Positions 1 to 42,395 of a stretch of DNA of 42,395 bases are shown here, piece by piece. Within the stretch, counting starts at the first letter, position 1, and every line of letters begins with the position of its first letter. The translations under genes and the position numbers were made by a program. Under the pieces are notes generated by a model that was given only the letters and a program-made list of their open reading frames with translations, was not told where the DNA came from and did no database searches. The stretch spans positions 1-42,395 of the forward strand of contig CAIYSL010000021.1 of assembly GCA_903928915.1 (NCBI GenBank). The letters are read 5' to 3'. This stretch comes from an uncultured Syntrophobacterales bacterium (GTDB lineage: Bacteria > Desulfobacterota > Syntrophia > Syntrophales > UBA5619).

Positions 1-1016
1 AGTACTGCAACCGGGAGATTCCGCGGTTCAACGCGATCAGCGTCTCGGGGACGCACATCATGGAGTACGGGGCCGATACGGTGCAGTCGGTGGCCCTGGC
101 CATCTCGATCGCCGAGGTCTATATCCGGGAGGTGCTGAAACGGGGGTCCGGGATCGACGAGATTGCCCCGCTGTTTTCGTTCCACCTGCCGATCGGCGGG
201 CGGAACTTCAACTTCTTCGAAGACATCTGCCGGCTGAGGGCGGCCCGGCGGTATTGGGCGCGGCTGATGAAGGGAAAATACGGGGCCCAGGACGCCCGCT
301 CGCTCCAGTTCCGCTTCTCCACGGGCGGGATGGGCGGGGGGCTCACGGCGGAGCAGCCGCTGAACAACATCGCCCGGGAGACGATCTACGCGCTGGCGGC
401 GATCTTTTCGGGAACGCGGTCCTTGAACCTGGCCTGCTTCGACGAGGTGTACGCGATCCCCTCGGACCTGGCGATCCGGACGTCGCTTCGGGTGCAGCAG
501 ATCCTGGCCCACGAGACGGGGGTGGCGGACGTGGTGGACCCGCTGGGAGGGTCCTACTACGTGGAGTCCCTGACGGACGAGATGGAGGCAAAAATCGGCG
601 AGACGATCGCGAAGATTGCCGCGGACGGCGGGATCGTGAAGCAGATCGAGAGCGGCCAGATCCAGCGGGAGCTGGCCCGGCAGAGCTACGCGCTCCAGAC
701 CAGGATCAGCTCGGGAGAAAAGGTCCTGGTGGGGGTGAACAAGTTCCGGGTGCAAGAGGAGGAGCGGGACCTGGAGGTGTACAAGACCGACCCCGAGACG
801 ATCAACCGGCAGCTCGCCCGGCTGAAGGCGGTGAAGGCGGGCCGCGACGGGGCGAAGGTCGGCCAGGCGCTGGCGGAGCTGGAGAACGCGGCGGTCCGGG
901 GGGAGAACCTCATCCCCTACCTGTTCGAGCCGCTGACGCAGAAGGCGACGGTCGGGGAGATCGTCGACACGCTGAAGAAGGTGTACGGGCAGTTCAAGGA
1001 ACCGACCACGATATAG
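1..1016 (+). CDS. Acyl-CoA mutase large (catalytic) subunit, methylmalonyl-CoA mutase family, 5' end cut by window
   Basis: This is the C-terminal part of a coenzyme B12-dependent acyl-CoA mutase catalytic subunit. The frame is open from base 3, so the true start lies outside the window; about 338 residues are visible. Family landmarks are the SG-x-H segment near bases 45-56, the RAARRYW helix, DPLGGSYYVE, and GVNKF followed by the linker typical of the family. The protein stops after the catalytic barrel and linker and has no cobalamin-binding domain, which is supplied by the next gene. Several positions depart from methylmalonyl- and isobutyryl-CoA mutases as I recall them: SGTH for SGYH, STGGMGGGLT for QTSG-x-SLT, and GTRSLNLACFDE for GTQSLHTNxxDE. 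The family is clear but the substrate is not, so the methylmalonyl-CoA assignment is provisional. The residues that best separate methylmalonyl from isobutyryl substrates lie upstream of the window. Confidence 0.88.
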   Translation, partial: YCNREIPRFNAISVSGTHIMEYGADTVQSVALAISIAEVYIREVLKRGSGIDEIAPLFSFHLPIGGRNFNFFEDICRLRAARRYWARLMKGKYGAQDARSLQFRFSTGGMGGGLTAEQPLNNIARETIYALAAIFSGTRSLNLACFDEVYAIPSDLAIRTSLRVQQILAHETGVADVVDPLGGSYYVESLTDEMEAKIGETIAKIAADGGIVKQIESGQIQRELARQSYALQTRISSGEKVLVGVNKFRVQEEERDLEVYKTDPETINRQLARLKAVKAGRDGAKVGQALAELENAAVRGENLIPYLFEPLTQKATVGEIVDTLKKVYGQFKEPTTI

Positions 1017-1044
1017 GACCTCGGGGGACCTTGCGGAGGGTTTG

Positions 1045-1446
1045 ATGGAAACGAAAAAGATTCGGGTGCTGATCGCCAAGATCGGCCTGGACGGCCATGA
1101 CGTGGGCGCGAAGGTGCTGATCTTCTGGCTGCGCGACCAGGGGATGGAGGTGATCTACACGGGGCTGCGCCAAAGCGTGGAGCAGGTAGTGGAGGTGGCC
1201 CTGCAGGAGGCCGTGGACGTGATCGGGGTGAGCATCCTTTCGGGCTCCCACGTTTCGATCGCGCGGAAGCTGATGAAACGGATCCAGGAACGGGAGCTCA
1301 CGGACCTCCTGGTGCTGTTCGGGGGGACGATCCCGAAGGACGACATCGCCCTCTTGAAGGAGGCGGGCGTCACGGGGGTCTTCCCCTCCCACGCGAAGCT
1401 GGAGGAGATCTCGACCTTCATCCGCGCGAACGTCCCGGCACGGTGA
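1045..1446 (+). CDS. Cobalamin-binding small subunit of acyl-CoA mutase
   Basis: A 133-residue B12-binding Rossmann domain that partners with the upstream large subunit to form a two-subunit mutase. The DxHxxG motif is present as DGHDVG near residue 16, giving the His that replaces the cobalamin lower ligand, and the preceding Lys and Asp of IAKIGLDGH match the family. GVSILSGSH and the FGGTIP turn are the other cofactor-loop landmarks. The ATG at 1045 is preferred over the in-frame TTG at 1042 because a GGAGGG ribosome site ends four bases before the ATG. The gene begins 28 bases after the large-subunit stop, so the two are almost certainly co-transcribed. The sequence looks like an ordinary member of its family; the unusual changes are confined to the large subunit. 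Confidence 0.93.
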   Translation: METKKIRVLIAKIGLDGHDVGAKVLIFWLRDQGMEVIYTGLRQSVEQVVEVALQEAVDVIGVSILSGSHVSIARKLMKRIQERELTDLLVLFGGTIPKDDIALLKEAGVTGVFPSHAKLEEISTFIRANVPAR

Positions 1447-1519
1447 GCGCAGAAGGTCGCCCGGCACGGGAGGAACGGGCGGGGCGCGCGGGAACGGCGC
1501 CCCGGCGTACGGAGAAGCC

Positions 1520-3316
1520 ATGAAAGAATCGCAACCGCGCACCTTCGCCGAAAAGGTCCTCGGCGCCCCCGCGGGGGCCATCGTCTTTCGCCGGCCCGAC
1601 ATCGTGCTGACCCATGACAACACGGCCAGCATCGCCGAGACCTTCCGGCAGATGGGCGGGACGCGGCTGTTCGACCCCGGCCGCCATCTCGTAGTGCTCG
1701 ACCATAACGCCCCGCCGACGAACGCCAAGCTGGCCACGGACCACAAGCGGATCCGCGGCTTCGTCGCGGCACAGGGCATCGCACGGTTCGCCGACGCGGG
1801 CGAAGGGATCTGCCACCAGCTGATGGCCGGCCACGCCCGGCCGGGGATGCTGGTCGTCGGCAGCGACAGCCACACCTGCACCGCCGGGGCGTTCAACACC
1901 CTGGCCGTGGGGATCGACCGGACCGAGGCCGCGGGGCTGTTCAGCCGGGGCGAGACCTGGTTTCGGGTGCCCGCCTCGCTGAAGATCACCCTGACCGGGA
2001 CGCTCCCCGCCGGGGTGTACGCCAAGGACCTCGCCCTCTGGATCTTGGGCCTGATCGGCGCGGCCGGGGCAAACTACCTGAGCATCGAATTCCACGGGGA
2101 GGGGGTGGCAACCCTCTCGGTGTCGGAACGGATGACCCTGGCCAACATGGCCTCGGAGATGGGAGCCAAGAACGCCGTCTTCCCCCCCGACGACGTCCTG
2201 GCGGGCTTCCTCGGCAGACCGATCTCCTCCGGGGTGTGGGCCGATCCGGGAGCGACCTACGCCCGGGAGCTGGCGATCGACCTGGGGGAACTGTTTCCGG
2301 TCGTGGCCGCGCCCCACAGCGTCGAGAACGTCCGGGCCGTCTCCGAGGTGGAGGGGACCCCGATCGACGCGGCGCTGATCGGCACCTGCACCAACGGCCG
2401 GCTGGACGACCTGGCCGTTGCGGCCCGGATCCTCGCCGGCCGGCGGGTGGCCCGGGGCGTCCAGCTGCTCGTCATCCCGGCGTCGCGGGAGATCGCGCTC
2501 GCGGCGATCGGCGCGGGGCTTATGGCGGAACTGGTAGCGGCCGGAGCGATTATCCTGGCCCCCTCCTGCGGTCCCTGCCTGGGCGCCGGCCAGGGGATTC
2601 CGGCCGACGGGGACCGGGTGATCTCCACGGCCAACCGCAATTTCCCGGGGCGCATGGGGAACCCCAAGGCGGCGATCACCCTGGCCTCCCCCGCGACCGT
2701 GGCCATGTCGGCGCTCACGGGCTGCATCGCCGATCCCCGCGGGCCGGGCCGCGGCGATCTGTTCAGGACCCCGCTCGCCCCGGCCGCAGCCCCCGGGATC
2801 GTCCCGGGTGAACACCGCAGGCACGGCGGCGTCTGGAACTACGCCGACGCGGACAACCTGAACACCGACCAGCTGTTCGCCGGTAACCTGGTGTACAACA
2901 TCCTGAGCTCCGACGCCCCGGCGATCAGGCCCCACCTGTTTGCGGGCTTCGACCCCGCCTTCGCCGAGGCCGTCGCGCCGGGGGACATCATCCTCGCCGG
3001 CGACAACTTCGGCTGCGGATCTTCGCGGGAGCACCCTTCGGTGGGACTGGCCCACGCCGGGGTGCAGGCCCTGATCGTCAAGGGGGTGAATCGGATCTTC
3101 TACCGCGCGGCGATCAATCAGGGGCTGCCGCTGATCGTGCAGCCCGAAGCGGTCGCCGCATACCGGCCCGGCGACGCGGTGGAGGTGGACTCCGCGGCCG
3201 GCATCGTGCGGATCGGCGCCAGCCGCTTCCGCTTCGCACCCCTCCCCGCCGCGATTCAAGAGATCATCGCGGCCGGGGGGCTGGTAGACTGGATCAAGGA
3301 GCATGACAATGGCTAA
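1520..3316 (+). CDS. Fused LeuC-LeuD type hydro-lyase (3-isopropylmalate dehydratase/homoaconitase family)
   Basis: A 598-residue aconitase-superfamily enzyme in one chain. Residues 1-430 correspond to the LeuC large subunit, with the three 4Fe-4S cysteines visible at C290 (GTCTNGR) and C350/C353 (CGPC), and GSDSHTCT near 114-121. Residues 437-598 correspond to the LeuD swivelling domain, with the FGCGSSREH active-site loop near 497-505. LeuC and LeuD are usually separate polypeptides in bacteria. The loop that governs substrate choice in archaeal relatives reads NLVY at about 456-459, closer to the isopropylmalate-type YLVY than to the homoaconitase-type YLRT, as I recall those motifs. Leucine biosynthesis is possible, but no leuA or leuB is nearby. 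The partners are a B12 mutase and an aconitase, so another C5-C6 branched hydroxy-diacid is a real alternative. It overlaps the next gene by 8 bases, which suggests translational coupling. Confidence 0.85.
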   Translation: MKESQPRTFAEKVLGAPAGAIVFRRPDIVLTHDNTASIAETFRQMGGTRLFDPGRHLVVLDHNAPPTNAKLATDHKRIRGFVAAQGIARFADAGEGICHQLMAGHARPGMLVVGSDSHTCTAGAFNTLAVGIDRTEAAGLFSRGETWFRVPASLKITLTGTLPAGVYAKDLALWILGLIGAAGANYLSIEFHGEGVATLSVSERMTLANMASEMGAKNAVFPPDDVLAGFLGRPISSGVWADPGATYARELAIDLGELFPVVAAPHSVENVRAVSEVEGTPIDAALIGTCTNGRLDDLAVAARILAGRRVARGVQLLVIPASREIALAAIGAGLMAELVAAGAIILAPSCGPCLGAGQGIPADGDRVISTANRNFPGRMGNPKAAITLASPATVAMSALTGCIADPRGPGRGDLFRTPLAPAAAPGIVPGEHRRHGGVWNYADADNLNTDQLFAGNLVYNILSSDAPAIRPHLFAGFDPAFAEAVAPGDIILAGDNFGCGSSREHPSVGLAHAGVQALIVKGVNRIFYRAAINQGLPLIVQPEAVAAYRPGDAVEVDSAAGIVRIGASRFRFAPLPAAIQEIIAAGGLVDWIKEHDNG

Positions 3317-5213
3317 GGGACAAAACCTGGTGGAAAAGCTGATCCGCTCGCACCTCCGTTCGGGCGAGATGCGGGTCGGGACGGAAATCGGCATCGCCAT
3401 CGACCAGACGCTCACGCAGGACCCGATGGGGACGATGGCCTATCTCCAGTTCGAGGGGATGGGCGTAGCGCGCGTCAGGACGAAGCTCTCCGTCTCCTAC
3501 GTCGACCACTGCCTCCTGCAGGAGGGGTTCGAGAATTCCGACGACCACCGCTACCTCCAGACCGTTGCGGCGAAGCACGGCATCCTCTTCTCGAAACCCG
3601 GCAACGGTATCTGTCATCAGGTGCACCTGGAGCGGTTCAGCCGTCCCGGGGAGACGCTGATCGGCGCCGACAGCCACACCCCCACCTGCGGCGCCGTCGG
3701 GATGCTCGCCATCGGCGCCGGGGGACGCGACGTGGCGGTGGCGATGGCGGGCGGGGAGTTCAGTTTCATCTACCCCCAGGTGCTCCGGATCAATCTCCGC
3801 GGCAGCCTGCAGCCCTGGTCGACGGCCAAGGACGTCATCCTCGCCATCCTCAAACGGTTCCGGACCAAGGGCAATGTGGGCAAGGTGATCGAATACGGCG
3901 GGGGGGGGATCGCGGCGCTCTCCGTGCCCGAGCGGTCGACGATCACCAACATGGGGGCCGAGCTCGGGATCACCACCTCGCTGTTCCCGAGCGATGAGGT
4001 CACCCGGCGGTTCTTCGCGGCCCAGGACCGCGAGGCCGACTGGCGCGAGTTCCTGCCCGATCCGGACGCCGGCTACGACGAGGTGGTCGAGATCGACCTG
4101 GGAACGATCGAGCCCAACGTAGCGCGTCCCCACGCGCCGGATAACGTCTGCACGGTCCGCGAGGCGGGGCCGGTGATCGCCCACCAGGTGCTGATCGGCA
4201 GCTGCACCAACTCCTCCTACCGGGACCTGATGATCGTCGCGGCGATGCTGGAGGGGAAACGGGTCCACCCCGACGTGAGTTTCGGGGTGGTGCCGGGCAG
4301 CCGGCAGGTGCTGAGGATGATCACGGAAAACGGGGCGCTCAACAGGATCATCGACGCGGGGGCGCGGATCCTGGAATCGGGCTGCGGGTTCTGCGCCGGC
4401 TACGGCCAGTCCCCGCAGTCGGGGGGGAACTCGATCCGCACGAACAACCGGAATTTCGAGGGCAGGAGCGGGACCCGCGACGCGCAGGTGTACCTGGTCA
4501 GCCCCGAAGTGGCGGCGGCCACCGCCCTCGCGGGCACGCTGACCGACCCGCGGGACCTCGGGATGGCGTATCCCGCGGTGGCGCTCCCGGAACGGTTCTA
4601 CATCAACGACGCCCTGTTCATCCGGCCGGGCGACGGCACGAGCGAGGTGTTCCGCGGGCCGAACATCGGCGCCCCGCCCCGGCAGACGCCGCTGCCGGAG
4701 GAGCTCCGGGCCGGGGTCGCGATCAAGCTGGGGGACGACATCACGACGGATCACATCATCGCCACCGGGTCGGTGAGCCGGTATCGCTCCAACATCCCCA
4801 AGTCGAGTGAGTACGTGTTTCAGCGGATCGATCCGCAGTTTGTGGAGCGGTGCAGGAGCAACGGAGCGCAGAACAGGGCCTCGGTGATCGTCGCCGGGTT
4901 GAGCTACGGACAGGGCTCGTCACGGGAACACGCCGCGCTCTGCCCCGCGTACCTGGGCGTGCGGGTCGTAATCGCCAAGAGCATCGAACGGATCCATGCG
5001 GCCAACCTGGTCAATTTCGGCATCCTGCCCCTGGCCTTCACGGACCCTGCGGACTACGAACAGATCGCCCTCGGCGACGAGCTGTTCATCGCCGACGCCC
5101 GCGCGGCGGTGCGAACGCCGGTCATCGTCGTGGAGAACCGCACGCGCGGCGAAGCCTACCGCCTCGCGCACAGCCTCACGCCGCGGCAGGTCGGGCTCAT
5201 TCTCGGGAGTTGA
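3309..5213 (+). CDS. acn: Aconitate hydratase, Aquifex/putative type
   Basis: A 634-residue aconitase that interconverts citrate and isocitrate through cis-aconitate with a 4Fe-4S cluster. Cluster cysteines are C299 (GSCTNSSYRD) and C359/C362 (CGFC). Substrate-site landmarks are GADSHT near 119-124 and the swivel-domain loop YGQGSSREH. The size and the SVPERSTITNMGAE segment match the short putative (Aquifex-type) aconitases rather than the roughly 900-residue AcnA. The ATG at 3309 is chosen over 3303 because AAGGAG lies seven bases before it but only one base before 3303. The start lies inside the end of the LeuC-LeuD fusion gene. Having two paralogous hydro-lyases in tandem suggests either successive steps of one pathway or co-regulated TCA and branched-acid steps. 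A role on 2-methylcitrate or a related acid cannot be excluded. Confidence 0.9.
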   Translation: MAKGQNLVEKLIRSHLRSGEMRVGTEIGIAIDQTLTQDPMGTMAYLQFEGMGVARVRTKLSVSYVDHCLLQEGFENSDDHRYLQTVAAKHGILFSKPGNGICHQVHLERFSRPGETLIGADSHTPTCGAVGMLAIGAGGRDVAVAMAGGEFSFIYPQVLRINLRGSLQPWSTAKDVILAILKRFRTKGNVGKVIEYGGGGIAALSVPERSTITNMGAELGITTSLFPSDEVTRRFFAAQDREADWREFLPDPDAGYDEVVEIDLGTIEPNVARPHAPDNVCTVREAGPVIAHQVLIGSCTNSSYRDLMIVAAMLEGKRVHPDVSFGVVPGSRQVLRMITENGALNRIIDAGARILESGCGFCAGYGQSPQSGGNSIRTNNRNFEGRSGTRDAQVYLVSPEVAAATALAGTLTDPRDLGMAYPAVALPERFYINDALFIRPGDGTSEVFRGPNIGAPPRQTPLPEELRAGVAIKLGDDITTDHIIATGSVSRYRSNIPKSSEYVFQRIDPQFVERCRSNGAQNRASVIVAGLSYGQGSSREHAALCPAYLGVRVVIAKSIERIHAANLVNFGILPLAFTDPADYEQIALGDELFIADARAAVRTPVIVVENRTRGEAYRLAHSLTPRQVGLILGS

Positions 5214-5285
5214 GGGGGAATCCGGGGGGGACGCGGGGCAACCCGTCCGCCAGCGGGGAACCGGGGAACGCCCGGGAACGCCGGT

Positions 5286-6230
5286 TCAGCGGACGATTCG
5301 CGCCGCCGGTTTGCTCCCGGCGGCGCCGGAGGCGGGCCGCCGGCCGTCCCGGTCGTTGACCTTGCTGAGCCGGTACTGAACGTAGGCGTCACGGATCGCC
5401 ACGTAGGGATCGATGGCCGCTTCCGTGAGGGCTTCGTAGTCGCCGATCGTCAGGGAGGTCTCGTTCACCCGACCGTAGGCCTGCACCCCCGCCGACTCGA
5501 GGAAGCGTTCGGGATAGTAGGCCAGCGGGTGGAGGAACCAATCGCCGATCGTCCCGAGCGTGTCCCGGGGGCTGGACGGCCCGAGGACCGGCCAGTTGAT
5601 GAAGATCCCCTGCCCCACCCCGTATACCCCCAGCGTCTGCCCGAAGTCCTCGTCCTGCCGTACGAGCCCCACCTCCTCGTGGGAGGCGGGATCCAGGAAT
5701 CCCCCGCCCCCGCCGAGGGTGTTGAGCACGAAACGGCCAACCTCCCGGGCCGCGCCGGGAAGGTTCGCCTGGAGCAGGCAGTTGACGAAGCGGACGGGAA
5801 AGGCGAGGTTGGTAAAAAAATTGCTCACCCCCACCCGCGCCGGCTCGGGAACGACCGCCCGGTATCCCTGCGCCACCGGCTTGAACACCCAGAAGTACAG
5901 CCGGTCGTTGAACAGGTACATCGCCCGGTTGAAGGGCTCCAGGGGATCGGCGATGGTTGCGGCTCCCCGCCCGGCCCCCCCCGCGACGGCCTCGTCGGCG
6001 CTCTCCACATAATCGCCGAGATCGTCTGCGGGCCCGGTCGTTTTCGCCGCGGCCGCGAATGCCTGCGGAGCCGCCGTCCCTTCGCCGGCCGCGATCAGAA
6101 CGGCGTCGCTTTCGGCCTGCGCCGCTTCGACAGTGGGCGGTCCCGCCCCGGGCGACGGGTGTTGCCGCCCCTGGGCAGGTATCGGGAGAACCACCGCGGC
6201 CAGCAGAAGGGCACCCAACAGCAGGTTCAT
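5286..6230 (-). CDS. mlaA: MlaA (VacJ) family outer-membrane phospholipid-removal protein
   Basis: A 314-residue MlaA-family protein, predicted to pull mislocalised phospholipid from the outer leaflet of the outer membrane and pass it to MlaC. The core begins near residue 92 with DPLEPFNRAMYLFND and continues through the family motifs FFTNLAFPVRFVN, FVLNTLGGGGGF and the TLGVYGVGQG region. The N-terminus has a hydrophobic signal-like segment, but no lipobox cysteine is visible, and about 65 residues of Ala/Gly-rich sequence separate it from the core. E. coli MlaA is a lipoprotein, so membrane anchoring may differ here. It is the last gene of the mla run, 22 bases after mlaC, and faces the aconitase gene across a 72-base gap in which I see no convincing terminator. 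Confidence 0.9.
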   Translation of the reverse strand: MNLLLGALLLAAVVLPIPAQGRQHPSPGAGPPTVEAAQAESDAVLIAAGEGTAAPQAFAAAAKTTGPADDLGDYVESADEAVAGGAGRGAATIADPLEPFNRAMYLFNDRLYFWVFKPVAQGYRAVVPEPARVGVSNFFTNLAFPVRFVNCLLQANLPGAAREVGRFVLNTLGGGGGFLDPASHEEVGLVRQDEDFGQTLGVYGVGQGIFINWPVLGPSSPRDTLGTIGDWFLHPLAYYPERFLESAGVQAYGRVNETSLTIGDYEALTEAAIDPYVAIRDAYVQYRLSKVNDRDGRRPASGAAGSKPAARIVR

Positions 6231-6252
6231 CGGATCACCGCCGCGCCGCGCA

Positions 6253-6840
6253 TCACCCGTTCACCTTCTTGCGCAGGATCTCGAGCAGCTGCTCGGGGCT
6301 GTCCTTCGCCAGGATGTCGCTGAACTGGGTGCGGTAGTTCTGGACCAGGCTCACGTTCTCGACGACCACGTCGTACACCTTCCACCCCGCGTCCTTCCTG
6401 ATCACCCGGTAGGCGATGGGGATCTCCTTTGCGGCGGTAATGACCCGGGTGAGCACCTCGCTCTGGTTCTCGGCGAGCTTGTTCTCCCGGTCGTACACAA
6501 TCTTCTCGTCGGTGTAGGCGAGGATCTTGTCGACGTAGGCCCTTTCCAGGACCTGCCGGAAGAGGTGGACGAACTCCTGCCGCTGCGCGGTCGTCAGGCT
6601 GTTCCAGTTGCGCGCCAGGGTCCGGCGGGAGAGCTCCACTTGATCGAACATGCGATCGTAGATCGTCCGCAGCCGCTGTTTCTTGGCCTCCTTCGCCGAT
6701 TCGGCCTTGAGCGCCGGATCGCGCAACACGGCCAGGACGCTCGTCACGTTCGCCTTCACCTCGTCGAGCGGCGCGGCGGCGAACGCCGGCAGCGGAAACA
6801 ATAGCAGCAGCACGATGGGTATGATGAGCTTCCTGCGCAT
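6253..6840 (-). CDS. mlaC: MlaC periplasmic phospholipid carrier
   Basis: A 195-residue Ttg2D/MlaC family protein that shuttles phospholipid through the periplasm between the MlaA and MlaFED complexes. A classical signal peptide (basic MRRK start, long Leu-rich stretch, cleavage after AFA near residue 21) marks export. The rest is the mixed helix/sheet NTF2-like fold, with the family segments LARNWNSLTTAQRQEFV and YRVIRKDAGWKVYDVVVENVS. It lies between mlaD and mlaA with short gaps, in the classic Mla gene order, which supports the assignment. Nothing is missing relative to the usual family length. Confidence 0.92.
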   Translation of the reverse strand: MRRKLIIPIVLLLLFPLPAFAAAPLDEVKANVTSVLAVLRDPALKAESAKEAKKQRLRTIYDRMFDQVELSRRTLARNWNSLTTAQRQEFVHLFRQVLERAYVDKILAYTDEKIVYDRENKLAENQSEVLTRVITAAKEIPIAYRVIRKDAGWKVYDVVVENVSLVQNYRTQFSDILAKDSPEQLLEILRKKVNG

Positions 6841-6857
6841 GGCTGATTCTCCTGACC

Positions 6858-7316
6858 CTATTGCGCCTTCTTCACCTCACCGAAGGCGTACTTCCCGATG
6901 ATCCCGGTGATGTCGAGGGGCGGCTGCGTCTCGGTGATGGTCCCCCCGTCTGCGAGCGGGGCTCCCCCGCCTCCGGGGTCGATGCTGAGATGCTGATCGC
7001 CGATCAATCCTTCCATCTTGATCGAGGCGATGGCGTCGTCGTAGATCGTGACCCCCTTCCGGATCCGCAGTTCCACCACGGCCCGCTGCTCCTTCTGGTC
7101 CATGGCCAGCCGCTCCACCCGCCCGACCTCGATACCCAGCATGTACACGGGGCTGCCCGCACGCAGCCCGGTCACCGAGGTGAACCGGGCAAAGAGCGAA
7201 TAGGTATCGTTGCCCCAGAGCGACACATGGCCGAGCTTCACCGTCATGTACCCGAGCAGCAGCAGCCCGATAACGAGAAAAATGCCGACCGTCGTTTCCA
7301 GCGAATACTTCTTCAT
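6858..7316 (-). CDS. mlaD: MlaD, MCE-domain lipid-transfer subunit
   Basis: A 152-residue inner-membrane-anchored MCE protein. One transmembrane helix covers roughly residues 6-26, followed by the MCE domain (LFARFTSVTGLRAGSPVYM and GIEVGRVERL). MlaD hexamers form the periplasmic ring on the MlaFE transporter and pass phospholipid to or from MlaC. The ATG at 7316 is chosen because GGAGGG lies nine bases upstream; a longer reading frame to 7352 would run into the end of mlaF and adds only non-conserved residues. The gene starts five bases after the mlaF stop, consistent with tight coupling in the operon. Confidence 0.93.
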   Translation of the reverse strand: MKKYSLETTVGIFLVIGLLLLGYMTVKLGHVSLWGNDTYSLFARFTSVTGLRAGSPVYMLGIEVGRVERLAMDQKEQRAVVELRIRKGVTIYDDAIASIKMEGLIGDQHLSIDPGGGGAPLADGGTITETQPPLDITGIIGKYAFGEVKKAQ

Positions 7317-7320
7317 CTGC

Positions 7321-8565
7321 TCATACCCTCCCGTCGCACCGCAGCCGGGCAATCACCTTGAGTTGATGCCGCGCCGAAGCGATGATCGGCCCGATCTCCG
7401 CGATCGGGTCACCCTGCGCGATCCCGGCCTGAATGGCGAATTCCACGCACTCCCCCGAAAAGGCGCGCCTGCGGGCGCCGTCCCAGATGTCCCGGATCCC
7501 CTGCCCCTCGAAATCCTTGCCGAACGCCCGCAGGATGCTTTCCGCCTCGTCCAGGTCCGAATAGGGAAGCACCGTGGCGAACTCGTTCGTCTGGGTCCGC
7601 GTGGAAAATCCCCCGATGGCGCTGAAATGCTTGTCGATGAACATCCCCATCCCCCGGATCGCCTCCTGCGCCGCATCGTAGCCCAGGTTCGCGACGATCG
7701 CGTCCAGTTCATCCAGGACGAACACCACGACCGTGTAGGTCTCCCCGTACTCGCGCCGTTTCAACTGGGCGTGGTTCAGGATCTTAAACTGCCGTCGCGA
7801 GTACAGGCCGGTCAACTCCTCCTGAAACCCCTCCAGGCTGCGGATGACCTCATCCTTGAAGGGGTGCGCGAAATCCTCCAGCTCTTCCGGCGAACCCTGA
7901 AAAACGATCTTGCGATCGTACAGGGCGAGGATGCGGTTGGAGATGAAGTAGACATCGGGGATCTCGTGGCTGACCAGGATCGCCGTGAACCCGAATTTCC
8001 GCTGGTACTGGGCGATCATGCTCAGGATCGCGTTCTTCCGGACGGGATCCTGGCCGGAGGTGGGTTCGTCGAACAGCACGATGCGCGGATCGGTCACCAG
8101 CGCCCGCGCCAGAGCCACCCGCTTCTGCATCCCCCCCGAGAGTTCCGACGGGTACTTGGCGGCGGCGTCGGCCAGTTCGGTCTGCTCCATCCTCGCCCGC
8201 ACCCGCCCGTCGATCTCCGCTTTGTCCAGGTTCGTCGTTTCCCTGAGCGGAAGCGCGATATTGTCGTACACGGTCAGGGAGTCGAACAGGGCGTTGTCCT
8301 GGAACATGTAGCTTATCCGGGCCAGCGAGGCCGCCGCCTCCCGTTTTCTCATCTCGGCAAGCGGCATTCCCCGAAACAGGATAGTCCCCTGATCGGGCCG
8401 GAGCAGCCCGATGATGTGCTTGAGGATTACGCTCTTTCCCGAACCGCTCAGGCCGATGATCGTCGTCACCTCGCCTTCATAGATCCGGAAATTGACCGCA
8501 TCGAGGATCGTCCGGGATCCGAAGCGCTTGGTCACCTCCTGAAACTCGATGAGCGGCGTATCCAT
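7321..8565 (-). CDS. mlaF: MlaF ABC ATPase fused to a C-terminal degenerate GGDEF-like domain
   Basis: A 414-residue protein. Residues 1-245 are a standard MlaF ATPase that powers the MlaE permease: Walker A GLSGSGKS at 38-45, signature LSGGMQKR at 142-149, Walker B VLFDEPTSG around 163-171 with E167, and the switch His at 200. MlaF proteins normally end near residue 270. Here about 165 more residues follow. They resemble a GGDEF (diguanylate cyclase) fold: LTGLYSRRQF at 251-260, the VVVFVLDELDAI strand-loop where LDLDxFK normally sits, TQTNEFATVLP at 324-334 in place of the RGGDEFxxLLP signature, and FAIQAGIAQG near 376-385 matching the usual SxGxA strand. The signature glycines and catalytic acid are gone, so synthesis of cyclic di-GMP is unlikely. 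A regulatory nucleotide-sensing or structural role is inferred. Confidence 0.88.
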   Translation of the reverse strand: MDTPLIEFQEVTKRFGSRTILDAVNFRIYEGEVTTIIGLSGSGKSVILKHIIGLLRPDQGTILFRGMPLAEMRKREAAASLARISYMFQDNALFDSLTVYDNIALPLRETTNLDKAEIDGRVRARMEQTELADAAAKYPSELSGGMQKRVALARALVTDPRIVLFDEPTSGQDPVRKNAILSMIAQYQRKFGFTAILVSHEIPDVYFISNRILALYDRKIVFQGSPEELEDFAHPFKDEVIRSLEGFQEELTGLYSRRQFKILNHAQLKRREYGETYTVVVFVLDELDAIVANLGYDAAQEAIRGMGMFIDKHFSAIGGFSTRTQTNEFATVLPYSDLDEAESILRAFGKDFEGQGIRDIWDGARRRAFSGECVEFAIQAGIAQGDPIAEIGPIIASARHQLKVIARLRCDGRV

Positions 8566-8574
8566 AGGGCTATC

Positions 8575-9444
8575 CTAGATGAGCAGGGACGTCACGATGT
8601 AGTCCGAAACCAGGATCAGGACGCAGGAGATGACGACCGCCGAGGTGGTGGCGAGACCGACCGCCTTGGCGCCGTGGCCGTCGGTCCGCAGGTGCGCAAA
8701 ATAGCCCTGGTAACAGCAGACCGTGGCGACGATCACGGCAAACACGACGGCCTTGACCAGCCCGTCGACCACGTCCTTCATCTCCATGCTCACCTGTACG
8801 CGGTACAGATAGGTGCCGCCGTTGGCGCCCAACAGCAGGACCCCGGAGATGTACCCGCCGACGATGCCGATCAGGTCGAACAGGGTGGTGAGCAAGGGGA
8901 AACTGATGATCGCGGCGGCGATCCGCGGGCTGATCAGGTACTTAAGCGGATCGATGCGCATCGTGTCCAGGGCATCGATCTGCTCGGAAATCCGCTGGCT
9001 GCCGAGCTCCGCGGTGATCGCCGAGCCGGCCCGGGCCGTGATCATGATGGCGGTGAGGACCGGCCCCAGCTCCCTGACCAGGGACAGGACCACCAGGGTG
9101 CCGAGGGCGCCTTCGGCACCCACCTTCACCAGGGCGTGGTACGATTGGAGCCCCAGGACCATCCCGGTGAACAGGCCGATCAGCAGGATGATGGGGGTCG
9201 ACCGCGCCCCGATGTAGTGGATGTGCTGGACGATCCGGGAAAGCTGCTTGGCGCGGGGGACCTTCACGAGCGCCAGCACGAGGAATATCGCCGCGGCGCC
9301 CAGGTTGTTCGTCCAGTCGATCGCCTTCCCGCCGAGGCGGGCGAACGGTCCGGTCACCGCCATGGCCAACCGCCGGGACACCGTATCTTCGGGAGTCCCG
9401 CCGGGCCCCGCGCCGCGCTCGCCCTCTGTCCAGGAGTGTTCCAT
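8575..9444 (-). CDS. mlaE: MlaE permease of the phospholipid transporter
   Basis: A 289-residue inner-membrane permease of the Mla (YrbE) family that forms the MlaFEDB-type core with MlaF and MlaD. It has the usual five or so hydrophobic segments and the conserved signature LVRELGPVLTAIMITARAGSAITAELG, here cited as LVRELGPVLT then ARAGSAITAELG, followed by SEQIDALDTM. The start at 9444 is preferred because an ACGAGG site lies six bases upstream; an in-frame ATG at 9462 is an alternative adding six residues. It begins the mla block proper, about 50 bases after the aminotransferase stop, with a GC-rich palindrome at the boundary. Confidence 0.92.
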   Translation of the reverse strand: MEHSWTEGERGAGPGGTPEDTVSRRLAMAVTGPFARLGGKAIDWTNNLGAAAIFLVLALVKVPRAKQLSRIVQHIHYIGARSTPIILLIGLFTGMVLGLQSYHALVKVGAEGALGTLVVLSLVRELGPVLTAIMITARAGSAITAELGSQRISEQIDALDTMRIDPLKYLISPRIAAAIISFPLLTTLFDLIGIVGGYISGVLLLGANGGTYLYRVQVSMEMKDVVDGLVKAVVFAVIVATVCCYQGYFAHLRTDGHGAKAVGLATTSAVVISCVLILVSDYIVTSLLI

Positions 9445-9466
9445 AGCAGACCTCGTTTCCATCGCC

Positions 9467-9481
9467 CGGGCCCGGGGCCCG
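9467..9481. repeat. GC-only palindrome between aminotransferase gene and mlaE
   Basis: A 15-base palindrome, CGGGCCC-G-GGGCCCG, lies just before the mlaE start. It has no T-run, so it does not look like an intrinsic terminator. It may fold in the mRNA and lower or tune mlaE translation; that is an inference. Confidence 0.4.
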
Positions 9482-9492
9482 GCGTGACATGC

Positions 9493-10413
9493 TCAGACGG
9501 TGGGGAACAGCCAGCCCCGAAACCGCTCATCCCTGCCGGAGGCGATCGCCGCGATCCCGTTGGCGAGGCGGGAGGTCACCGCCCCCGGGACCCCGGCGAG
9601 GCGGCGCCCGTCGATCTGCCGGATCGGCAGAACCCGCGCCGAGGTGCTGGAGAGGAACAGCTCTTCCGCGTCCTCCAGCAGCACCGGGCTCAGCCGGCCG
9701 GTGACCGTCTCGATCCCCATCGCCTCGGCCACCGCGAGCAGCGATTTGCGGGTGATGCTCTGCAGCACCGTCCCCAGGGACGGCGTCAGCAGGCGCCCCC
9801 CCCGGACGAGGAACAGCGATTCGGTCGCCCCCTCCGCGAGGAATCCCTGGGTGTCGAGGAGCACCGCCATGTCGAACCCCCGTTTCCTCGCCTCGGCCCG
9901 GGCCACCATCCCGTTGATGTAGTTGGCCGCCACCTTGGCCTCGACCGGAACGGTCTGCGGGTCCAGCCGCCGCCACGTGGATACGCAGGCGGTGGCGCTG
10001 CCGCCCGCCCGTCCGCCGTTCCCGCCGGGGGGCTCGTCGGGTGCGAACACGAACACGGCCACCTGGAATCGCTGCCCCGGCGGGAGGACCCCGGAGGAGA
10101 CCTCGGGGTAGAACCCGAACACCTTGATCAGCCCGGCCGCAAGCCCGCTCCGCCTGACGGTCTCAAGGACCGCCTCGTGCAGCTCGGCCGGCGTGAGCGG
10201 CGGCTCCATTCCGAGCAGGCAGGCGGACCCGAAGAACCGGGCGCAATGCTCATCCAGGCGGAAGACGGCCGGTCCGGCGGGGGTGTCGGTAAAGGCGATC
10301 ACCTCGAAAATCGCCGATCCCCGGGCGAAACTGTGGCTCATGATGGGGACATTTGCCTCATCCCAGGGGCAGTACCGACCGCCCAGATACACGACCCGCC
10401 CCTCGACCATCAT
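9493..10413 (-). CDS. Class IV pyridoxal-phosphate aminotransferase (branched-chain/D-amino acid type)
   Basis: A 306-residue fold-type IV PLP enzyme of the IlvE / D-alanine aminotransferase / aminodeoxychorismate lyase group. The PLP lysine is in VEAKVAANYINGMVA, preceded by ordinary family features and followed by GFLAEGATESLFLV and the TPSLGTVLQSITR phosphate-binding segment. The YLGGRYCPWDEANVPIMSHSF N-terminus (first half cited) is typical of the branched-chain side of the family, but members cannot be separated reliably by eye, so no symbol is given. The start may be the ATG at 10413 or 10410; a GAGGAGG site sits just upstream. It lies upstream of mlaE on the same strand and may share its transcript. 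The LeuC-LeuD-like gene is about 6 kb away on the other strand. Confidence 0.85.
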   Translation of the reverse strand: MMVEGRVVYLGGRYCPWDEANVPIMSHSFARGSAIFEVIAFTDTPAGPAVFRLDEHCARFFGSACLLGMEPPLTPAELHEAVLETVRRSGLAAGLIKVFGFYPEVSSGVLPPGQRFQVAVFVFAPDEPPGGNGGRAGGSATACVSTWRRLDPQTVPVEAKVAANYINGMVARAEARKRGFDMAVLLDTQGFLAEGATESLFLVRGGRLLTPSLGTVLQSITRKSLLAVAEAMGIETVTGRLSPVLLEDAEELFLSSTSARVLPIRQIDGRRLAGVPGAVTSRLANGIAAIASGRDERFRGWLFPTV

Positions 10414-10512
10414 TCGCCCTCCTCACGGCTCCGCCGAAGCAGGCGCCGGCAACCGTCTGCCCGAGACGGACCGCCCCCGGACGGCGACGGAAAATGGTGG
10501 CTTTTTCTCCAA

Positions 10513-10579
10513 TTTCTGCTATCCATAGGCGCGCCGTTTCGAGACGGCAGGTCCGTGACAGGCGCGATAGTAGCAGAAA
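10513..10579. promoter_or_regulatory. Long-spaced inverted repeat in divergent intergenic region
   Basis: The 186-base gap between the leftward aminotransferase gene and the rightward ModF-like gene contains perfect 9-base arms, TTTCTGCTA at 10513-10521 and TAGCAGAAA at 10571-10579. They enclose a smaller hairpin (GCCGT/ACGGC, 10533-10548). The right arm ends just before the ModF-like ribosome site. It could be a paired operator or an mRNA leader fold. I could not pick out convincing -35/-10 boxes for either gene here. Confidence 0.4.
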
Positions 10580-10599
10580 GGCAGGAGGATTACAACCCT

Positions 10600-12153
10600 G
10601 TGGAACAGTATTGTGAACCGAAAACGCGCCAGCCGCTGATCACGCTGGAGCGCGTCACGCTCCGGGTGGGAGACCGGATGCTCCTGCCCGGCACCTCCTG
10701 GGAGATCAACCGCGGCGAGAACTGGGCGATCCTGGGGCCCAACGGGTCGGGGAAATCGGCGCTGGTCAGGGCCGTTAAGGGCGACGTGCCGCACGTGCGG
10801 GGACGGCTGGTCCGTCACGACCCGCAGGCCGAAGGCAGGAGGATCGGGTACCTCTCCTTCGAACTCCAGGAGGAGATCCTGGCGCGCGAGGAGTTCCGCG
10901 ACGAGGAGCGGTGCTTCAGCGGCAGGGGGCACGAGCTCACCGCCGGGGAACTGCTCGGGGCCGACGGCGCCGACCCGGCAGCGCGTCAGCGGCTCGTCGG
11001 GATCCTGGGAATCGGCGCCCTGCTCGACCGCGGGTTCCGCTTCCTGTCCAACGGCGAGATCCGGAAACTCCTGATCGCCCGGGCGCTCCTGCCGGCGCCG
11101 AAGCTGTTGATCCTGGACGACCCCTTCGCCGGGCTGGACGCCGGGGTCCGCCCCCCCTTCGCCGCGGCCCTGTCAAACCTGATGCGGGAGGGGACGCAGC
11201 TCATCCTCGTGGTCCAGCGGCCCGAGGAGGTGATCCCGGGGATCACGCACGTGCTGATCATCCGCAACGGCCGCGTCGCCCTGGCGGGGAGGCGCGACGA
11301 TGTCCTGACGCCGGCGCGGATCAGGCGCCTGACGGCGCCGCGGGTCGCGGTGCGGACGAGTCCGCTGCCGGCGATCCGTCTGCCGCTTCCCGAGACCGGA
11401 GACACCGCGCTCCCCCCGGGCGAGCCGCTCGTGGAGATGCGGGACATCCGCGTGGCCTACGGCCGACAGGTCGTCCTCGACGGCCTGAACTGGACGGTCC
11501 GGCGCGGGGAGCACTGGGCCGTGGTCGGACCGAACGGGTCGGGGAAATCGACGCTGGTGAGCCTGATCACCGGGGACAACCTGCAGGTGTACGCCAACGA
11601 GGTGCGCCTGTTCGGGACACGCCGGGGCGAGGGGGAGAGCATCTGGGACATCCGGCGGAAGATCGGCCTCGTCTCCCCCGAGCTCCAGCTTCGGTACCGC
11701 AAACCCGTCTGCGTCCGGGAGGTGGTCCTGTCGGGCTTTTTCGACTCGATCGGCCTGTACCGCCGGCCCGAACCCGGCCAGGAGGCGATCGCCGACCGCT
11801 GGCTGGAAATCCTCCGCATGACCGAGAAGGCCGAGCGGCTGTTCACCCACCTCTCCTACGGGGAGAGGCGGCTGGCGCTGATCGCCCGCGCGATGGTCAA
11901 AGCGCCGGAACTGCTGATCCTGGACGAGCCCTGCCAGGGGCTCGACCGCACAAACCGGGAGAGGGTGCTGTCGCTGATGGAGAAGATCGGCGCGGAGACG
12001 GCGACAGGGCTGATCTACATCACCCACCACGCCGAGGAGATGATCCCCTGCATCGATCACCTGCTCAAACTGGAGAAGAAGGGGGCCGCGGTCACCGCGG
12101 GCGAGCCGGCGTCGGGACCTCCGGATGCGGCCCCTCGGCCAGGAGACGGCTGA
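10600..12153 (+). CDS. modF: ModF-like tandem ABC ATPase
   Basis: A 517-residue soluble protein with two ABC ATPase domains and no membrane segment. The first domain has Walker A GPNGSGKS at 46-53, signature LSNGE and Walker B LLILDDP near 169-175. The second has GPNGSGKS at 310-317, LSYGE near 418-422, LLILDEP near 438-444 and switch ITHH. The second half matches my recollection of E. coli ModF closely (GESIWDIRRKIG and VVLSGFFDSIGLY). ModF is named for its molybdenum-operon position, but its role is not settled and no mod gene is visible here. The first domain has Asp for the catalytic Glu and no switch His, so it may be weakly active. The GTG at 10600 is chosen because AGGAGG lies 11 bases upstream; the open frame continues much further upstream only as an antisense shadow. 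Confidence 0.88.
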   Translation: MEQYCEPKTRQPLITLERVTLRVGDRMLLPGTSWEINRGENWAILGPNGSGKSALVRAVKGDVPHVRGRLVRHDPQAEGRRIGYLSFELQEEILAREEFRDEERCFSGRGHELTAGELLGADGADPAARQRLVGILGIGALLDRGFRFLSNGEIRKLLIARALLPAPKLLILDDPFAGLDAGVRPPFAAALSNLMREGTQLILVVQRPEEVIPGITHVLIIRNGRVALAGRRDDVLTPARIRRLTAPRVAVRTSPLPAIRLPLPETGDTALPPGEPLVEMRDIRVAYGRQVVLDGLNWTVRRGEHWAVVGPNGSGKSTLVSLITGDNLQVYANEVRLFGTRRGEGESIWDIRRKIGLVSPELQLRYRKPVCVREVVLSGFFDSIGLYRRPEPGQEAIADRWLEILRMTEKAERLFTHLSYGERRLALIARAMVKAPELLILDEPCQGLDRTNRERVLSLMEKIGAETATGLIYITHHAEEMIPCIDHLLKLEKKGAAVTAGEPASGPPDAAPRPGDG

Positions 12154-12688
12154 CGTCCGCCGGCGCAAAAGGGAGCCGGCTGAACAGCCGCGCCTCGAGT
12201 TTTTCGGACCTCTCCCGGAGGCCCATGATCCAGCGTTTCCGCTCCGGCGTGGCGCCGTACCGCGCGAGGATGTACCCCATCCGCTCGGCCAGGGGCACGA
12301 TCCGGTCGTGGAGGACCCGTTTGTCCGCGTAGTTGACGACCTCCGCGGCCGCCGGCACAGCGGAGGGGCGGCCGGTGCGCCGCAGGCGCACATGCTGGCC
12401 GACGACAGCGGCCACCTCCGGGTAGCCGAGCTCCCTGATCAGGCACTCCCCCGTCTCGGCGTGGTCCTCCCCGGTCCGGAAACTCCGCGTTTTGGTGATG
12501 TCGTGCAGAAGGGCCGCGGCCCGGATCAGCTCCCGGTCGCGGCGGGGAAGCTCAAGCCGGCTGGCCAGCAGCAGGGCGACCCGGCAGACCTGCTGCGAGT
12601 GGGCCACGATGTGCTCCAGCATGCCCATGTCGGCGATCAGCCGCCGGCACTCGGGTTCGGAAGGAATAGCGATCGGTTCCGCCCGCAT
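12092..12688 (-). CDS. HD-domain phosphohydrolase-like protein
   Basis: A 198-residue HD-superfamily protein. The metal-binding set is visible: H30, the HD pair H62-D63 in LLHDITKTRS, H76, H99 and D122 in NYADKR. This resembles small HDIG/YqeK-type phosphohydrolases that act on nucleotides or phosphate esters, but the substrate cannot be read from the sequence. It starts six bases after the cysS stop, so it sits at the end of an argC-cysS-HD run. Its last 62 bases overlap the 3' end of the convergent ModF-like gene, so the two transcripts are antisense to each other there. The last 20 or so residues are Pro/Ala/Arg-rich and probably disordered. Confidence 0.8.
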   Translation of the reverse strand: MRAEPIAIPSEPECRRLIADMGMLEHIVAHSQQVCRVALLLASRLELPRRDRELIRAAALLHDITKTRSFRTGEDHAETGECLIRELGYPEVAAVVGQHVRLRRTGRPSAVPAAAEVVNYADKRVLHDRIVPLAERMGYILARYGATPERKRWIMGLRERSEKLEARLFSRLPFAPADVSRLLAEGPHPEVPTPARPR

Positions 12689-12694
12689 GCGGCC

Positions 12695-14146
12695 TCAGGG
12701 GATCGACCAGGTCGTGCCGGCGGGCGAGTCCTTGAGGACCACCCCGCGGGCCGCCAGCCCCTGCCGGATCTCGTCGGCCCGCTGCCAGGCCTTGGCCTCC
12801 CGGCTGGCCCGCCGTTCGGCGATCAGCGCCTCCACCTCGGCCGGGTCGATCCCCCGCTTCTGGGCCTCGGCCTCGCGGTCGCGCCGCAGGTAGACGTCGG
12901 GCTCCTCCCCGAACAGCCCCAGGACCGCCCCGATCTCCCGGAGGGACTGCTCCGCCTGCGTCAGGACCTGGCGTGACAGGACGGCCTTCTTGTCCGCGAG
13001 CGCGGCGTTCAGCAGGCGGACCGTGTCGAACAGATAGCCGATCGCCCGCGCGGTGTTGAAATCGTCGTCCATGGCCTCGCAGAACCGTCCCCGGAGCCCC
13101 GCCAGGTGGTCGACGATCTCGCGCTCCGTTGCGGAGCCTTCCGGCGGTGCCTGCCCGTGGGCCGCCTGATCGCGCAGGGCCTTCAGCGTGGAGTAGAACC
13201 GTTCCATCCCCTGGCGCGCCTCCGCCAGGGCCGCATCGGAAAAATCGACGGGGCTCCGGTAGTGGCTTGCCAGCAGGAACAGCCGCAGGACCTCGGGCCG
13301 GTACTGCTTCAGGATTTCCCGGATGGTGAAGAAGTTCCCCAGCGACTTGGACATCTTCTCGCTGTTGACCCGGACGAACCCGTTATGGAGCCAGTACCGG
13401 GCGAGCGGTTTGCCCGTCGCGGCCTCCGACTGGGCGATCTCGTTGTCGTGGTGGGGGAAGACCAGGTCCTCGCCGCCGCCGTGGATGTCGAAGCTGTCCC
13501 CGAGGTAGCGCTGGCTCATCACGGAGCACTCCAGGTGCCAGCCCGGCCGGCCCTGTCCCCACGGGCTCTCCCACCAGGGCTCTCCCTGCTTGCTCGCCTT
13601 CCAGAGGACGAAATCGAGGGGATTGCGCTTCTTCTCGTTCACGTCGACCCGCGCGCCGGCCAGCATGTCCTCGAGCCCCCGGCCGGAGAGTCTCCCGTAC
13701 CCGGGGAATTTATCCACGGCAAAGTAGACGTCCCCGTCCACCCGGTAGGCCAGTCCCTTTGCCAGCAGGGTCTCCACCAGCCGGATCATCCCGGCGATAT
13801 GCTCCGTCGCCCGGGGGGTCACCGTGGGCGGCTCGACGCCGAGGGCCTCCATGTCCTGGTTGTGCTCGGCGATGAACCGCTCGGCGATCTCGGCAATCCC
13901 CGTCTGCTCCCGGTTGGCCCGCTCGATGATCTTGTCGTCCACATCGGTAAAATTCTTCACGTAGGTCACGTCGTACCCGCGGGAGCGGAGGTACCGGCTG
14001 ACCACGTCGAACACCACGGCGGAACGGGCGTGCCCCACGTGGCAGACGTCATAGGCGGTGATCCCGCACACGTACATACCCACCCGGCCTTCCCGCAGGG
14101 GGGTGAATTCCTCTTTCTTCCGCGTCAGGGTGTTGAAGACTCTCAC
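12695..14146 (-). CDS. cysS: Cysteinyl-tRNA synthetase
   Basis: A 483-residue class I aminoacyl-tRNA synthetase that charges tRNA-Cys. The HIGH motif appears as HVGH at 36-39 and the KMSKS loop is exact at 264-268. Zinc ligands expected for the enzyme are present: C27, C207, a His in PHHDNE near 232 and E236. The NFTDVDDKII and WHLECS segments are family hallmarks. Length is normal. It lies 24 bases downstream of argC and just upstream of the HD-domain gene on the same strand, suggesting one transcript. Confidence 0.97.
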   Translation of the reverse strand: MRVFNTLTRKKEEFTPLREGRVGMYVCGITAYDVCHVGHARSAVVFDVVSRYLRSRGYDVTYVKNFTDVDDKIIERANREQTGIAEIAERFIAEHNQDMEALGVEPPTVTPRATEHIAGMIRLVETLLAKGLAYRVDGDVYFAVDKFPGYGRLSGRGLEDMLAGARVDVNEKKRNPLDFVLWKASKQGEPWWESPWGQGRPGWHLECSVMSQRYLGDSFDIHGGGEDLVFPHHDNEIAQSEAATGKPLARYWLHNGFVRVNSEKMSKSLGNFFTIREILKQYRPEVLRLFLLASHYRSPVDFSDAALAEARQGMERFYSTLKALRDQAAHGQAPPEGSATEREIVDHLAGLRGRFCEAMDDDFNTARAIGYLFDTVRLLNAALADKKAVLSRQVLTQAEQSLREIGAVLGLFGEEPDVYLRRDREAEAQKRGIDPAEVEALIAERRASREAKAWQRADEIRQGLAARGVVLKDSPAGTTWSIP

Positions 14147-14170
14147 GTCCGTGGCTCCTTCGGATGGTCG

Positions 14171-15208
14171 TCAGGGGAACAGGGCGATCCGGGGCAGACC
14201 GGTCTCTTCCTTAAGGCCGCACATCAGGTTCATGTTCTGGATCGCCTGACCGGAGGCCCCCTTGATCAGGTTGTCGATCACCGCAACGACGATCAGCCGG
14301 TTCGTCCGGCGATCGACGGTGACGCCGATGTCGCAGTAGTTCGAACCGACGACGGAGGAGAGGTTCGGAAATTGACCGGCCGGGCGGACGCGGACAAAGG
14401 GCTCGTCCCGGTAGAACTCCCGGTACAGCGCCGTGGCGTCCTCGCCGGTAGCATCGCGGGTGAGCGTCGCGTAGATCGTGCTCAGGATCCCCCGCTTCAG
14501 CGGCAGCAGGTGGGGGGTGAAGGAGATCCGCATCTCCCCCTCCGCCAGCGCGCCGAGCTCCTGCTCGATCTCCGGCGTATGCCGGTGCCGGCCGACCTTG
14601 TAGGCCTTGAACCCCCCGTCCACTTCGCAGTACAGCGAATCGATCTGGGGCTCCCGGCCGGCGCCGCTCACGCCTGACTTCGAGTCGGCGATGACCGAGT
14701 GCGTCTCCACCCAGTGCGCCTTGAGGGCCGGGGCAAGCCCCAGGATGATGCTCGTGGGATAACAACCCGGATTGGCGACCAGCCGCGCCGACCGGATCCG
14801 GTCCCGGTACAGCTCGGGCAGGCCGTACACCGCCTCCCGGATCGTCCCGGCGGCCGTATGCCGGCCGTACCACGCCTCGTAGGAGGCCTGATCGCGGATG
14901 CGAAAATCGGCGCTCAGGTCGATGACCTTCTTCCCGGCCGCGAGGAACTGCGGCACCGCCTCCATCGAAACGCCGTGGGGAAGGGCGAGAAACACCACGT
15001 CGGCGCGGGAGGCCATCTCCTCGACGGTTATGTCGGTGTAGACCAGGTCGCTCCGGCCGGCAAAGACGGGGTAGACATCGGCGAGGGGAACCCCCGCAAA
15101 CCGCCGGGAGGTGGCCGCCACAACCTGTGCCCCGGGATGACCGACGAGCAGCCTGAGCAGCTCCTGTCCGGTGTACCCGCTTCCGCCGAATATGCCGACC
15201 TTGATCAC
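14171..15208 (-). CDS. argC: N-acetyl-gamma-glutamyl-phosphate reductase
   Basis: A 345-residue ArgC, which reduces N-acetylglutamyl phosphate to the semialdehyde in arginine/ornithine synthesis using NADPH. The nucleotide-binding loop GGSGYTGQEL is at 8-17 and the catalytic cysteine is C149 in ANPGCYPTS. The GAGREP and HRHTPEIEQEL segments are also typical. The start is a GTG with AGGAGG seven bases upstream. It follows the rpsI terminator directly, as argC does next to rplM-rpsI in several deltaproteobacteria as I recall. Its own promoter must sit in the short gap or within rpsI; I could not identify it. Confidence 0.97.
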   Translation of the reverse strand: MIKVGIFGGSGYTGQELLRLLVGHPGAQVVAATSRRFAGVPLADVYPVFAGRSDLVYTDITVEEMASRADVVFLALPHGVSMEAVPQFLAAGKKVIDLSADFRIRDQASYEAWYGRHTAAGTIREAVYGLPELYRDRIRSARLVANPGCYPTSIILGLAPALKAHWVETHSVIADSKSGVSGAGREPQIDSLYCEVDGGFKAYKVGRHRHTPEIEQELGALAEGEMRISFTPHLLPLKRGILSTIYATLTRDATGEDATALYREFYRDEPFVRVRPAGQFPNLSSVVGSNYCDIGVTVDRRTNRLIVVAVIDNLIKGASGQAIQNMNLMCGLKEETGLPRIALFP

Positions 15209-15228
15209 CCTGCGACCTCCTCGCTCAT

Positions 15229-15253
15229 AAAAAAAGGGAGGCCTCAGCCTCCC
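15229..15253 (-). terminator. Intrinsic terminator after rplM-rpsI
   Basis: On the minus strand a 7-bp perfect stem (GGGAGGC / GCCTCCC, loop TGAG) is followed by seven T residues. It begins five bases after the rpsI stop. This is a textbook Rho-independent terminator that separates rpsI from argC. Confidence 0.9.
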
Positions 15254-15258
15254 CGTTG

Positions 15259-15651
15259 TTACCGCTTCGAGAACTGGAACCGTTTCCTGGCCCCGGGCTG
15301 TCCGTATTTCTTCCGCTCCTTGACGCGTGAATCCCGCGTCAGGAATCCCGCCTTTTTCAACGTGGAGCGCAGCTCCTCGTCGTATTCCACCAGGGCCTTG
15401 GAGATCCCGTGTTTGACGGCGCCCGCCTGGCCGGCCATGCCGCCGCCCTCGACGTTGATCGTAAAATCGAACTGCCCCCGTTTGCCCGTCATCTCCAGGG
15501 GCTGCTGGATGAGCATCTTCAGGCTGTCGCGGGTGAAATAGTCGTCGAAGGTCCGCTTGTTCACCTGCAGGATGCCGGTCCCTTCCTTCATGTACACCCG
15601 GGCGATCGCGCTTTTCCGTTTACCCGTCGCATAAAACCGTTTTTCCGTCAT
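15259..15651 (-). CDS. rpsI: 30S ribosomal protein S9
   Basis: A 130-residue S9. It begins [16 protein letters not shown] and ends with the basic tail [10 protein letters not shown] that reaches the P-site tRNA, both diagnostic. It follows rplM by 54 bases in the usual L13-S9 pair and is closed by an intrinsic terminator. Confidence 0.98.
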
Positions 15652-15705
15652 AGTCCTCTCTCCGTCCTGTCGGCCGACCCTCCGGCGCCCCGGTGAATCG
15701 CCCCC

Positions 15706-16134
15706 TTATAGGTCAAGAACACGGGGGCACTGGGCCTCGTGCGGATGGTCGCCGCCCCGGTAGATCTTGAGTTTCTTCAACATGGCCCGCCCGAGCGTAT
15801 TCTTCGGAAGCATCCCCTTTACGGCCGTCCGCAGCAGCTCCTCCGGTTTCTCCTGGAGCAGCTTACCCGCGGTCACGGCCTTGAGCCCGCCCGGATAGCC
15901 GGAGTGGTGGTAGTAGACCTTGTCGGTCAGCTTCTTCCCGGTAAGGCTGATCTTCTCGGCATTGACCACGATCACAAAATCGCCCGCATCCATGAAGGGT
16001 GCGTAGAGGGGCTTGTGCTTGCCCCGGAGCCGGGTGGCAATCTCGGACGCCAGCCTTCCTAAAATCTTGTCCTGGGCATCGACGACGTACCAGTCCCGCG
16101 CCACGTCTTCCTTCTTTGCATAAGAGGTCTTCAT
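15706..16134 (-). CDS. rplM: 50S ribosomal protein L13
   Basis: A 142-residue L13, an early-assembly large-subunit protein. The segments [18 protein letters not shown] and [15 protein letters not shown] are characteristic, as is the ending [13 protein letters not shown]. It is the first gene of the rplM-rpsI pair, directly behind a strong promoter at 16168-16196. Confidence 0.98.
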
Positions 16135-16167
16135 AAGCTCACCGTATTTCGGGAATTTGAAACTGGA

Positions 16168-16196
16168 TTGATACGCAAATTATCCGAATTTGTCAA
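16168..16196 (-). promoter_or_regulatory. Sigma-70-type promoter for rplM-rpsI
   Basis: On the minus strand a perfect -35 box TTGACA (16191-16196) is separated by 17 bases from TATCAA (16168-16173), about 33 bases before the rplM start. Spacing and location are ideal for the housekeeping sigma factor. Confidence 0.8.
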
Positions 16197-16210
16197 GGGG
16201 AAACCTGCGG

Positions 16211-16245
16211 GAAAAATGAAAAAGAATTCGCCGCCGCGCCGCGGC
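16211..16245 (-). terminator. Possible terminator after lptD
   Basis: Immediately after the lptD stop, the minus strand can form a short GC stem (GCCGC / GCGGC, 16233-16245). Two T-rich runs follow, but the first starts about nine bases from the stem. This is weaker than the other terminators in the window. Confidence 0.35.
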
Positions 16246-18428
16246 TATCTCCCGGCTCCCCCCCCCATCCCCAGCAGCGAGAGATACACCATGAACGTCC
16301 GGTCGTCCTGCCGGTCGGAGACGGCCAGCTCGAAATTCCAGCACTGCCGGCGGTATCTGATGCCGTAGGTCGCCTCGACCGTCCGCCCCTCCCGTTTATT
16401 GTGCCTCAGGACGTAGAGCGCGTCTAGGCCGGAGGTCACGGAGGCGATCAGGCTGAGGTTGACCTCCTCCAGGATGTCCCGCGTGTACCGATACCCCGCC
16501 GCGACCGAATCGCCCCGGCCGTCGGAGAGGGTCAGGTCGTAGTTGGCCTGTTTCCAATCGCCGGAATTCACGCCGTAGATGTTCCGCGCCGACAGCGCAA
16601 CCTGCCGATACGGCGACAGGTCCAGCTCGAGGATGACGTCGCCGAAGGGGCGGGTGGCCGGCTGCGGCGCCGCCGCGTCCCTCCGCGCCTCGCGGATGTC
16701 GTAGGTCTGGGCAAGTTTGAGGCGCATCATCTCGCGGTAGGTGACCCGGCCGTCCTTCTCCCGTTCGCGGGCCAGCAGGGTGTTGGTCAGCCCGTAGGTG
16801 AGGCTGTGCCGGGCGGGAATCCTCGCCAGGAAATCGGGGGCGTTGTCCTGCGACGCCTCGGGGATGAAGGTGTAGGTGAGCTCCGGTTTGACCCCGTGCC
16901 GGACCTTCTCCACCGCGGCCCCCCCCGCATCGTACACCCGCTGGAGTTCCGTGGAGAGCGACGCGCCGAGCTGGAACACCTCCCGGCTGCCGCGCCTGTC
17001 GCCGGCATCTGTTCCCGAATCGGACCGCTCCCAGACGCTCTCCCGGAACCCCGCCTGCGGGGTGAGCTGTACCGCGGGGCCGATCCCCAGCGGCAGGTAC
17101 AGCGTCGGCCCCACTTCCCAGAGGTGCCCCCGCTGCCCCTCCCGGCGGTAGAAATGGTCGTACCCGGCCCCAAAGGCGAGCTGCAGGGGGGTCGCCGCGA
17201 GCGGCCGCCGAAACCCCGTCAGGACCACCTCCGGGTACTTCTGGAGGGTGGCGTCGTTGCTGGGCACGGTAAAGTCGTCGGTGGCGCGGACCAGGGCCGT
17301 CAGGTTCAGCAGCGACCAGTCCTTGGTCAGCCGGACCGTGGAGTCGAGCGATCCGAGGGACTCGTCCCCCCGGAAGGAGACCCGCTGGAACCGTTCGTCA
17401 CCCCGCTCGGAATAGTGGTCCAGATAGTAGTTGAAGGAGGAAAAGTCACGGAAGTACCAGGGGTCCGATACACGGCGGATGTCCGTCCGCAACGTAAGCC
17501 CGTCGGCGGTGGCCGTCTCGTGGTTGAGGTAGTAAGACCAGCGGTTCCGGTCCGCCTGCCAGTCGCGGCCGATCCCGCCGAGGGTCTCCGTGACGTGCTT
17601 GCGGTCGTTGAGGTAATCGGCGTAGAAGGTGCCGAAGGTCCCCGGGGACGGGAAGTAGCGGACCTCCAGCCCCTCCTTGAAACCGCGCTTCTCCAGGTAG
17701 CGCAGCGACAGGGTGGCGTCGACGCTCTCCGAGACGGCCCAGTACAGCGGGAGCTCCGCGTCGAGGCCGTTCTTGTCGCGGGAGTAGGAGAGCCGGGGCA
17801 TGAGGAGCCCCGATTGGCGCGTGGTCTTGGCCGGGAACAGGAGATAGGGGACGTACAGGACCGGGACGGTGCGGGCGAAGAATTTCCCCTCCTTCAGCCT
17901 GCCGTATCCGTCGACGGTCAGTTCGAGCTCTTTACCCGCCAGGCGCCAGTCGGGGGTGTCGCCGTCGCAGGTGGTCACCGTCGCGTCTTCGAGCCGGTAG
18001 AGGTCCTCCCCCCGCTTTTCGATCTTCTGACCGTTGACGTAGAAGTGGTTCCGGGCGATGAACATCCTCCCCTTGTCGACGGTTCCGGTCTTGGTGACGA
18101 AATTGAAGGCAACCCGCTCGCCCTCCAGGACATCCCGGTCGCTCAGGAGGTAGACGTTTCCCTCGGCGAGGGCCTCGTTCCGGCCGCGGTACAGGGTCAC
18201 CGCGTCGGCCTTCAACAGCCCCCCGGTGAAGGTGATCAGGACCTTCCCCGCCGCCGAGAAGATGTCCCGCTCCTCCTCGTAGGCGAGGCGATCCGCTTCG
18301 ATCGTGACCGGCCCGGCGGGAAGCTCCCGCACGATGTCCGCTCCGGCGCTGGCCGCCGCCAGCCACAGCAGCAGCCCGACCGCAGCGCACACCGCCCCCC
18401 GCCCCCGCGGCCCGCCCCGGAAGATCAT
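16245..18428 (-). CDS. lptD: LptD, outer-membrane lipopolysaccharide assembly protein
   Basis: A 727-residue LptD (OstA/Imp) that, with the lipoprotein LptE, inserts LPS into the outer leaflet. A signal peptide spans about residues 1-30. An OstA/LptA-like jellyroll covers about 40-135 (VTIEADRLAYEEERDIFSAAG), and a large beta-barrel follows from about 190 (PVLYVPYLLFPAKTTRQSG). Outside the signal peptide I find only two cysteines, C154 and C696. E. coli has four, forming C31-C724 and C173-C725, so a single disulfide equivalent to C173-C725 is inferred. The start codon overlaps the folC stop by four bases, indicating coupled translation. Confidence 0.93.
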   Translation of the reverse strand: MIFRGGPRGRGAVCAAVGLLLWLAAASAGADIVRELPAGPVTIEADRLAYEEERDIFSAAGKVLITFTGGLLKADAVTLYRGRNEALAEGNVYLLSDRDVLEGERVAFNFVTKTGTVDKGRMFIARNHFYVNGQKIEKRGEDLYRLEDATVTTCDGDTPDWRLAGKELELTVDGYGRLKEGKFFARTVPVLYVPYLLFPAKTTRQSGLLMPRLSYSRDKNGLDAELPLYWAVSESVDATLSLRYLEKRGFKEGLEVRYFPSPGTFGTFYADYLNDRKHVTETLGGIGRDWQADRNRWSYYLNHETATADGLTLRTDIRRVSDPWYFRDFSSFNYYLDHYSERGDERFQRVSFRGDESLGSLDSTVRLTKDWSLLNLTALVRATDDFTVPSNDATLQKYPEVVLTGFRRPLAATPLQLAFGAGYDHFYRREGQRGHLWEVGPTLYLPLGIGPAVQLTPQAGFRESVWERSDSGTDAGDRRGSREVFQLGASLSTELQRVYDAGGAAVEKVRHGVKPELTYTFIPEASQDNAPDFLARIPARHSLTYGLTNTLLAREREKDGRVTYREMMRLKLAQTYDIREARRDAAAPQPATRPFGDVILELDLSPYRQVALSARNIYGVNSGDWKQANYDLTLSDGRGDSVAAGYRYTRDILEEVNLSLIASVTSGLDALYVLRHNKREGRTVEATYGIRYRRQCWNFELAVSDRQDDRTFMVYLSLLGMGGGAGR

Positions 18429-19735
18429 CGCGCCGCGCCCCCGGGGATGCTGCCCGTCCGCGCGGCGGCGCGCTGGAGCTTCTTGATCGCCCCCACGAGG
18501 TAGAGGGAGCCGGCCGCACAGACGAGGTCCCGCTCCCCCGCCCGGCTGAGCGCGGCCCGCAGGGCGTCGGCCGGCCGGGCGTACCCCTCGACCGCGGCGT
18601 GGAACCGCCGGGCGATCGGCAGCAGCTCCTCCAGCGGCACGGCGCGGTCGCTGGGGGGACGGGTGAGGATCACCCGGTCGGCCAGAGGAAACAGCCTCCG
18701 GGCCATGGCCGGATAGTCCTTATCGCCCAGGACGCCGAAGATCAGGATCAGCCGGCGGTAGGAGAAATTCTCCCGCAGCGCCCGGCGCAGCGTCTCCGCC
18801 CCGGCGGGGTTATGGGCGCCGTCCACCAGCAGGGTCGGAGCGCGCCGGAGCACCTCCAGCCGCCCCTCCCAGCGGGTCCTCTCGAGCCCTGCGACGACGC
18901 GGTCCCCCGGGACGGGGAACCCCGCATCCGCGATCAGCTCCACGGCCCCCAGGGCCAGGGCGGCGTTTGCGTACTGGTGCCTCCCGACGAGCGGACAGGT
19001 AAGCCGCGCGAAGCGGCGTCCGATCCCCCGGTAGGAAAAGGTACCGTCGCGATGGACCCGCGTCCGGATCTCCCTGCCCAGCCGGTACAGCTCCGCATTC
19101 CGGTCCCGGCACAGGGCATCCAGGGTGTCGACCACCGGTTTCTGCCTGGCCGCGGTAAGCACTCTCCCCCCCTGCTTGATGATCCCCCCCTTTTCCCGGG
19201 CGATCGCCTCCAGGGTGTCGCCCAGGTACTGGCGGTGTTCGAGAGAGATGTTGGTGATGACCGCGAGCAGCGGAACGACGACGTTGGTGGCGTCGAGCCT
19301 TCCCCCCATCCCGACCTCCAGGACGGCGATATCCACCCGCCGCCGCCGGAAGTGGAGAAACGCCATCGCCGTCAGAAATTCGAAGTAGCTGATCTCCTCC
19401 CGGACCTGCGCCCGGACGCGCGCGGCGCAGATCGTCGCCTCCTCCCGGCTGATCATCTCGCCGTCGACCCGGATCCGTTCGCGGAAATCGATCAGGTCCG
19501 GGGAGGTGTACAAACCGGTCCGGTACCCCCCGGCGGAGAGGATCGCGGCGATCATCGCCGCCACCGACCCCTTGCCGTTCGTTCCGGCGATCAGGACGCT
19601 GGGATAGCGCTGCTGGGGATCCTGGAGCCGGCCAAGCAGCCCGTTGATCGGGTCGAGTCCGAAGCGGATCCCCATCTTGGTCAGGCCGCAGAGGTAGGCC
19701 CGCGTATCCCGGTAGGCGATGGAACGTGGATTCAT
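18425..19735 (-). CDS. folC: Folylpolyglutamate synthase / dihydrofolate synthase
   Basis: A 436-residue Mur-ligase-family enzyme that adds glutamate to dihydropteroate and folates using ATP. The P-loop GTNGKGS is at 51-57, followed by YTSPDLIDFRERIRV, EVGMGGRLDATN and the ligand-site DGAHNPAG. The ATG at 19735 gives the usual distance to the P-loop; an upstream in-frame start at 19795 would add 20 poorly conserved residues and overlap the preceding gene. The stop overlaps the lptD start by four bases. Whether it does both reactions cannot be told by eye. Confidence 0.95.
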   Translation of the reverse strand: MNPRSIAYRDTRAYLCGLTKMGIRFGLDPINGLLGRLQDPQQRYPSVLIAGTNGKGSVAAMIAAILSAGGYRTGLYTSPDLIDFRERIRVDGEMISREEATICAARVRAQVREEISYFEFLTAMAFLHFRRRRVDIAVLEVGMGGRLDATNVVVPLLAVITNISLEHRQYLGDTLEAIAREKGGIIKQGGRVLTAARQKPVVDTLDALCRDRNAELYRLGREIRTRVHRDGTFSYRGIGRRFARLTCPLVGRHQYANAALALGAVELIADAGFPVPGDRVVAGLERTRWEGRLEVLRRAPTLLVDGAHNPAGAETLRRALRENFSYRRLILIFGVLGDKDYPAMARRLFPLADRVILTRPPSDRAVPLEELLPIARRFHAAVEGYARPADALRAALSRAGERDLVCAAGSLYLVGAIKKLQRAAARTGSIPGGAAR

Positions 19736-19772
19736 TGCGTGGATTGCCTTGTCCCGAGGGCCGCGAGGGCGT

Positions 19773-20555
19773 TCAGATCCGGATGACCTGGCCATCGCTC
19801 AGCACATGGATGTTTACGTTGCCCAGCAGGGAAATCTCCTGCTGAATCTCGTTCAGGTACTGTATCTTCATATGGTAGAGGTAGATCTGCGGTTGGTTGG
19901 CCCGGCCGAGCTTGCCAAGCTCGGCCGCCAGGTCGGCCGGGGTCAGATGGCCGGTCAGCCGGGCGAGATCCCCCAGTTCACCGGGCAGGGAGGTCTCCAC
20001 GAAGACCGCCCGCACCCGATCCTGCCCGGCCACGGCCCAGACCTCGTCGGTCGGCCCGGTGTCGCCGATGAACACCGCGGCCGGCGCCCCGCTGCCGGTC
20101 CCCGCATCGACCACATAGGCGACGGTCTCGACGGTATGATGGACCGGGATGGCCGTGACGCGCAGATGGCCGAGGCTGCTCGCTTCCCCCGGCCGGACCG
20201 CCATGAACCGCAGCACCGGGTTCTCCGCGCTGGGGATCGCGGAAAAATCGGGCCAGATGGCACCGTTGAATATGTGTTTCCTGAGCTGGGCGATCACCCC
20301 TTCCGGAGCGACGACCCAAAGCGGGGTGCCCCGCCGGAAGTAGCAGAGGTTGTCCGCCAGGGAGGAGAGCTCCCGGATATGGTCCAGGTGGGCATGGGTA
20401 ACGAGGATATGCTCGACACGAGCCTGCTCTTCCAGCGCCAGGACGGAAGTCACGGCCCCGGCATCGACCAGGGTCGTGCCGTCGATCAGGAAGCTCGTGA
20501 GACCGCACCCGGGGAGTTGTGAACCATGACAACCCAGAACCCTGATCTCCATCAT
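19773..20555 (-). CDS. Metallo-beta-lactamase-fold hydrolase resembling class II cyclic-nucleotide phosphodiesterase
   Basis: A 260-residue metallo-beta-lactamase-fold protein. The metal motif HxHxDH is THAHLDH at 53-59, with further candidate ligands in VHHTVET, FIGDTGPT and YHMK. The arrangement and the EIRVLGCHGSQLPG opening resemble class II 3',5'-cyclic-nucleotide phosphodiesterases (PDE1/CpdP group). An activity on cAMP or another cyclic nucleotide is therefore plausible but unproven; RNase Z-like proteins share the fold. It is the first gene of a run with folC and lptD, 37 bases upstream of folC. The start could be either of two adjacent ATGs. Confidence 0.8.
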   Translation of the reverse strand: MMEIRVLGCHGSQLPGCGLTSFLIDGTTLVDAGAVTSVLALEEQARVEHILVTHAHLDHIRELSSLADNLCYFRRGTPLWVVAPEGVIAQLRKHIFNGAIWPDFSAIPSAENPVLRFMAVRPGEASSLGHLRVTAIPVHHTVETVAYVVDAGTGSGAPAAVFIGDTGPTDEVWAVAGQDRVRAVFVETSLPGELGDLARLTGHLTPADLAAELGKLGRANQPQIYLYHMKIQYLNEIQQEISLLGNVNIHVLSDGQVIRI

Positions 20556-20745
20556 GCATCACCCTTTTTCCGGAACCGGACCCGGGGCGTGCCGGGCCGC
20601 CCCCCCGCCCGCAGGGCCCCCCTCCCCGGGCGCGCGCATCACCCCGCCCGCCTGCGCGGTCTCAGGGATCCCGGCCGACCGCCCGGAAAGCCCGCCCCCG
20701 CTGCGCGGGGCATGGACCCGGCCGGCCCGCCGCATCCGGACAATC
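20556..20745. other. Non-coding GC-rich gap
   Basis: About 190 bases between the EF-Tu-domain-like gene and the metallo-hydrolase gene. The minus strand is strongly G-rich with several runs of four or more G, and a short CCCCGC/GCGGGG hairpin lies at 20696-20710. I see no convincing promoter, terminator T-run or small gene. A promoter for the hydrolase-folC-lptD run is expected here but was not recognised. Confidence 0.5.
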
Positions 20746-21006
20746 CTAATCCGCCGTCACCTTGAACACCTCATCACCGGGACGGACGCGGTCCGGCACC
20801 TTGATGCCGATGTAGTCGCCGGCAGAGGCCGTGGGCACTTTCTGACTGTTTACCTCCATCGAGTCAAGCGGCATGGTGATATCCGTGGTGTGTCCCGTGA
20901 ACTTGAGGGTATCACCGACCCGGATCTCTCCGTCGGTGATCTTGACGGCGGCGACAGACGGTTTCGAAAAATATTTCGTGACTTCCCCGATCCTCTTCTC
21001 GGCCAT
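20746..21006 (-). CDS. Small free-standing EF-Tu domain 2-like barrel protein
   Basis: An 86-residue protein starting MAEKRIGEVTKYFSKPSVA. It resembles the beta-barrel of translation GTPase domain 2 and the C-terminal barrel of U32-family (YegQ-type) proteins: GEIRVGDTLKFTGHTTDIT, then an IGIKVPDRVRPGDEVFKV ending. No GTPase or protease domain is attached, so it is probably an RNA- or protein-binding accessory; the function is unknown. The ATG at 21006 is fixed by a GGAGGAG site upstream. A longer open frame to 21378 runs back through the terminator and rplQ and is not coding. It has its own promoter (21068-21095) and lies just past the end of the ribosomal cluster. Confidence 0.8.
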   Translation of the reverse strand: MAEKRIGEVTKYFSKPSVAAVKITDGEIRVGDTLKFTGHTTDITMPLDSMEVNSQKVPTASAGDYIGIKVPDRVRPGDEVFKVTAD

Positions 21007-21067
21007 ATCCGCTCCTCCTTCCCGCTGCTGATGGATACACCCGGCCTGCAACCTGGCCAACGGGGGA

Positions 21068-21095
21068 ACTATATCGGTTTTCCTGAAAAAAACAA
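21068..21095 (-). promoter_or_regulatory. Promoter for the EF-Tu-domain-like gene
   Basis: On the minus strand TTGTTT (21090-21095) and TATAGT (21068-21073) are separated by 16 bases, about 60 bases before the gene start and just downstream of the rplQ terminator. The -10 box is strong and the -35 box moderate. Confidence 0.6.
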
Positions 21096-21116
21096 GGGGG
21101 ACGAGGCGGGGAGGGC

Positions 21117-21149
21117 AAAAAAAGGGCGGGTCATCGACCCGCCCTTTTT
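21117..21149 (-). terminator. Strong intrinsic terminator at end of ribosomal supercluster
   Basis: A perfect 9-bp stem (GGGCGGGTC / GACCCGCCC, three-base loop) is flanked by seven A and five T residues. On the minus strand it starts nine bases after the rplQ stop and is followed by T7. The symmetry would also let it stop plus-strand transcription. Confidence 0.93.
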
Positions 21150-21157
21150 CGGCATCG

Positions 21158-21559
21158 CTATTTCTTCGCGGCCGGCGCCTTTTTCTTTGCCTTCTCCTGC
21201 TCGGCGTCGCGGACGAATTCGATGATCGACATCGGGGCGTTGTCACCGGCGCGGTAGCCGGTCTTGAGGATTCGCGTGTAGCCGCCGGAACGGTCCTTGT
21301 AGCGGGCCGACAGCTCCCCGAACAGCTTGCCCACCATCTCCCGCTCGCGCACATAGGCCGCCGCCTGCCGGCGGGCATGGAGGTCTCCCCGCTTTCCCAG
21401 GCCGATCATTTTCTCGGCCACTTTTCTCAGCTCTTTGGCCTTAAGGTCGGTAGTCTTGATCTTCTCGTATTTCAGCAGGGAGGTCACCATCGTCCTGAGC
21501 ATCGCCTTGCGATGGCTCGTCGTTCTCCCCAGTTTGCTCCCAAATTTTCCCTGACCCAT
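21158..21559 (-). CDS. rplQ: 50S ribosomal protein L17
   Basis: A 133-residue L17. The opening [21 protein letters not shown] and [17 protein letters not shown] are diagnostic (first motif cited near residues 9-29). The end is a Lys/Ala-rich tail. It closes the alpha operon behind rpoA and is followed by the strong terminator. Confidence 0.98.
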
Positions 21560-21627
21560 CGAGCATCATCCTTTCCGGTACGCGGTACGCTTACACCGCC
21601 CTTCGTGTTCTCCCCTGGCTCTGAACC

Positions 21628-22638
21628 CTATTCCGCATCCGCCTGGGGGGCGCCTTCCGCCCTGTTCCAGGGGGAAAAATCCAGTTTCATCCCGAACCCC
21701 AATCCCGACTCGGCAAGAATCTCTTTAATTTCGTTGAGCGATTTTCTCCCGAAGTTCTTGGTCTTGAGCATCTCCGCCTCGGTCTTCTGCACCAGTTCCC
21801 CGATCAGATTGATCCCGGCGTTCTTCAGGCAATTCGCCGACCGCACGGAGAGCTCCAGGTCGTCCACATGCCTGAGGAGGATGTCGTTGATGTCCTCCTT
21901 CTCCGGAACCTCCTGCGCCGCCACCGCCTCTTCCGCCTCGGAGAAGTTGATGAAGATGTCGAGCTGCTCCTTGAGGATCTTGGCGGCGTACGCCAGGGCG
22001 TCGTCGGGCAGAACGCTCCCGTCGGTCCATATCTCGATGATCAGCCGGTCGTAGTCGGCAACCTGCCCGACCCGGGCGTAGGTAACCGTATAGTTGACCT
22101 TCTTGATCGGCGAATAGATCGCATCGATGTTAATCGTCCCCTCGGACTGGTCGGCCTCGCGCTCCTTCAGGGCCGGGACGTACCCCTTGCCCATCTTTAC
22201 CACCATCTCCGCCTTGAACTCCGCCTCGCCGACCAGCGTAGCGATGTAGTGGTCGGGGTTGAGGATCTCGACGGTCCCGTCGGTTTCGATGTCCGCCGCG
22301 GTGATGACCCCTTCGCGCGAGGTGTCGATACGGATCGTCCGCGGCCCGTCCTGATGAAGTTTCAGGCGCACTCCCTTCAGATTCAGAATGATATCGGTGA
22401 CATCTTCCTTGATCCCCGGGATCGTGGAAAACTCGTGAAGCACGCCGTCGAATTTAACGGAGACGATAGCCGCCCCCTGAATCGAGGAGAGCAATACCCT
22501 CCGCAGCGCATTCCCCAGGGTGGTGCCGAACCCGCGTTCCAGCGGCTGACAGCTGAATTCCCCGTAGAAACGGGTATGGGTCGCTTCATCGATATCGATT
22601 CGTTTCGGTTGGATCAAACTGCGCCAGTTTCTCTGCAT
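21628..22638 (-). CDS. rpoA: RNA polymerase alpha subunit
   Basis: A 336-residue alpha subunit. The N-terminal assembly domain contains [19 protein letters not shown]. The C-terminal DNA-binding domain is complete ([16 protein letters not shown], then [15 protein letters not shown]). An acidic linker sits between them. Position between rpsD and rplQ is the standard alpha-operon order. Confidence 0.99.
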
Positions 22639-22675
22639 AATTTCTTACCTGCCCTTCGGATACCTGGTTATCTTT

Positions 22676-23302
22676 CTATTTTGAATAAAGCTCAACGACC
22701 AGCTGTTCCCGGACCGGCATCGTCAATTCTTCGCGGGTTGGTAGCGTCTTTATGGTACCCTTGAAGTTCGCCTTATCAAGCTCCAGCCACTGAGGCACAC
22801 CCCGCCTGGCTACGGTTTCCATCGCCTCGAGTATCCGTTCCACCTTTCTGCTCTTCTCCCGGACCTGTACCTCGTCACCGAGTTTCGTCAGGAACGAAGG
22901 GATGTTGACCGGCTTTCCGCTGACCGTGAAATGGTTGTGCCGCACCAGCTGCCGTGCCTCGGTACGCGAATTGGCAAATCCCATCCGGAAGATCATATTG
23001 TCCAGCCTGCGCTCGAGAAACACGAGGAGGTTCGTTCCGGTGATCCCTTTCTGCCGGTCCGCCTTGTCGAAGTATCCCCGAAACTGCTTTTCCAGCAGGC
23101 CGTACATCCGCTTGAGTTTCTGCTTTTCCCGCAGCTGCACACCGTAGTCGGAGAACTTCTTCCGGAGCTGGCCATGATCTCCCGGTGCGTATCCGCGCCG
23201 TTCGAAGGCGCACTTCTCGCTGTAGCACCTGTCCCCTTTAAGGAAGATCTTCATCCCCTCTCGCCGGCATAACCTGCATACGGATTCTCTATACCTTGCC
23301 AA
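22676..23302 (-). CDS. rpsD: 30S ribosomal protein S4, zinc-binding form
   Basis: A 208-residue S4, a primary 16S rRNA binder and, in E. coli, the alpha-operon translational repressor. Cysteines at 9, 12, 26 and 31 form a Cys4 zinc site like that described for Thermus S4; many proteobacterial S4 proteins lack it. The S4 RNA-binding domain is at [20 protein letters not shown]. The start is a TTG with GGGAGG five bases before it. Confidence 0.98.
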
Positions 23303-23392
23303 AAATGCCTCCCTGATCGATGATCAAATTCCGATTAGCTGTGCTCACTCACCGCGATGACCGCTGACCGGCCATCGCTCACGAACCGCCGG

Positions 23393-23785
23393 TTATACCC
23401 GTCTGCGCTTCGGCGGGCGGCACCCGTTGTGGGGGATCGGCGTAACGTCCCTGATCAGGCTGATCCTGAGTCCCGCCAGCTGCAGCGATCGGAGCGCCGA
23501 CTCCCGACCGGAACCCGGCCCCTTGACGTACACCTGCACGGACCGCAGCCCATGCTCCCGCGCCTTCTTTACGGCATCCTCGGCCGCCATCTGCGCCGCG
23601 AAGGGGGTGCTCTTCCGCGACCCCTTGAACCCCTGCATACCGGCGGACGCCCAGGCGATCACATTTCCGCTCAGATCGGTGATGGTCACGATCGTGTTGT
23701 TGAAGGTCGACTGGATATGCGCGATCCCTTCGGAGATGTTTTTCTTCTCTTTTTTCTTGCCTGTCTTCCTGACTGTCTTTGCCAT
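23393..23785 (-). CDS. rpsK: 30S ribosomal protein S11
   Basis: A 130-residue S11 of the small-subunit platform. [18 protein letters not shown] and the C-terminal [18 protein letters not shown] are invariant family features. A GGAGG site precedes the ATG. A 90-base gap separates it from rpsD; I saw no clear promoter in that gap. Confidence 0.98.
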
Positions 23786-23809
23786 CGTTCCTCCGGATCC
23801 CTTCCGCCG

Positions 23810-24178
23810 TTATTTCTTCTTGCCGGCAATCGACCTGCGCGGTCCTTTTCTGGTCCTGGCGTTGGTGCTCGTTCGCTGACCGCGGACAGGGAGCCCCTTG
23901 CGGTGCCTGAGTCCCCGGTATGTCCCGACATCCATCAGCCTTTTGACGGACATCGAGATGTCGCGCCGCAAATCCCCTTCCACTTTGTGTGACCTGTCGA
24001 TGATGTTCCTGATGGAGGTTATCTCGGAATCGGCAAGCTGATCCGTTTTCGTATCGGGGTCGACGCCGGCTTCCCGAAGGATCTCCATCGATCTCGACCG
24101 GCCTATGCCATAGATGTAGGTTAATGCGATCTCCATCCGCTTATTCTTTGGTAAATCCACACCCGCGATTCTTGCCAC
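23810..24178 (-). CDS. rpsM: 30S ribosomal protein S13
   Basis: A 122-residue S13, a head protein contacting the P-site tRNA and the large subunit. [20 protein letters not shown] at the start and [17 protein letters not shown] near the end are diagnostic. The start is GTG with AGGAGG seven bases upstream. It is the first gene after rpmJ in alpha-operon order. Confidence 0.98.
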
Positions 24179-24204
24179 CTGCTGACCTCCTGAAAATGGT
24201 TGCC

Positions 24205-24318
24205 CTATCCTTGGCGCTGCTTATGCTTCGGATTCTCGCAAATCACGCGGAGCACGCCGCGTCGTTTGACGATCTTGCACTTCTCGCAAATCTTTTTGAC
24301 CGAAGAACGTACTTTCAC
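24205..24318 (-). CDS. rpmJ: 50S ribosomal protein L36 (zinc form)
   Basis: A 37-residue L36 in the gap between infA and rpsM. Translating from the GTG at 24318 gives a protein opening [19 protein letters not shown] and ending NPKHKQRQG. The CxxC...C...H zinc ligands are all present, so it is the zinc-binding paralogue type. A GGAG site lies nine bases before the start. The standard spc/alpha order infA-rpmJ-rpsM supports it. Confidence 0.95.
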
Positions 24319-24379
24319 TTTTCACGACTCCTTCATCCGCCAAGGGGCGCGGCGCGGACCGCCGCGACGGCCGGCTTCG

Positions 24380-24598
24380 CTATTTAGTCCGGTATACGAT
24401 CCTTCCCCGGGTCAGATCGTAGGGCGACAGCTCCACCGTCACCCGGTCACCCGGCAGGATCTTGATGAAATGCATCCTCATCTTCCCGGAAATATGGGCC
24501 AGAACGCGATGGCCGTTTTCCAACTCCACCCGAAACATGGCGTTCGGTAACGGCTCGATCACCTTGCCCTCTACCTCTATCGCTTCTTCCTTCGCCAT
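24380..24598 (-). CDS. infA: Translation initiation factor IF-1
   Basis: A 72-residue OB-fold IF-1 that blocks the A site during initiation. [20 protein letters not shown] and [13 protein letters not shown] are diagnostic. The ATG at 24598 gives the standard N-terminus; 15 more residues are open upstream but not conserved. It lies between map and rpmJ. Confidence 0.97.
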
Positions 24599-24643
24599 AC
24601 CTTCCGTTCTCTCGTCCGTTCCGCCATTCCTTCCGGCGAGCAA

Positions 24644-25393
24644 TCAATGAATCCGGCTGAGCACATCCGGACCCTGTTCCGTGATCGCCACGGAATGTTC
24701 GAAATGGGCGGAAAGCTTACCGTCCTCCGTGACTACGGTCCACCCGTCGGGGAGGATCTTCACCCGGTAGCTTCCCTGATTCACCATCGGCTCAATCGCC
24801 AGGACCATCCCCGGCTTGAGCTCGATCCCCCGTCCCCGGACGCCGAAATTCGGTATCTGCGGGTCCTCGTGGAGGCTCCTGCCGATCCCGTGTCCCACGA
24901 AGTCCCGGACGACGGAAAATCCGGCCTCTTCCACCCGCTGCTGAACCGCAGCGGAGACATCTCCCAGCCGGTTGCCCGCCCTGGCCTGACCGATCGCGTC
25001 GGCGAGGCTCGCCTCGGTCACCGCGAGCAGGCGCTCGGCCTCGGGGGATACCGCACCCACCGCGACGGTTATCGCCGCATCGCCGAAAAACCCCTTATAG
25101 TTGACGCCGAAGTCGAGGCCCAGGATATCCCCCGCGACAAGCGGCCGCTCGGAGGGCATCCCGTGGACCACTTCGCTGTTGAGCGATACGCACAGCGCGT
25201 AGGGATAGCCCCGGTACCCCTTGAACGCGGGTTTCACCCGCCGCTTGCGGGAGAGCCGCTCGCTCAGCTCGTCGAGCTCGCGCGTAGTAACCCCCGGCCG
25301 GACCCGTTCCCGCAACTCCCTCAGGATCTCCGCGACGATCAGATTGCTCGTCCGCAGCTTCTCAATCTCATCGGGCAGTTTCAGGATAACCAT
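24644..25393 (-). CDS. map: Methionine aminopeptidase, type I
   Basis: A 249-residue type I MetAP that removes the initiator Met. The pita-bread metal ligands are visible: Asp residues in LGLDFGVNYKGFFGDAA, His in GHGIGRSLHEDP, and Glu in LAIEPM and AHFEHSVAIT, plus the substrate His in VVHGMPS. The ATG at 25393 (VILKLPDEIEKLR) gives the usual N-terminus. An ATG at 25426 overlapping the secY stop is an alternative. adk, which often separates secY and map, is absent. Confidence 0.97.
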   Translation of the reverse strand: MVILKLPDEIEKLRTSNLIVAEILRELRERVRPGVTTRELDELSERLSRKRRVKPAFKGYRGYPYALCVSLNSEVVHGMPSERPLVAGDILGLDFGVNYKGFFGDAAITVAVGAVSPEAERLLAVTEASLADAIGQARAGNRLGDVSAAVQQRVEEAGFSVVRDFVGHGIGRSLHEDPQIPNFGVRGRGIELKPGMVLAIEPMVNQGSYRVKILPDGWTVVTEDGKLSAHFEHSVAITEQGPDVLSRIH

Positions 25394-25425
25394 GCCAATG
25401 ATCCCGGCGCCCTCCCGGCGCACCA

Positions 25426-26733
25426 TCACCGCCGCCTGGCGATTTTTCCCTTCTTCATGAACCCTTCATACTGCCTCGTCAGCAGATGGGTCTCGATCTG
25501 CCCCGCCGTATCCAGGGCGACGCCCACGACGATCAGCAGGGCCGTGCCCCCGAAATAGAAGGGCACATTGAAGTAGCTAATCAGGATGCTGGGCAGCACG
25601 CATACGGCGGAGACATACACGGCTCCTCCGAAGGTCAGCCGGGTCAGGACCTCGTCGATGTAGTCGGCCGTCTTTTTTCCCGGCCGGATCCCGGGGACGT
25701 ATCCCCCGTACTTCCGCATGTTGTCGGCCACGTCCACGGGGTTGAAGGTCACCGCCGTGTAGAAGAAGCAGAAAAAGACGATGAAGGCCACGTACAGGAG
25801 CTCGTACCCGACCCGCCCGGGGATCAGCGCATCGGCGATCGACTTCATCCAGGGATGCGGGATGAAATTGGCGATCGTCGCCGGAAACATGATGATCGAC
25901 GAGGCGAAGATCGGCGGGATGACCCCGGCGGAGTTCACCTTCAACGGGAGATGCGTCGACTGCCCGCCGTACATCTTCCGCCCGACCACCCGCTTGGCAT
26001 ACTGCACGGGGATCCTCCGCTGGCCGCTCTCCACGAACACGATCACCCCGACTACCCCGACCATCAGGAGGATCAGGATGATGATGAAAAAGATCCCCAT
26101 CTCCCCCGCCGCCAGGAGCTGGAAGGTGTTGATGATCGCCTCCGGTCCGCGGCAGACGATACCCGCGAAGATGATCAGCGAGATGCCGTTGCCGATCCCC
26201 TTTTCGGTGATCTGTTCGCCCAGCCACATGATGAACGCCGTTCCCGCCGTCAGCGTAATCACGGTCATCAGGCGGAACGCCCAGCCGGTATTGATGACGA
26301 TCGAAGCCCCGCTCGGTCCCGCCATGTTTTCCAGCCCGATGGCGATCCCGAACCCCTGGATGAGGCTCAGCCCCACCGTCCCGTAGCGGGTGTACTGGGT
26401 GATCTTCCTCCGGCCGGCCTCCCCCTCCTTGGAAAGCTTCTCCAGGTAGGGTACGGCCACGGTCAGGAGCTGAAGGATGATCGAGGCGCTGATGTAGGGC
26501 ATGATCCCCAGTGCGAACACGGACAGATTGCTGAGCGCGCCGCCGGCGAACATGTCGAACAGCCCGAGGAGCGACCCCTTGGCCTGCTCAAAAAAAGCCG
26601 CCAGCGCCGCCGTATCGATCCCCGGTGTGGGAACGTGCGCACCGATCCGGTAGACGGCCAGCAACAGGAAGGTAAAGAGGATCCTCTTCTGAAGCTCCGG
26701 TATCTTGGAGATATTCTTTAAGCCTTCTAGCAA
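25426..26733 (-). CDS. secY: SecY preprotein translocase subunit
   Basis: A 435-residue, ten-helix inner-membrane channel of the Sec translocon. It opens [17 protein letters not shown] with the first helix behind it; [15 protein letters not shown] is the second helix and the [18 protein letters not shown] loop is characteristic. The start is a TTG two bases after the rplO stop with a GAGG site nine bases before it. Position after rplO is standard. Confidence 0.98.
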
Positions 26734-26734
26734 G

Positions 26735-27178
26735 TCAGCTTACCTCGAGAATTCTGCCGCCCGCGGCCTCTATCTTCGCCCGCGCCGCTTCACTCACCAT
26801 TTCCACCTTCAGCGAGAGCGCAAACCCGATCTCGCCCCGCCCGAGCACCTTCACCCCATCCGCCTTGCGCGTCACAAGACCAGTAGTGAGCAGCACCTCC
26901 CGATCGACGACGGTCCCTTCCGGAAACCGCTTCAGCTGGTCGATGTTGACCGTGGCGATGATCCGTTTCATCGGATTCTTGAATCCCCGCTTGGGCAGCC
27001 TCCGGGCCAGCGGCATCTGCCCGCCCTCGAAGTTCGGACGGACACTGTGTCCCGAACGGGCATTCTGCCCCTTCGCCCCCTTTCCCGCCGTCCCTCCGTG
27101 TCCCGAGCCGTCACCCCGACCGACCCGCTTTCGCTTCTTTCTCGAACCTTCCGGCGGTCTCAACGTAGCCAGATTCAT
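26735..27178 (-). CDS. rplO: 50S ribosomal protein L15
   Basis: A 147-residue L15. The Gly/Arg-rich N-terminal tail ([20 protein letters not shown]) and [17 protein letters not shown] are diagnostic. The start overlaps the rpmD stop by four bases (ATGA). Confidence 0.98.
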
Positions 27179-27372
27179 TTCCCGCTCCCCTCAACTTCTA
27201 CCGCAGTCACCAGATGCACAACCTTGCGGACCATGCCGCGAACTTCGGGCGTGTCGTTCAGGATCACCGTCCTGTTGATCTTACCCAATCCCATCCCGCG
27301 GAGGACCTTGCGCTGCGCCTCGGGTCTGCCGATGTAGCTCTTAACCTGCGTGATCTTCAGCATCTTTTCCAC
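27175..27372 (-). CDS. rpmD: 50S ribosomal protein L30
   Basis: A 65-residue L30. [20 protein letters not shown] and [19 protein letters not shown] define the family. I chose the GTG at 27372 because GGAGAGG lies eight bases upstream and the length fits; the GTG at 27381 would add three residues. It overlaps rplO by four bases. Confidence 0.93.
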
Positions 27373-27390
27373 AACCGCCACCTCTCCGCG

Positions 27391-27870
27391 TTAATTCTCG
27401 ATTGCGCCCTTGCCCCTGGCCGCGGAGATGTCCCCCGGCGCCCGCAGTTGCCCAAGCCCTTCGATGGTCGCCTTGACCAGGTTGTGCGGGTTGTGCGATC
27501 CGAGGCACTTCGTCAGGATGTTGTGAACCCCCGCCACCTCGAGCACCGCCCTGACCGCGCCACCGGCAATCAGCCCGGTACCCTCGGAAGCCGGCTTCAG
27601 CAATACCTTCCCGGCGCCGTAATGGCCGATGACGCCGTAGGGGATCGTCCGGTTTTCTATGGCAACCTTGATCATCGCCTTCTTTGCCTGCTCCATCCCC
27701 TTCCGGATCGCCTCCGGAACTTCATGGGCCTTCCCCAATCCGGCGCCGACGGAGCCTTTCCCGTCGCCGACCACGACCACGGCGCTGAACCGAAAGCGAC
27801 GCCCGCCCTTGACGACCTTGGCCGTCCTGTTTATCGCAATCACCCTGTCGAGAAGTTCCAACTCTTCCAT
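27391..27870 (-). CDS. rpsE: 30S ribosomal protein S5
   Basis: A 159-residue S5, important for decoding accuracy. The double-stranded RNA-binding-like N-terminus ([20 protein letters not shown]) and [20 protein letters not shown] are diagnostic. Order rplR-rpsE-rpmD is standard. Confidence 0.98.
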
Positions 27871-27917
27871 AGTTTCTTACTTTCCCCAGATCATGCCTGT
27901 TCTGTCGCTGACGCGGG

Positions 27918-28280
27918 CTAGAAATTCAGTCCCGCTTCCCTCGCGCCGTCTGCTAAGGCCTTGACGCGCCCATGGTAGAGAAACCGGCCGCGGTCGAATA
28001 CGCAATCCCGGATGCCGGCCTCCTGGAGCCGCTTCGCCAGCAGCTTCCCCACCGCACGGGCCACGTCGCTCTTGTTGCCGGCCGGGGAGCTCCCCAGCTC
28101 CTTGCTGAGCGTGGACGCCTCGGCAAGGGTCCTGCCCGCGTCGTCGGCGATTGCCTGGACGTAGATATGCGCGGCAGACCTGAACACGGAAAGGCGCGGC
28201 CGCTGCTCGGTCCCGAATACCTTCCCTCTGACCCGTTTCTTTCGCTTCGCTCTGATCTTCTCGATTCGCTTCGTCGCCAC
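27918..28280 (-). CDS. rplR: 50S ribosomal protein L18
   Basis: A 120-residue L18, a 5S rRNA-binding protein. [18 protein letters not shown] and [20 protein letters not shown] are family hallmarks. The start is GTG. A stable hairpin lies in the gap to rplF. Confidence 0.98.
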
Positions 28281-28304
28281 TGTCCTACCCCTTCCGGAGG
28301 CATG

Positions 28305-28320
28305 TCCGCCCGCAGGCGGA
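28305..28320 (-). repeat. UNCG-type tetraloop hairpin between rplF and rplR
   Basis: A perfect 6-bp stem TCCGCC/GGCGGA closes a TGCG loop when read on the minus (mRNA) strand. This is a C(UNCG)G tetraloop, an unusually stable RNA fold, in the 53-base gap between two spc-operon genes. It has no T-run, so RNA processing or stability is a more likely role than termination. It also resembles short dispersed palindromic repeats. Confidence 0.6.
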
Positions 28321-28333
28321 GCTCGCCCGAGAC

Positions 28334-28873
28334 TTAAGCCCCTACCGACTTACCGACCTTCCGTCTGATCTGCTCGCCCGCGTACTTTATCCCCTTGCCC
28401 TTGTACGGTTCCGGCTTCTTCAGGGCGCGGATCTCCGCGGCGACGCGGCCCACCAGCTGCTTGTCGATGCCCGATACGGCGATGTTGACCTGCTTGTCCA
28501 CCTTAATCTGCACACCCGCGGGGATCGCGTACTCCACGGGAGCGGAGAATCCCACCACCAGCTTCAGGGTGTTGCTCGCCACCTCGGCGCGGTATCCCAC
28601 CCCGGATATCTCGAGGGTCTTCTCGAATCCGCTCGAAACCCCCGTGACCATGTTGGCGATCAGCGTCCTGACCAGACCGTGATACGACCGTTCCCTCCGG
28701 CCGTCGGAGGGCCGCTTGACCTCCACCACCTTGTCACCCAGCACCACATCGACCCCCTTGGGCACGTCCAGGGACAGCCTCCCCTTGGGGCCTTCGACCT
28801 TCAACATGGACTGATCCCGGCTGATCTTGACGCCAGCGGGAATTGCCACGGGCATTTTACCGATTCTTGACAT
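28334..28873 (-). CDS. rplF: 50S ribosomal protein L6
   Basis: A 179-residue L6 with two alike domains near the factor-binding site. [16 protein letters not shown] opens the protein, and [20 protein letters not shown] closes it. The ATG at 28873 is the family start; an open extension to 28942 overlaps rpsH and is not conserved. Confidence 0.98.
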
Positions 28874-28913
28874 GAGGCTCTTCTCCCGATTCCCCGATCC
28901 TGTTACTCGTTTT

Positions 28914-29315
28914 CTACCATACGTTGCAGAGCAGCTCTCCACCCAGGCTCAACTCCCGGGCCTCCTTGTCGGTCATGACACCCTTGGACGTGGAAAGGAT
29001 GGATATGCCATAGCCGTTGAGCACCTTGGGGATCTTCTCGCTCTTCACATACACCCGCCTGCCCGGCTTGCTTACCCGCTCGATGCCGGTGATGACGGTC
29101 CGTCTGGCGTCGGGATACTTCAGGTACAGCCGCAGGACTTCATGGCCGCGGGTGTCCTTCTTCAGGTCGTAGCCGCTCAGGTACCCTGACTTCTTCAACA
29201 CCTTTGCCATGTTCAGGTTGATGCGGGAGCTCACCACGTCCACGCTCTTGAAACGCACGCGGCTTCCGTTTCTGATTCGGGTGAGCATATCTGCGATCGG
29301 ATCGGTCATACTCAT
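28914..29315 (-). CDS. rpsH: 30S ribosomal protein S8
   Basis: A 133-residue S8, the E. coli spc-operon translational repressor. MTDPIADMLTRIRNG at the start and GISILSTSKGVMTDKEAR are diagnostic. The ATG at 29315 has AAGGAG seven bases upstream; a second ATG two codons in is possible. Confidence 0.98.
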   Translation of the reverse strand: MSMTDPIADMLTRIRNGSRVRFKSVDVVSSRINLNMAKVLKKSGYLSGYDLKKDTRGHEVLRLYLKYPDARRTVITGIERVSKPGRRVYVKSEKIPKVLNGYGISILSTSKGVMTDKEARELSLGGELLCNVW

Positions 29316-29355
29316 AGTACTGCTCCTTCAATTATCCCTGCCGGGCCAATTCTTC

Positions 29356-29541
29356 CTACCAGCTCGATTTGATGACACCGGGGATCTCCCCCTTCAGAGA
29401 AAGGTTCCTGAGGCAAATACGACACATATCAAATTTCCGATAATAGGCCCGCGGCCGTCCGCAAATCGGACACCGGTTGTAGCTCCTCACCGAAAACTTC
29501 GGTTTTCTGTTTGACTTCACGATCAACGATGTCTTTGCCAC
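29356..29541 (-). CDS. rpsN: 30S ribosomal protein S14, type Z (zinc)
   Basis: A 61-residue short S14 with a CxxC...CxxC zinc ribbon (CPICGRPR and MCRICLR). This is the type Z form, unlike the roughly 100-residue zinc-free form in E. coli. The start is GTG at 29541 with GGGAGGG six bases upstream; the open frame above it is non-conserved. Confidence 0.97.
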
Positions 29542-29634
29542 GTGCAACCCTCCCGAGATGACTCCCTCTCCACTTCTTTCCTGATCGCTGCCGACCGTAC
29601 CCACACGAATCTGCCGGCCTGAGCGGTCCGGGAC

Positions 29635-30183
29635 CTACGCCGCGCCGGTCCTAAACGGCATTCCCAGCAGCTTCAGCAGCTGCCGCGCCTCCTCATCGGT
29701 CTTGGCGGTGGTGACGATGGCGATGTTCATGCCCCTGACCTTTTCCACCTTATCGTACTCGATCTCCGGGAAGATGATCTGTTCCTTCAACCCGAGCGAG
29801 AAGTTCCCGCTCCCGTCGAAAGATTTCGACGGAATCCCCCGGAAATCCCGGACCCGCGGGAGTGCAACGCTGACCAAGCGGTCGAAGAATTCGTACATCC
29901 GATCCTTGCGCAGGGTCACGCAACAGCCGATGGACATGCCCTGGCGGAGCTTGAAGGTCGCGATCGATTTTCGTGCCTTCGTGATCACCGGCTTCTGTCC
30001 GACAATCGTGGTCAGCTCCTGCACGGCGCTGTCGAGCACCTTGACGTTCTGGATCGCCTCCCCCAGCCCCATGTTGACGACGATCTTTACCAATCCGGGC
30101 ACTTCCATCGGATTTTTGTAGCCGAACTCCTTGACGAGTGCGGGAACAACTTCCTTCTTGTAGTACTCTCTTAGTCTTGCCAT
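29635..30183 (-). CDS. rplE: 50S ribosomal protein L5
   Basis: A 182-residue L5, a 5S rRNA binder that contacts P-site tRNA. Segments [17 protein letters not shown] and [19 protein letters not shown] are diagnostic, followed by [18 protein letters not shown]. The ATG at 30183 gives the family N-terminus; the longer open frame overlaps rplX. Confidence 0.98.
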
Positions 30184-30194
30184 CTCATCCCAGC

Positions 30195-30515
30195 CTATGC
30201 ATCCAACGTTTCGTGACACTTCGCGCAGACACGCGCCTTTTTCCCATCGTCCAGGATCTTGTACCCGATCCGAACACCGGTACCGCATTTATCGCAGAGA
30301 TACATCACATTGGAAACATGGATCGGCCCTTCCTTCTCGACGATCCCGCCCTTCCCTTTTGCGTCGGGCCGTTTGTGTCTCTTGATAAGGTTGATCTTTT
30401 CGACGATGACCCGTTGTTTGTCGGGGATCGTGCTCATGATCTTGCCCGTCTTGCCCTTCTCTTTGCCGGCAATGACCTTTACGGTATCCCCTTTTTTCAA
30501 GCGCTTTTCCTGCAT
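30195..30515 (-). CDS. rplX: 50S ribosomal protein L24
   Basis: A 106-residue L24, an assembly initiator. The KOW motif is [21 protein letters not shown] pair of CxxC motifs near the C-terminus (CDKC, then CAKC) suggests a zinc site found in many but not all L24 proteins. The ATG at 30515 follows a GTG at 30518; the ATG is preferred. Confidence 0.97.
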
Positions 30516-30551
30516 CACCTGTATTCCTCAGTCGTTCCTGTTCGTGAGTCC

Positions 30552-30920
30552 CTATAACACCTCGGGCGCCAGCGATACGATCTTCATGAACTGCTTCGCG
30601 CGGAGTTCGCGCGCCACCGGCCCGAAGATACGCGTGCCGACCGGTTCCATCTGATTCGTGATGAGAACGGCGGAATTATCGTCGAACTTGAGGTATGACC
30701 CGTCGGGTCTGCGCACCTCCTTGACGGTCCTGACGACCACGGCCTTCATCACGTCGCCCTTCTTGACCTTCGAGTTCGGAAGGGCCTCCTTGACGGCGAT
30801 GACGATCACGTCACCAAGGCTGGCGTATCTTCTCTTCGATCCCCCCAGAACCTTGATGCAGGCGACCTTCCTGGCGCCGGAATTATCCGCTACGTTCAAC
30901 ACGGTCTGCATCTGAATCAT
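30552..30920 (-). CDS. rplN: 50S ribosomal protein L14
   Basis: A 122-residue L14. [19 protein letters not shown] is the invariant N-terminus, and [20 protein letters not shown] the C-terminal signature. A 97-base gap lies upstream (to rpsQ), where the E. coli S10 and spc operons also divide. I found no clear promoter there. Confidence 0.98.
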
Positions 30921-31017
30921 AGTACCACCCCATTAAGCTGACGGTTCGTATCCGGCGACGAGAGAGCGTTACCAGCCGCCAGTCGGCGACCGCCGTCAAC
31001 CCTGCGCCAAAAGCGAT

Positions 31018-31275
31018 CTACACTGCCTTTTCCAGTATCTCCAGCATCCGCCACCGCTTATCCCGGCTGAGCGGACGTGATTCGATGATCAGGACCTTGT
31101 CCCCGACCTTGCAGCTGTTCTGCTCATCGTGCGCTTTGTACTTGACGTACCGCTTGATGTACTTGTGGAACACCGCATGCTTTACGAGCCGCTCCGCCCG
31201 GACCACGATCGTCTTATCCATGTTGCTGCTGACCACGACCCCTTTGATCGTGACCTTGTTACTGCGCTGTTCCAC
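31018..31275 (-). CDS. rpsQ: 30S ribosomal protein S17
   Basis: An 85-residue S17, a primary 16S rRNA-binding OB-fold protein. KGVVVSSNMDKTIVV and HDEQNSCKVGDKVLIIESRP are diagnostic. The start is GTG at 31275, fixed by GGAGG six bases upstream, and overlaps the end of rpmC by 17 bases. Confidence 0.97.
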   Translation of the reverse strand: MEQRSNKVTIKGVVVSSNMDKTIVVRAERLVKHAVFHKYIKRYVKYKAHDEQNSCKVGDKVLIIESRPLSRDKRWRMLEILEKAV

Positions 31276-31465
31276 GAGCCACCTCCTTTTCGACCAGGAC
31301 CGTTTTGATACGGGCAATATCCCTGCGAAGGCGGCCCAGCACGGCAGGAGAATCGAGCTGCCCGGCGGCATGGCGCAGACGGAGCCGGAACAGCTCCTCC
31401 ACGAGTTCCCTGTTCTTCTGCTGCAATTCGTCGGTGCTCAGGTCTCTGACCTCTTTAATCTTCAT
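31259..31465 (-). CDS. rpmC: 50S ribosomal protein L29
   Basis: A 68-residue helical-hairpin L29 located at the peptide exit tunnel. It reads [17 protein letters not shown] and then [16 protein letters not shown]. The ATG at 31465 lies inside the 3' end of rplP (11-base overlap), and its own end overlaps rpsQ. Confidence 0.97.
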
Positions 31466-31877
31466 CAGACATCTCCCTCGCAAGAAACTTGGTGCCGATC
31501 GGAAGCTTGTGCGCCGCCAGATTGAAGGCCTCCACGGCGGTCTCTTTCGACACTCCCTCGATCTCGTACAGCACCACGCCCGGCTTGATCACCGCCACCC
31601 ACTCCTCCGGGGCGCCCTTTCCCTTTCCCATACGGGTTTCGGCGGGCTTCTTCGTTATCGACTTGTGCGGGAAAATCCTGATCCATATTTTTCCGCCGCG
31701 CTTCACATGGCGCGTCATCGCCACGCGCGCCGCTTCGATCTGTCGTGCAGTGATCCAGCCGCACTCGGTCGCCTGAAGGGCGTACTCACCGAAGGCCACG
31801 CTGTTGCCCCGCGTCGCCTTGCCGCTCATCCGGCCCCTCTGCAACTTTCTGAACTTGACTCTCTTCGGCATTAACAT
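31455..31877 (-). CDS. rplP: 50S ribosomal protein L16
   Basis: A 140-residue L16 near the A-site t[20 protein letters not shown] opens the protein as in E. coli (MLQPKR), which favours the ATG at 31877 over 31871. [21 protein letters not shown] is the other hallmark (first part cited). Overlaps rpmC by 11 bases. Confidence 0.98.
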
Positions 31878-31947
31878 CGTTCACAACCCCACCGTAGCTG
31901 ACCTATCCGTATGCTTCGCTCCGGGCTCATCGACTCCCGGAGGGATC

Positions 31948-32595
31948 CTATTTTGCAGCCTCTTTCCTGCCCGACAACACTTCCCCGTGGAATATCAGCA
32001 CCTTCACGCCGATCAGGCCGTAGGCGGTGTTCGCCTCCGTGAACCCGCAATCGATATCGGCCCGGAGCGTATGCAGCGGCACCCGTCCCTCCCGGTACCA
32101 CTCCGACCGGGCCATTTCGGCGCCGCCCAGCCTGCCGGCGCAGTTGACTCGGATCCCCTTCGCACCGAACTTCATCGCCGCGGTCACGCACTTCTTCATC
32201 GCCCGGCGGAAGGCGACGCGCCGCTCGAGCTGCTGGGCTACATTCTCGGCGACCAGTTGGGCGTCGATCTCCGGCTTGCGGACTTCGAGGATGTTGATGA
32301 TCACCTCACCCGAGGTGATCGCCTCGAGATCTTTTTTCAGCTTCTCGATCTCGGATCCCTTTTTCCCGATGATGATCCCCGGGCGGGCCGCATGGATGTT
32401 CACCTTCGCCTTGTTGGCCGCCCGCTCGATTTCTATCCTGGAGAGACCTGCGTGGTACAGCTTCTCCTTGAGGTATTTCCGGATCTTGAGGTCCTCATGA
32501 AGCAGTTCACTGTAATTCTTTTCCGAAAACCACTGCGAGTACCACGTCTTGATACCACCCAACCTTAGCCCGATCGGGTTAACCTTCTGCCCCAA
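31948..32595 (-). CDS. rpsC: 30S ribosomal protein S3
   Basis: A 215-residue S3 at the mRNA entry channel. It starts [12 protein letters not shown], has the KH-domain loop [17 protein letters not shown], and the C-terminal [20 protein letters not shown]. The start is TTG with GGAGGTG five bases upstream. A 70-base gap leads to rplP. Confidence 0.98.
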
Positions 32596-32615
32596 GCTGA
32601 CACCTCCTCAACGAC

Positions 32616-32948
32616 TTACTGTTCATCCAGGACCACGGTGATATGGCTCGTCCGTTTCTTTATCGCAGCGGCTCTCCCCTGCGCCCGCGCCCGCCAGCGC
32701 TTGAGCGACGGTCCCTGGTCGACGAACACCGCCTTCACGTACAGGATCTTTTCGTCGATGTTGGGATTCTGCTTCGCATTGGCCAGCGCCGAATCGAGCG
32801 CCTTGCTCACCGGTTCCGCGGCGTACTTCCGGGTAAACTGGAGGATCTGCCGCGCCTCTTCGACCTTTTTCCCTCTGACCAGATCCACCACCAACCGCAC
32901 CTTCTGGGGCGACATCCGGATATACTTGGCTATTGCTTTTGCTTCCAT
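32616..32948 (-). CDS. rplV: 50S ribosomal protein L22
   Basis: A 110-residue L22, whose loop lines the exit tunnel. [20 protein letters not shown] and the C-terminal [20 protein letters not shown] are diagnostic. The ATG at 32948 has GGAG six bases upstream; the earlier in-frame start at 32960 is not favoured. Confidence 0.98.
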
Positions 32949-33008
32949 ACCTGACTCCAAACCGCTGCGGGGTCGATCGTTCCACTCGCCCCGGTGAAGA
33001 GCGCCCGT

Positions 33009-33290
33009 TTACTTGCGCAGCTTTGTCTTACGGTCTCCCGCATGGCTGTAGAATGTCCGCGTCGGCGAAAACTCACCCAGCTTGTGGCCCACCATGTTCT
33101 CGGTGACGAACACCGGGATGAATTTCTTGCCGTTGTGCACCGCAAAGGTCTGGCCGATCAATTCGGGGGTGATGGTAGAACGGCGCGACCAGGTCTTGAT
33201 CACCGTCTTGCTCCCCGTCGCGTCCTGCCGGCGGACCTTCTCAAGAAGCCTCTCTTCGATGTATGCGCCCTTGCTGATTGATCGTGCCAC
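33009..33290 (-). CDS. rpsS: 30S ribosomal protein S19
   Basis: A 93-residue S19. [20 protein letters not shown] and [14 protein letters not shown] are family hallmarks. The start is GTG; its GAGG ribosome site lies in the last codons and stop of rplB. Confidence 0.98.
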
Positions 33291-33293
33291 CTT

Positions 33294-34115
33294 TTAACCT
33301 CGTCTCTTTACGATATATTTGTCGGTACTCTTGTTCGTCCGCGTCTTGTGTCCCTTCGTCGGCACCCCCCAGGGAGTACAAGGATGCCGCCCGCCGGACG
33401 ATTTCCCTTCGCCGCCGCCCATCGGATGGTCGACGGGGTTCATCACCACCCCGCGCACCTTGGGCCGCCGCCCCAGCCACCGCGACCGCCCTGCCTTGCC
33501 GATGCTCAGGTTCTCGTGGTCGATGTTGCCGACCTGGCCGATGGTCGCCTTGCACTCCATGAAGACCTTCCGGACCTCGCCGGAGGGGAGACGGACCTGG
33601 GCATACCCCGCCTCCTTGGCCATCAGCTGGCCGTAGGAGCCGGCCGACCGGATCAGCTGCCCTCCCTTGCCGACCTTCAACTCGAGGTTGTGGATCAGGG
33701 TCCCCAGCGGGATGTTCTTCAGCGGAACCGTATTGCCCGGCTTGATGTCGGCCTTGTCCCCGCTTTCCACCACGGTCCCCACCTCCATCTTGGCGGGGGC
33801 AATGATGTACCGCTTTTCACCATCGACGTAGTTCAGAAGCGCAATCCGCGACGACCGGTTGGGGTCGTATTCGATCGACGCGACTCGGGCCTGGATCTCG
33901 TCCTTGTCCCGCCGGAAATCGATCACCCGGTACCGCCGCTTGTGTCCGCCGCCGATGTGGCGGCTGGTCAGCCTGCCGTAGCAGTTGCGCCCTCCCGAAC
34001 GCTTGACGGGACGCAGGAGCCCCTTCTCGGGTTCCGCCGTGGTCAGCTCCTCGAAGTCCGAACAGGTCTGAAACCGTCGTCCCGGTGATGTCGGCTTATA
34101 CTTTTTAATTCCCAT
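33294..34115 (-). CDS. rplB: 50S ribosomal protein L2
   Basis: A 273-residue L2, required for subunit association and peptidyl-transferase assembly. [12 protein letters not shown] begins the protein and [20 protein letters not shown] is the near-invariant loop with the functionally important His. Length is normal. Confidence 0.99.
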
Positions 34116-34146
34116 CCCCCGTGTACCTCACCTGTGCAATCTTAGG

Positions 34147-34434
34147 TTAAACGCCTTCTCCGATCTCAATGCGGCTCCCCGGCGCCAGGGTCACGATCGC
34201 CTTCTTCCAGGAGCGTCGCTCGCCCACTACCCGGCCCGTGCGCTTCTTCTTGCCGGGAACGTTCATCACCCGCACCTCCAGCACCTTGACCTTGAACAGC
34301 TTTTCGACGGCGCGGAGAACTTCTATCTTGTTCGCGCGCTGATCGACGCGGAAGTTGTACTGGTTCGCCGCGTCCCGAGCGATCGTGCTCTTTTCCGTGA
34401 TCAACGTCTTCTTGATGATCTGATGCAGCTCCAT
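34147..34434 (-). CDS. rplW: 50S ribosomal protein L23
   Basis: A 95-residue L23, a docking site for trigger factor and SRP at the exit tunnel. IIKKTLITEKSTIARDAANQ and NKIEVLRAVEKLFKVKV are diagnostic. The start overlaps the rplD stop by one base (TAATG). Confidence 0.97.
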   Translation of the reverse strand: MELHQIIKKTLITEKSTIARDAANQYNFRVDQRANKIEVLRAVEKLFKVKVLEVRVMNVPGKKKRTGRVVGERRSWKKAIVTLAPGSRIEIGEGV

Positions 34435-35057
34435 TATGCCAACACCGCCCCTTCGATCTTCTTTATAGAGGGTTCCAGAAGAACCACATGATCGTACTTG
34501 AGGAGGTCGTACACGTTGATCCCCTCCGACCTGACCATTTTGACATCCTTGATGTTGCGCGACGATTTCTCCAGCACCGGCCGCGCCTCATCGATCACAA
34601 ACAGCGCCTTCTTGAACCCGAAACGGTCGATCACCTCCTGGAACCGTTTCGTCTTGATCTCGTCCAACGGAAAATCCTTCAGGACGATCATCCGCTCTTC
34701 CTTGAATTTCATGCTCAGCGCGGAGATCAGGGCCACCCGCCGCACCTTCTTCGGCAGTTTGTAGGCATAACTGCGCGGGGTCGGCCCAAAGATGATCCCG
34801 CCGCCCCTCCAGATCGGAGAGCGGGAGTGCCCGGCCCGCGCCCGACCGGTCCCCTTCTGGCGCCAGGGCTTCTTCCCGCCGCCGCTGACATCACTCCTGC
34901 CCTTGGTCGCTGCGGTTCCTCGCCGCCGCGCCGCCATCTGCATCCGAACCATCTCGTAAATGGCCCCCTCGTTCACCGGCGCGCCGAACACGGCATCATT
35001 CAGTTCGATCTCGGAGACCCTGTTGTTCTGTATGTCGTACACACCCGTTACTGGCAT
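34434..35057 (-). CDS. rplD: 50S ribosomal protein L4
   Basis: A 207-residue L4, tunnel protein and S10-operon regulator in E. coli. The extended loop has GTAATKGRSDVSGGGKKPWRQ and GRARAGHSRSPIWRGGG. Overlaps rplW by one base. Confidence 0.98.
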   Translation of the reverse strand: MPVTGVYDIQNNRVSEIELNDAVFGAPVNEGAIYEMVRMQMAARRRGTAATKGRSDVSGGGKKPWRQKGTGRARAGHSRSPIWRGGGIIFGPTPRSYAYKLPKKVRRVALISALSMKFKEERMIVLKDFPLDEIKTKRFQEVIDRFGFKKALFVIDEARPVLEKSSRNIKDVKMVRSEGINVYDLLKYDHVVLLEPSIKKIEGAVLA

Positions 35058-35082
35058 TTTCTCTCACCTTCAGGAGCTGGCA

Positions 35083-35715
35083 TCAGCCCTTCTTGATCGC
35101 CTGCTTGATCAGCACGAACCCGTTCTTGCTGCCCGGAACGGCCCCCCGAAGCAGGATAACGTTCATCTCCGGCCGGACCGCCCATACCAGCAGATTCTGC
35201 ACGGTCTTGCGCTCGCTGCCCATCCGCCCGGGGAGCCTCGTCCCCTTGAATACCCGGGAAGGGTCGGCGCTCGCCCCGATCGAGCCTGGGGCGCGGTGGA
35301 ACATCGAGCCATGGGTGGCCCGACCGCCGGCGAATCCATGGCGCTTCACGACCCCCGCATATCCCTTCCCCTTGGTCGTCCCGACGACGTCCACGAAATC
35401 CCCGGGGGTGAACATCTCGGCGGTCAGCTCATGCCCCGGCTCGGCCCCGTCGACTTCCATCCGGAACTCCCTGAGGACCCGGAACAGCCCCTTGTCGGCC
35501 TTCTTGCAGTGCCCCTGGAGGGCCTTCGTCACGTTCTTCTGTTTGACGCGCCCGTACCCGAGCTGCAGGGCGTCGTACCCGTCCCGCTCCCGGGTCTTCC
35601 GCTGCACCACCACGGAAGGCTCCACTTCGATGACGGTCACGGGCACGGAAACCCCTTCGTCGGAAAACACCTGGGTCATCCCCAATTTCTTGCCGATCAG
35701 TCCTTTAGTCATCAT
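35083..35715 (-). CDS. rplC: 50S ribosomal protein L3
   Basis: A 210-residue L3, near the peptidyl-transferase centre. LIGKKLGMTQVFSDEGVSVP opens it and GFAGGRATHGSMFHRAPGSI is the conserved loop. Two adjacent ATGs (35715 and 35712) are possible starts. An 82-base gap leads back to rpsJ; I see no clear regulatory site in it. Confidence 0.98.
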   Translation of the reverse strand: MMTKGLIGKKLGMTQVFSDEGVSVPVTVIEVEPSVVVQRKTRERDGYDALQLGYGRVKQKNVTKALQGHCKKADKGLFRVLREFRMEVDGAEPGHELTAEMFTPGDFVDVVGTTKGKGYAGVVKRHGFAGGRATHGSMFHRAPGSIGASADPSRVFKGTRLPGRMGSERKTVQNLLVWAVRPEMNVILLRGAVPGSKNGFVLIKQAIKKG

Positions 35716-35797
35716 CCTTGCTCTTCTTTATCCCAGAATACCTGAACCTGTTACGCCGGATGCCGGACAACCGTGAGATCGCCTCCGGGCTACGGCC

Positions 35798-36106
35798 TTA
35801 GAGCTTGATCTCCACGTCCACACCCGCCGACAGGTCGAGTTTCATCAGGGCGTCGACCGTCGCCTGCGTAGGCTCCACGATGTCGATCAGCCGTTTGTGC
35901 GTCCGGATCTCGAACTGCTCCCTCGACTTCTTGTCCACATGCGGCGACCGGTTTACGCAGTACTTGTTGATCTCGGTCGGCAGGGGGATCGGACCGGCCA
36001 CGCGGGCGCCGGTCCTCTTTGCCGTCTCTACGATATCCTCTACCGAACGGTCCAGCAGCTTATAATCGTAGGCCTTCAGACGAATTCGTATTTTTTGGTC
36101 TTTCAT
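35798..36106 (-). CDS. rpsJ: 30S ribosomal protein S10
   Basis: A 102-residue S10, also known as NusE in antitermination. [18 protein letters not shown] and [20 protein letters not shown] are diagnostic. The ATG at 36106 follows a GAAGGG site; an in-frame TTG at 36118 is less likely. It lies 27 bases after tuf with no terminator between, so the str and S10 clusters appear joined. Confidence 0.98.
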
Positions 36107-36133
36107 CGTTCCCTTCAACCTGCTGTCTGCGCG

Positions 36134-37327
36134 CTATTCGATAATCTTGCTGACCACGCCGGCGCCCACCGTCCTGCCGCCCTCGCGGATGGCGAACCGC
36201 AACTGCTCTTCCATGGCGATCGGCGTGATCAGGGTGACTTCCAGTTCCACGTTGTCGCCGGGCATCACCATCTCCACCCCCTCGGGCAGATTGGCCACGC
36301 CGGTCACGTCGGTGGTCCGGAAATAGAACTGGGGACGATAGCCGTTGAAGAAGGGGGTATGCCGGCCGCCTTCCTCCTTGGTCAGGACGTACACCTGCGC
36401 CTTGAACTTGGTGTGCGGGGTGATGGAACCGGGCTTGGCAACGACCTGCCCGCGCTCCACCTCTTCACGCTTCGTGCCGCGGAGCAGAAGTCCGACGTCA
36501 TCGCCGGCGCGGCCTTCGTCCAGGGTCTTGCGGAACATTTCCACGCCGGTGCATACGGTCTTGAAGGTCGGACGGATACCGATGATCTCGATTTCTTCGC
36601 CGGTCCTGACGATGCCGCGGTCGATACGACCCGTGACGACGGTGCCCCGGCCGGAAATGGTGAACACATCGCCGACGGGCATCAGGAAGGGCTTGTCCAG
36701 ATCGCGCACCGGCTCGGGAATGAAGTTGTCGACGGCATCCATGAGTTCCCAGATCGCCTTCACCTCGGGGGCGTTCGGGTCATCGGCCTCCAGCGCCTTC
36801 AACGCCGACCCCTTGATGATAGGCAGCGTATCGCCGGGGAACTCATAACTCGTCAGCAGCTCGCGGAGTTCCAGTTCAACCAGGTCCAGGAGTTCCGGAT
36901 CGTCGACGAGGTCCACCTTGTTCATGAACACGACGATGTAGGGCACCTGCACCTGACGGGCCAGGAGGATGTGCTCCCGGGTCTGGGGCATCGGTCCGTC
37001 GGAAGCGGCCACGACCAGGATCGTCCCGTCCATGTGGGCGGCGCCAGAGCTCATGTTCTGGATGTAGTCGGCGTGGCCGGGGCAGTCGACGTGGGCGTAG
37101 TGGCGTTTGTCCGTCTGATATTCCACGTGGGAGATGTTGATCGTAACGCCTCGCTCTTTCTCTTCCGGAGCGTTGTCGATTGAATCAAAGGGTCTGAATT
37201 CAGCGTAACCCTTGGAGGCCAAGTGCTTGGTGATCGCGGCAGTCAGCGTGGTCTTGCCATGATCGACGTGACCGATGGTGCCGATATTTAGATGCGGCTT
37301 CGTCCTCTCAAATTTTTTCTTAGCCAT
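36134..37327 (-). CDS. tuf: Elongation factor Tu
   Basis: A 397-residue EF-Tu that delivers aminoacyl-tRNA to the ribosome. G-domain motifs are present: GHVDHGKT at 18-25, DCPGHADY, and NKVD; domains 2 and 3 follow with normal length. The ATG at 37327 has AGGAGG six bases upstream. It lies directly after rpsG with only 30 bases between; fusA, which usually lies here, is missing. Whether a second tuf copy exists cannot be seen. Confidence 0.99.
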
Positions 37328-37357
37328 CTCCAACCTCCTTGCGCTCTGTATGGTTTG

Positions 37358-37828
37358 TTAGAATCGGTAGTGGGCAAATGCCTTGTTCGCCTCGGCCATC
37401 TTGTGGACGGCTTCTTTCTTCTTGATGGCTCCGCCGCGATTGTTCGCCGCGTCGATCAGCTCCGCGGCCAGTTTCTCCCGCATCGTCTTTTCGGAGCGTT
37501 CCCGGGCATGGGTTATCAGCCAGCGGATCCCCAGTGCGACCCGCCGGGAGGGGATCACTTCGGTCGGCACCTGGTACGTCGATCCGCCGACGCGCCGCGA
37601 CTTGACCTCGATCACCGGTTTGACGTTGTTCACCGCCTTTTCAAACACATCGACGGGCGGTTCCTTGACGCGGTCCTGGATGAGGTCGAAGGCCCCATAC
37701 AGGATGGATTCCGCAACGCTCTTTTTCCCCCGCTTCAGGAGGTTGTTGATGAACCGCGCCACGAGCCGGTTGTTGAACTTCGGATCCGGCAGGATCTCCC
37801 TCTTCGTTACTTCTCTTCTCCTCGGCAT
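37358..37828 (-). CDS. rpsG: 30S ribosomal protein S7
   Basis: A 156-residue S7, the primary head-assembly protein and str-operon regulator in E. coli. [20 protein letters not shown] and [20 protein letters not shown] are diagnostic. It follows rpsL by 14 bases. Confidence 0.99.
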
Positions 37829-37842
37829 GACTCCATCCCCGC

Positions 37843-38214
37843 TTAGCTCGGCCTCTTAGCCCCGTATTTTGATCGCCCCTGTTTCCTGTCCTGTACGCCC
37901 ACGGCGTCGAGCGTTCCCCTGACGATGTGGTACCGCACCCCGGGAAGATCCTTCACGCGGCCTCCCCGCACCAGGACGACGGAATGCTCCTGAAGGTTGT
38001 GCCCCACACCCGGGATGTAGGAAGTTACCTCGTACCCGCTGGTGAGCCGGACCCTGGCGACCTTCCGCAGAGCGGAGTTCGGTTTCTTGGGTGTGGAGGT
38101 ATACACCCGGACGCATACCCCCCGCCGTTGCGGTGAACTGGCCAGCGCGGGTGTTGCCGCCTTTTTCCCGATCTTGGCCCTTCCCTTTCTAACTAGCTGA
38201 TTTATTGTAGGCAT
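37843..38214 (-). CDS. rpsL: 30S ribosomal protein S12
   Basis: A 123-residue S12 at the decoding centre. [17 protein letters not shown] and [16 protein letters not shown] are invariant segments. The positions where streptomycin-resistance changes are known carry the usual lysines (K43 and K88), so the sequence looks wild type. It lies 63 bases after rpoC; I found no terminator or clear promoter in that gap. Confidence 0.99.
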
Positions 38215-38277
38215 TACCCCTTCAGACTCCTTCTTCCGTCGTTGAATTCACCGGTGCAACAAAAGACTGGTTACCTA

Positions 38278-42395
<4,118 letters not shown>

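Follow-up and report, generated by a model that had tools for sequence, protein, structure and literature searches.

A degenerate GGDEF-like domain on the MlaF ATPase of Desulfobacterota, a candidate regulatory or dimerising module

The known players in the regulation of the Escherichia coli Mla system are MlaB and the tail of the ATPase MlaF. This tail, a short C-terminal extension, reaches across to the partner MlaF; MlaF no longer functions when it is deleted, and function is for the most part restored if GCN4, a dimerisation domain, is put there instead (PMC7367683, where MetNI is also discussed). MlaB is reported to be sparsely distributed in diderms (PMC10665443). Among degenerate GGDEF domains, that of SgmT combines a dead active site with an intact I-site and has been shown to bind c-di-GMP, and PopA has the same pattern (PMC3509222). 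The same work covers the I-site pair, the secondary arginine (SgmT R794, which by offset corresponds to R390 of PleD, the reference for residue numbering used here) and K442/R446.

Each part is of a known kind, be it the Mla ATPase, the degenerate GGDEF domain or the regulatory domain at the C-terminus of an ABC ATPase; their combination in one protein, conserved across much of the phylum Desulfobacterota, is without precedent in the literature searched. As the original prediction had supposed, no described MlaF with such a domain was found there: no paper links MlaF with GGDEF in that literature, from which most subscription papers and all bioRxiv preprints fell outside the scope, and NCBIfam gave no model for the combination.

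The fusion gene, its operon and the fold of the added domain

The mlaF fusion gene occupies positions 7321-8565 on the minus strand of the window (the whole stretch of DNA analysed, 42,395 nucleotides) and consists of a single open reading frame with an ATG start, encoding 414 amino acids. The ABC ATPase part spans residues 1 to about 235/236 (7861..8565, minus strand). It includes the Pfam ABC_tran match (residues 21-170, 121 bits) and carries a Walker A motif (GLSGSGKS), an Mla-type signature (LSGGMQ, with the SGGMQ core) and a Walker B motif (VLFDEP). The best NCBIfam model for this part is MlaF, at 190 bits, which does not reach the equivalog cut-off of NF008809 (441 bits); on these scores the protein is a divergent MlaF, outside NCBI's definition of the E. 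coli equivalog.

The neighbouring genes complete an operon in the order mlaE, mlaF, mlaD, mlaC, mlaA, all adjacent and on the same strand. The permease gene mlaE (8575..9462, minus strand; Pfam MlaE, 257 bits) lacks a STAS domain. The MCE protein gene mlaD (6858..7316, minus strand; an open reading frame with a Pfam MlaD match of 69.5 bits) has its start codon 4 bases past the mlaF stop, and is followed by mlaC for the periplasmic phospholipid carrier (6253..6840, minus strand; Pfam MlaC, 155 bits) and mlaA for the outer-membrane lipoprotein (5286..6230, minus strand; Pfam MlaA, 229 bits). The operon contains no STAS gene, and the three STAS_2 matches of the genome lie on other contigs. Among the matches listed, the unfused MlaF operons of the phylum likewise have no neighbouring STAS gene. 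Fused operons lack MlaB, but its absence is not specific to the fusion, since the unfused operons lack it as well and the protein is reported as sparse in diderms; the idea that the added domain replaces MlaB was dropped on these grounds.

Other features of the window and its genome were recorded alongside. A second, separate transporter operon of the same genome (L167:2235-4174, on G000:C115) has a STAS domain fused to its MlaE permease. An antisense open frame of 1647 codons (7210-12153, plus strand) spans mlaF, mlaE and an aminotransferase gene, and is probably a high-GC artefact joined at its 3' end to a real gene for a two-ABC ATPase. Two adjacent, slightly overlapping open reading frames lie at 1520-3316 and 3303-5213 (plus strand); the first belongs to the aconitase family according to Pfam, and the second, from its sequence, also reads like an aconitase. 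The window has no Rfam match, a c-di-GMP riboswitch or other RNA having been looked for.

Behind the ATPase, residues 250 to about 410 (7336..7818, minus strand) form the GGDEF-like domain. Pfam GGDEF (PF00990) matches residues 250-346 with 29.0 bits in the whole protein, and with 31.3 bits (E 2e-7) when the domain is isolated, in both cases above the gathering cut-off of 23.8 bits; the cut-off of TIGR00254 is not attained (22.6 bits against 37.4). An AlphaFold2 model of the domain, made from the window sequence and 54 relatives, has a pLDDT of 83.8 and a pTM of 0.78. GGDEF domains are its best matches in the PDB (Foldseek E 2.4e-6 to 3ign), and the GGDEF domain of PleD superposes on it with a VIA-align Z of 13.5, at 2.4 Å over 125 residues. 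The original prediction, a complete MlaF ATPase followed by a degenerate domain of GGDEF fold, is borne out by both profile and predicted structure, which yielded this and not an unrelated fold. Its landmarks also hold: LTGLYSRRQF at residues 251-260, a strand near 279-288, QTNEF at 325-329, and AGIAQG at 380-385 for the SxGxA strand. As far as sequence and model can tell, the domain is a genuine GGDEF-fold domain that is catalytically dead. The lost signature and an identity to solved GGDEF domains of only about 11-21% might suggest that the annotation or assembly is at fault or that the likeness to GGDEF is accidental; this explanation is already refuted by the score above a curated cut-off, the Z value and the recurrence of the same fusion in many independent assemblies, and its probability is practically nil. 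A full-length model for placing the domain on the ATPase was not used, as its confidence was too low (single chain, pLDDT 70).

A linker helix, residues 236-249 (FKDEVIRSLEGFQE; 7819..7860, minus strand), predicted to be helical, leads into the domain. It is near-invariant among 23 relatives, ranks among the best conserved parts of the protein, and in the alignment sits where the C-terminal extension of E. coli MlaF starts.

Ligand sites and the two states of the domain

In the alignment with 11 canonical GGDEF domains, the place of the GG[DE]EF signature is taken by QTNEF (7579..7593, minus strand), and the intact signature occurs in none of the 153 MlaF-fused domains that were aligned, from 154 distinct fusion proteins collected in total. 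At the PleD sites D327, N335 and D344 the window protein has V, V and Q, and K442 is deleted; the change from D344 to Q is found in 124/153 aligned domains and the position of K442 is absent in 153/153. In PleD, D327 is the metal aspartate, N335 and D344 are guanine ligands, and K442 is a phosphate ligand. In the GGDEF family, loss of the signature together with these ligands rules out ordinary catalysis. Because the window domain has lost the signature, the metal and guanine ligands and K442, ordinary cyclase activity is ruled out for it, and the earlier view that catalysis is unlikely is upheld. An active cyclase fused to MlaF was looked for among the relatives, and the matches scoring near canonical GGDEF domains were all degenerate.

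The I-site is lost as well. Receptors of the PopA/SgmT kind carry RxxD five residues ahead of the signature, where alignment places AIGG in the window protein (residues 316-319; 7609..7620, minus strand). This tetrapeptide runs into GGFSTR (residues 318-323; 7597..7614, minus strand), a motif conserved in the I-site's place in what is here called state A; four of its residues (G318, G319, S321 and R323) do not vary among 55 aligned domains. State A comprises 100 proteins, including that of the window, from Syntrophales; their RxxD has mostly become (A/P)(I/V)GG inside the GGFSTR motif, and PleD position 390 is mostly D. The distance from FQG of the ATPase to LTG of the domain is 29 residues in 99/100 of them, and likewise in most of the other proteins that could be read. 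Judging by its residues, neither classical nucleotide site is left in the window protein, and the earlier suggestion of nucleotide sensing finds no support as far as these sites go.

Two rival readings bear on this part of the domain. According to the first, the window domain senses a nucleotide or another small molecule at a remodelled pocket, so that transport in Syntrophales would still be under ligand control. Most state A proteins (86/100) keep the glutamate at PleD position 371, and in 70 of them D/E370 has become N, a conservation beyond random decay; with the metal, guanine and phosphate ligands gone and AIGG in place of the I-site, we nevertheless regard ligand sensing at this pocket as quite improbable. 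According to the second, the domain mainly docks a partner, such as a regulator, a diguanylate cyclase or a polarity factor, with dimerisation secondary, and localises the Mla system as the domains of PopA and SgmT do. Conservation of GGFSTR at the former ligand site would suit such a role, and the degenerate GGDEF domain of SgmT works by spatial sequestration (PMC3509222). The loci of the relatives, searched only for mla genes, yielded no partner gene, so that the partner would have to be encoded elsewhere; a role centred on docking is unlikely, if plausible.

State B, a group of 45 proteins, presents a different picture. The corresponding stretch typically reads R(I/V)TD(T/I)CSRYG(M/L)NKI, and the I-site arginine is present in 34/45 and the aspartate in 45/45, with K/R at PleD position 390 in 38/45; the active site is dead. 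With RxxD largely kept and the active site dead, state B has the pattern of the c-di-GMP receptors SgmT and PopA. The arginine, missing in 11/45, lies at the 76th percentile of column conservation and is not invariant. A correlated loss of this arginine and its basic partner residue was looked for within state B and not seen. Eight further proteins of the 153 aligned belong to neither state.

From its residues, the state B domain still looks able to bind c-di-GMP, hinting at a link between lipid transport and signalling, and the domain may originally have sensed this messenger. The genome of the window encodes at least 8 proteins with intact GG[DE]EF, so c-di-GMP is presumably made in the host. 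The proposed link between phospholipid trafficking and intracellular signalling has uneven support: for the window protein, which has lost RxxD, the classical sites lend it none, and as a link to c-di-GMP it is better supported in the sister group that keeps the motif. A specific version can be put forward tentatively, as possible though short of probable. It holds that in the Mla systems of Desulfobacterota c-di-GMP binds the ATPase directly through a GGDEF-derived receptor domain (state B) and gates phospholipid traffic between the membranes, and that the lineage of the window lost the ligand site, the domain now being a fixed structural or partner-binding part.

State B proteins, such as that at L247:799-2028 (minus strand), also have two cysteines, 96% and 87% conserved, the first lying 4 residues ahead of where the old signature starts and the second 20 residues past that point; neither was seen at its place in state A. 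One locus (L082:3706-9291, on the contig of G174:C15, L162) has two MlaF fusions close together in one genome, the state A copy belonging to a full mlaEFDCA operon and the state B copy lying downstream.

Distribution, origin and selection

About 85,000 species genomes were scanned with patterns derived from the domain, and 80 of the 89 loci were listed. These are mostly from Syntrophales, with some from Desulfobacterales, and the survey of Mla operons recovered the same MlaF fusion in 79 of the 80 listed; in the remaining one (L117:1761-2982), a frameshift splits the fusion between ATPase and domain. The order mlaE-F-D-C-A is kept in most listed loci long enough to tell. At a threshold of E 1e-65, a sample of 297 genomes across the phylum gave 57 MlaF-type matches. 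Among the 39 best (at least 280 bits), 38 have the domain, two of these being broken by contig ends with the remainder of the gene on a second contig; the exception is the genome G269. The 18 matches below 270 bits are short frames, and the 15 that were fetched end 10-35 residues past the ATPase. Searches centred on two other orders returned many more fusions. A Syntrophales-type mlaEFDCA operon also appeared on a contig titled 'candidate division WOR-3' (L103), which is probably misbinned or misnamed.

In a tree of the ATPase part, a branch with support 97 has every fusion on the same side. That side also includes three unfused proteins, two on long, unsure branches and the third being that of G269, sister to G435. 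The domain tree separates all MlaF domains, as a single group, from the canonical GGDEF domains (support 100) and places state B as sister to the others (support 90); in the ATPase tree state B stands at the base of the fused part, where supports are modest. The simplest reading of these trees is one ancient fusion of a GGDEF domain to MlaF, in an ancestor within Desulfobacterota. The changes common to the family, D344 to Q and the absence of K442, also point to one origin.

G269 (L214, on G269:C24) is apparently a clear case of secondary loss, and its sister G435 (L295, on G435:C232) has a very divergent domain. As G269 keeps a complete mlaEFDCA operon, the domain is dispensable in that lineage. 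This loss beside a very divergent relative, together with a domain that evolves faster than the ATPase, could suggest a functionless passenger in decay. Pairwise dN/dS is mostly 0.1-0.4 for the domain (mostly 0.05-0.15 for the ATPase), and invariant motifs, a fixed linker and retention of the domain almost throughout the sampled set of this MlaF type make a passenger very improbable. The domain is clearly under purifying selection, though it evolves faster than the ATPase. This selection and the recurrence at 79 of 80 listed loci show that the fusion is not an assembly artefact.

Proposed role and relation to described systems

The alignment to E. coli MlaF has the GGDEF-like domain begin about where the C-terminal extension starts. 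Because it takes the place of this tail, itself largely replaceable by GCN4, the domain would be expected to serve the ATPase dimer; the dimer-interface role proposed earlier is compatible with the evidence. By this analogy we lean, by a small measure, towards a regulatory and dimerising module on the ATPase that replaces the 'handshake' tail, tuned by c-di-GMP in state B and structural or partner-binding in the window copy.

Such a module would have arisen early in Desulfobacterota, through a single fusion of a GGDEF domain to the MlaF C-terminus at the site of the E. coli 'handshake' tail. In the MlaFED complex, two copies would lie side by side beneath the ATPase dimer, where the pair may regulate and stabilise it in the manner of the C-terminal domains in MetN or MalK, the fixed linker helix transmitting movement. 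The I-site retained in state B might let c-di-GMP bridge or reorient both domains, so that transport is tuned. For the window protein and the related Syntrophales proteins, whose ligand sites are gone, a structural, dimerising or partner-binding role would most likely be kept through a conserved surface of the domain's own, made of GGFSTR and the linker helix.

The domain is a disabled copy of the kind that makes c-di-GMP, placed on the Mla motor across a whole branch of sulfate-reducing and syntrophic bacteria. With the c-di-GMP binding motif of state B on the ATPase itself, the question whether a second messenger governs lipid homeostasis in the outer membrane becomes directly testable, and the natural series from a putative receptor to a ligand-free scaffold offers a setting for studying how a pseudo-enzyme changes role.

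Compared with described systems, the window protein is, like MlaF of the E. coli MlaFEDB complex, an Mla ABC ATPase with the same operon partners; the two proteins align at 38% identity. However, E. coli MlaF has a handshake tail of about 25 residues and the STAS protein MlaB, whereas here a GGDEF-like domain of about 165 residues is found and the operon has no mlaB. The domains of PopA and SgmT also combine the GGDEF fold with a dead active site, and state B shares their RxxD and the basic residue at PleD position 390; those domains sit on a response regulator or a kinase and this one on the ATPase of an ABC transporter, its window copy without an I-site. LapD, whose degenerate GGDEF domain is the best NCBIfam match of the isolated domain (24 bits), is likewise non-catalytic, but it sits in the membrane as a receptor and binds c-di-GMP with an EAL domain, which the window protein lacks. 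MetN and MalK also have a folded, transport-regulating domain after the ATPase, ferredoxin-like in MetN and of OB type in MalK, but in neither case derived from GGDEF.
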